This document shows positions 1 through 64,000 of a stretch of DNA of 64,000 nucleotides, piece by piece. Below the pieces are notes generated by a model. That model was not told the DNA's origin, did no database searches, and saw nothing but the letters and a program-made list of their open reading frames with translations. Within the stretch, counting starts at the first letter, position 1, and each line of letters begins with the position of its first letter. Made by a program: the position numbers and the translations under genes. Location: the NCBI GenBank assembly GCA_030427385.1, contig JAUHWR010000001.1, positions 930,001-994,000 of the forward strand, in the 5' to 3' direction. This stretch comes from Alphaproteobacteria bacterium (GTDB taxonomy: Bacteria > Pseudomonadota > Alphaproteobacteria > Micavibrionales > Micavibrionaceae).

Positions 1-734
1 AGAGCCAGTGCCGGGATGTCGTCTAGCACAGTCTCCAGCGGGTGCAACACGCCTTCAAGATTGGTTTTATCGTCCATTTGCTCCAGAAAGTCAAGCGAAA
101 CCGCATCTCTTTCATGAAAAGGGCCGACGGCGGTGCGGCGCAAAGCTGTCACATAGCCTTCCGTGCCTAATCTATGAGCTAAATCGCGGGCAATGGCACG
201 CACGTACGTGCCTTTTCCGCACACACATTCCAAACGTAATGTGTCTGGCGTAATCTCTAAAACATCCAGTTTTTCGATATAAACAATTCGTGATTTAATC
301 TCAACATCATGCCCCGCACGCGCCAAATCATAAGCGCGCTGTCCATCAATTTTAACGGCGGAATATTTTGGCGGAATTTGCTCGACGTCACCAATAAAGG
401 CGGGCAGGGCGGATGTGATGTCTTCAACGCTAGGGCGTTTATCGGATGTGGCGATAATTTCACCTTCTGCGTCATCTGTGTCCGTACGTGTGCCCCATTT
501 GATGGTAAATACATAGGTTTTTAGTGATTCCTGTACCAGATATACAAGCTTTGTGGCATCCCCCAGCGCCAAAGGTAAAATGCCGGTCGCCAAGGGGTCT
601 AATGTTCCTGAATGTCCTGCTTTTTTGGGATTAAGAATGCGCTTCACCGCGCCAAGCGCCTGCGTTGATCCCATTTCCAAAGGTTTATCCAAATTAATCC
701 ACCCCGTGAGGGCTATTCCGTTTTTACGTGCCAT
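1..734 (-). CDS. truB: tRNA pseudouridine(55) synthase TruB, C-terminus beyond window
   Basis: Isomerises U55 in the T-loop of tRNAs to pseudouridine in the cytoplasm. Reading from the ATG at 734, the protein starts MARKNGIALTGWINLDKP and contains the TruB catalytic segment HSGTLDPLATGILPL with the active-site Asp, then the KTYVF and GTYVRAIARDL segments. About 244 codons are visible; the family usually has about 300, so the C-terminal part lies left of the window. It is the last visible gene of the rimP-nusA-infB-rbfA cluster, a conserved order, and starts about 50 bp after rbfA. No strong ribosome binding site is seen before this ATG, but the family N-terminus fits it. Confidence 0.95.
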   Translation of the reverse strand, partial: MARKNGIALTGWINLDKPLEMGSTQALGAVKRILNPKKAGHSGTLDPLATGILPLALGDATKLVYLVQESLKTYVFTIKWGTRTDTDDAEGEIIATSDKRPSVEDITSALPAFIGDVEQIPPKYSAVKIDGQRAYDLARAGHDVEIKSRIVYIEKLDVLEITPDTLRLECVCGKGTYVRAIARDLAHRLGTEGYVTALRRTAVGPFHERDAVSLDFLEQMDDKTNLEGVLHPLETVLDDIPALA

Positions 735-783
735 GGGCGGGTTGTAGCATAGAAGTTAGAAATTAGAAATGAGAAGATGATAT

Positions 784-1161
784 TTATTCCGCATCGGATT
801 TCGGCAGATTATCAAAGATCCGCTCCAAGCGGTTGACAGCTTCTTGCGATGTATCTTGGACAAACATCACCCGCGGCGTGAATTTTGAATCTAGCTTATT
901 ATTCAACTCCTTTTGAAAATAGGTTGAAGCAAGGTTCATACCCGCCAGAACTTCGGTCAAATCCGTATCACCCAAAATAGACACATACGCCTTCGCATTT
1001 TTGAGATCCGGAGTCATCCGCACTTCATTAATCGAGAGCATATGCGCCGATTCCATTAAGCTGACATCATGAAATTTCCCGCGCCGCAGTGTATCCGAGA
1101 GAACATGACGAACCTGTTCCCCCATACGGAGTTGACGCTGTGATGGCATGTTATTTTTCAT
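784..1161 (-). CDS. rbfA: 30S ribosome-binding factor A
   Basis: RbfA is a small KH-fold protein that binds the immature 30S subunit and assists 16S rRNA 5'-end maturation. The 125-residue product has the family features: an N-terminal QRQLRMGEQVRHVLSDTL helix, then SINEVRMTPDLKNAKAYVSI and the closing segment TPRVMFVQDTSQEAVNRLERI. Length fits the family. It lies 12 bp after infB and before truB on the same strand, so it is almost certainly cotranscribed with them. Confidence 0.93.
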   Translation of the reverse strand: MKNNMPSQRQLRMGEQVRHVLSDTLRRGKFHDVSLMESAHMLSINEVRMTPDLKNAKAYVSILGDTDLTEVLAGMNLASTYFQKELNNKLDSKFTPRVMFVQDTSQEAVNRLERIFDNLPKSDAE

Positions 1162-1173
1162 GGCTTGTCCTTA

Positions 1174-3717
1174 TTAATCCAGTTTACGCGTTTCCATGAC
1201 CACTTCGAAGCATTCAATGATATCGCCTTCTTGAATGTTTTCGTAATTTTCAAACGCCATACCGCATTCCATGCCTTCTTTCACTTCTTTCACTTCGTCC
1301 TTAAAGCGCTTCAGGGTTTTCAGCTTGCCTTCATGGATTACAACATCATCACGAAGCAGACGTACACCCGCGCCGCGTTTCACGAAGCCATTTGTGACCA
1401 TACAACCACCAATTTTACCGACTTTGGTAATATTAAAGACCTCACGAATTTCGGCATTCCCGATATGTTGTTCACGACGTAGCGGTGACAACATGCCGGA
1501 CAGAACATCCTTCACATCATCAATCACGTTATAGATCACATTATAATAATGCAGATCGATATTTTCCTGCGTTGCAAGTGTACGTGCCTGTGCATTTGCC
1601 CGCACGTTAAAACCGATAATCATGGCATTTGATGCCGCCGCCAACGTGATATCAGATTCGGTAATTCCGCCAACGCCAGACATTAAAATATTAACGCCCA
1701 ACTCTTCGTTATCCTCAACCATTTTATGCAAGGAGCCAATGATTGCCTCAACTGAACCATGCACGTCTGCTTTCAGAACAATCGGCAGAATTTGTTTCTG
1801 ACCTTTTGCTTTGGCGGCCGTAATCATGTCTTCAAATGATTGTCCCGCAACAGCGCCGGCAATGGTGTCACGCTCAGCCTTCTTACGGGCGCGGTAACCC
1901 GCAATCTCACGTGCTTTCGCTTCAGTTTTCACAACGGCCATACGGTCGCCAGATTCCGGCGTACCATTTAGCCCCAAAACCTCAACCGGCATGCCTGGAA
2001 TGGCTTCTTTGATTTGTTCATTCTTGTCGTTAATTAAGGCACGAACTTTACCAACTTCGGCGCCAACCACAAAAATGTCACCCACACGGAGTGTTCCGGC
2101 TTCAACCAAAATTGTCGCCACAGAGCCTTTACCGATTTCCTGTTTTGCTTCGACGACCGTACCAATTGAGGCGCGGTTAGGATTGGCTTTCAGTTCAAGA
2201 ATTTCGGCCTGTAGCAAGATTGCCTCAACCAACTTATCCAAATTCGTGCGCTGTTTTGCGGAAATTTCAACCGCCTGTACGTCTCCGCCCATTTCTTCAA
2301 CAACAATATCATGCTGAAGAAGATCTTGCTTGATCTTCATTGGGTTTGCTTCCGGTTTATCAATTTTGTTAATGGCAACAATAATCGGAACACCTGCCGC
2401 TTTGGAGTGCTTAATTGCCTCAATCGTTTGCGGCATCACGCTATCATCCGCCGACACAATCAGCACCACAATATCGGTCACATTTGCGCCGCGTGCACGC
2501 ATTTCCGTAAAGGCCGCATGTCCAGGTGTATCTAGGAACGTCACGCGTTCGCCGCTTTCAACCTTTACTTGATAAGCGCCGATATGCTGGGTAATACCGC
2601 CCGCTTCACCGCCGACAACATCCGTAGATCGTAGTGCATCGAGTAGGGAGGTTTTACCATGGTCAACATGTCCCATGATGGTCACAACCGGAGGACGCGG
2701 TAACAGATCCGCTGCATTATCTTCAATTCCTTCCAATCCGGTTTCCACATCGGCCTCGGATACACGTTTGATTTTATGCCCGAATTCATCAACAATTAAT
2801 TCCGCCGTATCGGCATCAATGACTTGATTGATGGTCGCCATAACGCCCATTTTCATAAGGGATTTAATAACATCGCTACCGCGTTCACTCATACGGTTGG
2901 CCAGTTCCTGAACTGTGATTGCCTCTGGCACCACAACATCACGATATACCTTCTGTGCTTGTTCTTGTTTACCCATTGCGGCTTTACGTGCTTTTGCCTG
3001 TGCGCGGCGTTGCGCTGCAAGCGATCTGCCGCCATCACGTTCAAAATCGTTATTTAAAACCTGTGTTACGGTGATCTTACCGCCGCGGCGACGATTATCC
3101 GCCTCGCGTGGATTAGGGGCCTTAGCATTGCGTTTTAGACGATCACGCATGGTTTCGGAATCATCTTCACGGCGCGGCTGTGTTAATTGTGATGGCGGCG
3201 TGGAGCGCATACGTTCCATATTCTGCTGACGTAAGACCTCCGCCTCACTCATTTTGGATTGTTCTTCGGCTTCGATCCGTTCAATTTCTTCCAATTCTTG
3301 ACGACGCGCCGCTTCTTCGGGTGATTCTTTTGGCTCTTCTTCTTTTTTAATTTCTGCCTGACTTTTCTTGATTTGCTCGGCTTTGCGTTTTTCTTCCGCT
3401 TCAATTGCTTCACGGATCATTTTTGCACGCGCCTCGCGCTCTGCCGTTGTCATACCGCGTAAGGTTGCTTGCTGCTGTGTATCTTTAACTTCCGGCTTTG
3501 CTTCCTCTTGTGGCTTTTCCTCTACAGGTGCTGCTCGCTTACTGCGACGTACTTCAACCGAAATGCCACCACCAGAGCGCCCGCCCTCCATTTGCTGGCG
3601 AATTTTAGCTGATTGCGCGCCGCCCAAACTCAGCGTTTTTTTACCTGCACCCAAAGTCAGCTTTTTACCTTCGTCTTTTTTTTCTTCTGAGTTATTGTTT
3701 TCTTTTGCTTCGGCCAT
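1174..3717 (-). CDS. infB: Translation initiation factor IF-2
   Basis: IF-2 is the GTPase that places fMet-tRNA on the 30S subunit and drives subunit joining. The product is 847 residues. The first about 250 residues are a charged, low-complexity Lys/Glu/Arg-rich extension beginning with a KKTLSLGG motif typical of alphaproteobacterial IF-2. An IF2_N segment ([20 protein letters not shown]) follows. The G domain has [15 protein letters not shown] (G1), [12 protein letters not shown] (G3) and [10 protein letters not shown] (G4), and the C-terminal initiator-tRNA-binding domains complete it. It starts 3 bp after the YlxR-like gene stop. Confidence 0.97.
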
Positions 3718-3720
3718 AAT

Positions 3721-4389
3721 CTACTTTCTTTCCGCGTTCTGATCTGTGAGTTGTGTATATAAGTTAATAAGTTTCAAAAAAGAATTCGCAATATTTCCCG
3801 GCTTCATAACCAGATGTACAGCGTTTTCGATATTTAATATTTTAGAGAGCTCTTCGTTAGTAAAAGCCCGAATGACCGGCACATCACCCGCTTTGCGGGT
3901 TACACTGCGATATCCGTCCGAACCTTCAGGTGAAGATGTAATATAACAGGCAATACGATTGATTCTTAGGTGTTTTTCAATCTTTATCAATGAACTGATA
4001 AGTTCCGATGCGCGCTTACAAAGACCGATATGGTTCAATGCTGCGCCGCGTAATTGCAGTTCAATTTGCGTCATGAGCGTATCAGGGATGGATACTTGTC
4101 GTTTGGCAGCTTTGGAAAAAAGATTTTTTTGCAGTGCCGTTTTCACATGGGGGGCTTCATAGGAAACATATAACCCGCGCCCCGGTAACTTTTGATTTAA
4201 ATCAAAATGAAGATTTCCATCAGGATGCACAACGAAGCGGAGGAGGTCAGATTTATCCGATTCTTCTCTGGTAACAATACAGGTACGTTGCTGGTTTTTC
4301 TTAGCTTTAGAGGGGCGCGCGGAAGCCTCCGCAGCCTCAGAGGAGACTTGCGGATGAAGATCGTTCGTATCTGTGTGACGGTGTTCCAT
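3721..4389 (-). CDS. YlxR/DUF448-family RNA-binding protein with L7Ae-like C-terminal domain
   Basis: The N-terminal half (about residues 35-105) is a YlxR/DUF448 domain: RTCIVTREESDKSDLLRFV then KLPGRGLYVS. The C-terminal half (from about residue 115) resembles the L7Ae/ribosomal L30e-like fold often fused to it in alphaproteobacteria (IGLCKRASELISSLIKIEKH). YlxR proteins are encoded between nusA and infB in many bacteria and are thought to act with nucleic acids in transcription or translation; the exact role is not settled. The start is preceded by a 50-bp gap from nusA; the stop nearly touches the infB start. Confidence 0.88.
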   Translation of the reverse strand: MEHRHTDTNDLHPQVSSEAAEASARPSKAKKNQQRTCIVTREESDKSDLLRFVVHPDGNLHFDLNQKLPGRGLYVSYEAPHVKTALQKNLFSKAAKRQVSIPDTLMTQIELQLRGAALNHIGLCKRASELISSLIKIEKHLRINRIACYITSSPEGSDGYRSVTRKAGDVPVIRAFTNEELSKILNIENAVHLVMKPGNIANSFLKLINLYTQLTDQNAERK

Positions 4390-4440
4390 CAGAACGTTTC
4401 AACTTCCTTCCAAATATATGACACGCAGAAATCATCAGCG

Positions 4441-5994
4441 TTAACCGGCTTTTGCCATGGTGGCTTCCTTTTCCTGTGCAGGTGTATCACCTGCGGTGTC
4501 ATTGTTGTCTTCATTTTCAAACCAATGCGCACGGGCGCGCATGATCACATCATTGGCATCGGATTCGGTCATTGAACCCTCTCCCAAAATTTCCACCAGT
4601 TCATCACCGGCCAAATCGGCAAGGTCATCACGGGTTTTAATACCATTTTCACCAAGCTTTAGAATCGCCGCAGGTGGTAAGCCTTCCATGCTCATTAAAT
4701 CATCGGCAATACCCAGTTTTGCGCCCTTATCGGCCAATTCTTTTTTCTGTGTATCAAGCCATGTAACAGCACGGTTCCTCAATTCTTCGGCAACATCCTC
4801 ATCAAAGCCTTCAATACGCGCCAATTCATCAATAGATGTTTCGGCAACTTCCTCGATGGAAATAAAACCTTCCGCTAAAAGCAAATGCGCAATCACGTCA
4901 TCGATATCCAATGCTTCGATAAAACGGGCGGAACGCGTTGTAAATTCTTCGGCGCGGCGCTTGGATTCTTCTTCCTCGGTCATGATGTCGACATCCCATC
5001 CGGCAAGCATAGATGCCAAACGTACGTTTTGACCACGACGACCAATCGCCAATGATAGCTGCTCTTCACCAACGGCAACTTCCAGCTTGTTTTTATCTTC
5101 ATCAACCACAACTTTAGATACAATTGCGGGCTGTAAAGCCTGTACAATCAGGGCCGCAACATCCTCAGTATAAGGGATAATATCAATTTTTTCGCCTTGC
5201 AGCTCGTTCACAACCGCCTGTACGCGTGATCCACGCATACCAACGCACGCACCAACCGGATCCATTCCACTATCATGGGAATAAACTGTAATTTTCGCGC
5301 GGGAGCCGGGGTCACGGGCAACTTGTTTGATCTCAATTGTGCCTTCATAAATTTCCGGCACTTCCTGCTCAAATAATTTAGCAAGGAATTGTGGATGCGT
5401 ACGGGACAAGAAAATCTGCGGGCCGCGCACTTCCTCACGCACGTCATAAATATATGATAAAACGCGCTCATTCATGCGAATATTTTCACGTGGAATTGTT
5501 TCATCACGTGGCATGATTGCTTCGGCCTTGCCCAAATCAACGAAAACGTTGCCATACTCAACGCGTTTTACGATACCGCTGATCATTTCGCCTTTACGAT
5601 CTTTAAATTCTTCAAACTGCTTCGTACGCTCAGCTTGACGTACTTTTTGCATGATAACCTGTTTGGCCGTCTGCGCGGCGATACGTCCGAAATCTAGCGG
5701 CGGCATCTCATCAACAACAAATTCACCAATCGCAGCATCCGGTTTAATGCGCTGTGCTTCCGCAAGCGTTAGCTGCTGTACTTCAAATTCTTCATCAATT
5801 TCTTCAACAACTTCACGGTAACGCTTCAAAGAAATGGCGCCGTTTTTACGGTCAATGTGCGCGCGAATATCATGATCAAAACCGTATTTGGAGCGACCAG
5901 CCTTTTGAATGGCTTCTTCCATAGCTTCCAAAACGATCTCACGATCGATATTTTTTTCTCTTGCAACGGTATCTGCGACTTGTACGAGTTCCAT
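4441..5994 (-). CDS. nusA: Transcription termination/antitermination factor NusA
   Basis: NusA binds RNA polymerase and modulates pausing, intrinsic termination and antitermination. The 517-residue product begins MELVQVADTVAREKNIDREIV (N-terminal domain), then an S1 domain near residues 135-200 (GEMISGIVKRVEYGNVFVDLG), the KH1/KH2 region with DPVGACVGMRGSRVQAVVNEL and AIGRRGQNVRLA, and two C-terminal helix-hairpin-helix acidic repeats as in alphaproteobacterial and E. coli NusA. Its ATG abuts the rimP stop without a gap, the standard rimP-nusA arrangement. Confidence 0.97.
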   Translation of the reverse strand: MELVQVADTVAREKNIDREIVLEAMEEAIQKAGRSKYGFDHDIRAHIDRKNGAISLKRYREVVEEIDEEFEVQQLTLAEAQRIKPDAAIGEFVVDEMPPLDFGRIAAQTAKQVIMQKVRQAERTKQFEEFKDRKGEMISGIVKRVEYGNVFVDLGKAEAIMPRDETIPRENIRMNERVLSYIYDVREEVRGPQIFLSRTHPQFLAKLFEQEVPEIYEGTIEIKQVARDPGSRAKITVYSHDSGMDPVGACVGMRGSRVQAVVNELQGEKIDIIPYTEDVAALIVQALQPAIVSKVVVDEDKNKLEVAVGEEQLSLAIGRRGQNVRLASMLAGWDVDIMTEEEESKRRAEEFTTRSARFIEALDIDDVIAHLLLAEGFISIEEVAETSIDELARIEGFDEDVAEELRNRAVTWLDTQKKELADKGAKLGIADDLMSMEGLPPAAILKLGENGIKTRDDLADLAGDELVEILGEGSMTESDANDVIMRARAHWFENEDNNDTAGDTPAQEKEATMAKAG

Positions 5995-6522
5995 CTAACT
6001 AGCTTTCTTTTGTAAGTTTGACTTTTGCATTTTTTTTGATTGTTCCATCAGCGCATCGGTCAGAACCAGCTTTGCTTTATGCACCGAATCTACGGAAAAG
6101 GCAACCATTCCCTGATCAGTTTTTAGAGAAATTTCCTTATTTTCTCCCAAACCGTCTATAAATCCGCGAAATTTCTTTTGCCCCTCAATTGGCATATCCA
6201 ACTCAATCTTCGCTTCAAACCCTTTATAGGTTTCAAAATCCTTAGCTCTGGTTAGAGGGCGATCAATTCCCGGAGAGCTCATCTCTAAAATATATTCTCC
6301 TGCAATCGGGTCTTCCACGTCCATAATCGCAGAGACAGCACGGCTGAGTTTGGCGCAATCATCCACGCCCAAATTATGCGTCTCCGGATCTTCCGCCAAA
6401 ACCATCAAGATATTACGCCCGCCTTCGGATACCATTTTCGCCTGCACCAACGCAAAGCCCATATCCTCTATCACGGGGGATATGATATCTGTAATGCGTT
6501 GCTCTAACGGGCTTTGTCTCAT
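5995..6522 (-). CDS. rimP: Ribosome maturation factor RimP
   Basis: RimP assists 30S subunit maturation. The 175-residue product has the family pattern: an N-terminal domain with [25 protein letters not shown] and the central [43 protein letters not shown] segment (SSPG being the family signature), followed by the SH3-like C-terminal domain. It is the first gene of the nusA-infB cluster. The ATG lies only about 18 bp downstream of a terminator-like hairpin (6541-6572), implying a promoter further upstream and possible attenuation. Confidence 0.95.
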   Translation of the reverse strand: [175 protein letters not shown]

Positions 6523-6540
6523 TCTATCAATTTTTCCAAC

Positions 6541-6572
6541 AAAAAAGGCGGGACCGACTTAATGGACCCACC
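6541..6572 (-). terminator. Rho-independent terminator or attenuator before rimP
   Basis: Read on the minus strand, GGTGGGTCC and GGTCCCGCC pair over 8 of 9 positions (one T-T mismatch and one G-U pair) with an 8-nt loop, followed at once by TTTTTTG. The hairpin lies about 125 bp after the rarA stop and about 18 bp before the rimP ATG. It could simply terminate rarA, but there is no room for a promoter between it and rimP, so readthrough or attenuation must feed the nusA operon from upstream. Confidence 0.6.
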
Positions 6573-6604
6573 CCGTAAATAAACTTTATTTAGGATTTAT
6601 AGAG

Positions 6605-6633
6605 AAAATATGTGATGTAAGTAAAAAAAGCAA
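6605..6633 (-). promoter_or_regulatory. Candidate sigma70-type promoter for rimP-nusA-infB
   Basis: On the minus strand TTGCTT is followed after 17 bp by TATTTT, pointing toward rimP. A transcript from here would cross the hairpin at 6541-6572 before the rimP start. The region also contains a near-perfect AT-rich palindrome, TAAATAAACTTTATTTA (6576-6592). The elements are weak matches in an AT-rich region, so this is tentative. Confidence 0.28.
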
Positions 6634-6696
6634 GTAAAAATTTTTAAGCTGGATATTCATATCCCCTAAATACGCGCAATTATTTAAAAGCTAGCC

Positions 6697-7995
6697 TTAC
6701 TTCTCTTTACGCAACTTCTCCCAGTAATCCAGCCGTTTATTAATATCGCGCTCGAATCCGCGCTGCGGCGGCTCATAAAATTTTTGGCGGCCCATTTCTT
6801 CGGGGAAGTAATCCTGCCCTGAAAAGCCGTGCTCGGTATCGTGATCGTAATTGTAATCTTTGCCATAGCCGATCTCTTTCATCAACTTAGTGGGCGCATT
6901 TAGAATATGCGGCGGCGGCATCAGGGAGCCAGTCTGTTTTGCGGAACGCAAAGCGTCTTTATATCCACGATAGACAGCATTTGATTTCGGTGCTGTTGCC
7001 AGATAAACCAATGCCTGTGCAATCGCGAGCTCACCCTCCGGTGACCCCAGCCTCTCATATGTTTGCCATGCGGCCAAACACAGGGGCAGGGCATGTGGGT
7101 CGGCAAGGCCGATATCTTCGGAAGCCATGCGCGTAATGCGCCGCGCCAAAAATTTCGGGTCTTCGCCGCCGTCTAACATACGGCAAAACCAATATAGCGC
7201 CGCATCGGGGTCGCTGCCACGTACTGATTTATGAAGCGCGGAGATTAAATTATAATGCCCCTCATCACTTTTATCATAGAGCGGGGCGCGCTTATTAACA
7301 CGTTCCATTACTTCCGATGCATCTAATATTTTTCCCGCCTCATAATCCGCCATAATGCTGTCGATTACGGTCAAAAGATAACGCCCGTCCCCATCCGCAA
7401 TGGTTTTTAGCAATGCGCGGGCCTCATGATCAAGCGGCAGATCGCCCATGCTTTTCTCGGCGCTCTGGAGGAGCTTTTCAAGGGCATCATCATCAAGTCG
7501 TTTCAACACGTACACCTGCGTACGTGAGAGCAGGGCGGCATTCAATTCAAATGACGGGTTCTCTGTCGTTGCCCCGATTAATAAAATCGTGCCATCTTCG
7601 ACCACGGGTAAAAACGCATCTTGCTGCGCCTTATTGAAACGGTGTATCTCATCAACGAATAGTAAGGTTTGCTGCCCAGATTTTCGTCGTAACCGCGCCG
7701 CTTCAAATACTTTTTTTAAATCAGCAACACCGGAAAAAATCGCCGAGATTTGTTCATAATGAAGTCCTGAACCTTTGGAAAGAATGCGCGCAATTGTCGT
7801 TTTGCCGCAACCGGGCGGCCCCCACAATATCATTGATGATATCTTTTGCTTAGCGAGCATTTTACCCAGCGGCTTATCGGATTGGGTTAAATGATCCTGT
7901 CCCACGATATCTTCCAAAGTGTCAGGGCGCAGACGATCCGCCAATGGACGCGGCACATCATTTTCTAACTGGGATGAAGCAAATAAATCGGACAT
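6697..7995 (-). CDS. rarA: Replication-associated recombination protein A (AAA+ ATPase RarA/MgsA)
   Basis: RarA is a clamp-loader-like AAA+ ATPase acting at stalled replication forks. The 432-residue product matches the family in length and motifs: RPDTLEDIVGQDHL near the N-terminus, Walker A GPPGCGKTTIAR, Walker B LFVDEIHRFNKAQQDAFLP, sensor 1 GATTENPSFELNAALLSR, and the C-terminal tetramerisation part (SVRGSDPDAALYWFCRML, ending with KDYNYDHDTEHGFSGQDYFPE). It is on the same strand as the nusA cluster but separated by about 170 bp. Confidence 0.96.
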   Translation of the reverse strand: MSDLFASSQLENDVPRPLADRLRPDTLEDIVGQDHLTQSDKPLGKMLAKQKISSMILWGPPGCGKTTIARILSKGSGLHYEQISAIFSGVADLKKVFEAARLRRKSGQQTLLFVDEIHRFNKAQQDAFLPVVEDGTILLIGATTENPSFELNAALLSRTQVYVLKRLDDDALEKLLQSAEKSMGDLPLDHEARALLKTIADGDGRYLLTVIDSIMADYEAGKILDASEVMERVNKRAPLYDKSDEGHYNLISALHKSVRGSDPDAALYWFCRMLDGGEDPKFLARRITRMASEDIGLADPHALPLCLAAWQTYERLGSPEGELAIAQALVYLATAPKSNAVYRGYKDALRSAKQTGSLMPPPHILNAPTKLMKEIGYGKDYNYDHDTEHGFSGQDYFPEEMGRQKFYEPPQRGFERDINKRLDYWEKLRKEK

Positions 7996-8046
7996 AAGAT
8001 CAATATGGAACGAACACCGAACAAGCGCAAGACTTGTTAAATAAAA

Positions 8047-9567
8047 TTATAAAGCAGATCCCGTCATTGTTGAAATAGACGGCGCTCTTAGAAGAGAGTC
8101 AGCACCATCCAATGACATATCCGCGGAGCGACTTTGATAAGTGGCATTGCTCACATCTTCGGACACCTGAAGACGAAGATCAATCATTTGATCAGGATAG
8201 CGTTTATCAGCAAGATCAACAATTTGTTGCCCGATCTCTGGGTCTTGAAAAACTTCATACATCTGAAGCATTTCTGCGGGCTCCACCTCGGAATAACCGT
8301 GTTTCAAATTATCCAAAACATTGGCAACCACGGCATATTCAGCACCCGCCTCAAGACTTGCTTCAGCGGCGGTTGGCGTACCCGCAGCCGGCATAAATTT
8401 GCTTAACCCAATCGCATTTCCCAATTTTATCGGATCATACCCCCTCTGTATTTGACCAGCTTCGGAATTGGGGAGGTCCGCTGCTTCCATTTCGGCATAC
8501 CATGCACCTGACTCTAAGTCTTCATCCGCATTTGTACGTTGTGCATCATGTAAAGCGATAATATCAGGATCACCGGGATGCTTATTTTGCTCCGCCAAAG
8601 CATGCTCCCAGTTAACATAGCGTTCATCACTGGGGCGAATGGTAATGACACGCTCCGTCTTAACATAATCGCCCTTTATAAAATCAAGAACTTCTTCCCG
8701 TGTTGCCCCCTCCAGACGTACATCCGCCGCCGGGTCAATCAGTGTATGCGCGGTCATCATAATGGCCTCATAATTTGGGAATCTATTATCAACGACCAGA
8801 CCTTCGATTAAATCTGAATATTCCGCAAATGGCATATCTGCTACGGCCTGTGGATGGTGCACTTCCATCATATGATATGTTTCGCGTAATGATTGTGAAT
8901 TAGGATAAAATTTACCGATTTGCGGATTGCGATCACCGCCTTGTTCAACGGCATATGTTTGTGGATCAAGACCGATATGAACGTGAATGTCCTGCATTCG
9001 CTCCGCGCCTATGCCGGCATTTGGCTGCAAAATATAGGGAACAATAGAAACGCCGCCGGTTATATTCGCCTCTTTAAGACCGTGTTCATCACGTACAACG
9101 CCGCCTTCAAAGGTGACTTTTTTAAGATCAAGCCGTCCCTCTACTTCTAAATTTCCATACTCATCGCCGGCGACATCTAATGAAGCAAATTTACTTAAAT
9201 GTCCTGTGGTTAAACCCGGCTGAACACCACCTTCATCCACATTAAACTGAACAGCCGTTAAATTAGATTCCATCTCTGCAATGGGAGAGACACCTCTTGC
9301 AAAACTAAAGCGAAGTCCGGTTTTAACTTCTAGACCCGCCAAATTATCAAATGCAGCCCCCGGCGTTTCCATACGATTAAAAACATCAAGATGCACATCA
9401 TATGCACGATTCAACTCAATTGCTTGAATGCGTGTCCGCTCTGAGCCATTTTGCATTAGCCCGTCAATCACATCAGGCGACACATGGATATTCTTATCAC
9501 GCAGATCAACGTCAATCTGATTAATTGCCCATAGCTCTGCTTGTTTTCTTGTTTCAAATTTAGACAT
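8047..9567 (-). CDS. Hypothetical acidic protein, 506 residues
   Basis: No family is recognised. The product begins MSKFETRKQAELWAINQIDV and is acidic, with no signal peptide or membrane segment, so it is probably cytosolic, or exported without a cleavable signal. The first about 180 residues look beta-rich; the rest is mostly helical. A good ribosome binding region (AAGGAAAA before the ATG) supports the start. It stands alone between rarA and divergent hflX. Codon use and base composition resemble the neighbours. Confidence 0.75.
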   Translation of the reverse strand: MSKFETRKQAELWAINQIDVDLRDKNIHVSPDVIDGLMQNGSERTRIQAIELNRAYDVHLDVFNRMETPGAAFDNLAGLEVKTGLRFSFARGVSPIAEMESNLTAVQFNVDEGGVQPGLTTGHLSKFASLDVAGDEYGNLEVEGRLDLKKVTFEGGVVRDEHGLKEANITGGVSIVPYILQPNAGIGAERMQDIHVHIGLDPQTYAVEQGGDRNPQIGKFYPNSQSLRETYHMMEVHHPQAVADMPFAEYSDLIEGLVVDNRFPNYEAIMMTAHTLIDPAADVRLEGATREEVLDFIKGDYVKTERVITIRPSDERYVNWEHALAEQNKHPGDPDIIALHDAQRTNADEDLESGAWYAEMEAADLPNSEAGQIQRGYDPIKLGNAIGLSKFMPAAGTPTAAEASLEAGAEYAVVANVLDNLKHGYSEVEPAEMLQMYEVFQDPEIGQQIVDLADKRYPDQMIDLRLQVSEDVSNATYQSRSADMSLDGADSLLRAPSISTMTGSAL

Positions 9568-9681
9568 AATTTTTCCTTATGCGCCTTTAATATAATTGAA
9601 TTTAAAAATAAACTCAAATTCATAATCCCCGCCTGAATGAAAAATCCTTGCCTTCTAAAAATTTATGCTATGTAACAAACT

Positions 9682-10965
9682 ATGTTTTCAACTGAAGTTC
9701 CGACGCAGAGCGCGATTGTCATTCACCCCGTCTTACCGAAAGGGGAACGTGATGCTGCCTATCTGGAAGATCGCTTAGACGAAGCATCAGGATTGGCGCG
9801 CGCTATTAAATTGCATGTGTTGGATGCATATAGCGTGAATATCTCTAAAATCTCTGCTGGGAATTTATTGAGTAAGGGCATCATTGAAAACATTGCCAAA
9901 CAAGTTGAGGAACTGGAGCCGGATGTCGTCATCATGGATGCCACGCTGTCCCCCGTGCAACAGCGCAATTTAGAGCGCAAATTAAACGTCAAGGTGATTG
10001 ACCGCACAGGCCTTATTTTAGAGATTTTCGGCGACCGCGCCCAAACCAAGGAAGGGCGTATTCAGGTTGATTTGGCGCTTTTGGAATATCAAAAGTCACG
10101 TCTAGTCGGGGCATGGACACACCTTGAAAGACAGCGCGGATCAACGGGATTCGTTGGCGGCCCCGGAGAGACCCAAATTGAGCTTGATCGCCGGATTATT
10201 GGTGATCGAATTATTAAACTTAAAAAAGAGCTAAAAGACGTGCGCCGCACGCGCGGCCTTGCCAAATCCAAGCGGGAGAAAATTCCCTATCCGGTTGTGG
10301 CGCTGGTGGGCTATACCAATGCCGGAAAATCAACACTGTTTAATAAACTAACGGGGGCAAATGTTTATGCGGAGGATTTGCCTTTTGCCACGCTTGACCC
10401 CACCATGAGAAAGCTGAAATTAAAAAGTGGGCAAGAAATAATCCTGTCCGATACCGTTGGGTTTATTTCCGATTTGCCAACGCATTTGGTGGAATCGTTT
10501 CACGCAACTTTGGAGCAAGTCTCCGAGGCTGATATTATCATTCACGTACGCGATGTTGCCAGAGTGGATCATGAACGCCAAGCCGATGACGTGATCAAAA
10601 TTCTAAAAAGTTTGGATGTGGAATATGAAACCGATACACGCATATTGGAGGCATGGAACAAAATTGATAAGCTGGATAACGATGAATTAATGGAAGTGAA
10701 ACGTAAGGCCAAATTCAATCCGCAGATCTGTCCGGTATCCGCCATAAACGGCGACGGTTTTGCCGCGCTATTTAATGAGATTGATCGTATTCTATCCCAC
10801 GATCATATTAAAACCGATATTACGCTTTCTGTGACGGATGGGCAGAAATTGGCTTGGCTTTATGAGCATGCTGAGGTGATAAATCGTCTTGATGATGTGG
10901 AAAAAATCTCTCTAACTGTACGTTTATCCAAAGGCAAACTGCAACAATTTGAAAATGTAAAATAG
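9682..10965 (+). CDS. hflX: Ribosome-associated GTPase HflX
   Basis: HflX is a GTPase that binds the 50S subunit and splits stalled ribosomes under stress. The 427-residue product has the HflX N-terminal nucleotide-binding domain (DVVIMDATLSPVQQRNLE; DRTGLILEIFGDRAQTKEGR), the coiled linker with GPGETQIELDRRII, and the G domain with VGYTNAGKSTLFNKLTG (G1), DTVGFISDLP (G3) and NKIDK (G4). In many alphaproteobacteria hflX follows hfq; here hfq is not adjacent. No clear Shine-Dalgarno sequence is seen before the ATG. The inositol-phosphatase-family gene follows 45 bp downstream. Confidence 0.96.
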   Translation: MFSTEVPTQSAIVIHPVLPKGERDAAYLEDRLDEASGLARAIKLHVLDAYSVNISKISAGNLLSKGIIENIAKQVEELEPDVVIMDATLSPVQQRNLERKLNVKVIDRTGLILEIFGDRAQTKEGRIQVDLALLEYQKSRLVGAWTHLERQRGSTGFVGGPGETQIELDRRIIGDRIIKLKKELKDVRRTRGLAKSKREKIPYPVVALVGYTNAGKSTLFNKLTGANVYAEDLPFATLDPTMRKLKLKSGQEIILSDTVGFISDLPTHLVESFHATLEQVSEADIIIHVRDVARVDHERQADDVIKILKSLDVEYETDTRILEAWNKIDKLDNDELMEVKRKAKFNPQICPVSAINGDGFAALFNEIDRILSHDHIKTDITLSVTDGQKLAWLYEHAEVINRLDDVEKISLTVRLSKGKLQQFENVK

Positions 10966-11010
10966 GTCGATATTTCCTATTCATTAAAATCTTTTATGTT
11001 ATAACAGCCC

Positions 11011-11847
11011 ATGACACATTCCATAGATCCACAAAAAATCGAAACTATTATACGTGAAGCCTGCGCTGAATTCATTATTCCGCGCTTTCGAAAATTACAT
11101 CAAGATGATGTTAACACAAAAACAGGACCTGAAGATCTCGTTACAGCCGCGGATATTGAAACAGAAATAGCCTTGACGGATATTTTCACCAAAGAATTTG
11201 CCGGATGCCATGTTATGGGCGAGGAAGCTGTCTCACGCGGTGAAATCTCCGTGGAAGATGTATTTGAAAATGAGCCGGAAATGCTATGGGTCATTGACCC
11301 GGTAGATGGCACATGGAATTTTGCACATGGCTCAGAAATTTTTGGTTGCATGGTTGCTCTCCGATATAAAGGCGAGACGGTAATGAGCTGGATTTACAAT
11401 GTCATGAAAGATGAATTTGCTTATGCCGAAAAGGGGCAGGGCGCAAGCTATGCCGATAAATCCATCAAATTACAAACGCCGGATAAACCTTTGGAGGAAT
11501 TGCATGGATATTTAAGTCACGTCTTTGCACCAAAACCCATTAAAGACGTTTGGCAACATAAGGCGCAACATATCGCAACGGCGGGGTCATTACGCTGCGC
11601 CGCCCATGCTTATATGCGCCTTGCACGTGGTATAAATGATTTTCATATTACAACAAAAACCAAGCCGTGGGATCATTTGGCCGGCGATTTATTAGTCAGG
11701 GAAGCCGGCGGACAGGTCAAAACATGGGACGGTGAGCCTTATGCTCCATCCCATTACCGCAAAGGGTTATTAAGCACAACTAATTCCGACATTTGGGACA
11801 ATGTATATGATCACTTTATCACCGATGTATTGGACCTTCGGGGTTAA
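11011..11847 (+). CDS. Inositol monophosphatase-family phosphatase
   Basis: Mg2+-dependent phosphatase fold. The 278-residue product has the family metal-binding motifs: GEEAVS, WVIDPVDGTWNFAHG (DPxDGTxN) and the C-terminal KPWDHLAGDLLVREAGG (WDxxAGxLLxxEAGG). Family members act on inositol monophosphate, 3'-phosphoadenosine-5'-phosphate, histidinol phosphate and others; the substrate cannot be read from the sequence. It follows hflX on the same strand and converges on mazG with a gap of only 10 bp. Confidence 0.9.
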   Translation: MTHSIDPQKIETIIREACAEFIIPRFRKLHQDDVNTKTGPEDLVTAADIETEIALTDIFTKEFAGCHVMGEEAVSRGEISVEDVFENEPEMLWVIDPVDGTWNFAHGSEIFGCMVALRYKGETVMSWIYNVMKDEFAYAEKGQGASYADKSIKLQTPDKPLEELHGYLSHVFAPKPIKDVWQHKAQHIATAGSLRCAAHAYMRLARGINDFHITTKTKPWDHLAGDLLVREAGGQVKTWDGEPYAPSHYRKGLLSTTNSDIWDNVYDHFITDVLDLRG

Positions 11848-11857
11848 ACAAAGCAGC

Positions 11858-12664
11858 TTACTTCTTTTTCTCTGCCTGCCATGCGGCTTCCATTTCGTCT
11901 AATGAGGCATCTTTGAAGTTTGGATAATGAGCGCGTATAGCTTTTTCCATACCGCGAAAACGTTTTTCGAACTTGGCATTCGCCTCCCGCGTGGCTTCCT
12001 CCACATCAAAATTTAACATGCGCCCGATATTAATCAGTGTAAACATTACATCGCCGAATTCTTCGCGCATATGATCCGTGTCATTCTGGGTCATTGCCTC
12101 TTCAAATTCATTCATTTCTTCTTTGAATTTTTCAACAGCGCCGTTCACGTCATCCCATTCAAAACCGACACGCGCAGCGCGTTTTTGTAATTTTTGCGCA
12201 CGCATGAGGGCGGGCAAGGCAAGTGTTACACCATCCATCTCGCTTGTGCGTGGCTTTTCCTTTGTTTTTTGCGCTTCCCACACATCAATGACCTTATCGG
12301 CATGTGTTACGTTTTTAATGTCACCAAAAACATGCGGATGACGCGCAATCATCTTATCCGTTACATGCCCCGCCACATCCGCAAAATCGAATAGCTCCTG
12401 ATCTTTTGCCATTTGTGCATGAAACACCACCTGCAATAGCAGATCACCTAGCTCATCTTTTAAATCATCCATATCATTGCGGGCAATCGCATCGGCAACT
12501 TCATAGGCTTCTTCGATTGTGTATTTTGCAATGGAGCTAAAATCCTGTGCCACGTCCCATGGACACCCGCCATCCGGATTGCGGAGGGCTTTCATAAGTT
12601 CTAATAATTGATCTATTTTTTGCGTTTGCGTAGTAATTTTTTCAAGTTTTTCTAGGGACATCAT
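11858..12664 (-). CDS. mazG: Nucleoside triphosphate pyrophosphohydrolase MazG
   Basis: Hydrolyses (d)NTPs to monophosphates and pyrophosphate, a house-cleaning role. The 268-residue product has two MazG domains, as in E. coli (263 residues). The first has GGCPWDVAQDF, YTIEEAYEVADAI and DELGDLLLQVVFHAQM; the second has EKFKEEMNEFEEAM and REEFGDVMFTLINIGRML. The acidic metal-binding residues are in place. Two adjacent ATGs (12664 and 12661) are possible starts. Confidence 0.95.
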   Translation of the reverse strand: MMSLEKLEKITTQTQKIDQLLELMKALRNPDGGCPWDVAQDFSSIAKYTIEEAYEVADAIARNDMDDLKDELGDLLLQVVFHAQMAKDQELFDFADVAGHVTDKMIARHPHVFGDIKNVTHADKVIDVWEAQKTKEKPRTSEMDGVTLALPALMRAQKLQKRAARVGFEWDDVNGAVEKFKEEMNEFEEAMTQNDTDHMREEFGDVMFTLINIGRMLNFDVEEATREANAKFEKRFRGMEKAIRAHYPNFKDASLDEMEAAWQAEKKK

Positions 12665-12741
12665 TCTGGTGTATCATAGGAAATAAAAAAAGAAAGCGTA
12701 TATTTGTTCCCTTTATGGACTAAGTTCTTTACTCTATAGGG

Positions 12742-15507
12742 ATGATTCCCGATAGCATAAACAAAACAGACACATGGAGTCCGCACATACCCCAGGTTGT
12801 TTTAATCGGGGCGGGCGATATTACGCTATTAAAACCCAGTGGCGAAATCGAAAACATGAATGCGGTTAAGCTTGGCAATCATCTTGAACCCGTGCCTATC
12901 CTATGTTGTTTTGCACCGCAGCTTCGCAAATTAGATGTCAATTTAAACCAACCTGTGCTTGATATACTTGAACTATTTGCATTTGCTCGTCCCGCGCAAT
13001 TTTGCGTACCGACCCCAAAGGGCGTGCTCAAGGCGCTTGGTATTGATGACGTCACCACAGATGAAGACATCGCCATATCATTATTGGAAGGTATGGATCG
13101 CTTACTTTATGACCTTAAAAATGACCCTTACAAAGATAAGGCTGACCCACTTCTAATAGCGCAAGTAATCGGGCAACGCGGTAAGGGGTGGGCGTGGGCG
13201 CCTTATATCTGCGAGGCGCTAGGCGTGTCATATGACCCAAAAATGATCCCCGACAGCAAAGCCGCCATGCGTATATGGAAGCATTTACCCGAATGGAGCG
13301 AAGAGGCTCCGCCGCCGCCTTCATCACATCACGTCGTTACCGGCGCCGAAGCCGAACAGAAGCTGGATGATTTATTATCCGTAAGCGGCGCACATGTGGA
13401 AGCGCGCCCCGCGCAAAAAGACTATACCCGTAATATGACCCACATGTTTAAACCGATAGAAGAGGAGGGTGAGCCAAATATTATCTTAGCAGAGGCAGGA
13501 ACAGGCGTTGGCAAAACCTTAGGTTATCTTGCCCCCGCATCGGTATGGGCGGAAAAAAATGAGGGCGCTGTTTGGGTATCAACCTATACTAAAAATCTGC
13601 AACGCCAAATTGATCAGGAGCTTTATAAACTCTATCCCAATGAAACTCTGCGCGCCCATAAAACCGCGATTCGCAAGGGGCGGGAGAATTATTTATGCCT
13701 ATTAAATCTAGAAGAAGCCAGCGCGGCCGCCCTGACCTCTTATAATCCTCAGCAGGCGGTTGCCGCCGGGCTTATGGTGCGCTGGGCGGCGGCGACAAAA
13801 GATGGTGACTTAACCGGCGCTGATTTCCCGGGATGGTTATCAACATTACTTGGGTTTCAACATTCAAAAGCGCTGGCAGATAGGCGCGGGGAGTGTATTT
13901 ATGCGGCATGCGATCATTATCATAAATGTTTCATTGAACGCGCCGCCCGTAAGAGCAAACATGCCGGTATCGTGGTTGCCAATCATGCTTTGGTCATGGT
14001 AAATGCCGCCATTTCCAGCGCGTCAGACGATATGCCCAGCCGTTATATTTTCGATGAAGGTCATCATCTGTTCGATGCCGCAGACAGCGCCTATGCCATT
14101 CATTTAACGGCTCTGGAGACCAAAGATTTACGAAGATGGGTCATTGGCCCGGAAGGCGGCAAGAAAGGGCGCGCACGCGGCCTTCGTAAACGGATTGAGG
14201 ATCTTATCAAAGATAACGCGGCGGCAGAAGGATATTTACAATCTGCCGAGCATTCTGCGCGGCAATTTCCCGCTGCCGGCTGGACAAAGCGTCTCTCTAG
14301 CGGATTGCCAGATGGATCGTTTGAAAAATTCTTCCATGCGATTTATCACCAAGTTAAAGCGCGCAGCTCCGGGCGCGATGGTCCATATTCCATTGAAACT
14401 GATATTTTTCCGTTAAATGAGGATATTCTGCCACTCGCTTTAGACGTACAAAAAGTTCTTAAAAGCTTGCAAACGCCGTTAATTCGCTTGGCAGAAGTTA
14501 TGCGTCAACGGCTTGAAAATGATACAGAAAAAATGCTGAGCGGAGATGAGCGGCGCCGGCTAGATAGCTTGGCTCAATCGTTAGAGCGCCGCGCACATCA
14601 CATGCTCACGGGCTGGATTTCCGCGCTGGATATGGTGCAAAACGGGCAGGGAATGGAAGGGTTCGTCGAATGGTTTGAAATCAGCCGCATTGATGGTCAC
14701 GCGATTGATCTTGGTTTATATCGCCATTGGATTGATCCAATGCGTCCCTTTGCCGCCAGTATGAAGCCGCATGCGCATGGTCTTGCGATTACCTCTGCGA
14801 CCCTTAACGATGGTGACAATTGGGATAAGGCAAAAATGATGACAGGTGTTGAGTATTTAAGCCGTCAGCCATTACTCTTTTCTGAAAAATCTCCGTTTAA
14901 TTATGCGGATTGTTCCAAAGTATTCATTATTAATGATGTTCGCAAAGATGATCTGGGGCAGGTCGCAAATGCCTATAAACAATTATTCAACGCCTCAAAT
15001 GGCGGCGCACTCGGCTTATTTACCGCCATACAACGTCTAAAAGCCGTCCATAAGCACATTACAGACCCGCTCGCGCAGGAAAATATTGCCGTTTATGCTC
15101 AGCACATTGACGAAATGGATCCGGGCACATTAGTGGATATCTTCCGTGATGAAGAAAATGCCTGCCTGCTTGGGACGGATGCCATTCGGGACGGCGTGGA
15201 TGTACCAGGAAGATCACTACGCCTCATCGCTTTTGACCGCGTGCCCTGGCCACGCCCGACAATTCTGCATAAGGCTCGTCGCAATGAATTTGGACGAAAG
15301 GATTATGATGATATGATCACGGCTCTAAAGCTAAAACAGGCATTTGGACGCCTCATCCGAAAGGCTGGTGATAAAGGTGTGTTTGTCATGCTTGATCCCA
15401 TGTTTCCATCACGTATGCATTCGGCTTTTCCGCCAGATACTGAAATTTTGAAATGCGGACTTGACGAAGCCGTAGTACAAATAAGAGACTTCCTGAATGA
15501 CTATTAA
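12742..15507 (+). CDS. DinG/XPD-family superfamily 2 DNA helicase
   Basis: ATP-dependent 5'-3' DNA helicase of the XPD/DinG type. The 921-residue product has Walker A EAGTGVGKTLGYLAPA (about residue 250), four Fe-S-type cysteines (one in ENYLCLL near 318, three in GECIYAACDHYHKCF near 385-395), a DEAH-like box FDEGHHLFD (about 436), helicase motif III TSATL, and the C-terminal motif GVDVPGRSLRLIAFDRVPW then QAFGRLIRK. The first about 240 residues may be a degenerate exonuclease-like domain, which is inference. The stop overlaps the start of the next gene by about 10 bp. Confidence 0.92.
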   Translation: MIPDSINKTDTWSPHIPQVVLIGAGDITLLKPSGEIENMNAVKLGNHLEPVPILCCFAPQLRKLDVNLNQPVLDILELFAFARPAQFCVPTPKGVLKALGIDDVTTDEDIAISLLEGMDRLLYDLKNDPYKDKADPLLIAQVIGQRGKGWAWAPYICEALGVSYDPKMIPDSKAAMRIWKHLPEWSEEAPPPPSSHHVVTGAEAEQKLDDLLSVSGAHVEARPAQKDYTRNMTHMFKPIEEEGEPNIILAEAGTGVGKTLGYLAPASVWAEKNEGAVWVSTYTKNLQRQIDQELYKLYPNETLRAHKTAIRKGRENYLCLLNLEEASAAALTSYNPQQAVAAGLMVRWAAATKDGDLTGADFPGWLSTLLGFQHSKALADRRGECIYAACDHYHKCFIERAARKSKHAGIVVANHALVMVNAAISSASDDMPSRYIFDEGHHLFDAADSAYAIHLTALETKDLRRWVIGPEGGKKGRARGLRKRIEDLIKDNAAAEGYLQSAEHSARQFPAAGWTKRLSSGLPDGSFEKFFHAIYHQVKARSSGRDGPYSIETDIFPLNEDILPLALDVQKVLKSLQTPLIRLAEVMRQRLENDTEKMLSGDERRRLDSLAQSLERRAHHMLTGWISALDMVQNGQGMEGFVEWFEISRIDGHAIDLGLYRHWIDPMRPFAASMKPHAHGLAITSATLNDGDNWDKAKMMTGVEYLSRQPLLFSEKSPFNYADCSKVFIINDVRKDDLGQVANAYKQLFNASNGGALGLFTAIQRLKAVHKHITDPLAQENIAVYAQHIDEMDPGTLVDIFRDEENACLLGTDAIRDGVDVPGRSLRLIAFDRVPWPRPTILHKARRNEFGRKDYDDMITALKLKQAFGRLIRKAGDKGVFVMLDPMFPSRMHSAFPPDTEILKCGLDEAVVQIRDFLNDY

Positions 15508-16399
15508 AATTGATTCTGCAACTGTCTATCTTGGCTCTTCTGGCTATGCGCGCCCCATCTTCTATGACCAAGCTTATCTGCTCGGCAAGAAACTGGCAGA
15601 GCAAGGCGTTGAACTTATTTTCGGCGGCATGAATGCCGGGTCTATGCGTACACTATGTCACGGCGTCATGGAAAATGGTGGCAAAGTCACCGGTGTTATC
15701 CCAACCAAAATCCGTGACAGCGAACGTGTTTATCACGATATTACAAAGCTGATTGATGTTGAAACCATGTGGCAACGCAAAAAATTGATGTTTGATCTAG
15801 GGGATTGTCTGATCATGATGCCTGGGGGATATGGTTCTTTGGATGAGGGGCTGGAAGCGGTTTATTGGAAGGCATTGGGGCTGCATGATAAAGATATTAT
15901 ATTTGTTAATATTGATGAATATTACTCGCCCCTTTTTAAATTTATCAAAGACAGTATTGATAACGGGATCATGGATCAAAACACCGAATCCCTTTTTTCC
16001 GTTATAAATAAAGTAGAAGAGATTGATATCTCAAAAATCACTCCAAGTCATATTGGGTTACAACAGGATCATTACCCCCATTTTGAAGACAAAATATTTG
16101 CGCCTGTAAAAACACCGTTGATATTTGATACGCCTGATCTTGCCAGTTGCTATATGCTTATGACCGCTTTAGTTACTAAGCAACTTGGCGCTCATGATCG
16201 TGCGATTGGGGTCTTGAATAAAAAAGGGCAGTTTGATGCCTTAATAGACTGGGTGAAAGTTGCGGCAAAAGAACGATTTATCACCAAACATTGTTTGGGG
16301 TTGATGACCATTCGTAAAACAGAACGCGGCTTAATGAATGCTTTGGAAAGAAAAGAACATATAGTCATTGATCTGCACCGTGATAAATGGGGCAAATAA
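15497..16399 (+). CDS. LOG-family Rossmann-fold protein with C-terminal extension
   Basis: Residues 1-190 match the TIGR00730/LOG family (cytokinin riboside 5'-monophosphate phosphoribohydrolase-like). A glycine-rich start (VYLGSSGYARP), FGGMNAGSMRTLCHGVMENGG and the signature WQRKKLMFDLGDCLIMMPGGYGSLDE are visible, with catalytic Arg and Glu present. Bacterial LOGs remove ribose phosphate from nucleotide monophosphates. The about 110-residue C-terminal extension is unusual and not recognised. The start overlaps the upstream helicase stop, so the two are likely cotranscribed. Confidence 0.85.
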   Translation: MTIKIDSATVYLGSSGYARPIFYDQAYLLGKKLAEQGVELIFGGMNAGSMRTLCHGVMENGGKVTGVIPTKIRDSERVYHDITKLIDVETMWQRKKLMFDLGDCLIMMPGGYGSLDEGLEAVYWKALGLHDKDIIFVNIDEYYSPLFKFIKDSIDNGIMDQNTESLFSVINKVEEIDISKITPSHIGLQQDHYPHFEDKIFAPVKTPLIFDTPDLASCYMLMTALVTKQLGAHDRAIGVLNKKGQFDALIDWVKVAAKERFITKHCLGLMTIRKTERGLMNALERKEHIVIDLHRDKWGK

Positions 16400-16408
16400 T
16401 AACGTCAT

Positions 16409-16969
16409 CTAATCAAAGCTCATTTCAGTGCGGCAAACGGCAGCATAAAGTTGAATAATTTTGCTTGAATTAAGTGTAATGGTTTGCTCACAACTTGAGC
16501 TGCCCGTCATAGGAACAGCCTCGACCACTCCCGATTGAGGCACCTGTAGCATGGCACTTTCACTTGTGATCGTTTGAACGGTTGCCTTTTTACCATTTCC
16601 GGAAATTTTTATTTTTTTAATTTCAACGCTGGATTTAAAATTACTAACTGCATTCTTTGCTTGGATCAGACTTTCAATATAATCCGGTTTTTCGTAAAAA
16701 ACTTTATTTTCCTGGCTGGGATATCCGGGGATATTAAACACAACCAGGCTTTTAAAAAATGATTTTGGATGCAAGTGTTGCGAGAAAAATAATTCTAACA
16801 TTTCTCGATCCATTGAATCCACACTACTGGCTTTATTGGTTATATCAAGAATAAATCCGCGAACATTATCCTCTGTCAGCTTACTGGCATTATGCGCCGC
16901 ATAAGCAGGTATACATAGCAAGGCAGCAAAAAGACACACCACACCCTTTATAAAAATACTTTTTTCCAA
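16409..16969 (-). CDS. Exported hypothetical protein
   Basis: A 186-residue protein with a clear Sec signal peptide (MEKSIFIKGVVCLFAALLCIPAYA, probable cleavage after AYA), so periplasmic. The mature part is mixed alpha/beta and has two cysteines near the C-terminus (SSCEQT and AVCRTEMSF) that could form a disulfide. The pattern of a helical front followed by strands and repeated VQTITSESAML-type segments suggests a small NTF2-like fold, but this is a guess. It stands alone, convergent with the LOG gene. Confidence 0.7.
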   Translation of the reverse strand: MEKSIFIKGVVCLFAALLCIPAYAAHNASKLTEDNVRGFILDITNKASSVDSMDREMLELFFSQHLHPKSFFKSLVVFNIPGYPSQENKVFYEKPDYIESLIQAKNAVSNFKSSVEIKKIKISGNGKKATVQTITSESAMLQVPQSGVVEAVPMTGSSSCEQTITLNSSKIIQLYAAVCRTEMSFD

Positions 16970-17131
16970 GAAATATCCCCTAAATATATGTCCCCTTAAG
17001 ACTAATAAATTTATCCTAATAATTTACTAACATATCCAACCAAAATAATATTATTTACCACGCCTTATGAAACAGCATGCTCAATAACGGTTGCTCTTTT
17101 TTTTATTATTATATCGGATATACTTACTGCC

Positions 17132-18154
17132 ATGTTTGAGCGCCGAATTTATAGCACGGATACAAGTCCACATGATTGTTTGTCATTGGCATCACATACA
17201 TCATCGAAGCGCCTAATTGATTTTTTAATTACGCCGTCTGATCAGCAAGATTTTATTGCATTTAAAATACCTGTTCATGAAAGAATAGAATCAAAAGCAC
17301 ATACTTTCTTTTTATTGCCGAGCCTGTCTATTTTGACTGAGAAAGATTATAGCTATCGTGTCATTTTAGAGGGCAGTAAAACTTCTGACAATATGATGCT
17401 TTACGCATTGGATCACGTTGGTACGCAAGATATTACCAATACCGAAATTATGAATTTCTTCGCGTCCGATCAAACTCATTTAGAGGAAGAAGCACGCATT
17501 GATTATTTTGGAGATTTAAAGCACTGCGATGACCTATATCTCTTTATTAAGAACATCACACCGCATGATCTCGAAACTTGCGCCTCCCTCATGGCAATTA
17601 CACTTTTTTCTCAATGTGATAGGGGATACGCCTCAACATCCGATCTTCCGCCAATACATATAACGGTTCCATCCATCAGTCAGATTGAACAAAGAAAAGA
17701 AATTGCCAATCGTATTTGCTCCTCCATGAGCACCGCGATGATTTTGCAAAGCTATGGCATTGATCTTGATCCTCTGGCACTCGCTGCCCTTGAATATTCC
17801 GACAAACAATCAGATTACGGGATCTGGCCCAGAAATATTTGGGCGGCCTCAAAATATGGCGCGCTCGGCATGGTGACTGCCCTCAATTCATATAAGGAAT
17901 TATCTTCTCTTTTATCTTGCGACATTCCTGTTGTTGCGACGCTGACTTATAAAAAAGGCGAGCTTACAAACGCTGCTGTACCGGAAACCAAGGGTCACTT
18001 AATGGTGATAAAAGGCATTCATGATAAAGGCGTTTTGGTCAATGACCCCGCCGGTAAAACAAAGGCCGACGTTGAGCGTTATTACGATAAAGATGAATTT
18101 GCACGCGCATGGTTACATAACAAACATGGTATTTGTTATGTCTTTAAAAAATAA
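17132..18154 (+). CDS. Peptidase C39-like family protein
   Basis: The C-terminal half resembles the C39-like papain-fold family. Cys196 sits in RICSSMSTAMILQSYGI, the position of the catalytic Cys in C-x-P/S-type starts; His289 in KGHLMVIKGI and Asp305 in VLVNDPAGKT complete a plausible triad. The N-terminal about 180 residues are not recognised. There is no signal peptide, so the protein is probably cytoplasmic. It stands between an exported hypothetical and the convergent FAD gene (18-bp gap). A protease or amidase role is inferred from residues only. Confidence 0.7.
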   Translation: MFERRIYSTDTSPHDCLSLASHTSSKRLIDFLITPSDQQDFIAFKIPVHERIESKAHTFFLLPSLSILTEKDYSYRVILEGSKTSDNMMLYALDHVGTQDITNTEIMNFFASDQTHLEEEARIDYFGDLKHCDDLYLFIKNITPHDLETCASLMAITLFSQCDRGYASTSDLPPIHITVPSISQIEQRKEIANRICSSMSTAMILQSYGIDLDPLALAALEYSDKQSDYGIWPRNIWAASKYGALGMVTALNSYKELSSLLSCDIPVVATLTYKKGELTNAAVPETKGHLMVIKGIHDKGVLVNDPAGKTKADVERYYDKDEFARAWLHNKHGICYVFKK

Positions 18155-18172
18155 AACTTTTTTGAGCCTCAT

Positions 18173-19474
18173 TTATTCATATAGCGGCGTGCAATGATCA
18201 CCGGCGGGACTTTTCTCCGTAACAATCCAGGGGCGCGTATGGCCGCCTAAACTTTCAGCAAGTGATAACCCGGCACTCAATCCATCTTCATGAAAACCAT
18301 AACCACACCATGACCCACAAAACCATGTTCTATTTATGCCTTGGATCGCTGCAATTTCACGGCGTTTTTCAGAAGATTTAATATGAAAGTATGGCTGGGC
18401 ATAATTGGCTTCATGTAAGATATTATCAGGCAAGAAAGCGGGATTTACAGAGACAAAGTAATCCTCGCCTCGGTCAATAAACGGTTGCAGCTTATTCATC
18501 CACATTGTCACGTATGGGTCATGTGAACCTTTTTGTGACCCGCCATGACCCATGTCATTATCAATGTAATTATAGCCACTCCACATTTTTTTATTCTTTG
18601 GCATCAGTCTTTCATCCTGATGTAAGTAAACCTTGTTATGTTGATACGGGAAAGCTTCTAAAACTGATTTCTCTTGTAGTGTGGGACGGGAAAGCATATT
18701 TAGCGCCTGATCGCTATGGACAGCTAAAACAACTTGTTCGAATTGTTCGGTTTTGCCGCCTTCACGGACAATTTCAACAAAATCCTTATGCCGGATAACA
18801 TCTCTTACTTTAGCATTTAGGTAAATTTGTCCTTTTAAATTTGATAAAGCATCAATATATGCCCGTGATCCACCCATAACCGTCAACCAATCCCCACACT
18901 TTTTCGGATTATCATGCCGTAAATTAAAGTTATTAAAACAATGGGACATATCAGCCATCGGAAACGCACCAATGTGCCTTGATGGGACATTCCATATGGA
19001 TGAAACCAAGGGATAAATGTATTTATACGTAAAGCTGTTTGAGTAATTATGGCGCGTCAAAAAAGATTTAAGCGTTTCATGATCTTGTTGTTGATCATGG
19101 GATACTGCCTTATGAAAGCGCCGGATGTCATATATCATTCGCAAATGAGAAGGCTTAAAAAAGTAGGAAAATTTCGGAAAGGGGACATTACCGGCATATT
19201 CATAATTTTTTTGCATCAAGCTCACGCCAAAGTTCACATGGCTCTTTACTGTTGGCACATTAAAATATTCCAATAATGCCAGTAAATTTGGGGATGTAGC
19301 TTTGTTTGAAACCGCAAATCCAATATCTATAGCCGGATGGCCAGATATTTCAATGGTGGTGGCATGCCCGCCGATACGGTCTGATGATTCGAAAACTGAA
19401 ACATCATGATTTTGCCCTAACAACCATGCCGCGCTTAATCCTGTTATGCCGGAACCTATAACTGCAATTTTCAT
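18173..19474 (-). CDS. COG2907 FAD-dependent amine oxidase-like protein
   Basis: N-terminal dinucleotide-binding motif IAVIGSGITGLSAAWLLG, then VFESSDRIGGHATTI, and the C-terminal family motif WFCGSWCGYGFHEDGLSAGLSLAESL mark this as a COG2907-type FAD protein of 433 residues. In many alphaproteobacteria this family is encoded with photolyase, DUF1365 and cyclopropane-fatty-acid synthase genes in photo-oxidative stress regulons. Here only photolyase is adjacent, 9 bp upstream on the same strand, so the pair is probably one operon. The substrate is not known. Confidence 0.85.
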   Translation of the reverse strand: MKIAVIGSGITGLSAAWLLGQNHDVSVFESSDRIGGHATTIEISGHPAIDIGFAVSNKATSPNLLALLEYFNVPTVKSHVNFGVSLMQKNYEYAGNVPFPKFSYFFKPSHLRMIYDIRRFHKAVSHDQQQDHETLKSFLTRHNYSNSFTYKYIYPLVSSIWNVPSRHIGAFPMADMSHCFNNFNLRHDNPKKCGDWLTVMGGSRAYIDALSNLKGQIYLNAKVRDVIRHKDFVEIVREGGKTEQFEQVVLAVHSDQALNMLSRPTLQEKSVLEAFPYQHNKVYLHQDERLMPKNKKMWSGYNYIDNDMGHGGSQKGSHDPYVTMWMNKLQPFIDRGEDYFVSVNPAFLPDNILHEANYAQPYFHIKSSEKRREIAAIQGINRTWFCGSWCGYGFHEDGLSAGLSLAESLGGHTRPWIVTEKSPAGDHCTPLYE

Positions 19475-19483
19475 CCGGATTAA

Positions 19484-20929
19484 TTATGGCTTATCTTTCA
19501 AACTCTGAAAAGCGGCTAATGCGCGTTCGCGCGCGGCCATATGATCAACCATTGGCTCCGGATAGGTTTCACCCAGAATCACGCCTGCTTTTTCTAACGT
19601 TTCTTTAGGTGCCTCCCATGGCTTGTTAAGATATTTTTGCGGAAGATCTTTTAGTTCGTGGATGTAGTGACGAATATACTCACCGTCACAATCAAATTTT
19701 TCACCTTGGGTCATGGGATTAAAAATTCGGAAATAGGGCGCGGCATCTGCGCCCGATCCTGCAATCCATTGCCATGAGGCACTATTATTTGCTAAATCCG
19801 CATCAAACAAGCAATCCCAAAACCATTTTTCCCCATAATGCCAATGACATAGCATATGTTTAACCAAAAATGACCCAACCACCATACGGCAGCGATTATG
19901 CATGTAACCCGTTTGATACAGCTCTCTCATGGCGGCATCAACGATTGGATATCCGGTTTGACCATAGCGCCAACGGTTCATTTCCTCTTCGGTTGGTTCA
20001 CGCCAGGGAAAATGATCAAATTTATCCTGCAAGTTTTTTTTAGGCAGATCAGGGAAGTGATATAGCAAGCTGTAGGAAAATTCCCGCCATGCGAGTTCCG
20101 AGCAAAAATGGTCAATATCCCGCGAGGGTATGTCATGCGCATGCGCGTAACTTTTTGCTCCATGCCATACTTGCCTTGGGGAGATATGGCCCCAATGTAA
20201 ATAAGGGGATAACCGTGAAACATGATCTTCCGCGGGATTATTGCGCCCCTCTTTATATCCTTTTAAGCCGTCCTCCAAAAATTCATTGAGCCTGTCTTGG
20301 GCACCGTCTTCGCTGATAACCCAGTCTTGAATGCTTGTCTGATGCCAATTACCTTCATCAACAGGTAATAAATCAAGATCCGTCAAATCAAGAGATAAGT
20401 TTTCTGCGTTACCATACGTTAATCGATCCGGCGCAGAACATGGCTCATTCGGCCCTCCCGATGCCAAGCATCCCTTTCGGTAGTAAGGTGAAAACACCTT
20501 ATATGGCTCTCCACTTTTGTTTTTAATCGTCCATGGTTCCCAAAGCAGCGAGCCATTAAAACTTTTGACCTCAATATCATATGATTCCAGAGATGATTTT
20601 ATGTCCTTATCACGTTGAATGCGCCAAGGCTCATAACAACGATTCCAATAAACAGCCTTCGCACCTGTCTTTTCAATAAGATCCGGAAGAATTTTTCTGG
20701 CGTCACCTTTCACCAAAACCAAATGCCCGCTGAGATCTTTGTTCAAACTATCCAGAGCATGATGCAACCAAACACGTCCCGCCGCGCCGATTTTATATTC
20801 ATCAGCATTTTCATCATCTAAAATATAAAGCGGAATTATTGATGCCCCTTGCTCATAGGCAGCCGACAGGGCAGGGTGGTCACCTCGTCTTAAATCCTGC
20901 CTAAACCAAATAATAATGGGCTCTGTCAT
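19484..20929 (-). CDS. phrB: Deoxyribodipyrimidine photolyase, class I (CPD photolyase family)
   Basis: Light-driven repair of cyclobutane pyrimidine dimers. The 481-residue product has the antenna-binding N-terminal Rossmann domain (IIIWFRQDLRRGDHPAL) and a C-terminal FAD domain with FCSELAWREFSY, GQTGYPIVDAAMREL, WMHNR-type MHNRCRMVVGSFLVKHML and DADLANNSASWQWIAGSGADAAPYFRIFNP, all typical of class I photolyases. A good ribosome binding site (GAAGGATTTT) precedes the ATG. It lies between tetR (64 bp upstream) and the FAD gene, all on the minus strand. Confidence 0.95.
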   Translation of the reverse strand: MTEPIIIWFRQDLRRGDHPALSAAYEQGASIIPLYILDDENADEYKIGAAGRVWLHHALDSLNKDLSGHLVLVKGDARKILPDLIEKTGAKAVYWNRCYEPWRIQRDKDIKSSLESYDIEVKSFNGSLLWEPWTIKNKSGEPYKVFSPYYRKGCLASGGPNEPCSAPDRLTYGNAENLSLDLTDLDLLPVDEGNWHQTSIQDWVISEDGAQDRLNEFLEDGLKGYKEGRNNPAEDHVSRLSPYLHWGHISPRQVWHGAKSYAHAHDIPSRDIDHFCSELAWREFSYSLLYHFPDLPKKNLQDKFDHFPWREPTEEEMNRWRYGQTGYPIVDAAMRELYQTGYMHNRCRMVVGSFLVKHMLCHWHYGEKWFWDCLFDADLANNSASWQWIAGSGADAAPYFRIFNPMTQGEKFDCDGEYIRHYIHELKDLPQKYLNKPWEAPKETLEKAGVILGETYPEPMVDHMAARERALAAFQSLKDKP

Positions 20930-20993
20930 AAAATCCTTCTTTGAATATTTAGAATATTTAGGACAAAAAATATTTTTTTAAAGTTTGAGCGGG

Positions 20994-21599
20994 CTATTTA
21001 GATAATTTATCCAAAAGAATAACCAAATTTTTATTATATATTTCTATACGTTGATCGATATCTGCCATTTGTCCGAAATATTCAAATGACCTGCCGCATT
21101 CGGCCATAATGCCATAAATAAACATCATAATTACGGCCGGATCGAAATCTTTAAACAAACCTTGTTTGTAAACATCTTCAACCAAACCACGCATGATCTT
21201 AATCAAATTATTATCTAAAATTTCTAAGCGTTGTTTATAAGGTATATGCGATATCCCCTCCGTCAGCATAACCACGCGAATATCGGCCTGTTTACATGAT
21301 TGGAAAAATAAATGGCAACCCTGCTTCAAAGCTTCAAAGGGGTCATCATGTTCTGCAATTTGATTACCGATATCTTCGGCAATCTCATCTGTAATTTGCT
21401 TATAGACCGCTTCAAAAATGCCCTGTTTATTGCCGTAATGATAATAAAGTGAGCCGCGTGCCATGCCTGATTCTTCAACAATCCGCTCCGTGGAGGCTTT
21501 TGCATAGCCATGCTCAATGAATTCTTTTCGCGCTATTTTTATAAAAATCTTAGATGTTTTTTCAAAGTTTTCCTTATTCGACCCTGTATTTTTACTCAT
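20994..21599 (-). CDS. TetR-family transcriptional regulator
   Basis: The 201-residue product has an N-terminal TetR helix-turn-helix (about residues 15-60: FIKIARKEFIEHGYAKASTERI, then ARGSLYYHYGNKQGIFEAVYKQI) and a helical C-terminal ligand domain. It is divergent from the VOC gene, and a palindrome between the two contains the -35 element of both promoters, so it probably represses both itself and the VOC gene. The ligand is unknown. It may also be cotranscribed with the photolyase and FAD genes downstream. Confidence 0.92.
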   Translation of the reverse strand: MSKNTGSNKENFEKTSKIFIKIARKEFIEHGYAKASTERIVEESGMARGSLYYHYGNKQGIFEAVYKQITDEIAEDIGNQIAEHDDPFEALKQGCHLFFQSCKQADIRVVMLTEGISHIPYKQRLEILDNNLIKIMRGLVEDVYKQGLFKDFDPAVIMMFIYGIMAECGRSFEYFGQMADIDQRIEIYNKNLVILLDKLSK

Positions 21600-21632
21600 A
21601 ATATCAATCTTTTAACCCCTGTTTATTGACTT

Positions 21633-21676
21633 ATTATCAGTTATTATTGACAGGGTGTCAATTACTTTGCTATATT
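21633..21676. promoter_or_regulatory. Divergent promoters with overlapping -35 elements and TetR operator palindrome
   Basis: A perfect palindrome, ATTGACAGGGTGTCAAT (21646-21662), contains TTGACA on both strands. Rightward, TTGACA (21647-21652) is followed after 18 bp by TATATT (21671-21676), toward the VOC gene. Leftward, TTGACA (21656-21661 complement) is followed after 17 bp by GATAAT (21633-21638 complement), toward tetR. A second, weaker dyad, TGACAGTAAGTCA, lies at 21682-21694. This is the classic layout for a TetR repressor blocking both promoters. Confidence 0.75.
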
Positions 21677-21718
21677 AAATTTGACAGTAAGTCAGTAAAT
21701 CAAGAAAGGACATCGATA

Positions 21719-22120
21719 ATGATCTATCAAAACCAATACCCGATTATTTGCACTGAAGACATTGCTGAAAGCGCCAATTTCTATGAGGATAATTTTGACT
21801 TCTATACCGAAGTACAAATGGATGGATATATTTTGATGCGCCATATGGAAGATAAAGAGAGATATATAGCGTTCATTGATATTAATAGTCCTATCTTGCC
21901 CCAAGAGGCAAAAAAGGTCACCAGCGGGTTAATTTTAAGCTTTCCCGTCAAAAATGTGAATGCATCATACCAACAAGCCTATTGGGAAGGATTAGAAATC
22001 CTTGGCGAGCCAAGTCCCTCAAATTGCGGGAAGCATTTTATGGTTCGTGATCCGAATGGAAATTACATAGATATTATTCAAAAGCAAGAAATTGACGAGA
22101 AATATCTTGTCGCCGCTTAA
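21719..22120 (+). CDS. VOC-family (glyoxalase/bleomycin-resistance fold) protein
   Basis: 133 residues from the ATG at 21719, chosen because AAGAAAGGA lies just upstream; a longer upstream reading has no such site. Typical single VOC module: PIICTEDIAESANFYEDNF at the start, then LILSFPVKNVNASYQQAYWEG and the closing MVRDPNGNYIDIIQ. Members bind metals and act as dioxygenases, glyoxalases or antibiotic binders; the role here is not readable. It is divergent from and probably controlled by the TetR regulator, and is followed by a terminator. Confidence 0.85.
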   Translation: MIYQNQYPIICTEDIAESANFYEDNFDFYTEVQMDGYILMRHMEDKERYIAFIDINSPILPQEAKKVTSGLILSFPVKNVNASYQQAYWEGLEILGEPSPSNCGKHFMVRDPNGNYIDIIQKQEIDEKYLVAA

Positions 22121-22152
22121 AAAGATTTCACACCCTTAGACCCTAATACCTC

Positions 22153-22179
22153 GACCTGATTTTTTCAGGTCATTTTTTT
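22153..22179 (+). terminator. Rho-independent terminator after VOC gene
   Basis: GACCTGA and TCAGGTC form a perfect 7-bp stem with a T-rich 5-nt loop, followed by ATTTTTTTG. It lies about 33 bp after the VOC stop, so the DJ-1-like gene downstream needs its own promoter. Confidence 0.85.
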
Positions 22180-22267
22180 GAAATAAACCTTGACCTTAAA
22201 GGCGGATTTGTAGCATTGTCCCTAAAATTTGTCCTGACAGCAAAAATAACAACAAAGAGGATCAACA

Positions 22268-22738
22268 ATGCAAAAACCCCTGCAAAATAAGAAAATTGCC
22301 ATTTTATGCGCTAATGGCGTCAGCGAAAGCCACATGACCGAAGTGCAAAAAGGATTAATGAAAGCGGGGGCTTTTATTCGTACCATCAGCATTGACCACG
22401 CCATTATCAATTCATGGAATGGCACAGGGTGGGGCGTTAATTTTGCGGTTGATGCTTCTCTTAATACTGCCTTAGGCGTTGATTATGATATGATCATCAT
22501 TCCGGGCGGGGAGCGTTCCATTGAAAAATTAATGAAAACGCCGCACTCTAAGCGCTTTATTTCCAGTCTGGTTCGTCTTAACCGTCCCATTGGAATCATT
22601 GAAGACGGCGTTAAGTTGTTAGAGGTTACAGAAACATCTATAGATGCAGAAAACGTGATCCTTATTGACGCGCATGAAATGTCCGTCATGGTGCAGCACT
22701 TTGCTGATCATAGCGAAGAGTTATCGGTCGCCGCGTAA
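22268..22738 (+). CDS. DJ-1/PfpI-superfamily protein lacking the nucleophilic cysteine
   Basis: The 156-residue product has the DJ-1/PfpI fold pattern: KKIAILCANGVSESHMTEV, then DYDMIIIPGGERSIEKL, and RPIGIIEDGVKLLEV where active members have a Cys-His-Gly elbow (AICHGPQLL). Here the elbow reads IEDG, so the usual catalytic cysteine and histidine are absent. It is therefore probably not a typical hydrolase, glyoxalase III or protease; a binding or regulatory role is possible. The ribosome binding site AAGAGGA precedes the ATG. It follows a terminator and precedes prfB. Confidence 0.8.
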   Translation: MQKPLQNKKIAILCANGVSESHMTEVQKGLMKAGAFIRTISIDHAIINSWNGTGWGVNFAVDASLNTALGVDYDMIIIPGGERSIEKLMKTPHSKRFISSLVRLNRPIGIIEDGVKLLEVTETSIDAENVILIDAHEMSVMVQHFADHSEELSVAA

Positions 22739-22780
22739 TCTCTTGACCTTACGCAAGAGAGGGATTAAAACCCTTTTACT

Positions 22781-23891
22781 ATGAAAGCTGAAATCCAACA
22801 GATTGTAACATCCATTCAGGAGTCTCTTGACCTCCTGAGGAGGCATCTTTGACTGGGATCAGGCGCTGTTAAGACTTCAAGAGCTTGATGCTCTAACTGA
22901 AAATCCAGACCTTTGGAATGACCCGGATCGGGCGCAAAAATTGATGCAAGAACGCACCAAATTGGATCAGGCGATACAAGCGGTTCGTGAGATTGAAACC
23001 GGCATCAATGATAATTCTGAGCTGATTGAAATGGGTGAAGAAGAGGGTGATGCCGCCATTGTTAAAGAGGCAGAAACCGCGCTTAAAGAACTTAAAGTCA
23101 TTGCCGATAAGAAACAGCTTGAAAGTTTGTTATCCGGTGAGGTTGACGGCAATAATGCGTTTTTGGAAATAAATGCCGGCGCAGGGGGCACAGAATCCTG
23201 CGACTGGGCGTCTATGCTGTACCGGATGTATATTCGTTATGCCGAATCAAAAGGTTATAAAGTTGAAGAACACGATTATCACGGCGGAGATGAGGCGGGC
23301 ATTAAATCCGCAACATTGGAAATCAAAGGGCAAGATGCCTATGGTTGGCTAAAGGGGGAGACAGGCGTACATCGTTTGGTACGAATATCCCCATTCGACA
23401 GTAACGCCAAACGCCATACCAGCTTTGTGTCTGTATATGTGTCACCTGTTATCGATAACGAAATAGATATCAAAATTGATCCTTCCGAATTACGCATTGA
23501 TACATACCGCTCACAAGGGGCGGGTGGGCAGCACGTCAATACGACAGATTCCGCCGTACGTATTACTCATGTGCCATCGGGAATTGTTGCCGCCTGTCAA
23601 AATGGGCGATCACAGCATCAAAATAAAGACATGGCGATGCAAATGCTCAAAGCCAAAATGTATGATGCCGAACTAAAAAAACGCGAAGAAGCGGCGGCGG
23701 GCGATTACGGCGAAAAAACTGACATCGGCTGGGGACATCAAATTCGCTCCTATGTCTTGCACCCCTACCAAATGGTTAAAGATTTACGCACCGAGGCCGA
23801 GACCAGTAACACCTCCGCCGTTATGGACGGCGACATCCAGCTATTTCTGGAAGCCTATCTTGCATCAAAACTGGATAAAAAAACGGAATAG
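22781..23891 (+). CDS. prfB: Peptide chain release factor 2, with programmed +1 frameshift
   Basis: RF2 recognises UGA and UAA stop codons. Translation starts at ATG 22781 ([23 protein letters not shown]), reaches an in-frame TGA at 22850, and continues in the +1 frame from GAC at 22851 ([10 protein letters not shown]...). The merged product is 369 residues and contains the SPF stop-codon recognition motif ([15 protein letters not shown]) and the GGQ motif ([16 protein letters not shown]). Without the shift only a 23-residue peptide is made, giving autoregulation by RF2 level. It follows the DJ-1-like gene by 42 bp. Confidence 0.97.
22838..22853 (+). other. prfB +1 frameshift signal
   Basis: AGG AGG CAT CTT TGA C: an internal Shine-Dalgarno (AGGAGG) three bases before the slippery CTT, then the in-frame TGA followed by C. 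This matches the spacing of the known bacterial prfB site (AGGGGG TAT CTT TGA C in E. coli). The SD is also part of the palindrome CCTCCTGAGGAGG (22831-22843). Confidence 0.96.
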
Positions 23892-23908
23892 GTTTATTCT
23901 CTTTTCCA

Positions 23909-24658
23909 ATGAAAATATTTTATTATTTACTGGCCTTAATACTGCTTTTGCCACTTACGGCACAGGCGCAAAAAGCTTCGGTAACGCCTGTACATGGTTG
24001 GCTTTTGGGGCCATCAACTTTATCTGATAGCGGACTGCAAAGTTGTATTTTATTCAATCAATTTTCCGATGGCTCCGGCTTGCGCTTTACGATACGTGAT
24101 GAAAAAGTGGAAACCATCACCGTCATTTATCGTGATAATATTTTCGATCCGGCATTAAGCAATAATTACAAAACCATTCTTGAAACGTCTGCGGCATACC
24201 GCACAGTTTTAGACGGATATGCCTATGGCGATAATACATTAACTATAACGCCGCCTGACCCTTCGGAATTCTATGGCGAATTAAAACGCAATTCTCGCTT
24301 GACCATTGCCGTACCGAAGGATCAAAGAACGTTTAATCTACGTAATCTGGCGCAAAATCTGGAACGTACCAATAAATGCGCGTTCGAAGCTCCAAAACCA
24401 CAAATCGCTTTAGATGAAACAAAGGAAGTTCGCATCTATGCCGATCTCACGCTCCCCAAAAGAATTAAGCTTACCCCGAACGATATTTGGCGTGTGCAGC
24501 GCGGTGAACGATTAAGCCAAGTTACCAAAAGATGGTCACAGCAAAGTGGCAAAGATCTTAACCTTCGTGCATCAAATGACCCAATTCTAAAGCAGGATTT
24601 TATTTATGAAGGATCCGCGGATGAAGCGCTGGAAAAGTTATTTACGTTAATTCATTGA
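23909..24658 (+). CDS. Exported protein with TcpQ/STN-like C-terminal domain
   Basis: The 249-residue product has a Sec signal peptide (MKIFYYLLALILLLPLTAQA). Residues about 25-165 form a domain that seems related to the N-terminal domain of the next gene: both have a TP-W/G start, a single early cysteine, an EFY-L segment and a closing cysteine. The last about 60 residues (NDIWRVQRGERLSQVTKRWS to YEGSADEALEKLF) resemble TcpQ-type domains found in pilus and secretion assemblies. A periplasmic or outer-membrane assembly role is inferred. It begins 17 bp after prfB. Confidence 0.72.
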   Translation: MKIFYYLLALILLLPLTAQAQKASVTPVHGWLLGPSTLSDSGLQSCILFNQFSDGSGLRFTIRDEKVETITVIYRDNIFDPALSNNYKTILETSAAYRTVLDGYAYGDNTLTITPPDPSEFYGELKRNSRLTIAVPKDQRTFNLRNLAQNLERTNKCAFEAPKPQIALDETKEVRIYADLTLPKRIKLTPNDIWRVQRGERLSQVTKRWSQQSGKDLNLRASNDPILKQDFIYEGSADEALEKLFTLIH

Positions 24659-24808
24659 ATAAATTTTTAGCTCGCCCTTAAAAACGACCAATACACCTAT
24701 AACTTGTGAATAACCTTTACAAAATCTTGTCACGCTCTTGTGATTCTATTTTTGAAAGGGGAGACTGGATAAGACGATTCTATTCTCATCTTCAAAAAGG
24801 TTACTCTG

Positions 24809-27502
24809 ATGTCCAATGTTCTGAAAAAATCTCTTCAAACAACTATTTTTACAACGGTTCTTAGCGCGGCAATTACAACCCCCTTGAGCGCATATACTAT
24901 TAATAGCGATGTCATGGAATTAAATGCGGTGACGCCATGGTCAGTGAGCCGTGCAGGGGCGGGGGCACAAGCCTATTGCACATTATCCAAAACTTTTAAA
25001 AAAGACATCATCTTAACACTCGCGGAAAACACAGATCAAAATCTGACATTTGCCATTGATTTTCAAAAGGAACGCTTTGAGTCGCAGAGCATTTATAACA
25101 TTATCCTCGCAACTGATAATGGCGACAGCCGTAGTTATGAGATCAGCCCCACAACAGGCACGGCATTTATAATCAGAGTGAAAGATGACGCAGAATTTTA
25201 TGATAATTTATGGGAGAGCGATTCTCTGCTCGTATCCGTAAATACAGAAAATTACCGCTTCAGCACCGCTGATTTCTTGACAGGTAAAAAAGATATCTCA
25301 TCATGTATCAATGTGCTTGAAGATATGAAGCCAAAACCACAAGTAAAACAAAAAGTCGCAGCGGCGCAACAACCAACTATTACCGAAGTTCCCGTACAGA
25401 GCGTTACAAAAATTGAAACAAAAGCGGCGGCAAATATTGTCCAACCACAAATTGAGGCTTTGCCCCAGCCGATGGCCGCCCCACGCACTGAAGCGGTAAG
25501 CTTTGCTGCGCAGGGATTGAGCGAAATTTCAAAGATTGCCGGTGAGGTTGAAAAACTCAAAGAAGAAAATCGCAATCTAAAACAAGCGTTAAAAACCGAG
25601 CGCGTTAGCTTTGAGACACGTATGAATGCCGTTAATGCCAATAATTCTCCTGCATCACAGGAATTAACGCAAAAGATTTCCTATCTGAATAATGAAAACA
25701 AACAATTAAAAGATCAAATTCGCAGTCAGTTACAAAATGCCAGTATTACTGCCAATTCTATGACACAAAAATTATCTGCCGAAATACAAAAACTGCGGAC
25801 AGAAAATAATTTGTTACAAACAACGCTGGAAGCAACAAAACAAAGCCAAAAAGAACAAGCGTTAAAAGTTGTCAGCGCCAATGATTATGATATTCTTCAA
25901 CAACAAAACAACGCATTAAGCGCGCAAATTCAGGTGTTAACAGCAGAAAACCTAGAGTTAAAATCTCTGGCAGATCATGTTACAAAAAATGGCGGTGCGC
26001 AGGATAAGCTGGTTCAAAATCTGACCTCTGAAAATATCCGCTTAAAATCAGAAATTAAAATTAAAGATGCCAGAATAAATGCGCTTGAAGCTTCTTTAAA
26101 AACGGCGGAAACGAATCTAAATGGGCTTCAACCTATGAAAGTGAAAATTTCCCAATTAGAGATTGAAAACGAGACGATCGCAAAAAGCTATGCTGCTTTA
26201 GAAGCGGCGGCCGGTGAGGTTACTCCTTCAAATGCGGATATGGAACTTCAAGCCATACAACAACGTTACGCAGAAAAAGAACGTGAATTAAAACGCACAA
26301 TAGAAGAAATGGAGCGCCAAAAACAAGCGGCGATTTTGGAACAAAAGCGTCTTGAAACCATGCTTTTTGACCCTGCCGTTACCGAGCAAAAGCAATTAGC
26401 GCGCCTTAATAAACTTGAGAATGAGTTAAAATTAGCGAACCAAGCCTTGGCAGAGCAACGCCAAATGCAACAAACGGGCGTACCTGTTTCCAATACGACT
26501 CAAAAATTCCTCGCAAAACCTGTCTCTGAAATGACAAATTCTGAACGTATTACCATGATGGAAATGAGTAATGAAATTCAAAAACTAAGAGATGAAATTG
26601 ACCGTTTGAGACGTGCGCCAGCTCCTGTGCCTATCGAAAAGGCAGTTATATCTGAAAAACGTATGGTCATAGAGCGCGGGCAAAGCCTTGAAACGGCAAC
26701 GCCATTTCATAAATTTAAAGAACAAGTTGACGCACAACAAAAAGAAATTAACGATGCTCAAATCGCTATGGCAAAGGCACAGGCACAAGTTGCAAATAAC
26801 AACAGCCCTGAGCCAGAAATTACGAGTTTGAAGGAAAACACCTCATCCGAGCCTGTAACATTGCAAGTTGAAGAAAATGATCTTGCGCCGGAAATTAACG
26901 TGGAAACAGCCATGCCTGCGACAAATAAACTTGAGCCTGAGATGGAACCATCAAATATTGAAACGGCAAATTATGATGACGTTATAACCATTGAAGAAAC
27001 ATTGCCCGCTCAGAATATTCCTGCCCCTCCAATGGAAAATCGCACTACGATGATTTCCTCTAATACAAAGCCAGGGGTTTTGGCTCTGCCGGATCCTGAA
27101 ATGGTAAAATTGCTACAAAAGCAGGATAAAACATTTACTGTAAAAAGTCAGGATCGCGGAACTGTCCATTGGGCATCCGACATGATCGAAGGAACCGTGA
27201 TCAGAAAGCATCTACAAGGACAAACATTTGAAACCTCCGTAGAGGATATGATTGCCAATCTAAAACAAAAGTGTCCCGCCATAATGGAAGTGGAGCCGGT
27301 TCTTCTTAGAAAAGGTAAAAGCCAAAATTTATATGCCTATGATGCCGATTGCGGCGCATCAACACTTGGGTTCATTTTCTTTTCTAAAGATGGGCAAACC
27401 ATTTCGACCATCTCTTACGGCTCTGGTAAAGATCAAAAAGCCACGTTAGATGGCAAGAGAGAAAAGCTTATCGATGCACTAATGGGATCAATGCAAAGCT
27501 AA
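24809..27502 (+). CDS. Large exported coiled-coil protein
   Basis: An 897-residue protein with a signal peptide (about residues 1-28, ending PLSAYT). Residues about 38-165 resemble the domain of the preceding gene. Residues about 240-620 are long heptad-rich coiled coil (repeated K/E/L/Q blocks such as IQKLRTENNLLQTTLEATK), followed by a Pro/Glu-rich linker. The C-terminal about 140 residues form a separate domain with two cysteines (KQKCPAIM, YDADCGAS). A periplasmic spacer or scaffold role is inferred; no named family is recognised. Confidence 0.75.
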   Translation: MSNVLKKSLQTTIFTTVLSAAITTPLSAYTINSDVMELNAVTPWSVSRAGAGAQAYCTLSKTFKKDIILTLAENTDQNLTFAIDFQKERFESQSIYNIILATDNGDSRSYEISPTTGTAFIIRVKDDAEFYDNLWESDSLLVSVNTENYRFSTADFLTGKKDISSCINVLEDMKPKPQVKQKVAAAQQPTITEVPVQSVTKIETKAAANIVQPQIEALPQPMAAPRTEAVSFAAQGLSEISKIAGEVEKLKEENRNLKQALKTERVSFETRMNAVNANNSPASQELTQKISYLNNENKQLKDQIRSQLQNASITANSMTQKLSAEIQKLRTENNLLQTTLEATKQSQKEQALKVVSANDYDILQQQNNALSAQIQVLTAENLELKSLADHVTKNGGAQDKLVQNLTSENIRLKSEIKIKDARINALEASLKTAETNLNGLQPMKVKISQLEIENETIAKSYAALEAAAGEVTPSNADMELQAIQQRYAEKERELKRTIEEMERQKQAAILEQKRLETMLFDPAVTEQKQLARLNKLENELKLANQALAEQRQMQQTGVPVSNTTQKFLAKPVSEMTNSERITMMEMSNEIQKLRDEIDRLRRAPAPVPIEKAVISEKRMVIERGQSLETATPFHKFKEQVDAQQKEINDAQIAMAKAQAQVANNNSPEPEITSLKENTSSEPVTLQVEENDLAPEINVETAMPATNKLEPEMEPSNIETANYDDVITIEETLPAQNIPAPPMENRTTMISSNTKPGVLALPDPEMVKLLQKQDKTFTVKSQDRGTVHWASDMIEGTVIRKHLQGQTFETSVEDMIANLKQKCPAIMEVEPVLLRKGKSQNLYAYDADCGASTLGFIFFSKDGQTISTISYGSGKDQKATLDGKREKLIDALMGSMQS

Positions 27503-27534
27503 TTTTTTAGCGCTAGCTATTTTATAAGTCGTTC

Positions 27535-27564
27535 CAGATCATAACGGGATATCATTATGATCTG
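27535..27564. terminator. Intergenic hairpin between convergent genes
   Basis: CAGATCATAA and TTATGATCTG form a 10-bp perfect stem with a 10-nt loop between the convergent coiled-coil and penicillin-binding protein genes. There is no T tract on either side, so termination is only a possibility. Confidence 0.35.
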
Positions 27565-27583
27565 ACTACATAATTAATGTTGT

Positions 27584-29575
27584 TTATTCGTTATATTGAG
27601 GCTTTTCTTGAGATGGCTCAGGTGCATTTGAAATGATACGTGATAAGAAACCAGTAAAACCGCCGCCTTCATTGCTATCATTTTTATCTTCTTCGCGTCT
27701 TTGATCGATAGGGTTGTTTGGCTGCGAATTCCACTCTGAAAGCGTTGATTCTATGCGTTTTTCTTCTGTTCCGTGCATAATCGCGCCCCAAATTTCCGCC
27801 GGTGCCTTGCCGCCCGTCATGCGATCTGTTGGGCTGTTATCATCATTCCCCAGCCAAACTCCGGCTGTATATTTTCCGGTATAGCCAATAAACCACGCAT
27901 CTCTGAAATCCTGAGACGTCCCCGTTTTACCGCCGGCTTGAAATCCCGGATAGGCGGCGCGCGCCGTACCTTGGGAAACGACCGCCTCCAACATACCGTT
28001 CATATCGGCAATGACGGATTGCGGAAATAATCTTTGATGGGATAGGGATGCGGGATCGAAGGAATAATAAACGTTATCATCCTTATCTTGGATTTTTAAA
28101 ATCGCATAAGGTTCAGGGCGAAATCCCATATTCGGAAACACGCTATAGGCCGAAACCATCTCCAATAAGCTTACGCCGCTACTTCCTAAAGATAAGCTCA
28201 TATCACGAGCCAGGTCGGCGGTAATGCCCAGTTTTTTTGCCGTGCCAATCACATAGCCGATTGTGCCGATTTGCCCCGCAAGACGCACCGCGACGGTATT
28301 CATAGATTTCTCCAAACCCTGTGCCAATGTGACTTCGCCATAATAGATATCGCCGAAATTACCGGGGCGATAAGATCCTTCGGTAATCGGACCATCATAA
28401 ATACGATCATTTGGCCGCCACCCACGATTAAGCGCGGTCAGATAAACAAACGGCTTGAAAGATGATCCCGGCGGACGTAGAGCCTGCGTGGCGCGGTTAA
28501 ACTGGCTTTGACCATAATCTTTACCGCCGACCATCGCGCGAACCGCACCGTCATTTTCCAAAACTAATACGGCCCCTTGAGATACTTTTTGGTCACTCAC
28601 TTCCGCTAATTTATCCGCCAGCGCCTTTTCCGCCTTACCCTGAAGCACCGGTGAAAACGTGGTGTGCACGATTAAATCATCCTGAATTGCGCCCACATGC
28701 AAATTCACTTCATCCATCAACCAATCCACAAAATAAAGCTCTTGGCGCGCATTTTTGACCGTGGTCTCAACTAATTTCATTGTACCGGCGCCATTGCCCT
28801 CATAATGATATCCTGCATCTTTCATCGCGGCGAAAACGACATCTGTTCGTTTTTTTGCTAAATCGGGATTGCTCAGCGGTGAATAACGCGACGGCGCTTT
28901 TAATAACCCGACCAACATCGCGCCTTGATAAACATCAAGGTTACGCGCATCTTTTTGGAAATATTTCTCCGCGGCAGCTTGAATGCCGTAAGTTCCCGCG
29001 CCAAAATAAACACGGTTAAAATACGCCGTCAGGATTTCATCTTTGGTTAAACGGTTCTCCAACCACACCGCCAAGATTGCTTCCTGAATTTTGCGCTTTA
29101 GCGTGCGCTCCTGAGTTAAAAACAGGTTTTTTGCCAATTGCTGGGTAATTGTAGATCCGCCCTGTGCAAAGCGGCCTTTGGTAACATTGGCGACCATGGC
29201 ACGCGCAATACCGAGCGGATCAATCCCAAAATGGGAATAAAACCGACGATCCTCAACCGAGAGCAGGGCATGCAACACATGAGGCGGAAGCTCTCTCACA
29301 TTAACGCTTTCCCCCTTTAACTCCCCGATTTGTGAAAAAATAGAACCATCTTCAGCTAAAAATGTAATAGCGCGCTTACGTTCAAACTTTACATCTGCCG
29401 TAATTTTGGGCAATTCACTGGCAAACCATGCAATAGCGATCACGCCAAGAATGGCGCACCATAACCCCGCCACAAAAAATAGGCGACAGATCATCGCAAA
29501 TTTTGAACGCGACTTTGGTTTTTTACCGCTACTTTTGCGAATGCGAGAATTACTTTTTTCTGTTTTTTTAGCCAT
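27584..29575 (-). CDS. Class A penicillin-binding protein (PBP1A family)
   Basis: Bifunctional peptidoglycan glycosyltransferase and transpeptidase anchored in the inner membrane. After a basic N-terminus, residues about 28-50 form a signal anchor. The GT51 domain has EDRRFYSHFGIDPLGIARA and GGSTITQQLAKNLFLTQERTL. The transpeptidase domain has the SxxK motif PPGSSFKPFVYL, SMN in LEKSMNTVAVRL and KTGTSQDFRDAWFIGYT. At 663 residues it is shorter than E. coli PBP1a and closer to the compact PBP1A/2A type. It faces the coiled-coil gene convergently. Confidence 0.93.
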   Translation of the reverse strand: MAKKTEKSNSRIRKSSGKKPKSRSKFAMICRLFFVAGLWCAILGVIAIAWFASELPKITADVKFERKRAITFLAEDGSIFSQIGELKGESVNVRELPPHVLHALLSVEDRRFYSHFGIDPLGIARAMVANVTKGRFAQGGSTITQQLAKNLFLTQERTLKRKIQEAILAVWLENRLTKDEILTAYFNRVYFGAGTYGIQAAAEKYFQKDARNLDVYQGAMLVGLLKAPSRYSPLSNPDLAKKRTDVVFAAMKDAGYHYEGNGAGTMKLVETTVKNARQELYFVDWLMDEVNLHVGAIQDDLIVHTTFSPVLQGKAEKALADKLAEVSDQKVSQGAVLVLENDGAVRAMVGGKDYGQSQFNRATQALRPPGSSFKPFVYLTALNRGWRPNDRIYDGPITEGSYRPGNFGDIYYGEVTLAQGLEKSMNTVAVRLAGQIGTIGYVIGTAKKLGITADLARDMSLSLGSSGVSLLEMVSAYSVFPNMGFRPEPYAILKIQDKDDNVYYSFDPASLSHQRLFPQSVIADMNGMLEAVVSQGTARAAYPGFQAGGKTGTSQDFRDAWFIGYTGKYTAGVWLGNDDNSPTDRMTGGKAPAEIWGAIMHGTEEKRIESTLSEWNSQPNNPIDQRREEDKNDSNEGGGFTGFLSRIISNAPEPSQEKPQYNE

Positions 29576-29616
29576 GCAAAAGTTTTAGCGCAAGATGTTC
29601 CAATCAGGAAGATAAA

Positions 29617-30147
29617 TTATATCTTCCACCAATATCTTACTCTGTTTGGAAATTTATCGGTTGCTGGCAATTCATCCAGAAAATCTGCGCCCGCTTTTTC
29701 AATGATATGACGAGCGACCTCATTCTGAGGTGAAATTGTAATCAAAGCCTTCTCGATATCAAGCGCGTTCAAAACCTCTTTAGATTTACGAACCAGTTTT
29801 TGCCCATAACCTAATTCCCGTTTATCGGGACGAATAATAAAAGTCATGTGACCGCCCCATTTTTCCAAATGCCAATTTAAACGGTGCCTGACTTTCAAGG
29901 TACCAATATATTCATCATTCTTTACCAACCATAAGACAGAATCCGGCACCAATTCCACCCAATCCGGATAATTGCGATACGCACCGCTTCGGCGTTTACA
30001 GCGCTCTTCGACGAAATCATCGAAATCATCTCTTAAATCTGGAATAACCAGATTTTTATACCGCCCCTCGGCATGGTATAACGCCAATGCTTTTAAATAG
30101 CTCTCTTTATATTCAATGGCTGGTTTGATGAGTTTAGATGCGGTCAT
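29617..30147 (-). CDS. GNAT-family N-acetyltransferase
   Basis: 176 residues with a GNAT pattern: strands SVLWLVKNDEYIGTLKVRHRLN and GGHMTFIIRPDKRELGYGQKLVRKSKEVL (the acetyl-CoA pyrophosphate-binding region), then ALITISPQNEVARHIIEKAGADFL as in acetyltransferases. The substrate is unknown. It lies about 40 bp upstream of the penicillin-binding protein gene in the direction of transcription (both on the minus strand) and may be cotranscribed with it. Confidence 0.85.
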   Translation of the reverse strand: MTASKLIKPAIEYKESYLKALALYHAEGRYKNLVIPDLRDDFDDFVEERCKRRSGAYRNYPDWVELVPDSVLWLVKNDEYIGTLKVRHRLNWHLEKWGGHMTFIIRPDKRELGYGQKLVRKSKEVLNALDIEKALITISPQNEVARHIIEKAGADFLDELPATDKFPNRVRYWWKI

Positions 30148-30226
30148 AAAATTTATATCAAGTGTAATATGAATGATTTCTAATTCATATAAGTAACATA
30201 CACAAGTAAATTAAGGAATGACGAGT

Positions 30227-31234
30227 CTATCTCTCCATACCAAAATCGTTACCGCGCTCATGTTCTCGATCTCTTCTTGCACGAATACGCTCAAGAATCA
30301 AATGTGTGTCCACATGGCGTTCTATTTGTTGGTTAAAATAATTTTGGTAAATTTGTGTTAATCGACTCATGGCTTCATCTGCAACTCTTTTTGCTTCCTC
30401 TAGTTGCGCATCATCACTAATTGAACGATCTGGCTCATCATCATGAGACCTTTCCATCGTTCTCTCTAAGCCTCGTTCTTCCTCGGGATCAGTATCTTCT
30501 TTTACTTCTGGAGGTAAATTTGCAACAGGGATCGGTTGAGAAAATAAAGCAGATAAATCTGAGCCTGACTGAATATATTCTAAAACTGAGACTGAATTAC
30601 GATCCATTGCATTATCAACAAGATCTAGCATTTCATCCACGATACTATCTACAGTTTCATCAATACTTGCTTTTCTGTCATCAAATTCGGAAAGTTGCTT
30701 TTTATGTAATTCCTCCCGTTTTTCGCCTTTAATTTCATGCTTAGTTTTTTTGCCTACAGCGTGATAAAAAGCACTTACTAATTTAAATGGTGCATGCTCA
30801 GCATGCTCATCCAACCATTGATCGTATAATGAAATTCGGTTGTTTCTTTCTAAAACATTATTTTCTCTTGCTTGTAATAATTCTTTCATAATGTGTTTTA
30901 AATCAACGGTTTTACGCGCAACGTTGTTTCGTAATTGCACCATTGATCTACCAGTAAATATGGTCTTATTTTCTTGGGATAGATTTCCTCCAATTACTTG
31001 CGATACTTTTTCTGAAACCGCATTTGGCTGCTGAATCGCTGGATTTAAAATTAATAACAACCCCAGAACTTCTTCAACACTTTTACCAGCAAGAGCCAAT
31101 TGATATGCCGCTTGGTTTATATCAACTGCAAATAAACTGTTTCCGAACGTCTCGGTTCCAAGCGCATCATTTTTAGATTCCGCCGCATTACCGAAATCTC
31201 TCATTTTTCCACCAAAGCGTGATTTACCAAACAT
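30227..31234 (-). CDS. Hypothetical helical protein, 335 residues
   Basis: No family recognised. The protein is almost entirely helical and strongly charged, with a glycine/arginine start (MFGKSRFGGKMRDFG), a Leu/Ala segment near residue 55 (LGLLLILNPAI) that is too short for a confident membrane span, and a very acidic then basic C-terminus. No signal peptide. It lies between a GNAT gene and mgtE, all on the minus strand. Codon use looks like the neighbours. Confidence 0.7.
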   Translation of the reverse strand: MFGKSRFGGKMRDFGNAAESKNDALGTETFGNSLFAVDINQAAYQLALAGKSVEEVLGLLLILNPAIQQPNAVSEKVSQVIGGNLSQENKTIFTGRSMVQLRNNVARKTVDLKHIMKELLQARENNVLERNNRISLYDQWLDEHAEHAPFKLVSAFYHAVGKKTKHEIKGEKREELHKKQLSEFDDRKASIDETVDSIVDEMLDLVDNAMDRNSVSVLEYIQSGSDLSALFSQPIPVANLPPEVKEDTDPEEERGLERTMERSHDDEPDRSISDDAQLEEAKRVADEAMSRLTQIYQNYFNQQIERHVDTHLILERIRARRDREHERGNDFGMER

Positions 31235-31291
31235 ATAACACCTCTATTTAAAAATTTTATGTATATTAAGAGAAACAAAAATGTTTTTCAA

Positions 31292-32686
31292 TCACAAAAT
31301 AATAGACGCCAATCCAAGGAAAGCAAAAAATCCAACAATATCCGTTACCGTTGTTAGCACAACAGCCGAGGAGATCGCGGGGTCGCTGCCCATGCGGTGT
31401 AGCAGGATCGGAATGCCCGCGCCGCCGAGACCGGCAATGATTAAATTTATAATCATGGCGCTTGCGATCACGCCGCCAAGCAAGGGGTTGGCGTAATAAA
31501 GCCCCGCTAAAAATCCAATAATAACGGCAAAGGCCATGCCGTTTAACAGGCCGATTAAGGTTTCCTTCCAGATAATCCGCCATGAGTTAGAGCTGGAGAT
31601 TTCTTTGGTGGCAAGCGCGCGCACCGCAACCGTCATGGCCTGCGTTCCTGCATTACCGCCCATGGATGCGACAATCGGCATTAATACGGCCAGCGCGACC
31701 AATTCCTCAATCGTTGCATCAAACAGAGAAATCACGATGGATGCCATAATGGCCGTTAATAAATTTATAAATAACCATGAAAAACGCGTGCGCGTGGAAT
31801 CAAATACGGCGCGATAAAGATCACCGCCGCTTACCCCCGCCAGCTTCAAAATATCTTCTTGCGCTTCTTCGTCGATAACGCCCAATACGTCATCAACGGT
31901 AATCACACCGATCAAACGGCCATCCGCATCCACAACGGGCGCAGAGGAAATCCCCTCGCGGCGGAACAGATACGCAACTTCTTCCTGATCCATTTGTGCG
32001 CTGATGATGTGGGTCTGATCCAAAATCAGGTTTTCAATTTTTTCATTCCGTTTGGAGCGCACCAATCGGTTCAGTGGCATTTCCCCCTTCACGTGATAAG
32101 TCGGTGAAATGACGAAAATATCGAGGAAGTCCACAGGCAAATCATCACCCGCCGCACGCAGATAATCAATTGTTTTACCAACTGTCCAAAATTCGGGCAC
32201 CGCCACGAATTCGCGCTGCATTAATCGACCGGCACTATCCTCAGGGAAGCTTAAGCCTTCCTCTAATGCCAAACGCGTTTTAGCAGATAAATGACGAATG
32301 ATGTCTTTTTGAAATACAGGCTCCAGATTGATAATCAAATCCAGCGCGTCGTCACTTTCCATCGTCGCAACCATTTCGGCAACTTTGGCAGGGGTGAGAG
32401 AGGAAAGCGTATCTTTACGTAACTCCGGATCTAGATAACTCAGCACATTCGGATCAATATCATCTAAATACTGATCCAATAATTTGGTACGTGCATCCTC
32501 ATTTGATTTGGAAATCAACTCCGCCGTATCCTGAACGCTTAGGGTCGAGAGAATTTCTGAAACTTCTGCGTTCTGCTCCTCGTGAAGCGCATCGGAAATA
32601 CGGATAATAATATCATCGCTCAAGCCAAAATCGCTTTGGGCTTGTTCAGTGAACTCATCAGTAATTTCGGGGGTCGCAATAACCAT
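31292..32686 (-). CDS. mgtE: Magnesium transporter MgtE
   Basis: Mg2+ channel of the inner membrane, closed by bound Mg2+. The product has the MgtE N-domain of alpha-helical repeats (residues about 20-135), a pair of CBS domains (RSKRNEKIENLILDQTHIISAQMDQEEVAYLF; GVITVDDVLGVIDEEAQEDILKLAG), and a C-terminal membrane domain with about five spans including PIVASMGGNAGTQAMTVAVRAL, the signature pore segment. The ATG at 32686 is preferred over an upstream GTG, neither having a strong ribosome binding site. Confidence 0.95.
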   Translation of the reverse strand: MVIATPEITDEFTEQAQSDFGLSDDIIIRISDALHEEQNAEVSEILSTLSVQDTAELISKSNEDARTKLLDQYLDDIDPNVLSYLDPELRKDTLSSLTPAKVAEMVATMESDDALDLIINLEPVFQKDIIRHLSAKTRLALEEGLSFPEDSAGRLMQREFVAVPEFWTVGKTIDYLRAAGDDLPVDFLDIFVISPTYHVKGEMPLNRLVRSKRNEKIENLILDQTHIISAQMDQEEVAYLFRREGISSAPVVDADGRLIGVITVDDVLGVIDEEAQEDILKLAGVSGGDLYRAVFDSTRTRFSWLFINLLTAIMASIVISLFDATIEELVALAVLMPIVASMGGNAGTQAMTVAVRALATKEISSSNSWRIIWKETLIGLLNGMAFAVIIGFLAGLYYANPLLGGVIASAMIINLIIAGLGGAGIPILLHRMGSDPAISSAVVLTTVTDIVGFFAFLGLASIIL

Positions 32687-32748
32687 GGCGTGTTGTAACA
32701 CAAATTACGGTGTGATAGAACAACATAAAAATCAGAAATGAAAAAAAT

Positions 32749-33258
32749 ATGGCGCACGACACAAAAAAACGCATCGGCATTTATCCCGGCACATTTGACC
32801 CGGTTACAAAGGGGCATCTGCACCTGATCAAACGCGCCAGTAAATTGGTGGATCACTTAATTATCGGCGTTGCGATCAGCGAAAAGAAAAAGCCTTTATT
32901 TGATGTTAATGAGCGTCTTGATCTACTCAATGCCGATATTGCCAACATGCCGGAAAAATATTGCGGCATCGATGTCCGCAGCTTTGATAATTTATTGGTG
33001 CATTTCGCAATGGAGCAGGGGGCAACCTGTATCTTTCGTGGGCTGCGCGCCGTATCGGATTTTGAATATGAATTTCAAATGACGGGCATGAACGCCCGCC
33101 TGGCGCCGGAAGTGGAAACTGTCTTCCTGATGGCGGCGGATAAGTATCAATTTGTATCCTCTGCCTTTGTTAAAGAAATCTACAGCTTAGGCGGTGATAT
33201 CAGCGAAGTTGTGACCCCAAATGTTGAACGCGCCCTACAATCAAAATTTGGAAAATAA
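32749..33258 (+). CDS. coaD: Phosphopantetheine adenylyltransferase
   Basis: Catalyses the fourth step of coenzyme A synthesis, adding AMP to 4'-phosphopantetheine. The 169-residue product has the nucleotidyltransferase start GIYPGTFDPVTKGHLHLIKRA with the HxGH-like TKGH motif, IFRGLRAVSDFEYEFQMTGMN and the C-terminal KYQFVSSAFVKEIYSLGGDIS, matching CoaD. It is divergent from mgtE. Confidence 0.97.
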   Translation: MAHDTKKRIGIYPGTFDPVTKGHLHLIKRASKLVDHLIIGVAISEKKKPLFDVNERLDLLNADIANMPEKYCGIDVRSFDNLLVHFAMEQGATCIFRGLRAVSDFEYEFQMTGMNARLAPEVETVFLMAADKYQFVSSAFVKEIYSLGGDISEVVTPNVERALQSKFGK

Positions 33259-33322
33259 AAACTTGACGTATAAAGATGAAAGCCATATGTTCCTTAAGTC
33301 TTTTCAGGCAGTATTATGATGA

Positions 33323-33398
33323 GACCGCTTAGCTCAGCCGGTAGAGCAACTGACTTTTAATCAGTAGGTCGAGGGTTCGAATCCCTCAGCGGTCACCA
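33323..33398 (+). tRNA. tRNA-Lys(TTT)
   Basis: A 76-nt cloverleaf with 7-bp acceptor GACCGCT/AGCGGTC, D-arm AGCTCAGCCGGTAGAGCA, anticodon stem ACTGA/TCAGT with loop CTTTTAA (anticodon TTT at 33356-33358) and T-arm GAGGGTTCGAATCCCTC. The CCA end is encoded. Lies between coaD and the acyltransferase gene. Confidence 0.97.
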
Positions 33399-33422
33399 TT
33401 TCTTACAGAACGGGCTCCCCAC

Positions 33423-35363
33423 ATGACATTCAGATACGATATTAATGCCTTACGGGGGATTGCCGTATTAATAGTCATGTTATTTCATTTTGGCATTCCC
33501 GGTTTTTCGGGCGGCTATTCCGGTGTTGATATTTTCTTTGTTATTTCCGGCTTCTTGATGACATCCATAATTGTTTTGGGGCTGGAAGATCAAAAATTCT
33601 CTCTCTTAAAATTTTATGCCTCCCGTGCCAGACGCATTCTTCCCGCCATTATTTTTCTATGTGGAACTGTTTTAATATTTGGATGGTTTTGGATAGCGCC
33701 CAGCGATTATAGCGATTTGGGCGAACATGCGGCGGCGTCGGTGATCTTCATTTCTAATTTCATTTATAAAGATGAGGCTGGGTATTTTGATACGCCGTCT
33801 CACTTTAAATGGTTACTTCATACATGGTCACTTTCCGTGGAATGGCAATTTTATATGATTTACCCGCTGATACTAATGGGGGCATACCGTTTCAGCCGAT
33901 ATAAAAGCAGGGCTATTATGATTACGCTTGGCGTGTTAACGCTCCTGTCTTTGGGATTGTCAATTTTTATCTCGGAATTAAAACCTGAATTTTCATTCTT
34001 TATTCTGCCCACGCGCATTTGGGAGATGACAGCAGGCGGCTTATTATTTTTACTTCAGCGTAGGGATGGATTTTCCATCACATCAAATCACCAAAAATAT
34101 CTATTTACCATTGGCGGTCTTTGCCTGATTTTAGTTGCCGCCATAATCTATCATAGCGATTATTCATGGCCCGGCGGCTATGCGCTTTTACCCGTTATCG
34201 GCGCAATTTTGTTTTTAGTGCCACGTGCGAATAATCAGGCGCTTGTGAATAATATCATTCTACAAAAGCTGGGGACATGGTCCTATTCAACCTATCTTTG
34301 GCATTGGCCGATTTATGTTGGGATCAGCTATTATGAATTGCATATTATAGGGTGGCAAGCGGGGGCAATTATTCTCTCAATATTTTGCGGATTTTTATCT
34401 TATAAATTAATCGAAAATCCCTGTCATAAAATGACAATTTGCCGCAAAAATATGATTATACTTTTCGCCGCCATTTGCGCCGTTGGCCTGAGCGGATTAT
34501 TAATTAAAAGTCAAAATGGCTTTCCCTTACGCGTTAGTAAAGAGATCTTAATCGCCGATAAAGAAGCCGAAAATAAACCGCCCTATACTGAAAAAGATCT
34601 TTGCGCGCCTGATCACGATTCCGCGGGACGCATGCGCTGTGTTTATGGCAACCGCGATAATATTGGCGCTATCTTTTGGGGGGATAGTCATGGCGGGGCG
34701 ATCATGACCGCACTGGGCGATGCCATCGGGCAGGGGGTGATAACCCACTTTAATCAATGCCCCGTAATTTTTAGTGCGCGTATAAAAGGTAAAACCCAAC
34801 GTAAAAACTGCAAAGGCTTTCATCAAAATGTTTTAACGGACATTGAAACACTGCCTGACGACGTTCCTTTGGTAATCGTGTCGCGATTTTCCGCGCAAAT
34901 TCATGGACCTAATGAAACAAACCAAAAAGTATATGGCTTAATCTTTGATGATAAGACATCAAATGAAGAAACGCTGACCGAACGCGCCCTCTATCAAAAA
35001 CGATTAGTGGAAACCTTATGTCACGCCAAGCGATTCCGCCCGGTCTATGTTATTGAACCTGTTCCGGAAATGGGTGCGGATATCCCAAAAATGATTGTCC
35101 GACAATTAATGCAAGGCATTAAACCGCATGCCGGCATAACGAAGAGCGCGTATGATGCACGGAATACCATTATTCTGGATATTCTCAATCAGGCACAACA
35201 AACATGCGATATAAACCTATTACCAACCAGCGATTATTTATGTCCCGATGGCAATACTTGCATCGGCGCATTATCCGGGCGGCCTATTTATGTTGACGAT
35301 GATCATCTGAGCGAATTTGGAAATCGTTTGTTGATCCCAATGTTTGAAAAAGCATTGAAGTAA
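33423..35363 (+). CDS. Membrane O-acyltransferase with SGNH hydrolase-like C-terminal domain
   Basis: Acyltransferase-3/SGNH fusion (OafA/OatA type) that O-acylates a cell-envelope polysaccharide or glycan. Residues about 1-360 hold some ten membrane spans and the motif FRYDINALRGIAVLIVMLFHFG and GYSGVDIFFVISGFLMT. After a linker the periplasmic part has GDSHGGAIMTAL (SGNH block I) and DDDHLSEFG (block V with the His). Length 646 residues fits the family. It starts shortly after tRNA-Lys, with no clear link to a polysaccharide cluster in the window. Confidence 0.92.
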   Translation: MTFRYDINALRGIAVLIVMLFHFGIPGFSGGYSGVDIFFVISGFLMTSIIVLGLEDQKFSLLKFYASRARRILPAIIFLCGTVLIFGWFWIAPSDYSDLGEHAAASVIFISNFIYKDEAGYFDTPSHFKWLLHTWSLSVEWQFYMIYPLILMGAYRFSRYKSRAIMITLGVLTLLSLGLSIFISELKPEFSFFILPTRIWEMTAGGLLFLLQRRDGFSITSNHQKYLFTIGGLCLILVAAIIYHSDYSWPGGYALLPVIGAILFLVPRANNQALVNNIILQKLGTWSYSTYLWHWPIYVGISYYELHIIGWQAGAIILSIFCGFLSYKLIENPCHKMTICRKNMIILFAAICAVGLSGLLIKSQNGFPLRVSKEILIADKEAENKPPYTEKDLCAPDHDSAGRMRCVYGNRDNIGAIFWGDSHGGAIMTALGDAIGQGVITHFNQCPVIFSARIKGKTQRKNCKGFHQNVLTDIETLPDDVPLVIVSRFSAQIHGPNETNQKVYGLIFDDKTSNEETLTERALYQKRLVETLCHAKRFRPVYVIEPVPEMGADIPKMIVRQLMQGIKPHAGITKSAYDARNTIILDILNQAQQTCDINLLPTSDYLCPDGNTCIGALSGRPIYVDDDHLSEFGNRLLIPMFEKALK

Positions 35364-35400
35364 AATAAGCTCATTACTGTTGGGCTCAGCATAGCAAAGC

Positions 35401-36270
35401 TTAGGTAATTTTTCGCTTTGCAATATCTGTGGGCTTTGCTTTGCATCCGTATTTTACTAGGCCATATTCCTTACAAAATTCAGCCCCCAAAAATAAGATC
35501 ATACAAGAATAAGAGGCCCATAACATTAAAAGCACCAACGATCCCGCCGCCCCGAAACTGGAGGCGGGTTTCGCGACTTCAAAATAATAGTTAATGGCAT
35601 ATTCGCCGATTTTGAAAAAAAAGGCAGCCACAATCGCGCCCCATATTGCCGCGCGCCATTCTATCTTTGCGTCGGGCAAAATCTTATAAATAAGAGTAAA
35701 TAACAACACAGCAATAAAACAGGAAACGAGCAAATTTACGCCAACAATAAATAAAGACCATGAGAGGGAAAATTGCCCCGCCAGCCATTCATTTAATAAT
35801 GTGATCATCGCAGTTAAAGATAATGAAATTAACAATAAAAAACCGATGATTAATACAACACCGAATGAAATCAATCTGGCTTTGATAAAAGAAACTAATC
35901 CGGCGGACTTTTTGATGTCCACTTCATAAATACGATTTAAAGAATTTTGCAGATGAGCAAATAATCCTGTCGCGCCAAAGGCAAGTGTTAATAAGCCTGC
36001 GACAATCGCCCATGTGTTGCGGTTATCACGCTGTGAGCTTTCTATTATCTTATCAACATTTTCTGCCGTTTGTTCCCCCATGATACTTTGAATGCCGCTC
36101 AAAACTTCCTCTTCAACATATTGTTCATCAAATGCAAAGGCCGCAATCGCCATAACAATGATAATTAAACCGGGAAAAGAAAAAATGGTGTAATACGCCG
36201 CCGCCGCACTTTGTGTAAAGGGATCATGCGAAAACCAATTTTTGACTGACTGGGTGAAAATTTTAAACAT
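35401..36270 (-). CDS. YihY/BrkB-family inner membrane protein
   Basis: 289 residues with about six membrane spans and the family motifs: N-terminal FTQSAAAAYYTIFSFPGLIIIVMAI, then LLTLAFGATGLFAHLQNSLNRIYEV, ILPDAKIEWRAAIWGAIVAAFFFKIGEYAINYYF and LLMLWASYSCMILFLGAEFCKEY. The family was once called RNase BN by mistake; its function is not firmly known. Convergent with the acyltransferase gene. Confidence 0.9.
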   Translation of the reverse strand: MFKIFTQSVKNWFSHDPFTQSAAAAYYTIFSFPGLIIIVMAIAAFAFDEQYVEEEVLSGIQSIMGEQTAENVDKIIESSQRDNRNTWAIVAGLLTLAFGATGLFAHLQNSLNRIYEVDIKKSAGLVSFIKARLISFGVVLIIGFLLLISLSLTAMITLLNEWLAGQFSLSWSLFIVGVNLLVSCFIAVLLFTLIYKILPDAKIEWRAAIWGAIVAAFFFKIGEYAINYYFEVAKPASSFGAAGSLVLLMLWASYSCMILFLGAEFCKEYGLVKYGCKAKPTDIAKRKIT

Positions 36271-36298
36271 ACTCTATAGATATATCTGTCATCAGAAT

Positions 36299-36335
36299 AA
36301 AAAAAAGTCCGGAGACTTTTAACAGTACTCCGGAC
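36299..36335 (-). terminator. Rho-independent terminator in the sseA-yihY gap
   Basis: On the minus strand GTCCGGAG and CTCCGGAC form a perfect 8-bp stem with a 13-nt loop, followed by eight T. It lies about 160 bp after the sseA stop, leaving an untranslated stretch of about 160 bp between gene and terminator that holds no obvious gene; it could be an sRNA 3' end or simply the sseA-alaX terminator. Confidence 0.85.
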
Positions 36336-36495
36336 AACAGTGGTAATAGAGGGTGTGTAAGTAAACATTACGCAATTCGACTGGGGCATGCAAGCATTTT
36401 CTGTTTTTTTTTTACATTTTTTGCAAAAAAATGTTTGTTTATCAATAAGATAAAGTTTCTCTTATTAAAAAAGCAAGTTACAAATAACCATAATA

Positions 36496-37347
36496 TTATT
36501 GCGTATAAATAATCTTTTCTGACTGACCCCATTCGCTCCAAGATCCGTCATAGATTCGAAAATCCCCATGACCAAGCTCATGAAATGCGAGTGCAATTAC
36601 GCATGCTGTAACGCCGCTGCCGCATGTCATTACTGGCGGGGCATCTGCCTGTAAAATATCAAGCGGAATTACCTTGGTTAATTGATTCGTATCTTTCAAA
36701 CCGCCAGTTTGCGGATCAATCAATGTTCCTGTGGGAATATTAATGCTATTGGGGATATGCCCGCTACGCATGCCTGCACGTGGCTCTTGTGCTAAACCGG
36801 AAAAACGCTCTGCGGGACGGGCATCCAAAATATGAGCGGCTCTGTGTTGCGAAATCTGATCAACTTGATCAATATCCACCACCATATCCGAATTAAACTT
36901 TGCCTTGAATGAGGCCGCTTGGGGCATGGACGGGGCATCAGTATTTACCGGATATCCTTTTTCTTCCCAATCCATCATACTCCCATTCAAAATAGAGACA
37001 CAATCATGACCAAAGATTTTAAACATCCACCATACGCGGGCAGGGCCCAAAGCCAGCCCCGCCTGACCGTAAACAATAATGCGACTATCATTGGAAATAC
37101 CCATTGCCGACACCATTTCCTCAAAATCTGCTGCAGACGGCAACATATGGGGTAGGGAGGAATTGTGATCCGCCACCTGATCAATATCAAAAAACACCGC
37201 ATTGCCGATGCGTTTATGTTGATACATAACATATGGATCAACCGGCGAATTCGGTAGCACAAAAGTCGCATCCAGCAATACAAGCTGACCGTCATCTGCC
37301 TGTATTAAATTTTCTAGCTCCTTATAGGATATCAACGCACTTTTCAT
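36496..37347 (-). CDS. sseA: 3-mercaptopyruvate/thiosulfate sulfurtransferase
   Basis: Two-domain rhodanese transferring sulfur to thiophilic acceptors. The 283-residue product has LLDATFVLPNSPVDPYVMYQ and the inactive N-terminal rhodanese domain, then HILDARPAERFSG and RSGHIPNSINIP, and the catalytic loop with Cys242 in CGSGVTA, the pattern of 3-mercaptopyruvate-type enzymes (rhodaneses for thiosulfate have CRKGVTA). It follows the alanyl-tRNA editing gene by 5 bp on the same strand. Confidence 0.93.
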   Translation of the reverse strand: MKSALISYKELENLIQADDGQLVLLDATFVLPNSPVDPYVMYQHKRIGNAVFFDIDQVADHNSSLPHMLPSAADFEEMVSAMGISNDSRIIVYGQAGLALGPARVWWMFKIFGHDCVSILNGSMMDWEEKGYPVNTDAPSMPQAASFKAKFNSDMVVDIDQVDQISQHRAAHILDARPAERFSGLAQEPRAGMRSGHIPNSINIPTGTLIDPQTGGLKDTNQLTKVIPLDILQADAPPVMTCGSGVTACVIALAFHELGHGDFRIYDGSWSEWGQSEKIIYTQ

Positions 37348-37352
37348 GGTAT

Positions 37353-38078
37353 TTAACCTTCCTCAAATACAATATTAATACGGCGGTTTTGCCGCCCTTT
37401 ATTCTCAATTTTACTTACGCGCACTGCGCCAATCTCGGCTGTTGATTTAACGTGTGTCCCGCCACATGGTTGCAAATCAATGATATTTTTATCTGTCCCG
37501 ATCTGAATTAGACGAATTTTTCCACCTGAACTCGGCGGGCTGACAGACATCGTGCGTACCAAATGCGGATTTTGCGCCAATTCTTCTTCTGTAATCCAAA
37601 ATGATGTGATGGGGTGATCTTCCTTAATTAAGGCATTCAACTTATCACTCAACTCGTTCTTATCCACGGCATCACCCGGAATATTAAAATCAAGACGGCT
37701 TTTTTCCGTACCAATTGATCCGCCCGTGACATCGCCGATCACGCTGGCGCATAATAAATGCAAACAGGTATGCATTCGCATATGTTTATGACGCGCGCTC
37801 CACTCAATTTTTCCATGAACAATATCACCCGCCGCGGGTAGGGGACAGGACTCGTGAAGAATATGAACCACATCCTCGCCGTTCTCCGCCTTATTCGCAG
37901 CAATTACAGGCAAATTATCATTGCTGTTTAAAGTCAAGATACCCAAATCACCCGGCTGCCCGCCAGACGCCACATAGAATAGCGTTTTATCCAGAACGAT
38001 CCCACGATCTTTGACCGCCAAAACTGTGGCTGTAAAGTCGGTTTCATAAGGATTTTCAAGGAAAAGTTTTTCTGTCAT
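37353..38078 (-). CDS. Alanyl-tRNA editing protein (AlaX family)
   Basis: Freestanding editing domain that hydrolyses Ser- or Gly-mischarged tRNA-Ala. About 241 residues from MTEKLFLENPYETDFTATV at 38078, chosen over an upstream ATG because MTEK fits the family start. It has ASGGQPGDLG, then the zinc motifs HxxxH in MHTCLHLL and CxxxH in PCGGTHVKSTAEIG, as in AlaRS editing domains and AlaX. Cotranscribed with sseA downstream. Confidence 0.93.
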   Translation of the reverse strand: MTEKLFLENPYETDFTATVLAVKDRGIVLDKTLFYVASGGQPGDLGILTLNSNDNLPVIAANKAENGEDVVHILHESCPLPAAGDIVHGKIEWSARHKHMRMHTCLHLLCASVIGDVTGGSIGTEKSRLDFNIPGDAVDKNELSDKLNALIKEDHPITSFWITEEELAQNPHLVRTMSVSPPSSGGKIRLIQIGTDKNIIDLQPCGGTHVKSTAEIGAVRVSKIENKGRQNRRINIVFEEG

Positions 38079-38169
38079 ATTCCACTTATGGCACCGCACG
38101 ATGTTATTTTCAAGATTTCGTCATTGCATGCGTGACATTTAATTCTATTCTTGCTAAAAGCAAATCATT

Positions 38170-38244
<75 letters not shown>

Positions 38245-38260
38245 TTGGTTTACAGGGGTT

Positions 38261-39250
38261 TTAACCATTTTTTACCTCATTATAGGGAGTGTTTGCAGGG
38301 TTCAATTGTAACAGGTCTGACGCTTTACGCAAGTAATCAGGTGAATATCTAGCATAAGTTCTTTCTGTAACCTTTGTGTCGGAATGCCCTAAATATTGAG
38401 CTATCTCACTCATGGGAATCCCACCCTCTGCCATCCAGATTGCCGCGCTATGGCGTAGAACGTGTGGCGTTATTTTCTTGGACAATCCAGAGCGCTCAAC
38501 GGTTCTATTGAACCCTGTACGAACATCTTTGACCTTATCGCTGTTATACTCAATCACATAATCACAAGTCCTTGCCAAATACGCCTCTTTTAAAGCCTGA
38601 TAAACCATGTCATTCAAAGGAACGGTTGCACGTCTTTTTATCCGGCTTCCTCTGCCAAGGCTTATAAATCGCCGCTCAAAGTCAACTTGATGCCACTCTA
38701 ATTCAAGAACGGCCGTTTTTCGTGCGCCTGTAGCTATTGCTAGCATTATAAATAATTTAATATGCGGCGCGGCGGCATTATCCAGTAACCTTGAAAATTC
38801 CTCACGTGTGATATTAATATCTTTAGGGTCTGGCGCGGGTGGTGTGAACCACGTCTTTGGAAAGGATTTATCAAAGCGTCTTAATGATGCTCTTATACAT
38901 CCTAATTCTCGAATAATAGTACCGTCTTTAATACCTTGTTTTCTGCGCTTGTTTGTGTAAGAAATAGCTTTTTCACGGTCAACTTGATCCGGTCTATAAT
39001 TCGCAAATTCTGGTTTAAGATTTTTCCACATATAACTTAGCTTTTCTTGTTCTGCCTTTGATTTTTCGGACTTATATAGTTCAAATATTTCTTCTAGTGT
39101 TTCATTCGGGGCGGCTTGAAGCTTTTTAAAGTCATCGAACCTTTGTTCTGCTAGGCGTTCATCAGCGGTACGTAACGAATATCGTTGCGTTGTTCCTTTG
39201 AACCTTCTGACAGCGGCAAATTTTCCCCTATAGAGTTTGAGCTTCCACAT
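38261..39250 (-). CDS. Tyrosine-type site-specific integrase
   Basis: A 329-residue tyrosine recombinase that inserts and excises the prophage at tRNA-Thr. Catalytic residues are visible: Arg in ATGARKTAVLELEWHQV, His-x-x-Arg in TPHVLRHSAAIWM, His in YLGHSDTKVT and Tyr in RTYARYSPDYL. A core-binding helical domain precedes. AAAGGAT before the ATG is the likely ribosome binding site. Its 5' end overlaps the excisionase-like gene by about 100 bp, and its 3' end adjoins the tRNA. Confidence 0.95.
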   Translation of the reverse strand: MWKLKLYRGKFAAVRRFKGTTQRYSLRTADERLAEQRFDDFKKLQAAPNETLEEIFELYKSEKSKAEQEKLSYMWKNLKPEFANYRPDQVDREKAISYTNKRRKQGIKDGTIIRELGCIRASLRRFDKSFPKTWFTPPAPDPKDINITREEFSRLLDNAAAPHIKLFIMLAIATGARKTAVLELEWHQVDFERRFISLGRGSRIKRRATVPLNDMVYQALKEAYLARTCDYVIEYNSDKVKDVRTGFNRTVERSGLSKKITPHVLRHSAAIWMAEGGIPMSEIAQYLGHSDTKVTERTYARYSPDYLRKASDLLQLNPANTPYNEVKNG

Positions 39251-39396
39251 TCTTCAATCCTTTCAATTTCCTTATAGGGAATACGAAAGAGATTGCCAAT
39301 ACGGATAGTGTTAATATCCCCCTTGTGTATTAGGTTATAAACAGTTGAGGTTGAGACACTCCAACGCTCTGCGAGTTGTTTTGCTGTTAAGTTCAT
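39151..39396 (-). CDS. Excisionase-like DNA-binding protein
   Basis: 81 residues beginning with a MerR/excisionase-type helix-turn-helix: LTAKQLAERWSVSTSTVYNLIHKGDINTIRIGNLFRIPYKEIERIE. This matches the DNA-binding domain of phage excisionases. The C-terminal about 35 residues overlap integrase in another frame. The position next to integrase supports a role as directionality factor, though such domains also occur in other small regulators. Confidence 0.82.
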   Translation of the reverse strand: MNLTAKQLAERWSVSTSTVYNLIHKGDINTIRIGNLFRIPYKEIERIEECGSSNSIGENLPLSEGSKEQRNDIRYVPLMNA

Positions 39397-39599
39397 GCCG
39401 CGTCCTCTGGTGGGGTTATCAATCTTTGAATATCTTCGCCCGCCATAATGTCCTTGAAAAATTCATCAACATTGGCTTTTAATTCAACAATATCCCTTGG
39501 TGAGATTGATTGATCTTCAATAATTGCTTCAACAAAATCATGCCAATGTAATAATGCTCTGTTTTTGCGTCCTAACGCTTCTAGTGCTTTATTTGTCAT
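39393..39599 (-). CDS. Small hypothetical phage protein
   Basis: 68 residues, acidic and helical (MTNKALEALGRKNRALLHWHDFVEAI). No family recognised. It overlaps both neighbours by a few bases (4 bp with the excisionase, 11 bp with the next gene), consistent with coupled translation in the leftward early operon. Confidence 0.6.
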   Translation of the reverse strand: MTNKALEALGRKNRALLHWHDFVEAIIEDQSISPRDIVELKANVDEFFKDIMAGEDIQRLITPPEDAA

Positions 39600-39798
39600 G
39601 GTTTTGCTCTTTCTTTAAGTCAAACTTCCTGAAATACTTAATAAGCCCGAAGCCCCAATCCTTTTCATTTTTTTTTGAGCTCATCACGACCTTAACTACC
39701 GGGGACTTCACATCCCCATAACCTTTAGGAAGTATTTCGATTACTTTCATAGTTCCGTAAGGGTTTCTTTTTAGATTAACAATATCTCCTTCTTCCAT
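39589..39798 (-). CDS. Small hypothetical protein, SH3-like
   Basis: 69 residues from the ATG at 39798 (MEEGDIVNLKRNPYGTMKVIEI), which overlaps the TGA of the next gene upstream (ATGA). The short strand pattern (GDIVNLK, TMKVIEI, SPVVKVVM) resembles a small SH3-like or KOW-type beta-barrel seen in tiny phage proteins. No function assigned. Confidence 0.6.
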   Translation of the reverse strand: MEEGDIVNLKRNPYGTMKVIEILPKGYGDVKSPVVKVVMSSKKNEKDWGFGLIKYFRKFDLKKEQNHDK

Positions 39799-39965
39799 CA
39801 CCGCGCCTCCTGCACATCGTAGTATCTGTATTCAAGCGCGTTTATAATTTGGCTTGCCTGTGCCAATATAACCGCTTCTTTTTCGGTAAAAGCATGTTCA
39901 TAAAAGCTATTGATTTCCGCACCTTCGTGCGTTTTGAAGGCTATTTTATATCTCTTTAGTTCCAT
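39798..39965 (-). CDS. Small hypothetical phage protein, 55 residues
   Basis: Reads MELKRYKIAFKTHEGAE and ends YRYYDVQEAR. It overlaps the next gene as ATGA and has GGAGGCG near the start. The N-terminus resembles small phage proteins with a beta strand pair followed by a helix (EKEAVILAQASQII). Below the usual length cut-off, but the overlaps and ribosome binding site support it. Confidence 0.55.
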   Translation of the reverse strand: MELKRYKIAFKTHEGAEINSFYEHAFTEKEAVILAQASQIINALEYRYYDVQEAR

Positions 39966-40045
39966 GTTCGCGCCTCCTGTACTAATTCGGCAAATTTTTG
40001 TAGAGTATCCGTAATATCCCCAAATAGTCCTGCGTGTTTAGTCAT
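39956..40045 (-). CDS. Possible 29-residue peptide
   Basis: MTKHAGLFGDITDTLQKF... from 40045, preceded by AGAAGGA, overlapping the 3' end of the 177-residue gene and the start of the 55-residue gene. Helical. Supported only by coupling and the ribosome binding site. Confidence 0.3.
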   Translation of the reverse strand: MTKHAGLFGDITDTLQKFAELVQEARTWN

Positions 40046-40571
40046 TGGGGTGTCCTTCTAATTGCTTCTTTGCTTCAATTAGATCTTTCTCAGCTTTTTC
40101 TAATTTCTGACGCGCTCTTAAGGTTTTCAACTCTTCCAATGCTTTCAAATACCAATTATTTAAAGCCTCTAAAAAGTCTTCAATATATTCATCTTCAATG
40201 TAAAAAGTCGTGTTTAACTTATCGGTGTAATAGATATTTACATTGTCTAACGATTGATAGAGTCCAAATTCTTGATGTTCACCATAAAGGTTGAGTGTAT
40301 TTATATATAAATCAAAATAGTAACCTGAATAATCATGAGTAGGATGATTGGTCATTTTAAGCCCAACCCCTTTTTTATAAAAACCCCGGCTTAATTCCCA
40401 AGTGAAATAAACACTTTTGTATCTACTTGCGTACTTTGCAAACTTCTCTTCACCTGAAAGTTTTTGTTTGATTATAACATCCTTAAAAATAGGTATTTTT
40501 TCAGCGTGCCTCTCAGCAGCTTCCATTTTCTTTTTAAGTTCTTTAAGCTCGTTTTTATATTCTTCTCTCAT
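40038..40571 (-). CDS. Hypothetical phage protein with coiled-coil ends
   Basis: 177 residues. Both ends are charged coiled coil (MREEYKNELKELKKKMEAAERHAE; LRARQKLEKAEKDLIEAKKQLEG) flanking a central mixed domain of about 100 residues with many aromatics (YYFDLYINTLNLYGEHQEFGLYQ). No family recognised. It overlaps the next gene upstream by 4 bp. Confidence 0.62.
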   Translation of the reverse strand: MREEYKNELKELKKKMEAAERHAEKIPIFKDVIIKQKLSGEEKFAKYASRYKSVYFTWELSRGFYKKGVGLKMTNHPTHDYSGYYFDLYINTLNLYGEHQEFGLYQSLDNVNIYYTDKLNTTFYIEDEYIEDFLEALNNWYLKALEELKTLRARQKLEKAEKDLIEAKKQLEGHPND

Positions 40572-40885
40572 AATATCTCTCCTTCAATCTCTTTCATTAA
40601 ATCCGGCGCGCCTTGTAGGGCGGTTTTGTAGACTTCATGGAACGGCACTTCAAGTACCTGCTGATCTATATAGGTGTCGCAAAGAGCTATTATCATTTCA
40701 TTCGTAGCCTCACAAGGCACAACCTTACATTCCCCCGCCTCAACCCTGCGCTCCAACTCCGCCCAAGCTTTTGCCTTGGCAATCACGTAATCACGCGGAT
40801 TTTCATTGTATTTCTGGACAAACGCGCTCCATGCATCGTCGTCGTTTATGCCAATAGCGTCTATGGCTTCGTTAAGTTTGGTCAT
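40568..40885 (-). CDS. Hypothetical phage protein, 105 residues
   Basis: Acidic, helical, with two cysteines (AGECKVVPCEATNEMIIALCDTY). No recognised family. It overlaps both neighbours (ATGA-type with the 177-residue gene and 14 bp with the 58-residue gene) as part of the leftward early operon. Confidence 0.62.
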   Translation of the reverse strand: MTKLNEAIDAIGINDDDAWSAFVQKYNENPRDYVIAKAKAWAELERRVEAGECKVVPCEATNEMIIALCDTYIDQQVLEVPFHEVYKTALQGAPDLMKEIEGEIL

Positions 40886-41048
40886 TTTGTTCTCTCACTT
40901 CTTCAACAAGTTCGTACATTTCTTTAGTTACTTCATGCGGCAATACAAACGCGGCAGCATCTTTTCGTGTGCCAACAGGCCAAACTTGATTAACCAAATC
41001 ATTTACTATTCTAAAAGCTTCTAATGCCTGATTTGGGGTAACATTCAT
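40872..41048 (-). CDS. Small hypothetical phage protein, 58 residues
   Basis: MNVTPNQALEAFRIVNDLVNQVWPV. The ATG at 41048 is chosen because GGAGG lies 7 bases upstream; an upstream ATG at 41063 would place that GGAGG inside the gene. Helical; the segment LPHEVTKEMYELVEEVREQ also resembles the CEATNEMIIALCD part of the neighbouring 105-residue protein, so the two may be distant relatives. Confidence 0.6.
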   Translation of the reverse strand: MNVTPNQALEAFRIVNDLVNQVWPVGTRKDAAAFVLPHEVTKEMYELVEEVREQNDQT

Positions 41049-41121
41049 CACATATCCTCCCATTTAGGTGTTGGCGGCGTGTTATCGTTCGCGCATTTGA
41101 TTATTAAAATTAGCTCCAAGT

Positions 41122-41622
41122 TCATTTTTCCGCTCCACTGGTAGAACAACGGACTGCACCTTGCAAAACAGGGTTATCAAAACGAGTTAAACTTGGTGCA
41201 TCACAGTTGTCCGTTGCCCTACCACTAGAGCCGATTGCAGTATGGTAATCATCAGGGTGGGGAAGGGTGTAGCCCATCTCATAAGACACAGCTTCAATGC
41301 GTTCAAGATACTCTGTAAACTCTTTTACATTTAGCTTGGTCGTACTTTTGGGAACTTCCACCTCAACGCCAAAAACTTCCTTTAATTCCGCGCCAAGAAA
41401 GCGCTTTTTAAAATACTCACATAGATCGTCATGGTCATGTCCCGTATAGTTAGACAGGTGATTAATCCATGAATGATATAGCCTGTTTTGAGCTTTTGAT
41501 CGCTTGGACTTGAAAGGCTGTAAAATCATTTCCCAGATTTCGCCTGTATTAAGCGCCGCCCATAAAGCACGTTCTGCATTTACAACAATACTATCGTTTT
41601 TAAGTATGAATGTTTTATCCAT
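41122..41622 (-). CDS. NinB-like phage recombination protein
   Basis: 166 residues resembling lambda NinB (Orf), an ssDNA-binding recombination mediator. Pattern points: KRSKAQNRLYHSWINHLSNYTGHDHDDLCEYFKKRFLG, then KSTTKLNVKEFTEYLERIEAVSYEMGYTLPHPDDY. The last about 25 residues (DNCDAPSLTRF...) are not seen in the family. It sits with SSB, Rad52-like and Gp157 genes, supporting a recombination role. Similarity is judged by eye. Confidence 0.65.
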   Translation of the reverse strand: MDKTFILKNDSIVVNAERALWAALNTGEIWEMILQPFKSKRSKAQNRLYHSWINHLSNYTGHDHDDLCEYFKKRFLGAELKEVFGVEVEVPKSTTKLNVKEFTEYLERIEAVSYEMGYTLPHPDDYHTAIGSSGRATDNCDAPSLTRFDNPVLQGAVRCSTSGAEK

Positions 41623-41923
41623 GTCTAAAATCCTCTAATATTTCACGGCACATAAACTCATCGCCGGTATTCTCATATAATCTCACCGCAAAATCCTTTG
41701 CTCTCTGCACGCCGCCAAAGTCCAACCAAAAAACACCTTCACCCTCGCTATGCTGTCTTGCGTGTTCCTGCCAACTTAAAGGAACAACAAGGCTATCATC
41801 TGGTTTAATACCAAGCCCATAAAATCCCGACCTGATATGAGCCGCCTGTGTGCTTCCCTCTAGCCCTGTAGTGATACAGGGTAGGGAGGCGATAAAGCGA
41901 AGATGTTTCTTAGAACGGATCAT
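41615..41923 (-). CDS. DUF968-like HNH nuclease-related protein
   Basis: 102 residues resembling the DUF968 phage family of possible HNH nucleases: RFIASLPCITTGLEGSTQAAHIRSG, then GIKPDDSLVVPLSWQEHARQH. The spacing of the His pairs (AAHI, HARQH) fits, but only one zinc-type cysteine remains. It lies between the NinB-like gene and others of the recombination group. Confidence 0.6.
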   Translation of the reverse strand: MIRSKKHLRFIASLPCITTGLEGSTQAAHIRSGFYGLGIKPDDSLVVPLSWQEHARQHSEGEGVFWLDFGGVQRAKDFAVRLYENTGDEFMCREILEDFRHG

Positions 41924-42201
41924 TCAAAGTCTTCTTGAATATATTGAATGGGGTTATACCCACTAATTGTTCCATCACCCATTATTTCAATAAATTTATT
42001 TACGAAGTCACTATCATCACAAACAACAGTTAAGTCTTCCTTGCTTAGTGTGCCGTAAACTTCGGAGTGTTTCCCAAGAATCTCACCAAAATAAACTTCT
42101 TTCCCTATATTGGATTCAACTTTTTTTGATTCTTCAACAAACAACCCTTCTACCTCTCCCATGCGTCCACAGTCCCAATTAAATCTATATATTTTTTTCA
42201 T
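41920..42201 (-). CDS. Hypothetical phage protein, 93 residues
   Basis: Acidic protein (MKKIYRFNWDCGRMGEVEGLFV). Strand-rich start followed by a helix; KEDLTVVCDDSDFVNKFIEIMGDGTISGYNPI. No family recognised. Overlaps the DUF968-like gene by 4 bp. Confidence 0.6.
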   Translation of the reverse strand: MKKIYRFNWDCGRMGEVEGLFVEESKKVESNIGKEVYFGEILGKHSEVYGTLSKEDLTVVCDDSDFVNKFIEIMGDGTISGYNPIQYIQEDFE

Positions 42202-42235
42202 TCTCTTTCTTTCTTTTAGTGGTTAATTAAATTGC

Positions 42236-42667
42236 TTAAAACGGAATATCATCCTCAAAATCATCTGGCGCATTACCTGCGTAAGCTGTTTGATGAGAAT
42301 CATTCTTAAATTGAGGGCTGCTTCCTTGTTCACGGCTGTCCAGCATGACCAATTTGCTATCAAAGCCCTGTAAGACGATCTCTGTACTGTACTTATCCTG
42401 CCCGCTTTGGTCTTGCCATTTGCGGGTTTGCATTTTGCCAGACACATAAACCTTAGAGCCTTTTTTCAGATATGTTTCGGCTATATCTGCAAGTTTGCCC
42501 CAGATAACAACACGCACCCATTCTGTACGGCTTTGCTGTTGACCGTTTTTATCCTTCCATTTTTCCGATACGCCTATGGATAGATTGGCAACTTTTTCAC
42601 CATTTTGGGTTGATCTAATATCGGGATCGTTTCCCAAATTTCCTATAAATTGACATTGATTTAACAT
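42236..42667 (-). CDS. ssb: Single-stranded DNA-binding protein
   Basis: 143 residues with the complete bacterial SSB OB fold (MLNQCQFIGNLGNDPDIRSTQNGEKVANLSIGVS; WVRVVIWGKLADIAETYLKKGSKVYVSGKMQTRKW) and the acidic C-terminal tail ending DDFEDDIPF, the conserved protein-interaction tip. Phage copy that would coat ssDNA for replication and annealing. Its start touches the Gp157 gene stop. Confidence 0.96.
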   Translation of the reverse strand: MLNQCQFIGNLGNDPDIRSTQNGEKVANLSIGVSEKWKDKNGQQQSRTEWVRVVIWGKLADIAETYLKKGSKVYVSGKMQTRKWQDQSGQDKYSTEIVLQGFDSKLVMLDSREQGSSPQFKNDSHQTAYAGNAPDDFEDDIPF

Positions 42668-43162
42668 TTACTTCATCCTTACTGTTATTGATTGAGAACC
42701 ATTATCAAGACCAACGCCCTCAATCTTTGCGCCGGCTTTAATTGCATCGTTAATATCTGCCTTACGTGGTGTTCGTATGATATTCACGTAAATATCCGGC
42801 AATAGCGTTTCATCTAAAATAATAGGCTTGGGCGGGTTTTTTGTAATACCTACCGTTCCGTCTATCCCTTTATGGTTTTCATGCCCCCACGCTTCTAAAA
42901 TACGCCCCATCATCTCTTTCAACTTCTCCAAACGTACATCACTTGAAGCTTTACGTTTGGTAAGCTCTTTTTTGCGCTCATCAACGGCGCTATTAAATAC
43001 TTGCTCATCGCCGTATTTGCGTAATGACCATTCAAGAAGGTCTTTTAAGTCCGTCTCACCTTCGATCATATCGGCGGCAAGTTCGGGGTCTTCTTCGCCC
43101 TCGCTTATCAGCCATTCTTTAATCTGGTGGGCTTTTTGGATTTCTTCGTATATTCTGCTCAT
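42668..43162 (-). CDS. Siphovirus Gp157-family protein
   Basis: 164 residues matching the Gp157 family: long N-terminal helical coiled region (YEEIQKAHQIKEWLISEGEEDPELAADMI; KASSDVRLEKLKEMMGRILEAWG), then GTVGITKNPPKPIILDETLLPDIYV and the closing NDAIKAGAKIEGVGLDNGSQSITVR. The family accompanies SSB and annealing proteins; its exact role is uncertain. Both flanking genes abut without a gap. Confidence 0.82.
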   Translation of the reverse strand: MSRIYEEIQKAHQIKEWLISEGEEDPELAADMIEGETDLKDLLEWSLRKYGDEQVFNSAVDERKKELTKRKASSDVRLEKLKEMMGRILEAWGHENHKGIDGTVGITKNPPKPIILDETLLPDIYVNIIRTPRKADINDAIKAGAKIEGVGLDNGSQSITVRMK

Positions 43163-43819
43163 TTATTCTGCCGCCATCTTAGAGGTTAAGGATTTCTTGA
43201 TCGCACCTAAGTTTTCATCAAGCGTCCTCTGTTGGTCAGAATTGGCACGTTTACGAAGAGGAACTGCTTTTGTGTTTCTCAATTCGTTATAATCATTGAG
43301 AGTGGTTAAAAGATTTGCTTCGGAAATCACACTATCAATCTCATCATCAGTTGCAGGGTTTATTAACGAGGATACTAAATCATTATGTGCTTTAATTAGC
43401 TTCGGCTTTTCTGCTTCATCAATAACCCATGACTTACCGCGTTTTTTTAATTGAACGTAGATATTCGTCATATCGTATAGGTAAGCAGCTATTCCCCAAG
43501 GAACACCGGCACGCTTAGCAGCGTCACTATAAGCACCTTTTTCTGCTTCGGTTGCTGTATCTCCCGCACCGTTAGCTTTCCATACCCATTCATCATTAAT
43601 TTTAATGCCAATTTCACAAGTCGTTTTGCCATTAGCTTGCGGGTATCTTATTTGCCAGTTTTCAGCACCACACACATCATCAAGGCGCTCATATAAATCT
43701 CTTGCGTCAATATATGCTAAGGCTAAACCCTTAGTGATTCCGTCTTTCTCAAAAGTTGCACCAACACGCCAATGGATCTTTTCGCTTGGGAAGGGTTTTT
43801 TTAATTTAATCAGTTCCAT
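43163..43819 (-). CDS. Rad52/Rad22-like single-strand annealing protein
   Basis: 218 residues from ATG 43819 (MELIKLKKPFPSEKIHWRVG), chosen because GGAGAT lies upstream; a longer reading lacks support. It has the Rad52 core: ALAYIDARDLYERLDDVCGAENWQIRY, then GAGDTATEAEKGAYSDAAKRAGVPWGIAAYLYD, as in phage and eukaryotic Rad52 proteins. It would anneal complementary single strands in phage recombination, working with the SSB and Gp157 products encoded downstream. Confidence 0.87.
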   Translation of the reverse strand: MELIKLKKPFPSEKIHWRVGATFEKDGITKGLALAYIDARDLYERLDDVCGAENWQIRYPQANGKTTCEIGIKINDEWVWKANGAGDTATEAEKGAYSDAAKRAGVPWGIAAYLYDMTNIYVQLKKRGKSWVIDEAEKPKLIKAHNDLVSSLINPATDDEIDSVISEANLLTTLNDYNELRNTKAVPLRKRANSDQQRTLDENLGAIKKSLTSKMAAE

Positions 43820-43820
43820 T

Positions 43821-43997
43821 TTAAAATCTCCGTGCAAAGGCAAGGCTTCGCTCTAATTGTTCATTTACAATGCGGCTTTGTATACGCTCACATCTATTCA
43901 GGTGGTTGTTGTAAAAAGCCATGTGCGTGTATTTAAAGCGCAGTATCTTGGCTTTTAGATTGTTTAATTGGTTGTCATTTAATGCTTTTAATTCCAT
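43821..43997 (-). CDS. Small basic phage protein, 58 residues
   Basis: MELKALNDNQLNNLKAKILRF..., ending LERSLAFARRF. Helical and basic; ATGA overlap with the 78-residue gene upstream and one base from the Rad52-like gene start. Its end contains the ribosome binding site of the annealing gene, suggesting translational coupling. No family recognised. Confidence 0.58.
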   Translation of the reverse strand: MELKALNDNQLNNLKAKILRFKYTHMAFYNNHLNRCERIQSRIVNEQLERSLAFARRF

Positions 43998-44233
43998 CAC
44001 AGCCCCCCAAAAAATGACCAGACGCGACCAAAGAGGGTACTTCGTGGGGACTTTATGACCCCCTTTGGCTCTAAGTACGATTGATACCCTTTACGGATGG
44101 CATCGCGGTTTACCTCTGCGTCTGGTCTAGGCTTTCTATGAATGCTTTGAGGCTTGCCATCGTACGTTTTAGATTCAGTTTTATGGACATGAAAATCCAT
44201 GTTGTGGTGGTTTATGAGGGTCATATCATCCAC
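43997..44233 (-). CDS. Hypothetical phage protein, 78 residues
   Basis: MDDMTLINHHNMDFHVHKTESKTY, basic, His-rich start, and a C-terminus FGRVWSFFGGL that could be a short membrane-associated segment. It overlaps the neighbouring genes at both ends. No family recognised. Confidence 0.52.
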   Translation of the reverse strand: MDDMTLINHHNMDFHVHKTESKTYDGKPQSIHRKPRPDAEVNRDAIRKGYQSYLEPKGVIKSPRSTLFGRVWSFFGGL

Positions 44234-44685
44234 CCGATCAAGTTAGGTATTATCAACACAGCCGCCGCCATTAATGCCGCGTGTCCGTATTGTCGTTCAT
44301 GGGGTATATCCCCGCATTGTGTAGGCGTATTTTCGCTTTCAGGTCTTCCCGCATTGCTTCTGCTTGCGAAGTCATTAAGAAATCGCTCGATCTCTGCGCC
44401 AAGACTGTCATGGTTAAGTCGTCTATCGCTACTGTCAGAAACTCGATTGCCGCCGTTAGCTTGTCCTGAGACTTGATTAAATTTGCTTGTGTTTTTTCTT
44501 TGGTAAAGTCGTGAAATTTGCGTGTCATATCCTAAGTTCTCCGCTTGCATGGTGAAGGTGTTAATATCGGTAAAAAGCTTTACGGCTTTGTCTCTGGGGG
44601 CTTGGTCAACTATGCGCTGTGCTTCCAGTAAGGTTGCAAGGCATATGTCAAGCTCGCGTTGATTGTGAAGGGTGAGGGTCATCAT
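44221..44685 (-). CDS. Hypothetical phage protein with C-terminal hydrophobic segment
   Basis: 154 residues. The N-terminal 60 residues are helical (ELDICLATLLEAQRIVDQA), the middle is low complexity, and the C-terminus (HAALMAAAVLIIPNLIGWMI) could cross the membrane once. Its start overlaps the stop of the 106-residue gene (ATGATGA) and its end overlaps the next gene by 13 bp, so it fits the operon. A second gene (44271-44528) lies wholly inside it in another frame; one of the two may be unreal. Confidence 0.5.
   Translation of the reverse strand: MMTLTLHNQRELDICLATLLEAQRIVDQAPRDKAVKLFTDINTFTMQAENLGYDTQISRLYQRKNTSKFNQVSGQANGGNRVSDSSDRRLNHDSLGAEIERFLNDFASRSNAGRPESENTPTQCGDIPHERQYGHAALMAAAVLIIPNLIGWMI
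44271..44528 (-). CDS. Nested hypothetical phage protein, 85 residues
   Basis: Lies inside the 154-residue gene in a different frame. MTRKFHDFTKEKTQANLIKS... is helical with heptad-like spacing (LTAAIEFLTVAIDDLTMTVL). A ribosome binding site, GCGGAGAAC, lies 9 bases before the ATG, which supports real translation. Either both frames are coding or one is an artefact of composition. Confidence 0.45.
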   Translation of the reverse strand: MTRKFHDFTKEKTQANLIKSQDKLTAAIEFLTVAIDDLTMTVLAQRSSDFLMTSQAEAMREDLKAKIRLHNAGIYPMNDNTDTRH

Positions 44686-45002
44686 CTCACCCCCAACTGG
44701 CTACGTGTTAAAATCGCAGGGTTAGGCGCGGCGCATTCAATGCGAGCTTCACGGATAAAGCCATCAACGTGCCACATACCATCATCAATAATCTGATCTA
44801 GTGTGAAGTGCTTACCATCAATAAGCGCAAAGACATGGCTTGTATTTTCAGTATCTTCATATTCCTGACCCGCAAAGTTAATCCAACGGAAATTACCGTA
44901 GTGGTCATATGTGATTTCTAATTCGGCTGGATAGTCATTGATAATAACAGTGACGGAATTTTCGTCTACGTTCTTACATCTGAAATCTATATTCTGTTGC
45001 AT
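44682..45002 (-). CDS. First gene of the leftward early operon, hypothetical
   Basis: 106 residues (MQQNIDFRCKNVDENSVTVII), strand-rich with a helical end. No family recognised. GAGGAGAC lies before the ATG, and the promoter and operators at 45029-45080 point at it, so it is the first gene transcribed leftward when the prophage is induced. Confidence 0.62.
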   Translation of the reverse strand: MQQNIDFRCKNVDENSVTVIINDYPAELEITYDHYGNFRWINFAGQEYEDTENTSHVFALIDGKHFTLDQIIDDGMWHVDGFIREARIECAAPNPAILTRSQLGVR

Positions 45003-45028
45003 TTTAGTCTCCTCGTTTTGATAAGACT

Positions 45029-45080
45029 ATATTCGCAAATAGAGAATTATAAGTCAATAGAAAAATAGCTATTAGCGAAC
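45029..45080 (-). promoter_or_regulatory. Leftward early promoter with two operator sites
   Basis: On the minus strand TTGACT (45052-45057) is followed by a 17-bp spacer and GAATAT (45029-45034). Between them lies the 17-bp dyad ATTCTCTATTTGCGAAT (45031-45047). A second, weaker copy, GTTCGCTAATAGCTATT, lies at 45064-45080 with centre about 33 bp upstream. The first site agrees with the operator at 46591-46607 at 14 of 17 positions, so the same repressor should bind here. Confidence 0.78.
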
Positions 45081-45097
45081 TTTATTTTCAGGACAAT

Positions 45098-45121
45098 AAA
45101 AAACCCCGCAGAAATGCAGGG
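45098..45121 (-). terminator. Terminator of the TylF-type gene
   Basis: On the minus strand CCCTGCA and TGCGGGG pair (with one G-U) around a 4-nt loop and are followed by TTTTTTA. It ends the methyltransferase transcript before the leftward early promoter, keeping the cargo gene transcriptionally separate. Confidence 0.82.
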
Positions 45122-45148
45122 CTTTTATGATAATTAAAATCGAAATTA

Positions 45149-45901
45149 TTATTTTATTAAAATGCCTTGTCCGGTAGGTACTGTGTAAATCATCTTTGAT
45201 TTACTTTGGGCAAATGCATTCCACATAGCATATTGATCCTCATGCCCTTTGTATGCGTAATCATCAATTACTATCATTGCCGAGGGAGTGATTTTATCCC
45301 ATATGGACTCAATAACATCTTTTTCATATTGCGCGTTATTTAAATCAATCGAGACGTATGCAATTTTTTTTATCTCTACATCTTCAAGAGATTTTGGCAG
45401 CATTCCTTTAACCATCTCAACATTTTCATACTTTGAAAAGGTCTCTTTTACAAGATGATAGCAATCAAAATACGTATGGTTGTTGTGATGTTCAGCTATT
45501 TTTATTTCTGAATTAGTCATATTTTTACTTATCGGAATACCTTCGTAAGTATCAAACAAATAGAACTTTTTATTTTCTTTCTCAAAGTTAAGGTACTTAC
45601 ATATCGTTGATGAAAGCAATGCCGTATGAACACCAAATTCTACAAAATCTCCCTCTAATGTTAGTCCATGCTTAGCGGCAAAGCATGCCAAATGAGCTTG
45701 CCATCTAAAATCAGGGACATTATTTTTCCAACCCTCTTTGTTTCTTGATAATGAATAATTCCAAGCATCAACAAAGTCTGCGTCTTGCATAAAGGAAATA
45801 TTTTTATTTCTAACTGCAAAGCCAGTCCCTTTGTAGGTTACATTTCTCAATGATTCTTTTACACCCAGAAACTTGGAAAGCTTTTTTATATATTTTTTCA
45901 T
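45149..45901 (-). CDS. TylF/macrocin O-methyltransferase-like protein, probable cargo gene
   Basis: 250 residues of the TylF-type class I SAM methyltransferase fold: LEGDFVEFGVHTALLSSTICKYL (SAM-binding motif I), KKFYLFDTYEGIPISK, EMVKGMLPKSLEDVEIKKIAYVSIDLNNAQYEKDVIESIWDKI and MIVIDDYAYKGHEDQY (metal-binding acids). Relatives methylate sugars, often in surface polysaccharides or antibiotics. It is more AT-rich than its neighbours, has a TATAAT upstream (45950-45955, complement) and its own terminator, so it looks like a gene expressed from the prophage. Confidence 0.82.
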   Translation of the reverse strand: MKKYIKKLSKFLGVKESLRNVTYKGTGFAVRNKNISFMQDADFVDAWNYSLSRNKEGWKNNVPDFRWQAHLACFAAKHGLTLEGDFVEFGVHTALLSSTICKYLNFEKENKKFYLFDTYEGIPISKNMTNSEIKIAEHHNNHTYFDCYHLVKETFSKYENVEMVKGMLPKSLEDVEIKKIAYVSIDLNNAQYEKDVIESIWDKITPSAMIVIDDYAYKGHEDQYAMWNAFAQSKSKMIYTVPTGQGILIK

Positions 45902-45949
45902 GTGGAAATCTCTTTAACTTTTAAATTATGTTCTTGCAATGTTCTACAC

Positions 45950-45955
45950 ATTATA
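45950..45955 (-). promoter_or_regulatory. Candidate -10 element of the TylF-type gene
   Basis: A perfect TATAAT on the minus strand in the sequence GTATAATGTG, about 50 bp before the gene start. No good -35 element is seen at 16-18 bp, so this is a weak prediction. Confidence 0.3.
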
Positions 45956-46081
45956 CTTAACTACAATATCACTTATTGTTAATAATTTGTTAATACGTTA
46001 TGGCGCAAAACTATTTTTATTACAAGAAATGTAGAAAGGGAAACAGAATGTTGCATAAGATTTGGTTGCGTTGTTATTTGT

Positions 46082-46546
46082 TTATTTTAAGGGCGGATTT
46101 TTATTTTTCCTCGAAGAAATTTGAGAAGAAATTGAATCTATTTTATGTGCTTTACTCGCAAGAGCATCCGCATCTTCTTCCAAAGATTTCGCCTCTTTTG
46201 ATAAATCGCGTATTGAACGCATCCTTTCCTTTACAATATCCCTTTCTCTTTCGGAAAGTGAAAAATATAGTTCCGCAAAATCTTCATCTCCAAGAACATC
46301 TATAGCAACATCTTCTTTAGAATGAAAAAGCTGCCAAGGTTTGAAATTATAGAACCTTGCAAAGCCATCCAAGTGATGAATATTGAGTGTTTTTTTACCG
46401 CCTAATAATTCAGATATATAGCCTGGCTGATGCCCTAACTCATCGGCTAACTGAACTTGATCGCCTCTTTTTAAGACAGAATTCATGCGCTCTCTGAACT
46501 TGCTGGCTATATCTTCTCTCATTGCGAAAGTATTAAATAAATACAT
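46082..46546 (-). CDS. Prophage repressor-like XRE helix-turn-helix protein
   Basis: 154 residues from the ATG at 46546, preferred over one at 46558 because GGAG lies 6 bases before it. The N-terminal HTH (VLKRGDQVQLADELGHQPGYISELLGGKKTLNIHHLDGFARFYNF) is a Cro/CI-type domain. The C-terminal half is charged helix (ERERDIVKERMRSIRDLSKEAKSLEEDADALA) with no LexA/S24 peptidase, so it is not the self-cleaving type. Divergent from the Cro-like gene across the operator region, it should be the maintenance repressor. Confidence 0.83.
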   Translation of the reverse strand: MYLFNTFAMREDIASKFRERMNSVLKRGDQVQLADELGHQPGYISELLGGKKTLNIHHLDGFARFYNFKPWQLFHSKEDVAIDVLGDEDFAELYFSLSERERDIVKERMRSIRDLSKEAKSLEEDADALASKAHKIDSISSQISSRKNKNPPLK

Positions 46547-46556
46547 CTTCTTCTCC

Positions 46557-46609
46557 ATATTCTGATAGAGAATATTTTGCTTGACGCTATGTTCTCTATG
46601 TGCGAACTT
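46557..46609 (+). promoter_or_regulatory. Rightward early promoter with two operator sites
   Basis: TTGACG (46581-46586), a 17-bp spacer and GAACTT (46604-46609, poor -10). Operator 1, GTTCTCTATGTGCGAAC (46591-46607), fills the spacer. Operator 2, ATATTCTGATAGAGAATAT (46557-46575), lies upstream with its centre about 33 bp away and overlaps the 5' end of the repressor transcript. The layout mirrors that of the leftward promoter. Confidence 0.75.
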
Positions 46610-46615
46610 TAATTT

Positions 46616-46816
46616 ATGAATTTCAGAGAATGGAGATTGCAGGCAGGCTTAACACTTCAGCACGTAGCTAAAGAGGTTAATTCTTCACCTTCCCACATAT
46701 CAGAAGTGGAAAGACGGATCAAAGCGGGTTCGTTCAATCTGCTATGCAGACTTTGTTCTATTACCAAGGGTCAAGTTACCCTTGAAAGTTTCAACCCTGC
46801 GCCAACAGGGAAGTAA
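46616..46816 (+). CDS. Cro-like XRE regulator, possibly from a leaderless mRNA
   Basis: 66 residues: FREWRLQAGLTLQHVAKEVNSSPSHISEVERRIKAGSFNLLCRLCSITKG is a compact XRE helix-turn-helix. Divergent from the repressor. There is no Shine-Dalgarno sequence, and the ATG is only 6 bp after the predicted -10, so the transcript may begin at or near the start codon. A role as the lytic-side Cro analogue is inferred from position. Confidence 0.8.
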   Translation: MNFREWRLQAGLTLQHVAKEVNSSPSHISEVERRIKAGSFNLLCRLCSITKGQVTLESFNPAPTGK

Positions 46817-46988
46817 AATGGCTCTCACGGATCGGGCGTCCTGCAAGACACCTTCTCCATGAGATAACCGAAACAAACCATGTGTGTCATAATTTGTCCT
46901 GAGAATCACATTTTAAGACACAAACTAAATCGCAAGTCAAGAAGTTATCCACAAGGATGACATAAAAAAATAAAATGTGAGGTTCCTT
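46817..46988. other. Gene-free gap with a single DnaA-box-like site
   Basis: No gene is supported in this about 170-bp stretch. It holds TTATCCACA (46945-46953), a perfect DnaA-box consensus, as the only notable feature. A single box does not make an origin, but it lies ahead of the replication genes. Confidence 0.35.
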
Positions 46989-47126
46989 ATGGAGAATAGA
47001 TATCCAGTTTTTCAATATCAAAACATTGAAATCACTAAGTCTGGTAAAGTTTATCGTGAAGGCGCGCGCATAACACCTTTTCTTGATGATAAGGGGTATT
47101 ACCGCATAGAGGGGCTTTTATCATGA
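46989..47126 (+). CDS. Small phage protein, 45 residues, NUMOD-like
   Basis: MENRYPVFQYQNIEITKSGKVYREG, followed by PFLDDKGYYRIEG. The pattern of a short strand pair with SGKVYR then GYYRI resembles the NUMOD4-type DNA-binding fragment of homing nucleases. GAGG lies 6 bases before the ATG and the stop overlaps the RusA start (ATGA), which supports translation. Confidence 0.58.
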   Translation: MENRYPVFQYQNIEITKSGKVYREGARITPFLDDKGYYRIEGLLS

Positions 47127-47518
47127 CCTTCAAAGAGTCCGACCTTCAAGGCAGAAATTATTTTCATTGCCTGTTACCAGTGCCGCCAACAACGAATAGC
47201 CTGTTTGCGACAAACTGGAAAACAAAGAAACGCTTTAAATCTAAGGGATATGAAGATTGGGAAGTTGAAGCCCTTCGCGCCTTCACAAGTCAATTCCCGC
47301 ATGGATACCCCACAATTAAGGGCAGGGCGCATGCACATTTTCGCTTTCATTTCAGTGCAGACCATAAGCGCGACATAGCCAACTTTGAAAAGGCTATCAC
47401 AGATTTTTTGGTCAACATGGATGTGATTGAAGATGATTGCTTGATTGACCGCATGGTTTTAGAACGCGCTGAAAAAGGCAACGGCGTTTACGTGACAATA
47501 TTTGAGGAGGGCGCATGA
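47123..47518 (+). CDS. rusA: RusA-family crossover junction endodeoxyribonuclease
   Basis: Resolves Holliday junctions in phage recombination. 131 residues with PVPPTTNSLFATNWKTKKRFKSKGYEDW at the start and the acidic cluster KRDIANFEKAITDFLVNMDVIEDDCLIDRMVLER, where the conserved Asp residues of RusA bind metal. Overlaps the next gene by 4 bp. Complements the Rad52-like pathway in the leftward arm. Confidence 0.9.
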   Translation: MTFKESDLQGRNYFHCLLPVPPTTNSLFATNWKTKKRFKSKGYEDWEVEALRAFTSQFPHGYPTIKGRAHAHFRFHFSADHKRDIANFEKAITDFLVNMDVIEDDCLIDRMVLERAEKGNGVYVTIFEEGA

Positions 47519-47997
47519 ACTTTTGGACACTAGAAGAAGATCAAATCCTTCATAAAATGTGGAACGCTGGCGCGAAGGTCAGAGAGATTGAAGTATTCTT
47601 GCCGGGAAGAAATAGAAATTCAATTATCAGTCGTGCCAAGCGGATTAATTTGCCGAAAAGAGCTAATCCGGTAAAGCGCGGCGTTACGCATTTCAATGAC
47701 CGGATCATCACAAAAAGAATATATCCGACGACTAATCCAAAAGATGTTCGTCAGGCGGCATTAGATGCTTGTCCAGAGGTTTTAATTCATTTCTGGGACT
47801 TGGACAATGACATGTGCCGATACATCCCCCATGAGGATCGTATGGCATGTGGGAGAACCTGCACAGGACGTAATCAATATTGCGATGAGCATATGGTTAT
47901 TTTATGCCCGAAGCCGACCAAGCGGAAGAAAAAAGGTGTGGATAGTGGTGATAAGTCAATAAATCTGCCAGTTAAACCTATTATGGGTGGGGTCTGA
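47515..47997 (+). CDS. GcrA-like regulator encoded by the prophage
   Basis: 160 residues. The N-terminus FWTLEEDQILHKMWNAGAKVREIEVFLPGRNRNSIISRAKRINLPKR matches the DNA-binding helix-turn-helix of GcrA (SWT-RVELLKKLW-G-SAS-IA). The C-terminal CRYIPHEDRMACGRTCTGRNQYCDEHM matches the GcrA tail (CRWPIG...FCG...YCEHH). GcrA is a sigma70 co-regulator of the alphaproteobacterial cell cycle that acts with m6A-methylated GANTC sites. The phage copy could redirect host transcription; this is inferred. Confidence 0.78.
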   Translation: MNFWTLEEDQILHKMWNAGAKVREIEVFLPGRNRNSIISRAKRINLPKRANPVKRGVTHFNDRIITKRIYPTTNPKDVRQAALDACPEVLIHFWDLDNDMCRYIPHEDRMACGRTCTGRNQYCDEHMVILCPKPTKRKKKGVDSGDKSINLPVKPIMGGV

Positions 47998-47998
47998 A

Positions 47999-48076
47999 AT
48001 GGTAAAATCACTTAAAGAAATTATTCAGGAATTAGTCGAAAGACAAACGATATTACAGGGCGGTCAAGATGAGTAA
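47999..48076 (+). CDS. Possible 25-residue coupled peptide
   Basis: MVKSLKEIIQELVERQTILQ..., between the GcrA-like and replication genes. GGGG lies upstream, and its stop overlaps the next start by 8 bp. Helical. Too short to be sure. Confidence 0.35.
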   Translation: MVKSLKEIIQELVERQTILQGGQDE

Positions 48077-48749
48077 AAACAGCTATTACTTGATGTATAG
48101 AGGATGGTCAGATGGTGATTGTTTTGCCGATGAAATTTATACCGAAAGAGAGGCTTTTCATTGGTTAATTTCTAATGCCGTTTGGCAAGAAAAAAAGGAA
48201 ATTTCTATTAAAGGAAATCCCATAATATTGAAGCGCGGACAACTGAGTTATGCAATTAGATTTATGGCAAGTGCATGGGGTTGGCATCGTAGTCGAGTCG
48301 CACGTTACATAGAAAAACTTAAGAAGTGGCAAAAAATCGAGACAAACACCGAGACAGGACAAATCATTATAACCCTATGTAATTACAATAAATATCAGGA
48401 TTGCAAAAATATAATCAAGACAAGAAACGAGACAAGAGCGAGACAAGAGCGAGACAAGAGCGAGACAAATAATAATACAATCAATACAAGAATAAATACA
48501 ATTAATATAAACGGGGATGATTGCCCCGAAGATGTAACCCCACAAACATGGCAAGAATTTAAAGAATTACGGAAAAAGAAAAAAGCTCCCGTAACAAACC
48601 TTGTTATTTCCAGAATGAGAACACAGGCACAAAAAGCAAATTGGAGTTTAGAGGAGGCGGTTCAAGAAACTGTTTATCGTGGGTGGCAAAGTTTCAATGC
48701 AGACTGGGTTGAGAAAAAGGGGATGAGAAATGGCTATCAAGGAATGTGA
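48069..48749 (+). CDS. Phage replication initiation-like helix-turn-helix protein
   Basis: 226 residues. The N-terminal half (YYLMYRGWSDGDCFADEIYTEREAFHWLI; LSYAIRFMASAWGWHRSRVARYIEKLKKWQKIE) is a winged helix-turn-helix like DnaD- and lambda O-type replication proteins. A charged, repeat-rich linker (TRNETRARQERDKSETN) is followed by a DnaT/DnaD-like helical end (WQEFKELRKKKKAPVTNLVISRMRTQAQKANWSLEEAVQ). The linker DNA carries 11-bp direct repeats that look like iterons. It precedes the primase-helicase genes. Confidence 0.75.
   Translation: MSKNSYYLMYRGWSDGDCFADEIYTEREAFHWLISNAVWQEKKEISIKGNPIILKRGQLSYAIRFMASAWGWHRSRVARYIEKLKKWQKIETNTETGQIIITLCNYNKYQDCKNIIKTRNETRARQERDKSETNNNTINTRINTININGDDCPEDVTPQTWQEFKELRKKKKAPVTNLVISRMRTQAQKANWSLEEAVQETVYRGWQSFNADWVEKKGMRNGYQGM
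48338..48468 (+). repeat. CGAGACA-based direct repeats, candidate replication iterons
   Basis: CGAGACAAGAG repeats exactly three times and then partially (48428-48468, 11-bp period), with two looser copies 80 bp upstream (CGAGACAAACAC at 48338, CGAGACAGGACA at 48350). The period is not a multiple of three, so the protein sequence is not repetitive, which points to selection at DNA level. The position inside the replication gene recalls lambda oriO iterons. Confidence 0.6.
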
Positions 48750-49011
48750 GAGAGTTTTAAGGCATATCGGCAATAGGCAAGGCCATTTTAGAACAACTTG
48801 CCCAGAATGTTCACCAAATCGGAGAAAAAAAAATGACAGATGTTTATCAATCGAGCGCAAGGGATCAGAAGTCGTCTGGTGTTGTCACCACTGCGGCTAT
48901 AAAGGCGGCGGCTTTCCTGAAAGAGAGGGGAATAACCCCCGAGATAGCGGAGGAGTATGGTTTAAACGAGCTAAACGGCGCTTTGCTTATTCCATACCGC
49001 AAGAACGGTGA
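48730..49011 (+). CDS. Zinc-binding domain of a T7 gp4-type primase, out of frame with the helicase
   Basis: 93 residues. Residues about 10-60 form a C4 zinc ribbon (TTCPECSPNRRKKNDRCLSI, then VVWCCHHCGYKGG) like that of T7 gp4-type primases. The rest reads into the helicase gene in another frame and looks non-functional. The start has GGGG upstream and overlaps the replication gene stop. Either a separate short zinc protein is made, or frameshifting joins it to the TOPRIM-helicase. Confidence 0.68.
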   Translation: MAIKECERVLRHIGNRQGHFRTTCPECSPNRRKKNDRCLSIERKGSEVVWCCHHCGYKGGGFPEREGNNPRDSGGVWFKRAKRRFAYSIPQER

Positions 49012-50278
49012 GATTAAAAATAGAAAATTCAGGGCAATTCATGAAAAGAAATTTTGGCAGGATGGTGGAAAGCAGTTTGTCTGGAATTACGATTGTCTAA
49101 CCGCCCAGCCTTACGAAGAACCCTTGATTATTACCGAGGGGGAATTTGATGCGCTGTCTGCAATTCAGGTAGGATTTAAGAAAACCATTTCAATCCCTAA
49201 TGGGGGAAGTGAAGGTGAGCCAAATATTTCATGGCTCTACGATATTGAGGGTTTAATCGGCGCAGAAGTAATCTTGGCATTTGATAACGACGATGTTGGT
49301 TTTTCTTTGCTCGAAGCAGTTTCAAACTTCTTAGGCAAGGCGCGTTGTAAATGGGTTAAATATCCAAAAGGCTGTAAAGATTTAAACGATGCTTTGAAGA
49401 AATACGGTAATGAAGGGGTTAGGCAGTCAATCATAAATGCTAAATGGGTTGATGTAAAAGGGGCGTATAAAATGTCCGATCTTATGCCGCTTCCGTACCG
49501 TAAACCAATGCTATCAGGAATGGGGCAAATTGATAATCATATCCGGTTGAGGTTTGGTGATTTTTCGGTATTAACAGGCGTTCCCGGTCATGGGAAAACA
49601 ACTTTTATTAATGATTTTATCAATAGAATTTTGGAAAGGTACGATCTGAAAGCATGCTTTGCGTCATTGGAAAACCCGCCCCAAACAGACCATAAGCGTA
49701 TGCTTAGAACGTGGAAATCTGAAAAATTAGAAAAATATATGAGCGACGAAGAAAAGGCTGCGGCAGATGAATGGATAGATAAAAAATATATGTTCATTGT
49801 TCCAGACGATGATGATGAAGTTACTATGGAATGGCTCTTAGAGCGCATGGAAACAGTTGTCTTAAGGCATGGAGTTAAAATCATAGTTATCGACCCTTGG
49901 AATGAAATGCACCACCAGAGGGACAAGGGCGAGACTATCACGGAATACACAGGCAAGGCGATTATGCTTTTAAAGTCTTTTGCTAAATCAAGGGGTGTTC
50001 ATGTGATGGTTGTTGCACATCCCTCCAAGCCCTCCAGAGATAAAAACGGCAATTACCCTATACCAAACCTTTATGACATATCAGACTCGCAGCATTGGGC
50101 AAATAAAGCTGATTTAGGGATTGTTGTTTATCGCGGAGAAGAAGGTGATTCTGTAAGAACGGTTAAGTCTAGGCATCATACAGAAATAGGAAATGTTGGT
50201 GTTGTTGATATTCTTTATTGCCCTGAAAATGGACGTTTCCAATGTGTTGATAACAGCGTTTTGAATGGGAGAAGGTAA
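48833..50278 (+). CDS. TOPRIM-helicase (T7 gp4/Twinkle-type primase-helicase without zinc domain)
   Basis: 481 residues. FLKERGITPEIAEEYGLNELNGALLIPY opens the primase part; the TOPRIM acids are in LIITEGEFDALSAIQ and VILAFDNDDVG, with GCKDLNDAL. The DnaB-type helicase follows with Walker A LTGVPGHGKTTFINDF (about residue 250), Walker B IIVIDPWNEMHH and an end motif VKSRHHTEIG. GGAGA lies 9 bases before the ATG, which follows an A9 run, so independent initiation is plausible, as for T7 gp4B. Confidence 0.88.
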   Translation: MTDVYQSSARDQKSSGVVTTAAIKAAAFLKERGITPEIAEEYGLNELNGALLIPYRKNGEIKNRKFRAIHEKKFWQDGGKQFVWNYDCLTAQPYEEPLIITEGEFDALSAIQVGFKKTISIPNGGSEGEPNISWLYDIEGLIGAEVILAFDNDDVGFSLLEAVSNFLGKARCKWVKYPKGCKDLNDALKKYGNEGVRQSIINAKWVDVKGAYKMSDLMPLPYRKPMLSGMGQIDNHIRLRFGDFSVLTGVPGHGKTTFINDFINRILERYDLKACFASLENPPQTDHKRMLRTWKSEKLEKYMSDEEKAAADEWIDKKYMFIVPDDDDEVTMEWLLERMETVVLRHGVKIIVIDPWNEMHHQRDKGETITEYTGKAIMLLKSFAKSRGVHVMVVAHPSKPSRDKNGNYPIPNLYDISDSQHWANKADLGIVVYRGEEGDSVRTVKSRHHTEIGNVGVVDILYCPENGRFQCVDNSVLNGRR

Positions 50279-50379
50279 TGCACTATTTACAGAAAATAAA
50301 CAAAGCCCGCAGCAGTAGTAATCGCGATCTAATCGGCGACCACACAAGCATAATGAATTTAACCAAGGAGAAGACGTGA
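50278..50379 (+). CDS. Possible 33-residue coupled peptide
   Basis: MHYLQKINKARSSSNRDLIG..., with TAATG overlap to the helicase stop and GTGA overlap to the next start. Coupling at both ends is the only support. Confidence 0.35.
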   Translation: MHYLQKINKARSSSNRDLIGDHTSIMNLTKEKT

Positions 50380-50945
50380 GCAAAGACGCACTATTGGAAG
50401 TCACAGGACAAAAGCACCGCGATAAGTATCATGGGCTTTCATTAGTGCACCAAAAGCTCATGGCAGGGCGTACCCGCGAAGTGTGCCTGCGTGATCGTGC
50501 CATGAAGTGGTTGAATAATTGCCCCGCTGAATATGAAAGCGCGTTGAATGAAATAGAGGAAGCTTGGAAATTGGAGGGACGTTACTCACCATCAACAAAA
50601 GGCATGAATTATAATAATTCCAGATCAAAGGTAACAGGCGGACATCCTGATTTAAACAGCGCACAACAAAAGATATTGGATGAGTATATAAAATTTTATT
50701 TCCAAATGAAACGTGACCATGAAAGGGCGTTTAATGCTTTTTTATTAGTGTTTAAAGACGGTAAAACATTTACCGACACCGATATTAATGTCCGTGCAAG
50801 AAAAGGCTCTACAATGGGATTTTGCTCTTTGATTTTAAAGTCATACTGTAAGCATAAAGGGTGGGAAGTTTCAGAAAACAGAACCCGCAAGCCTGATTAT
50901 AAATTGCGAGACGGTGAAAAAGCAAAATCACCAAGAAAAATATAA
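50376..50945 (+). CDS. Hypothetical phage protein, 189 residues
   Basis: Starts with GTG at 50376, supported by AAGGAG 6 bases upstream. MSKDALLEVTGQKHRDKYHGLSL, then two helical segments (DEYIKFYFQMKRDHERAFNAFLLVFKDG), and a basic end KGWEVSENRTRKPDYKLRDG. The position after replication genes and before terminase suggests a late regulator or antiterminator, but this is only positional. Confidence 0.65.
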   Translation: MSKDALLEVTGQKHRDKYHGLSLVHQKLMAGRTREVCLRDRAMKWLNNCPAEYESALNEIEEAWKLEGRYSPSTKGMNYNNSRSKVTGGHPDLNSAQQKILDEYIKFYFQMKRDHERAFNAFLLVFKDGKTFTDTDINVRARKGSTMGFCSLILKSYCKHKGWEVSENRTRKPDYKLRDGEKAKSPRKI

Positions 50946-50974
50946 TTGACGAATGAGTATTTAAGAGCTATCAT
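50946..50974 (+). promoter_or_regulatory. Strong sigma70-type promoter before the late region
   Basis: TTGACG (50946-50951), 17-bp spacer, TATCAT (50969-50974), reading toward the terminase. The expected start near 50982 coincides with the first base pair of the inverted repeat at 50983-51053. Confidence 0.65.
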
Positions 50975-50982
50975 TTTGATAT

Positions 50983-51053
50983 GGTGCAGTATTGCGCCTG
51001 ATAATATTTAACCTTTGGGAAGAGTAGAATCACGTTACAACGCAATACGCACC
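50983..51053 (+). ncRNA. Possible structured leader or small RNA
   Basis: GGTGCAGTATTGCG (50983-50996) is the near-perfect complement of CGCAATACGCACC (51041-51053), with one bulged A and a 44-nt loop. It begins about where transcription from the promoter at 50946 would start. No T tract follows. It could be an RNA leader, a cos-like site or a protein-binding dyad. Confidence 0.4.
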
Positions 51054-51055
51054 AA

Positions 51056-51274
51056 TCAATACTCACCAGTTTCAAGTTGTCTGTAAAATCGTCTTAGGTC
51101 TTTAGCGTTTAACCGCGACCATTCAGGCCATGGCGTTTGATCGGCTATATTATCAATATCATTCGCAAGCTTGAGAATATCTTCACGAACCTGCCTGATA
51201 TCTTTAGGAACGCGGCCTTTTCCTGATGGGAAATGCTTAATATCGGCGCAAGGCGGTTTTAGTTCTTTAACCAT
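51056..51274 (-). CDS. Possible small protein on the opposite strand
   Basis: 72 residues from MVKELKPPCADIKHFPSGKGRVPKD, with helical end (QVREDILKLANDIDNIADQTPWPEWSRLNAKDLRRFYRQL). Composition looks like a real protein, but it opposes its neighbours and no ribosome binding site is seen. Confidence 0.35.
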   Translation of the reverse strand: MVKELKPPCADIKHFPSGKGRVPKDIRQVREDILKLANDIDNIADQTPWPEWSRLNAKDLRRFYRQLETGEY

Positions 51275-51313
51275 AAAAACAAATAACATTAATTAAATTA
51301 AAGGTAAATCATT

Positions 51314-51634
51314 ATGGCTGACTTAGTTATCGAGATGTATTCGCAGATTGTTGAGAGTGGCAATGATGATATACCAGTCCCCGCAGGACATTTGGGGAAT
51401 CTTGTGATTGAAACCATAGGCGCAACAGCACAACGCACAAGTGCTGATTTTAAATCAGGAACAAAGTTTATAAATATTTCAACGGACGATACGGCAGATG
51501 TATTTTTCAAGCTTGGTGATGAGACAGTAATAGCAACAACAGATGCAACAGGCGGCTCACGCCCTTTACGCGGAGGTGATTCATTGCGTGCGATTGGTAT
51601 AGACGGACATACAAGGCTTTCGGTAATTAAGTAG
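51314..51634 (+). CDS. Phage protein of unknown function, possibly structural
   Basis: 106 residues, strand-rich (ADLVIEMYSQIVESGNDDIPVPAGHLGNLVIET; FINISTDDTADVFFKLGDETVIATTDATGGSRPLRGGDSLRAIGIDGH). It looks like a small decoration or beta-sandwich capsid protein, which is inference. Precedes terminase. Confidence 0.6.
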   Translation: MADLVIEMYSQIVESGNDDIPVPAGHLGNLVIETIGATAQRTSADFKSGTKFINISTDDTADVFFKLGDETVIATTDATGGSRPLRGGDSLRAIGIDGHTRLSVIK

Positions 51635-51645
51635 ATGTATAATAG

Positions 51646-52131
51646 ATGGCAGAAAAAAAAGGACGCCCAACAAGATACACAAAGGCAATAGCTGAAAAAA
51701 TATGCATAGCCCTTATGGAAGGAAAAAGTCTTAGACGTATATGTTCAGAAGATGAAGACCTTCCAGACGAAAGTACAATTAGGAAGTGGGCTTATAAAGA
51801 TTTAAATGGTTTTTATCCGCAATACGCACGCGCACGCGACATAGGTATTGACTCGATGGTTGATGAAACCCTTGATATTGCGGACGATGGCACGAATGAC
51901 TGGCAAGATCGACTTAGTGATACTGGAGAAGTTATAGGAGAGCAACTTAACCATGAGCATGTTCAAAGGTCACGACTAAGAATTGACACGCGGAAATGGT
52001 ATGTTTCCAAGATAGCGCCGAATAGGTACGGCAATAAAATAGAACAACAACATTCAGCCGAAGAAGATGTTCCTGATGATTATTCAGGCTTAACGGTTGA
52101 TGAAACCCCGCCCGATGCGACAGTCCTTTAA
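51646..52131 (+). CDS. Terminase small subunit
   Basis: 161 residues of the phage terminase small-subunit type: helix-turn-helix GRPTRYTKAIAEKICIALMEGKSLRRICSEDEDLPDESTIRKWAYKD, then RARDIGIDSMVDETLDIADDG and HEHVQRSRLRIDTRKWYVSKIAPNRYGNKI, which are the family's hallmarks. It recognises phage DNA to start packaging. Overlaps the large subunit start by about 30 bp. Confidence 0.87.
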   Translation: MAEKKGRPTRYTKAIAEKICIALMEGKSLRRICSEDEDLPDESTIRKWAYKDLNGFYPQYARARDIGIDSMVDETLDIADDGTNDWQDRLSDTGEVIGEQLNHEHVQRSRLRIDTRKWYVSKIAPNRYGNKIEQQHSAEEDVPDDYSGLTVDETPPDATVL

Positions 52132-53413
52132 CCCTGTTAGCCTTACGGTTAAGCAGGCGAATATATATGTTTGGGGATGGCAACAAACAGCCAGATTCCG
52201 TGATGCAGTATGTGGTCGCCGTTTTGGTAAGACATTCTTAGGCAAAGCAGAGATGCGTAGGGCGGCACGTCTTGCTATGAAGTGGGGTGTATCGGTTGAG
52301 GATGAAATATGGTACGCAGCGCCGACATTTAAGCAGGCAAAGCGCGTATTTTGGCGAAGATTAAAAGCGGCTATTCCTCCTAAATGGCGGGCAGGCAAGC
52401 CGAATGAAACAGAATGTTCTATCACACTAAAGACAGGTCATATCCTGCGGGTCGTAGGCTTGGAGCATTACGATAATTTACGTGGATCTGGATTATTCTT
52501 TGCCTTGATTGATGAGTGGGCAGATTGCTCTTATGAAGCATGGGAGGAAGTTATTCGCCCGATGTTATCGACCTGTAAGTATGAGGTTGAAGGTATTCGT
52601 TATGTTGGTGGCCATGCTTTACGGATTGGAACGCCAAAAGGATTTAATCATTGTTATGATACTTATCTGGATGGACAAGGTAGTGAGCCGGATCATAAAT
52701 CTTGGTTATATACGACCTTACAGGGCGGTAATGTTCCCCAAGGTGAGGTTGACGCGGCAAAGAGAACACTTGATCCCAGAACATACCGGCAAGAGTACGA
52801 AGCAAGTTTTGAGAATTACCAAGGTGTTATTTATTACTGCTTTGATCGGCGAGAAAATCATACAGACGAAGCTTTAAAGCCTGATGATGCCTTGCATATC
52901 GGTATGGATTTTAACGTCTCTAAAATGGCGGGGATTGTCCATGTGCTACGTGATGGACTTCCTAGAGCGGTAGCAGAGCACGTAAGTGTATTTGATACCC
53001 CTGCTATGATTAAAGTCATTCAGGATAAATACGATGGACACCAGATTAATATTTACCCTGATGCGTCAGGGGATAACCGTAAGAGTTCAAACGCAAGTGA
53101 GACAGATATAGCCCTGCTGAAAAAAGCAGGATTCCGCGTCATTGTAGATAGTAAAAACCCAAGCGTAAAAGACCGTATTAACTCTATGAACGCCATGTTC
53201 TGTAATACATACGGTGAGCGCAGGTATTTGGTTAATACAAACAAATGTCCGACATACACACAGAGTTTAGAGCGTCAGATTTGGGATGATAAAGGTGAGC
53301 CAGATAAGAAGTCTGGTTTTGACCATACCAATGATGGCGGCGGCTACTTTATTACGAAACTATTCCCAATCCAAAGCCGCAAGCTAGGAACAATTAAAAC
53401 CCAAGGTATCTAA
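52100..53413 (+). CDS. Terminase large subunit
   Basis: ATPase-nuclease that packages DNA into proheads. Walker A-like GRRFGKTFLGKAEM (about residue 40), Walker B FFALIDEWADCSYE, and a nuclease part with Asp residues in HIGMDFNVSKMAGIV and NIYPDASGDNRKSS. About 437 residues from the ATG at 52100; a nearer alternative start lies at 52115. The stop overlaps the portal start by 1 bp. Confidence 0.94.
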   Translation: MKPRPMRQSFNPVSLTVKQANIYVWGWQQTARFRDAVCGRRFGKTFLGKAEMRRAARLAMKWGVSVEDEIWYAAPTFKQAKRVFWRRLKAAIPPKWRAGKPNETECSITLKTGHILRVVGLEHYDNLRGSGLFFALIDEWADCSYEAWEEVIRPMLSTCKYEVEGIRYVGGHALRIGTPKGFNHCYDTYLDGQGSEPDHKSWLYTTLQGGNVPQGEVDAAKRTLDPRTYRQEYEASFENYQGVIYYCFDRRENHTDEALKPDDALHIGMDFNVSKMAGIVHVLRDGLPRAVAEHVSVFDTPAMIKVIQDKYDGHQINIYPDASGDNRKSSNASETDIALLKKAGFRVIVDSKNPSVKDRINSMNAMFCNTYGERRYLVNTNKCPTYTQSLERQIWDDKGEPDKKSGFDHTNDGGGYFITKLFPIQSRKLGTIKTQGI

Positions 53414-54774
53414 TGCAACCCGATGAGCAACACAAAGATTATGTTGCCATGTTTGACACATGGAGCATGTGTAGAGACGCGGCTATAGGTCAAAGAGCGG
53501 TGCATGATGCAGGAGAGGTGTATTTGCCTAAGTTATCAGGGCAAAGCGATGATGATTATAAATCATATAAAATGCGTGCCGTATATTTTAACGCAACTGG
53601 TCGAACGGTTGCGGGAATGGGCGGTCTTGTATTTAGGAAACAGCCTGATATTGAATTTCCGGTATCTATTGAAGATTGGAAAGACGATATAAGCTCAACA
53701 GGCAAGTCATTAGAGGGTTTTGCCGCTGAATGCATTAAAGAAGTTCTTATTGTCGGGCGTGGTGGTATATTGGTCGATTACCCATCAAACGCTGATGAGG
53801 ACATCACAAAAGCAAAGGCGAAAGAGAGTGGTTTAAGACCATATTTAGGATATTACCGCGCTGAAAACATTTTTAACTGGAGATATGAGCGCGTAAATAA
53901 TTCTTATCGTCTGATTGATGTATATTTAATGGAGAATAACAACGGTGAAGCGCAAATTAGACGCTTAACTCTTGAAAATGGTTTTTACGAGCAGGTCATA
54001 TACATTCAAGAGCATAAAAAGTGGGTTGAATTAAGCAGAGCCGCCCCAGAAATGAGTGGCGCAGCATTAAAAGATATTCCTTTTTGGTTTTTAGCTCCTA
54101 ACGAGCCAGACGGAGAGATTCAAAACGCACCTATTGAAGACTTGGCGTATATCAATATGGGTCACTATCGCAATAGTGCAGATATAGAAAACGGCGCACA
54201 TGTTGCAGGGTTGCCAACGCCTTATATTACAGGTGTAAGCGATGATGCACAGGTTCATTTAGGTAGTAATGCTGTTTGGTTGCTTCCTGATGCAGATTGC
54301 AAGGTCGGATTCCTACAATGCGGCGATGAAGGTTTTGCAACACTTGAAAAGTTGATGGATCGCAAAGAGGCGCAAATGTCTGCTTTGGGCGCACGTATGT
54401 TAGCCCCTGAAAAAAAAGCGGCGGAAGCGGCGGAAACTGCGGGAATAAAACGCGGCGGTGAAAATAGTGTTTTAGCGTCCATGGCGGGAGCGGTAGAAAA
54501 ACAGATAGGCAAAGCCCTTGCGTTCATGGCTCTTTGGGCGGGTGTTACGGAAGAAATTAAATTTGAACTAAATAAAGATTACCTACCTACGCCTATGAGC
54601 GCACAAGATATCACTGCTTGGGTTGGTGCATGGCAGAGCGGCGCAATATCAGAGGAAACGTTCTTTGAAGGATTACAAGCCGGTGAGGTTATATCAGAAA
54701 GCTTGACCTTTGATGATGAGAGGGAGCGAAAGGAAAATACAGAGCCTAAGCTTGGTACATTAAATGACAATTAA
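53413..54774 (+). CDS. DUF4055-family phage portal protein
   Basis: 453 residues. CRDAAIGQRAVHDAGEVYLPKL, YKMRAVYFNATGRTVAGMGGLVFRKQPDI and KEVLIVGRGGILVDYPS match the DUF4055 portal-type family. The portal ring is the DNA entry vertex. Lies between terminase and the head-morphogenesis gene as expected; overlaps the next start by 11 bp. Confidence 0.85.
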   Translation: MQPDEQHKDYVAMFDTWSMCRDAAIGQRAVHDAGEVYLPKLSGQSDDDYKSYKMRAVYFNATGRTVAGMGGLVFRKQPDIEFPVSIEDWKDDISSTGKSLEGFAAECIKEVLIVGRGGILVDYPSNADEDITKAKAKESGLRPYLGYYRAENIFNWRYERVNNSYRLIDVYLMENNNGEAQIRRLTLENGFYEQVIYIQEHKKWVELSRAAPEMSGAALKDIPFWFLAPNEPDGEIQNAPIEDLAYINMGHYRNSADIENGAHVAGLPTPYITGVSDDAQVHLGSNAVWLLPDADCKVGFLQCGDEGFATLEKLMDRKEAQMSALGARMLAPEKKAAEAAETAGIKRGGENSVLASMAGAVEKQIGKALAFMALWAGVTEEIKFELNKDYLPTPMSAQDITAWVGAWQSGAISEETFFEGLQAGEVISESLTFDDERERKENTEPKLGTLNDN

Positions 54775-55816
54775 TGAAGATATCCTTGATGGCAATATTC
54801 GCCACATGGTTTATCTGGAACGCTATAAATCACAATCTGTCAGAAAGATTATATCGCTTTTAAATAAGGTTGATGATGATTTAACAGAGCAGATTATAAA
54901 GCGCCTGATTAAGATTGAGGATCGCGGCCTTGATATTGGCAAAGACACCACAAAGAGACTGAATGAATTAAGAGATATCATCAAAAAGCAACGCTTTGAT
55001 ATTATAGGTCAGTTAAATGACCAGATGGAATTAGATTTGGTTGATTTTGCGGAATATGAGGCAGATTTTCAGGTTAAGTTAATTGAAAACGCGGTTCCTG
55101 TAGAGATTGCTTTGGCAAAGCCTGCGGTATCACAATTAAGAGCGGCGGCGCTATCACAGCCATTTAGAGGCAGGTTGCTTAAAGAGTGGTTTGATGGCTT
55201 GGCAAACGCCGATGCACAACGGATCAATGACGCAGTGCGAATTGGTATTACAGAGGGCCAGACAACTGACCAGATAGTCAGGCGCATTCGCGGTACAAAG
55301 GTTAATCAGTATTCGGACGGTGTTTTGGATATTACACGCAGAGAAGCGGCGGCGATTGTGAGAACGGCAACGGCTCATGTATCACACGCGGCAAGTATGC
55401 AGGTTTATAATGATAATGCGGAAGTTATACGCGGATTGAAGTGGGTTTCCACTCTTGATGGACGCACAAGCGCCGTTTGTAGGTCAAGGGATGGTAAGAT
55501 TTATGAAGTGGGTAAAACCCCACCAGTTCCCGCGCATTTTAATTGCCGTAGTAGGGTCGTTCCGTATTTAGGCAATATTGACATTAAAGGATCAAGGGCT
55601 GCACAAGGGGGCGCAGTACCTGATGATGTGTCATACGGCGACTGGCTTAGAAAACAGGACAAAGACGTGCAGGAAGATATTCTTGGCGTAAAGAAAGCAG
55701 GGTTATTCCGTAACGGCATGAAGCTTGACCGATTTGTTGATAAGACAGGTCGGGAATATACGCTTGATGAATTAAAGACCAGAGATAAAACAATCTGGAA
55801 TAAGACGTTTAAATAG
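54764..55816 (+). CDS. Phage Mu F-like minor head/head-morphogenesis protein
   Basis: 350 residues. The C-terminal half has the Mu F/SPP1 gp7 motif: REAAAIVRTATAHVSHAASMQVYNDNAEVIRGLKWVSTLDGRTSAVCRSRDGKIY and PPVPAHFNCRSRVVPYL (metal-type Cys, His). The N-terminus is helical coiled coil. It helps build the portal vertex and is found between portal and scaffold in many siphoviruses. Confidence 0.85.
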   Translation: MTINEDILDGNIRHMVYLERYKSQSVRKIISLLNKVDDDLTEQIIKRLIKIEDRGLDIGKDTTKRLNELRDIIKKQRFDIIGQLNDQMELDLVDFAEYEADFQVKLIENAVPVEIALAKPAVSQLRAAALSQPFRGRLLKEWFDGLANADAQRINDAVRIGITEGQTTDQIVRRIRGTKVNQYSDGVLDITRREAAAIVRTATAHVSHAASMQVYNDNAEVIRGLKWVSTLDGRTSAVCRSRDGKIYEVGKTPPVPAHFNCRSRVVPYLGNIDIKGSRAAQGGAVPDDVSYGDWLRKQDKDVQEDILGVKKAGLFRNGMKLDRFVDKTGREYTLDELKTRDKTIWNKTFK

Positions 55817-55838
55817 GGCGAAATCGCCCCAAAAGAAC

Positions 55839-55861
55839 ACCCGCTTAACGGCGGGTTTTTT
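55839..55861 (+). terminator. Terminator after head-morphogenesis gene
   Basis: ACCCGC and GCGGGT form a 6-bp stem with a 6-nt loop, followed by TTTTT. A further hairpin, GGGCGA-AA-TCGCCC (55816-55829), lies just before it. Probably adjusts transcript levels between the head-assembly and capsid genes. Confidence 0.75.
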
Positions 55862-55863
55862 AA

Positions 55864-55927
55864 TGTCCAGTGGACACCAACCCGTCAGTGACGAGAAAGA
55901 TCAACCATGAAAATCAAAGCAGTGCTT
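55864..55927 (+). repeat. Three CAGTG-centred palindromes before and at the scaffold start
   Basis: TGTCCAGTGGACA (55864-55876), CGTCAGTGACG (55883-55893) and AAGCAGTGCTT (55917-55927). Each is a perfect palindrome about a central G, or read as RNA, a stem with an AGU triloop. The third lies inside the first codons of the scaffold gene. Confidence 0.6.
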
Positions 55928-56650
55928 AACGACTTAGAGGGGCTAGATGATAGCCTTAAACAATACTACGCAGAAAAGGATGGTAAATTTTATTTATCCC
56001 TAGAGGGCGTACAAGAACACCCTGAAACGCAAGCCCTTAAAGGGGCGTTAGATCGGGTTCGTAAGGAAAAATCAGACGTTTTAAAAGAGCGTGACGAATT
56101 AAAAGATAAATACGGATCATTGCCAGAGGATTTTAACCTTGAGGAATACAATGCCCTGAAAGACAAGGGCGCAGGTGACGTAGATGAGCGCTTAAAAGAG
56201 CAAAAAGACCGCCTGACAAAACAATTTGATACAGAAAAAGAAAAGTTAATCGGTGAGCGCGATAAGTGGAAGAACGGCTTTGAAAAAGAAGCCCTAGAAA
56301 AAACATTATCCGATAGTATTGCAGAATTAAATATCGCTAAACCTTTTATTCCTGCTGTTAAGGCAATGTTTAAAGGCCGTATCAATATCGCACATGAGGG
56401 TGAGGAGTTAGTAAGCACGATTGACTCCATGCCAGTCAAAGACGCTATGAAGGCGTGGGCTGATAGTGAGGACGGTAAGCATTATGTATCTGCCGATAAG
56501 AATAGCGGCGGCGGCGCACTTGGCGGAGGAAAAGGCATTAAGGACACGAAAAACCCATTTAATAAAGATGCGCCGAACCTAACCGAGCAAATGCGGATTC
56601 AAAGAGAAGATCCACAAAAAGCTGAAAGGCTGAAAAAAGAAGCGCAGTGA
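55907..56650 (+). CDS. Phage scaffold-like protein
   Basis: 247 residues. Long charged coiled coil (DRVRKEKSDVLKERDELKDKY; DERLKEQKDRLTKQFDTEKEKLIGERDKWKNGFEKEALEK) followed by a Gly-rich stretch and a basic end (MRIQREDPQKAERLKKEAQ), the usual look of phage scaffold proteins, and located directly before the capsid block. Overlaps the next gene by 4 bp. Confidence 0.78.
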   Translation: MKIKAVLNDLEGLDDSLKQYYAEKDGKFYLSLEGVQEHPETQALKGALDRVRKEKSDVLKERDELKDKYGSLPEDFNLEEYNALKDKGAGDVDERLKEQKDRLTKQFDTEKEKLIGERDKWKNGFEKEALEKTLSDSIAELNIAKPFIPAVKAMFKGRINIAHEGEELVSTIDSMPVKDAMKAWADSEDGKHYVSADKNSGGGALGGGKGIKDTKNPFNKDAPNLTEQMRIQREDPQKAERLKKEAQ

Positions 56651-57111
56651 TAATACTTGGCGGCGGCGATACACTAGATAGTGATATTTCCGCAGTGCCA
56701 GACATTGAAAGCCGCACAATCATAGCGGTTAATGATGCAATTAAATACTGGAAGGGTAAACTTGATTATGCTGTCACCCTGCACCCTGAAAAACTTCGTG
56801 AATGGGTTAATAAACCCTGCCACGTTATTTCACACAAGAGAGTGCATGGAGCGCATATAGATCAAGTCATACCCGAACTATGGGGTGGATCCAGTGGTCT
56901 TTATGCGGTGCAAATCGCACTTAAAGAATTGAACGCTAAAGAGGTTATTCTCTGCGGTGTGCCAATGACACCTACACCTCATTTTTGGGGAAGTACTTGG
57001 ACGGATGCGGACAAATATAGGCGCGGATGGACAAGAAACATCAAAGATTTGGCAAATGTCAAATCATTGAGTGGGTGGACAGCCGAATTACTCGGCAAAC
57101 CAGAATTTTAG
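56647..57111 (+). CDS. Hypothetical protein with Rossmann-like start, 154 residues
   Basis: GTG start at 56647 overlapping the scaffold stop. MIILGGGDTLDSDISAVPD, then TIIAVNDAIKYW, LDYAVTLHPEKL and EVILCGVPMT suggest a Rossmann-type alpha/beta fold, like small nucleotide-sugar or DUF115-related proteins. Such a protein between scaffold and capsid is unusual; function not assigned. Confidence 0.62.
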   Translation: MIILGGGDTLDSDISAVPDIESRTIIAVNDAIKYWKGKLDYAVTLHPEKLREWVNKPCHVISHKRVHGAHIDQVIPELWGGSSGLYAVQIALKELNAKEVILCGVPMTPTPHFWGSTWTDADKYRRGWTRNIKDLANVKSLSGWTAELLGKPEF

Positions 57112-57144
57112 GCAGTGCCTAATACAGCTTACGCGTCAGTGGCG
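57108..57144 (+). repeat. Two more CAGTG-centred dyads before the capsid gene
   Basis: TTAGGCAGTGCCTAA (57108-57122) is perfect and overlaps the upstream stop codon; CGTCAGTGGCG (57134-57144) is an imperfect copy of the one at 55883. They lie in the 79-bp gap before the capsid gene, which also holds the ribosome binding site AAAGGAG. Confidence 0.6.
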
Positions 57145-57190
57145 GGTAGCACGTCAAACTTAAATCAAAAACATTAAAGGAGAGCTTAAA

Positions 57191-58162
57191 ATGGCTTATA
57201 CTAAACTAGCGGACGTGCTAGTCCCTGATATTTGGGCGCAGTACGTTATTGAAAGAACAGCCGCAAAATCTGCGGTATTACAATCAGGAATTGCAGAAAA
57301 CGTCAGTGGTAACGAAACAGTTGCCGCAGGATTAAACGGCGGTAGAACTGTAAATCTTCCCTTCTATCAAGACTTGTCAGGTGATGATGAGGTGATTGAT
57401 GATAGTGATGATATTACAGTCAATAAAATCGATACAGAAAAAGACGTGGGCGCGGTTCTAATGCGTGCGAAAGCGTTTGGTTCTAGTGATTTGGCAGGTG
57501 ACTTATCAGGTGATGACCCTATGGGCGCTATTGCTGACCGCTTTGCTGATTATTGGGTTCGTATGTATCAAAAAATCCTTATTAGCACACTTAATGGTGC
57601 GTTGGCATCTGCGACAAGTAACGTGTTGGACATTTCCGCACTATCTGGCGCGGCTTCGGACTTTGACGGTGAAGCATTTATTGATGCGGCGGCTTTGTTG
57701 GGTGATACGCAGGATATGTTAGCGGCTATGGCTGTTCACTCTGCGACTTACAGCACAATGAAGAAGCAAGGATTAATTGCGTTTATTCCTGATGATGAGG
57801 GCAAGGAAACTATTCCTACTTACCAAGGTAAGCGTTTGATTGTTGATGATAATATGCCTGTTTCAACTGGCACATACACATCATACTTGTTTGGTTTGAA
57901 CTCGATTGCTTATGCGGAAGGTACTCCCAAAGTTCCTGCGGCTGTTGATCGTGACGAACTTACAGGTGGCGGTCAGGAATTTATCGTCAATCGTAAGAAG
58001 TTGGTCATGCATCCACGCGGTATTGCATGGACACCCGGATCAGGCGTTCCTGCCAAAGCTACACCGTCTAATACGGAACTAGCGGCGTCTGGTAACTGGA
58101 ATAAAGTGTATGAAACGAAGAATATTCGTATTGTTCAGTTTAAACACACACTATCAGCTTAA
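57191..58162 (+). CDS. Major capsid protein
   Basis: 323 residues. The order of genes, the strong ribosome binding site AAAGGAG, and features such as YTKLADVLVPDIWAQYVIERTAAKSAVLQSGI, DRFADYWVRMYQKILISTLNGAL and MAVHSATYSTMKKQGLIAFIPDDEG-YQGKRLIVDDNMP match coat proteins of the HK97-like group. It forms the icosahedral shell. A terminator-like hairpin follows the gene. Confidence 0.9.
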   Translation: MAYTKLADVLVPDIWAQYVIERTAAKSAVLQSGIAENVSGNETVAAGLNGGRTVNLPFYQDLSGDDEVIDDSDDITVNKIDTEKDVGAVLMRAKAFGSSDLAGDLSGDDPMGAIADRFADYWVRMYQKILISTLNGALASATSNVLDISALSGAASDFDGEAFIDAAALLGDTQDMLAAMAVHSATYSTMKKQGLIAFIPDDEGKETIPTYQGKRLIVDDNMPVSTGTYTSYLFGLNSIAYAEGTPKVPAAVDRDELTGGGQEFIVNRKKLVMHPRGIAWTPGSGVPAKATPSNTELAASGNWNKVYETKNIRIVQFKHTLSA

Positions 58163-58168
58163 TTAATT

Positions 58169-58199
58169 GGGGCGGCTTAATGGGTCGCCCCTTTCTTAT
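58169..58199 (+). terminator. Terminator-like hairpin after the capsid gene
   Basis: GGGGCG and CGCCCC form a 6-bp stem with an 11-nt loop, followed by TTTCTTAT. Lies 7 bp after the capsid stop, where partial termination would set higher capsid than connector expression. Confidence 0.65.
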
Positions 58200-58211
58200 A
58201 TGGAGATTACT

Positions 58212-58457
58212 ATGGATTATAAAGACCCTGAAAGAATGAAGATTAGAGAGATACGCGCAAAGCACTATCGCAAAGATCAAAAAGAAGAAGTGAAAAAAGA
58301 AGATAAGCCTGATGTAGAAAAAGAGCTTAAAAAGCTTACGTCAAAAGCTGATGTAGTAATTTACGCCAAAAACACTTACGGCATTGATTTAAGTGATGAC
58401 ATGACGCGTAAAGAGCTTGACGCAGCGGTTATACAAGCTGACAAGGCTGATAAATGA
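58212..58457 (+). CDS. Small phage protein, 81 residues
   Basis: ATG at 58212 with GGAG 6 bases before it. Highly charged helix (MKIREIRAKHYRKDQKEEVKKED), then a small SAP/Rho-N-like or LEM-like end (DVVIYAKNTYGIDLSDDMTRKELDAAVIQ). Positioned between capsid and connectors; probably a head-tail region accessory protein. Overlaps the next gene by 4 bp. Confidence 0.68.
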   Translation: MDYKDPERMKIREIRAKHYRKDQKEEVKKEDKPDVEKELKKLTSKADVVIYAKNTYGIDLSDDMTRKELDAAVIQADKADK

Positions 58458-58930
58458 TAGTCGAAGACGGCACAAACGTCACTGATGCGGATAGTTACGT
58501 CAGCGTTTCATATGCTGACGATTATCACTCTAATCGTGGAAATACTGCATGGACTGGGACGGACACCGTTAAGGAACAGGCGTTAATTAAGGCGACTGAT
58601 TACGTCCAACAAAGATATAACGGTAAGTGGCAATCAACACCAACTTACACAAATCAGTCATTAGATTGGCCGCGGTTTAATGTGAAAAACGTGGACAGTA
58701 ACGAGATTCCAAATAGGCTTAAACAAGCTGTTTGTATTTTGGCGCTAGAAAGTTTCACAACAGATTTAAATCCAGTCCTAGACCGCGCTATCAAGCGTGA
58801 AAAAGTCGATGTGATCGAAACGGAATATATGGACAATGCAAGAGCAGGTGTATCGCGCCCTGCTATTGATGGCATGTTGCGTCCCTTTATGTGGGGCGGC
58901 TCGATGATGGGAAGGACTGTGCGCGTATGA
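58454..58930 (+). CDS. DnaT-like/head-tail connector protein
   Basis: 158 residues. DGTNVTDADSYVSVSYADDYHSNRG and ALIKATDYVQQRYNGKW-SLDWPRFN match the phage protein family often annotated DnaT-like ssDNA-binding, thought to be a head-tail adaptor. Located where such adaptors lie, after the capsid gene; ATGA overlap with the next gene. Confidence 0.75.
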   Translation: MIVEDGTNVTDADSYVSVSYADDYHSNRGNTAWTGTDTVKEQALIKATDYVQQRYNGKWQSTPTYTNQSLDWPRFNVKNVDSNEIPNRLKQAVCILALESFTTDLNPVLDRAIKREKVDVIETEYMDNARAGVSRPAIDGMLRPFMWGGSMMGRTVRV

Positions 58931-59289
58931 CTTATGATAGAGCCGCGAATACAACCCTAGAGAAAATTTCTAAATATGGGCGCGATATCACGCTAACGAT
59001 TAGTGATGATGATGAAGTATACGACCCCGCGACAGATACGTTCACAGCTTCGGGAAGTGATGATTATACAGTAAAGGGGTTGTTCACGAACTTCTCAAAG
59101 ATGGATATTGATGGTGAATTGATTAAACGCAGTGACAAGCGAGTATTAATTGCCGCGTCATCTTTAAGTCAAGCGCCTGATACGGACGATAAAATAACAG
59201 ACGGTACGGACGTATTTAATGTGATTAATACCGAAGAATTAAAGCCGGGCGATACGCCAATACTTTACATGGTGCAGGTGAGAAAATGA
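58927..59289 (+). CDS. Phage head-tail connector component
   Basis: 120 residues from MTYDRAANTTLEKISKYGRD; the ATG overlaps the previous TGA. A short beta-barrel pattern (ITLTISDDDEVYDP, YTVKGLFTNFSKM, RVLIAASSLSQ, VFNVINTEELKPGDTPILYMVQV) is typical of head-closure/stopper proteins. Inferred from pattern and position. Confidence 0.7.
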   Translation: MTYDRAANTTLEKISKYGRDITLTISDDDEVYDPATDTFTASGSDDYTVKGLFTNFSKMDIDGELIKRSDKRVLIAASSLSQAPDTDDKITDGTDVFNVINTEELKPGDTPILYMVQVRK

Positions 59290-59564
59290 GCGGATGTAGA
59301 ATAGGCAAAGTCCGTATGAAAAATGGTGGTGCCAAAATCCATGTTTTGCCAAATTCAAGAACACACTTTCATTCAACAATAGAAAACGCCGCTAAATCTA
59401 TCAATAAAGACACGCACGTTGTTGGTTTTTTTGTTATGGATAAAGTAGGCCAAATAACTTGCGGATTATCACATGGCGATAATTTCACACAAACTCAACT
59501 TAGGGGCGCTTGCGATCAAATGAAAGACGACCTCATATATCAAATTTGGGGTGAATATGAGTGA
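59286..59564 (+). CDS. Hypothetical phage protein, 92 residues
   Basis: MSGCRIGKVRMKNGGAKIHVLP. Basic start, then helix and strands (VVGFFVMDKVGQITCGLSHGDNFT). No family recognised. Overlaps both neighbours (ATGA, and 8 bp with the next start), lying among the connector genes. Confidence 0.6.
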   Translation: MSGCRIGKVRMKNGGAKIHVLPNSRTHFHSTIENAAKSINKDTHVVGFFVMDKVGQITCGLSHGDNFTQTQLRGACDQMKDDLIYQIWGEYE

Positions 59565-59937
59565 TTTTCGCTCGCAACTCAATAAAGCATATCAGGTTAA
59601 AGTCGAAGATAAACTAAGGGATGCCGTGATTGATGCGGCCTTAATCCTTCAAGGTCAATTAATTCAAAGAACGCCAGTTGATACAGGCCGCGCAAAATCT
59701 AACTGGTTTGTTGATATCGGCAAGCCTGACACAAAGCAAGTAGAAGCAGGGTATGCAAACGTAAGTGAGGGCGCTGTTCGTATTGAGGGCTATCAGCTTT
59801 CCACGACAGCGTTTATCTCTAATAACCTGCCCTATATCAAACCACTTAATCAAGGCTCATCACAGCAAGCCCCTGCGGGATTTGTTGAGGGGTCAATTCA
59901 ATACACAAAACGCGCCGTTAAGGAGCTTGCCAGATGA
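59557..59937 (+). CDS. HK97 gp10-like neck/tail-completion protein
   Basis: 126 residues from ATG 59557. LRDAVIDAALILQGQLIQRTPVDTGRAKSNWFVDIG is the hallmark of gp10-type tail completion proteins (TPVDTGRxKxxW). It joins head and tail. Position fits. Confidence 0.82.
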   Translation: MSDFRSQLNKAYQVKVEDKLRDAVIDAALILQGQLIQRTPVDTGRAKSNWFVDIGKPDTKQVEAGYANVSEGAVRIEGYQLSTTAFISNNLPYIKPLNQGSSQQAPAGFVEGSIQYTKRAVKELAR

Positions 59938-60335
59938 ATTTTGAACAAGCAGAAGCGGCGGTAAGAGCATATTTTAATACGAACTGGAACGGCCTTACAC
60001 CGATTGCATGGCCTGACCTACCTTTTACACCGCCTATTGCGACATGGGTGCGGTTTTCCATGAAGCATAATGATGGTTTTCAAGCCTCTATGGGAAATCC
60101 TAGCGGCAATAGATTTAGACGCGTTGGCATGGTTTTCATTCAGGTGTTTCAACCTAAAGGCCAAGCGTCAACCGATGCACGTAAAAAGGCTGATACAGCC
60201 GCAGATATATTTATTGATAACAATTTAAGCGGGATAATTTTCAAGAACGTCAATGCCTTAGATATAGGCGCAGACGGTAATGGATTTTACCAATGGAACG
60301 TCTTGGCAGAGTTCCAATATGACCGAATAACTTAG
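59934..60335 (+). CDS. DUF4128-like tail terminator protein
   Basis: 133 residues. MNFEQAEAAVRAYFNTNWNGLTPIAWPDLPFTPP then WVRFSMKHN and VFIQVFQPKGQASTDARKKADTAADIF fit the DUF4128/tail-terminator pattern that caps the tail tube. ATGA overlap with the gp10-like gene; a terminator follows. Confidence 0.75.
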   Translation: MNFEQAEAAVRAYFNTNWNGLTPIAWPDLPFTPPIATWVRFSMKHNDGFQASMGNPSGNRFRRVGMVFIQVFQPKGQASTDARKKADTAADIFIDNNLSGIIFKNVNALDIGADGNGFYQWNVLAEFQYDRIT

Positions 60336-60357
60336 CCGACAGCTAACCCCCACCAAG

Positions 60358-60382
60358 CCCTGCAATTCTTGCGGGGTTTTTT
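60358..60382 (+). terminator. Terminator before the tail tube gene
   Basis: CCCTGCAA and TTGCGGGG pair (one G-U) round a TTC loop and are followed by TTTTTT. It separates the connector genes from the tail genes. Confidence 0.82.
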
Positions 60383-60404
60383 ATTGCCTAAAGGAGATTA
60401 ACAA

Positions 60405-61328
60405 ATGGCTGATTCCTCACAAACCCAACTTGCTTATATCGAAGAAAGCACTTATGGAACTACTCCCGCAACACCGGAATTTACAAGACAGCGTTTTACA
60501 GGAGAAGGTCTAAAAGCGTCACGTCAAAACATCACTTCCAATGAGATTAGACCAGACCGCAACGTGCCTGATTTAATTCAGGTCGCAGGAACGGCGGAAG
60601 GGGCAGTTAATTTTGAACTATCCTATGGCGCGTTTGATGATTGGATTGCCTCTTTCATGTACTCTGATTGGTCAACAAACGTCATTAAAAACGGCGTTGC
60701 ACAAAAATCATTCACGATTGAAAAGCTATTTGAGACAGGCGCAACGGATCAGTATTTTCGTTATCTTGGCGCGATTGCGAACACATTTTCTCTGGATATT
60801 TCAGCGCAGCAAATTGTTACAGGTTCTTTCGGATTTATGGCGAAGGGGTCAACACTGACACAGGCCGCGATTGCTTCCTCAACGTATGTTGATGCTCCTA
60901 CGAATGAGATTATGGACGCGGCAACTGGCTTTGCTTCTTTGACTAGCTCTGACATCACCTCACCAAACATTCTTTCCCTGACATTGAATGGCACTAATAA
61001 CCTACGTCAAAAGCCTGTAGTGGGGTCGATTGACTCTCTAGGTGTTGGCGCGGGTCGTTTCCAACTCACAGGCACTATGGATGTTTATTTTGAGAATAGT
61101 GAAGCGTTTGACTTGTTCTTGGATGGTACAGCAACAGACCTTTCTTTCAAAATTGGTGAGGCTTCCGAGCTTAATTATGAGTTTGAAATCCCACGCTTGA
61201 AATTTGAAGACGGTGACGTTCTTGCGGGTGGTAACGATCAAGATTTGGTCGCACGTCTTAGCTATACAGCCCTTTATGACCCCACAGAAGATTGCACGTT
61301 GAAAATCACGCGCACACCTGCGGCCTAA
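60405..61328 (+). CDS. Phage tail tube protein
   Basis: 307 residues. YIEESTYGTTPATPEFTRQRFTGEGLKASRQNITSNEIRPDRNVPDLIQVAGTAEGAVNFELSYGAFDDWI and TGSFGFMAKGSTL match the phage tail tube family of siphoviruses with long tails. AAAGGAG precedes the ATG. The tube stacks into the tail core. Followed by a strong inverted repeat before the chaperone. Confidence 0.88.
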   Translation: MADSSQTQLAYIEESTYGTTPATPEFTRQRFTGEGLKASRQNITSNEIRPDRNVPDLIQVAGTAEGAVNFELSYGAFDDWIASFMYSDWSTNVIKNGVAQKSFTIEKLFETGATDQYFRYLGAIANTFSLDISAQQIVTGSFGFMAKGSTLTQAAIASSTYVDAPTNEIMDAATGFASLTSSDITSPNILSLTLNGTNNLRQKPVVGSIDSLGVGAGRFQLTGTMDVYFENSEAFDLFLDGTATDLSFKIGEASELNYEFEIPRLKFEDGDVLAGGNDQDLVARLSYTALYDPTEDCTLKITRTPAA

Positions 61329-61338
61329 CCCTTTCAAA

Positions 61339-61408
61339 AACCGACATTTAAAACTTTCATTTATGTAGAGCGCACGGCGAGTTTGTCGGTTCTTTTCGTG
61401 CGCTCTAC
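61339..61408 (+). promoter_or_regulatory. Possible pseudoknot before the tail chaperone gene
   Basis: Stem 1: AACCGACA (61339-61346) with TGTCGGTT (61384-61391). Stem 2: GTAGAGCGCACG (61365-61376) with CGTGCGCTCTAC (61397-61408), perfect 12 bp. The four arms interleave (1-2-1'-2'), the geometry of an H-type pseudoknot, in the about 100-bp gap between tail tube stop and chaperone start. No T tract, so a plain terminator is unlikely. Confidence 0.55.
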
Positions 61409-61427
61409 GCCAACCGATGAGGAAATT

Positions 61428-61835
61428 ATGAGCCTATATAATACATTTAAAACTGACGAGAATTTAGAAACAGGCGAAGGTGTGAACCTTGATTATGGTG
61501 ATGGTGTTTTAATTACTATTCACCGCGCGGGCGGGGCTAATACAAAATACAGCCGCGTTGCATCACAAAAACTAAAACCACATTCACGTAAAATCCAAAA
61601 CGGCACAGCCGATACAGACGCTATTCGTAAAGTAATGGCTGAAATCTATGCTGAAGCCGTAGTGATTGGGTGGAAAGGCGTTAAAGACGAAAGCGGGAAG
61701 GATATGAAGTTCACAAAAGAAAATTGTGTGAAGCTTCTGACAGACTTGCCAGACTTGTTTAACGATATTCAAGACCAAGCAGATAAAATCAGCTTATTCC
61801 GTAAAGAAGAAACGGAAGAAATCGCAAAAAACTAA
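61428..61835 (+). CDS. Tail assembly chaperone, short form (G-like)
   Basis: 135 residues from ATG 61428 with GAGGAAA upstream. MSLYNTFKTDENLETGEGVNLDYGDG... is the G-type chaperone that, with its frameshifted GT form, coats the tape measure during tail assembly. It ends ...EEIAKN at a TAA directly behind the slippery run AAAAAAC. Confidence 0.82.
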   Translation: MSLYNTFKTDENLETGEGVNLDYGDGVLITIHRAGGANTKYSRVASQKLKPHSRKIQNGTADTDAIRKVMAEIYAEAVVIGWKGVKDESGKDMKFTKENCVKLLTDLPDLFNDIQDQADKISLFRKEETEEIAKN

Positions 61836-62158
61836 CGGAAGTCCTGCTCTGGAATAAAGAGTGGGGCGATTCCTTAAATAATTTAGAAGATATTGCCGCG
61901 CTTGGCAAAACACCAAAGGCTTTAGAAAACAGGCCAGAGTTGTTGCAGGGCGCGGACTTCTATTTAACCGCATATAACGAGCTTCAATATGACCGCCCTA
62001 TAGGGATGGGTATAGGGGCTATTCCGTGGTCATCAATTATCAGGTGGGCAGAGTTTCACGGCTTGTCCTGCTCTGATGATGTTGACGACTTAATAACAAT
62101 TATCCGCGCACTTGAAAACGCCGTACATGAATTTGACCAGAGAAAGGACGCTAAATGA
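61428..62158 (+). CDS. Tail assembly chaperone, -1 frameshifted long form (GT-like)
   Basis: If the ribosome slips back one base at A AAA AAC (61826-61832), reading continues LTEVLLWNKEWGDSLNNLEDI... to 62158, adding 108 residues for about 243 in all. The continuing frame is open with protein-like composition and includes YLTAYNELQYDRPIGMG. This is the conserved lambda G/GT strategy between tube and tape measure genes. The second frame also contains alternative starts, but no good ribosome binding site. Confidence 0.82.
61826..61832 (+). other. -1 slippery heptamer of the tail chaperone gene
   Basis: A AAA AAC in frame with the upstream gene (GCA AAA AAC TAA), the canonical X XXY YYZ pattern, with the zero-frame stop immediately after. 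Confidence 0.82.
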
Positions 62159-64000
62159 CTACTGATGCAGAAATTGTCATTGGCGTTAAAGGTGAATTAT
62201 CTGGTGCGCGGACTGTTAAGAGGAGCCTTGATGATGTTGCGGATAGCGGGGATCGTGCGACACGTGAGCTTGACCGCATGGAGCGTCAAATGGGCTCTCT
62301 TGAGAGGCAGTCCAGACTTTTAGCAAGTGCTTTCAAAACATTCATAGTCGCCTTTGCTGTAAACGAACTACGCAAAGGTGTTACATCTATTATATCAACC
62401 GCAGAGGAAATGCGGAAGCTTGAAGCACGATTGGTTAATAGTACACGTTCTGTTGCTGAATTTAATCAGGCGTTTAAAGGCTTGAACCAAATTGCCATTG
62501 AAACAGGTGGTTCATTATCTGCGTCTGTTGAGGTGTTTCAAAGACTCTCTTTCTCACGAGATGAAATCGGGGCAACTGTTAATGAGATGGTTAAGTTTAC
62601 CGAGATTGTGCAAAAGCTTGGTGTTGTCTCTGGTGCTAGTACAAGCGCATTGCAGTCAGGTTTATTGCAATTAGGACAAGGTTTATCATCTGGTGTATTA
62701 CGCGCGGAAGAATTTAACTCTATCCTTGAAAATATTCCCGCTGTTGGCGTTGCTATTGCTGATGAACTCGGCGTTTCGGTTGGTGTATTGCGGCAAATGG
62801 TCTTGGCGGGTGAGTTGCTTTCTAAAGATGTATTTGAGGCAATATTAAGCCAGACTGATGAGACGAATGAAAAGTTTGCAAATATGCCGGTCACGATTGA
62901 TAGGGCGTTTGGTAGTTTAAAAGCACAATTTGGAATATTGATAAATAATATCAATCAAACCTTTGCAGCTACAGAAAAACTTGCCAATGCTTTGCAAGGA
63001 GTAGCCGATAATTTCGCCAGAATAAATGGGGTTTCTATTGAGGGCGCACAAACGGCGTATCAAAATTCAAATACAATCGGTTCTTTTTATGGCGGGGGAT
63101 TAAACGCAGCATCACAAAAAGCTCTTGATGAGCAAGCGGGCATACAGAGAATTGATTTAGACTCAATCTCTACGGCATTGCCAGAGCAAGACCGCAAAGA
63201 AATGGAGAAGCTTTTAAAACAAGCGAATGAATATAACTCCCTTGTTACAACTGCATTGGCAGGAGGTAAGAGCAGTTTTTACGGTACGGTTGCTAAAGAA
63301 ATTAAAGAGGCTAAAGAAAAAACCACAACACTATCAAAAGCTCAAAAAGAAGCAGCTAAAATACAGCGGGAAGACCAAGCATTTTTCACTAATTTAATTA
63401 AAGAAACAGCAACCGAGCAAGAGTTATTCAATATGCGTATTGATGAACTTGAAGGAAAAAGAGGGCTTGCCAAAACAGCCGAGGAAATTCGCGCCATTGA
63501 CCGCGCTATTATTGCGGCAGGGGATGAATTAGAGAAATTCAGATTACAGGCAGAATTAGACAGCCCTTTAGCTAAAACATTTGCACGATTTGCGGGTGAG
63601 ATCGAGGACGGTTTCAAAGATGCATTTAAGGACGCATTTACAGCCACAGAGGGTGGTTGGAAAAAGCTTTTGAGTGGATTTAAAGAAACATTCAAGAACC
63701 TGCTTGCAGAGCTTGCTTATCAGGCGTTAGCACGTCCGATTATTGTTTCAGTTATGGGCGCAGCGGGTGGAAGCTTAGGCATTTCTAATAGTGCTGTAGC
63801 GTCAACGCTTGGAACAAGTGGTGGTGGGTTTGGTGGTATCGGCAATCTGGCGTCTTTAGGTGGCTCGGTAAATAGTCTTTTTTCTGGCGGGTCTAGTGCG
63901 TTACTAACCCAAGGTTTTGACAAGGTTGGCGGGTTGTTTGGTTTTGGTAATTCGGGTTTTATCGGCCCAATGCAAAACGGCGGTTTAAATGGGGGGTTGA
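62155..64000 (+). CDS. Tail tape measure protein, C-terminus beyond window
   Basis: At least 615 residues from ATG 62155 (ATGA overlap with the GT frame). N-terminal tape-measure domain MTTDAEIVIGVKGELSGARTVKRSLDDVA; then a helical stretch with SVEVFQRLSFSRDEIGATVNEMV and GVLRAEEFNSILENIPAVGVAIADELG, typical of TIGR02675-type tape measures, and a Gly/Ser-rich part near the edge. It sets tail length; the gene continues right of the window. Confidence 0.92.
   Translation, partial: MTTDAEIVIGVKGELSGARTVKRSLDDVADSGDRATRELDRMERQMGSLERQSRLLASAFKTFIVAFAVNELRKGVTSIISTAEEMRKLEARLVNSTRSVAEFNQAFKGLNQIAIETGGSLSASVEVFQRLSFSRDEIGATVNEMVKFTEIVQKLGVVSGASTSALQSGLLQLGQGLSSGVLRAEEFNSILENIPAVGVAIADELGVSVGVLRQMVLAGELLSKDVFEAILSQTDETNEKFANMPVTIDRAFGSLKAQFGILINNINQTFAATEKLANALQGVADNFARINGVSIEGAQTAYQNSNTIGSFYGGGLNAASQKALDEQAGIQRIDLDSISTALPEQDRKEMEKLLKQANEYNSLVTTALAGGKSSFYGTVAKEIKEAKEKTTTLSKAQKEAAKIQREDQAFFTNLIKETATEQELFNMRIDELEGKRGLAKTAEEIRAIDRAIIAAGDELEKFRLQAELDSPLAKTFARFAGEIEDGFKDAFKDAFTATEGGWKKLLSGFKETFKNLLAELAYQALARPIIVSVMGAAGGSLGISNSAVASTLGTSGGGFGGIGNLASLGGSVNSLFSGGSSALLTQGFDKVGGLFGFGNSGFIGPMQNGGLNGGL

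Follow-up and report, generated by a model that had tools for sequence, protein, structure and literature searches.

The closest described relatives of the locus analyzed here are the immunity switches of phage lambda and of N15 and phiKO2. In lambda, the repressor gene has a divergent early promoter on either side, each overlapped by 17-bp operators, accessory genes lie in the interval, and recombination genes occupy one early side and replication-type genes the other. Adjacent lambda operators are spaced at approximately 24 bp from centre to centre. In the immB region of N15 and phiKO2, the repressor and cro genes are divergent and five operators (OR1-OR3 and OL1-OL2) are distributed over OR and OL (PMC4997575); these operators share the motif T-A-(N)10-T-A, and OL lies upstream of repA. 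The cro and cI mRNAs of PY54 are both leaderless, that of cro by measurement (PMC4488713). Among alphaproteobacterial temperate phages, the best-studied C repressor is that of Rhizobium phage 16-3 (cited in PMC10460002). No operator map for a Micavibrio prophage turned up in our literature search, whose scope did not include the primary papers on phage 16-3.

The window (the whole 64,000-nucleotide stretch of DNA analyzed) is part of contig 1 of a 2.19-Mb genome, and a prophage fills its right half. This prophage very probably carries a lambda/N15-like lysis-lysogeny immunity switch, with predicted operators for the repressor P0001 at the early promoters PL and PR. As in lambda, a repressor gene lies between two divergent early promoters, each with candidate operators; a single operator family is found at both promoters, where it overlaps the core promoter; and a gene for a Cro-like second repressor comes first in PR. 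Of the five operators known from N15/phiKO2, OR1, OR2, OL1 and OL2 have supported counterparts here, including the two sites at OL, and an OR3 at 46513 is plausible. Unlike N15/phiKO2, neither the T-A-(N)10-T-A motif nor an OL upstream of repA was found: the operators here follow RTTCKC-N5-GMGAAY, and PL drives an early (recombination) operon with an Erf-type gene. The locus differs from lambda in having two (perhaps three) sites at a centre spacing of 33-34 bp, a short repressor without an S24 domain, and a Cro-like gene in PR that is apparently leaderless.

Prophage setting

The integrase gene (38261-39250, a PHROG integrase match) adjoins a tRNA-Thr(GGT) gene at 38170-38244, which is the probable attachment site of the prophage. 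The right end of the prophage is either beyond the window or unmarked. The leftward early operon encodes an Erf-like annealing protein and an SSB-like protein (the latter named by reading its translation, not by a family search), and the rightward operon encodes RusA. Terminase, portal and tail-type genes follow (structural names again read from translations, not from a family search). The first gene of the PL operon, P0004 (44682..45002, minus strand), is preceded by an ordinary leader with a GAGGAG ribosome-binding site; its product had no match in Pfam or PHROG. The host can be called Micavibrio-type because the contig named Micavibrio sp. RYN_474 is that of G049, another genome from this family.

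Early promoters and operators

The PL core promoter (45029..45057, minus strand) consists of a -35 box TTGACT at 45057-45052 and a -10 box GAATAT at 45034-45029, separated by a 17-bp spacer; related prophages carry the same composite. The PR core promoter (46581..46609, plus strand) has a -35 box TTGACG at 46581-46586, a 17-bp spacer and a weak -10 box GAACTT at 46604-46609, and homologous PR promoters are present in L044, L045, L046 and L069. Both promoters had been proposed in an earlier note on this DNA, and every base and coordinate that it gave for them agrees with the sequence. Each -35 box matches the consensus at 5 of 6 positions. Measured against the E. coli consensus, the -10 boxes are poor (3/6 for PL and 2/6 for PR), which explains why a generic sigma-70 scan lists neither promoter. 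Compared with the alphaproteobacterial promoter CTTGAC-N17-CTATAT (PMC2873474), the PL -10 box matches at 4 of 6 positions.

OL1 (ATTCTCTATTTGCGAAT, 45031..45047, minus strand) lies in the spacer of PL and OR1 (GTTCTCTATGTGCGAAC, 46591..46607, plus strand) in that of PR; in both cases the last four bases of the operator are the first four of the -10 box. The predicted operators are imperfect 17-bp palindromes with the consensus given above. OL1 and OR1 are identical at 14 of 17 bases, as the earlier note had counted, and a 14/17 match to OL1 on one strand also arose in 7 of 30 shuffled 64-kb windows. This identity alone is thus not remarkable, and it is the position of the sites within the promoters that carries the argument. 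In the whole 2.19-Mb genome, TTCKCNATNTGMGAA occurs exactly only at OL1 and OR1.

Weaker sites were also said to lie about 33 bp upstream, and they are indeed present. OL2 (GTTCGCTAATAGCTATT, 45064..45080, minus strand) has its centre 33 bp upstream of that of OL1 and is the best upstream partner at PL (score 9/12). OR2 (ATATTCTGATAGAGAATAT, 46557..46575; score 8/12) has its centre 33-34 bp upstream of that of OR1: 34 bp if it is read as a 17-mer at 46557-46573 (ATTCTCTATCAGAATAT, minus strand) and 33 bp if it is read as the 19-bp palindrome at 46557-46575. It sits immediately upstream of the ribosome-binding site of P0001 and has a counterpart at the same offset in G049. OL2 and OR2 are individually weak; what supports them is the comparison of offsets among related phages described below. 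A further palindrome (CTTCTCTCATTGCGAAA, 46513..46529), not listed in the earlier note, lies within the 5' coding end of the repressor gene and scores 10/12 at offset 78; in G049 its counterpart scores 10/12 at offset 76. This site could represent an OR3 like that of N15/phiKO2, or a by-product of coding or protein homology.

Recurrence in related genomes and viruses

In 142 genomes of the order, the pattern TTGAC-N3..7-TTCTCTATNTGNGAA had four matches, namely the PL/PR pair of the window genome (G000) and the PL/PR pair of G049, and the reversed-pattern control had none. A looser pattern added the PL/PR pair of G097, from a third genus, and one stray match in G087 with no second site nearby, which we take to be a probable chance occurrence. 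Paired operators at both promoters were also identified in prophages of two more genera, in two IMG/VR viruses and in a Sinirhodobacter element. Of 17 pattern matches in genome contigs, most lack a second site and look like chance; L052 (the same locus as G049), L054, L059 and L064 were retained. L054, L059, L064 and L069 were chosen with a pattern containing only the -35 box and the strong operator (O1), so the partner sites in these elements constitute independent evidence. These observations strongly support the proposal that one operator family serves two divergent early promoters, since the layout recurs at both promoters elsewhere.

The sequence of the operators is not constant among these elements. 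The operators at both promoters are TTCAC-N5-GTGAA in G097 and GTTTCC-N5-GGAAAC in G010. From phage to phage, the predicted operator sequence differs along with the local repressor, but the arrangement is retained. The viral sequence L043 (IMGVR_UViG_3300020417_000001, from IMG/VR) carries an immunity region nearly identical to the one in the G097 prophage, suggesting that this phage or a close relative has been sampled elsewhere. In L059 (4050-4100), from an alphaproteobacterium, and L064 (3467-3517), from an Acidobacteria contig, the same twin operators 34 bp apart were found near a lone HTH gene, which indicates that the layout also exists outside phage immunity regions.

Spacing of the partner sites

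Every 17-mer upstream of each strong operator was scored by half-site similarity. Summed over 16 promoters, the scores peak at offset 33/34 with a value of 145, while the next non-adjacent offset reaches 97 and the best offset in any of 1000 shuffles is at most 93. When the window's own genome and the two non-phage cases are excluded, offset 33/34 scores 106 against a shuffle maximum of 71; for the window's two promoters alone, the corresponding values are 17 and 16. At the PL promoters of seven elements, the partner site falls within the narrow range of 33-35 bp. When the gap between the upstream site (O2) and the -35 box was left free from 0 to 30 bp in the viral collection, two intergenic pairs were recovered, with spacings of 34 bp (L069) and 35 bp (L085). 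The remaining matches of this search, 25-bp and 36-bp pairs in L081, L083, L084 and L082, were inside coding sequence and were discarded as chance; those of L081, L083 and L084 are all in one repeated structural gene.

There are exceptions to this spacing, at PR of G097 (26 and 54 bp), PR of L054 (37 bp) and PL of L085 (35 bp), and at PR of G010 a site at 59 outscores that at 34-35. The PR pair of L085 was picked by eye and is given little weight: its 34-bp partner is only a half-site that was missed by the scoring, and including the pair lowers the statistic. The existence of an upstream partner at a fixed distance of three helical turns is strongly supported, as the offset exceeds the shuffles and is kept when the operator sequence differs.

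Repressor and Cro-like genes

P0001 (46082..46546, minus strand) is the predicted repressor gene. Its likely start is the ATG at 46546, which follows GGAG, while the start in the open reading frame list is 46558; no convincing promoter was located for the gene itself. The product combines an XRE-type HTH domain with a long C-terminal helix. Its family matches are weak (HTH_3, 0.007, under the Pfam cut-off; PHROG transcriptional regulator, 0.001), and a single-sequence search of IMG/VR and phage GenBank found no close relatives. Weak homologues with 18-32% identity are present at the same position in L006, L007 and L069, and the relatives at this position mostly have better HTH matches than P0001 does. 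The divergent orientation of repressor and Cro-like genes is shared by relatives. A repressor profile (A1) applied over the order detects XRE proteins too unspecifically to serve for counts (in 106 of 142 genomes), and both the A1 and the A3 alignment are shallow. An AlphaFold model of moderate confidence (mean pLDDT 72.6) predicts the HTH domain and a single long C-terminal helix (residues 103-153), and the matches in a fold search were HTH repressors and regulators, all with E-values of 0.001 or more.

No S24 (LexA-type) C-terminal domain was matched in P0001 or in the repressors of L006, L007, L005 and L069; this domain is typical of lambda CI but not of all such switches. Because P0001 lacks it, the protein is not expected to undergo the RecA-stimulated self-cleavage known from lambda. 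S24 domains are present in the repressors of L054 and L085, where the operator layout is similar, and the repressors of G049 and G097 are only approximately 118-119 residues in length. In phages with TTCTC or TTCAC operators, the recognition helices are of the GY-I/L-S/N-E/D-L type, while that of G010 is QKAKISKL. ClgR and SinR belong to an XRE class with a similar half-site (GTTCGC/GTTCTC) and a GY[IL]SE-type recognition helix: Streptomyces ClgR, which carries an SPGYLSELERG helix, binds GTTCGC-5N-GCG (PMC9775585) and SinR binds GTTCTYT (PMC3163267). The resemblance of these sites to the window operators suggests, from few sequences, that the operator class fits an HTH of the GY[IL]S/N-E/D-L type. 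ClgR and SinR are host regulators, and only their DNA recognition is comparable with this switch.

The first gene of PR, P0002 (46616..46816, plus strand), encodes a Cro-like HTH protein (HTH_31, 1.7e-6). It shows 36-38% identity (E-values: 3e-3 to 6e-3) to the annotated Cro proteins of phages SfII and mEp460, that of SfII being the 38% match (E-value: 6e-3). Despite this likeness, SfII and mEp460 were rejected as models of the switch, as their operators are different and their leader is ordinary. A single-sequence search of IMG/VR found no close relatives of P0002, and its best PDB match is ClgR (E-value: 0.003). The ATG of P0002 lies 8 bases after OR1. In G000, G049, G097, G010, L069 and L085, the Cro-like gene starts 8 or 9 bases after OR1 and 6 or 7 bases after the -10 box; in G097 and G010 the first ATG-like triplet falls within the promoter, and the gene start was taken from the alignment with relatives. 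Based on the distance from the -10 box, the transcript is predicted to be leaderless, probably in the window prophage and likewise in the five related phages.

The interval between the operators

The earlier note's view that the interval encloses a cargo methyltransferase holds: P0003 (45149..45901, minus strand) matches Pfam TylF at 7.7e-14. Between this gene and PL is a hairpin terminator (45098..45128) with T-tracts on both sides, a stability of -16.1 kcal/mol and a z-score of -4.6; none of 200 shuffles was equally stable. Every relative carries other genes in place of the methyltransferase, and it is thus not part of the switch. These include genes for XRE and GNAT proteins in G010 (L046) and, by reading, in L069, SocA/Panacea in L069, HicA with a DUF1902 partner in L085 and a probable membrane protein in G097. 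The interval is a cargo slot whose gene content differs from phage to phage across L044, L045, L046, L069 and L085. The span from OL1 to OR1 is 1.5 kb here, approximately 1.1 kb in G097, 1.7 kb in L054, 2.5 kb in G010, 3.2 kb in L085, 4.6 kb in G049 and 5.0 kb in L069. The layout is compatible with looping between OL and OR but does not demand it, and no fixed distance points to it.

Predicted operation of the switch

The sites, their positions, the conserved layout and the joint change of operator sequence and local repressor gene can be read directly from the DNA, whereas the identity of the binding protein, cooperativity, autoregulation and leaderless translation are predictions. Dimers of P0001 on OL1/OL2 and OR1/OR2 would shut the two divergent early promoters. 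As the strong operator occupies the spacer and runs into the -10 box, whose first bases it provides, a bound dimer would directly exclude RNA polymerase. Approximately three helical turns (33-34 bp) further upstream, with the -35 box between the dimers, the partner site would aid occupancy through cooperative dimer contacts. The position of OR2 against the 5' end of the repressor's own gene makes autoregulation possible, and P0002, made from the apparently leaderless PR transcript, would compete for these sites once the prophage is induced. Cooperativity between dimers three turns apart is plausible, and cooperative repression is the natural prediction given that the layout recurs and that its offset stands out from the shuffles.

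In an alternative arrangement, which we consider unlikely, the sites act independently: the dimer in the spacer alone shuts each promoter, and the upstream site serves only Cro or repressor autoregulation, with no cooperativity or looping. The free variation in OL-OR distance and cargo and the weakness of the upstream sites in the window prophage are consistent with this, as is the lambdoid 933W repressor, which is reported not to bind adjacent sites cooperatively (PMC3317979). However, an upstream site is also found at PL, where no repressor gene starts, and the 33-35 bp offset at the seven PL promoters would be difficult to account for if no spacing-dependent contact were involved. At the other extreme is full looping in the manner of lambda, in which dimers on OL1/OL2 and OR1/OR2 would bridge the 1.5-kb interval, making repression stronger and adjusting the synthesis of the repressor. 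All related phages examined have matching operator pairs on both sides of the repressor, the predicted 50-residue C-terminal helix of P0001 could multimerise, and long-range looping has a reported precedent in lambda (PMC3708714). The lack of a conserved OL-OR distance, the short repressors of G049 and G097 and the absence from P0001 of the S24 C-terminal domain of lambda-type repressors argue against it, and we regard such bridging as possible but rather doubtful.

It is very improbable that a host regulator (such as a LexA- or ClgR-like protein) uses these sites instead of a phage repressor. The half-site does resemble the ClgR motif, but the exact consensus occurs at no other place in the host genome and the operator sequence varies from phage to phage along with the local repressor. 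To our knowledge, GTTC-N9-GAAC is not the alphaproteobacterial LexA box, and a LexA box was rejected on orientation and spacing. Chance resemblance of AT-rich promoter DNA would account for the 14/17 match, given its frequency in shuffled windows, but not for the genome-unique consensus, the PL/PR-paired composite matches among 142 genomes, the offset statistic or the presence of this layout at homologous positions in further phages; we give this explanation almost no credence. Binding of P0001 to the paired operators at PL and PR is the reading that we prefer.

Significance

This is the first operator map that we have found for prophages of the predatory Micavibrio group, and it specifies exact sites that can be footprinted. 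The unusually wide, conserved operator pair predicted here is a variant of the lambda/N15-type immunity switch, and the spacing itself looks selected because it persists through changes in operator sequence, repressor type and cargo. Simple reporters could test whether cooperation between dimers extends over three turns, past the intervening -35 box, and whether bridging between OL and OR is needed. The same arrangement can also be used to locate immunity regions, with their cargo genes, in alphaproteobacterial prophages whose annotation is poor. More tentatively, these phages might represent an alphaproteobacterial temperate-phage lineage with a distinct regulatory grammar: three-turn operator pairs spanning the -35 box, leaderless cro, interchangeable short non-S24 and S24 repressors, and a swappable cargo slot bounded by bridged operators.
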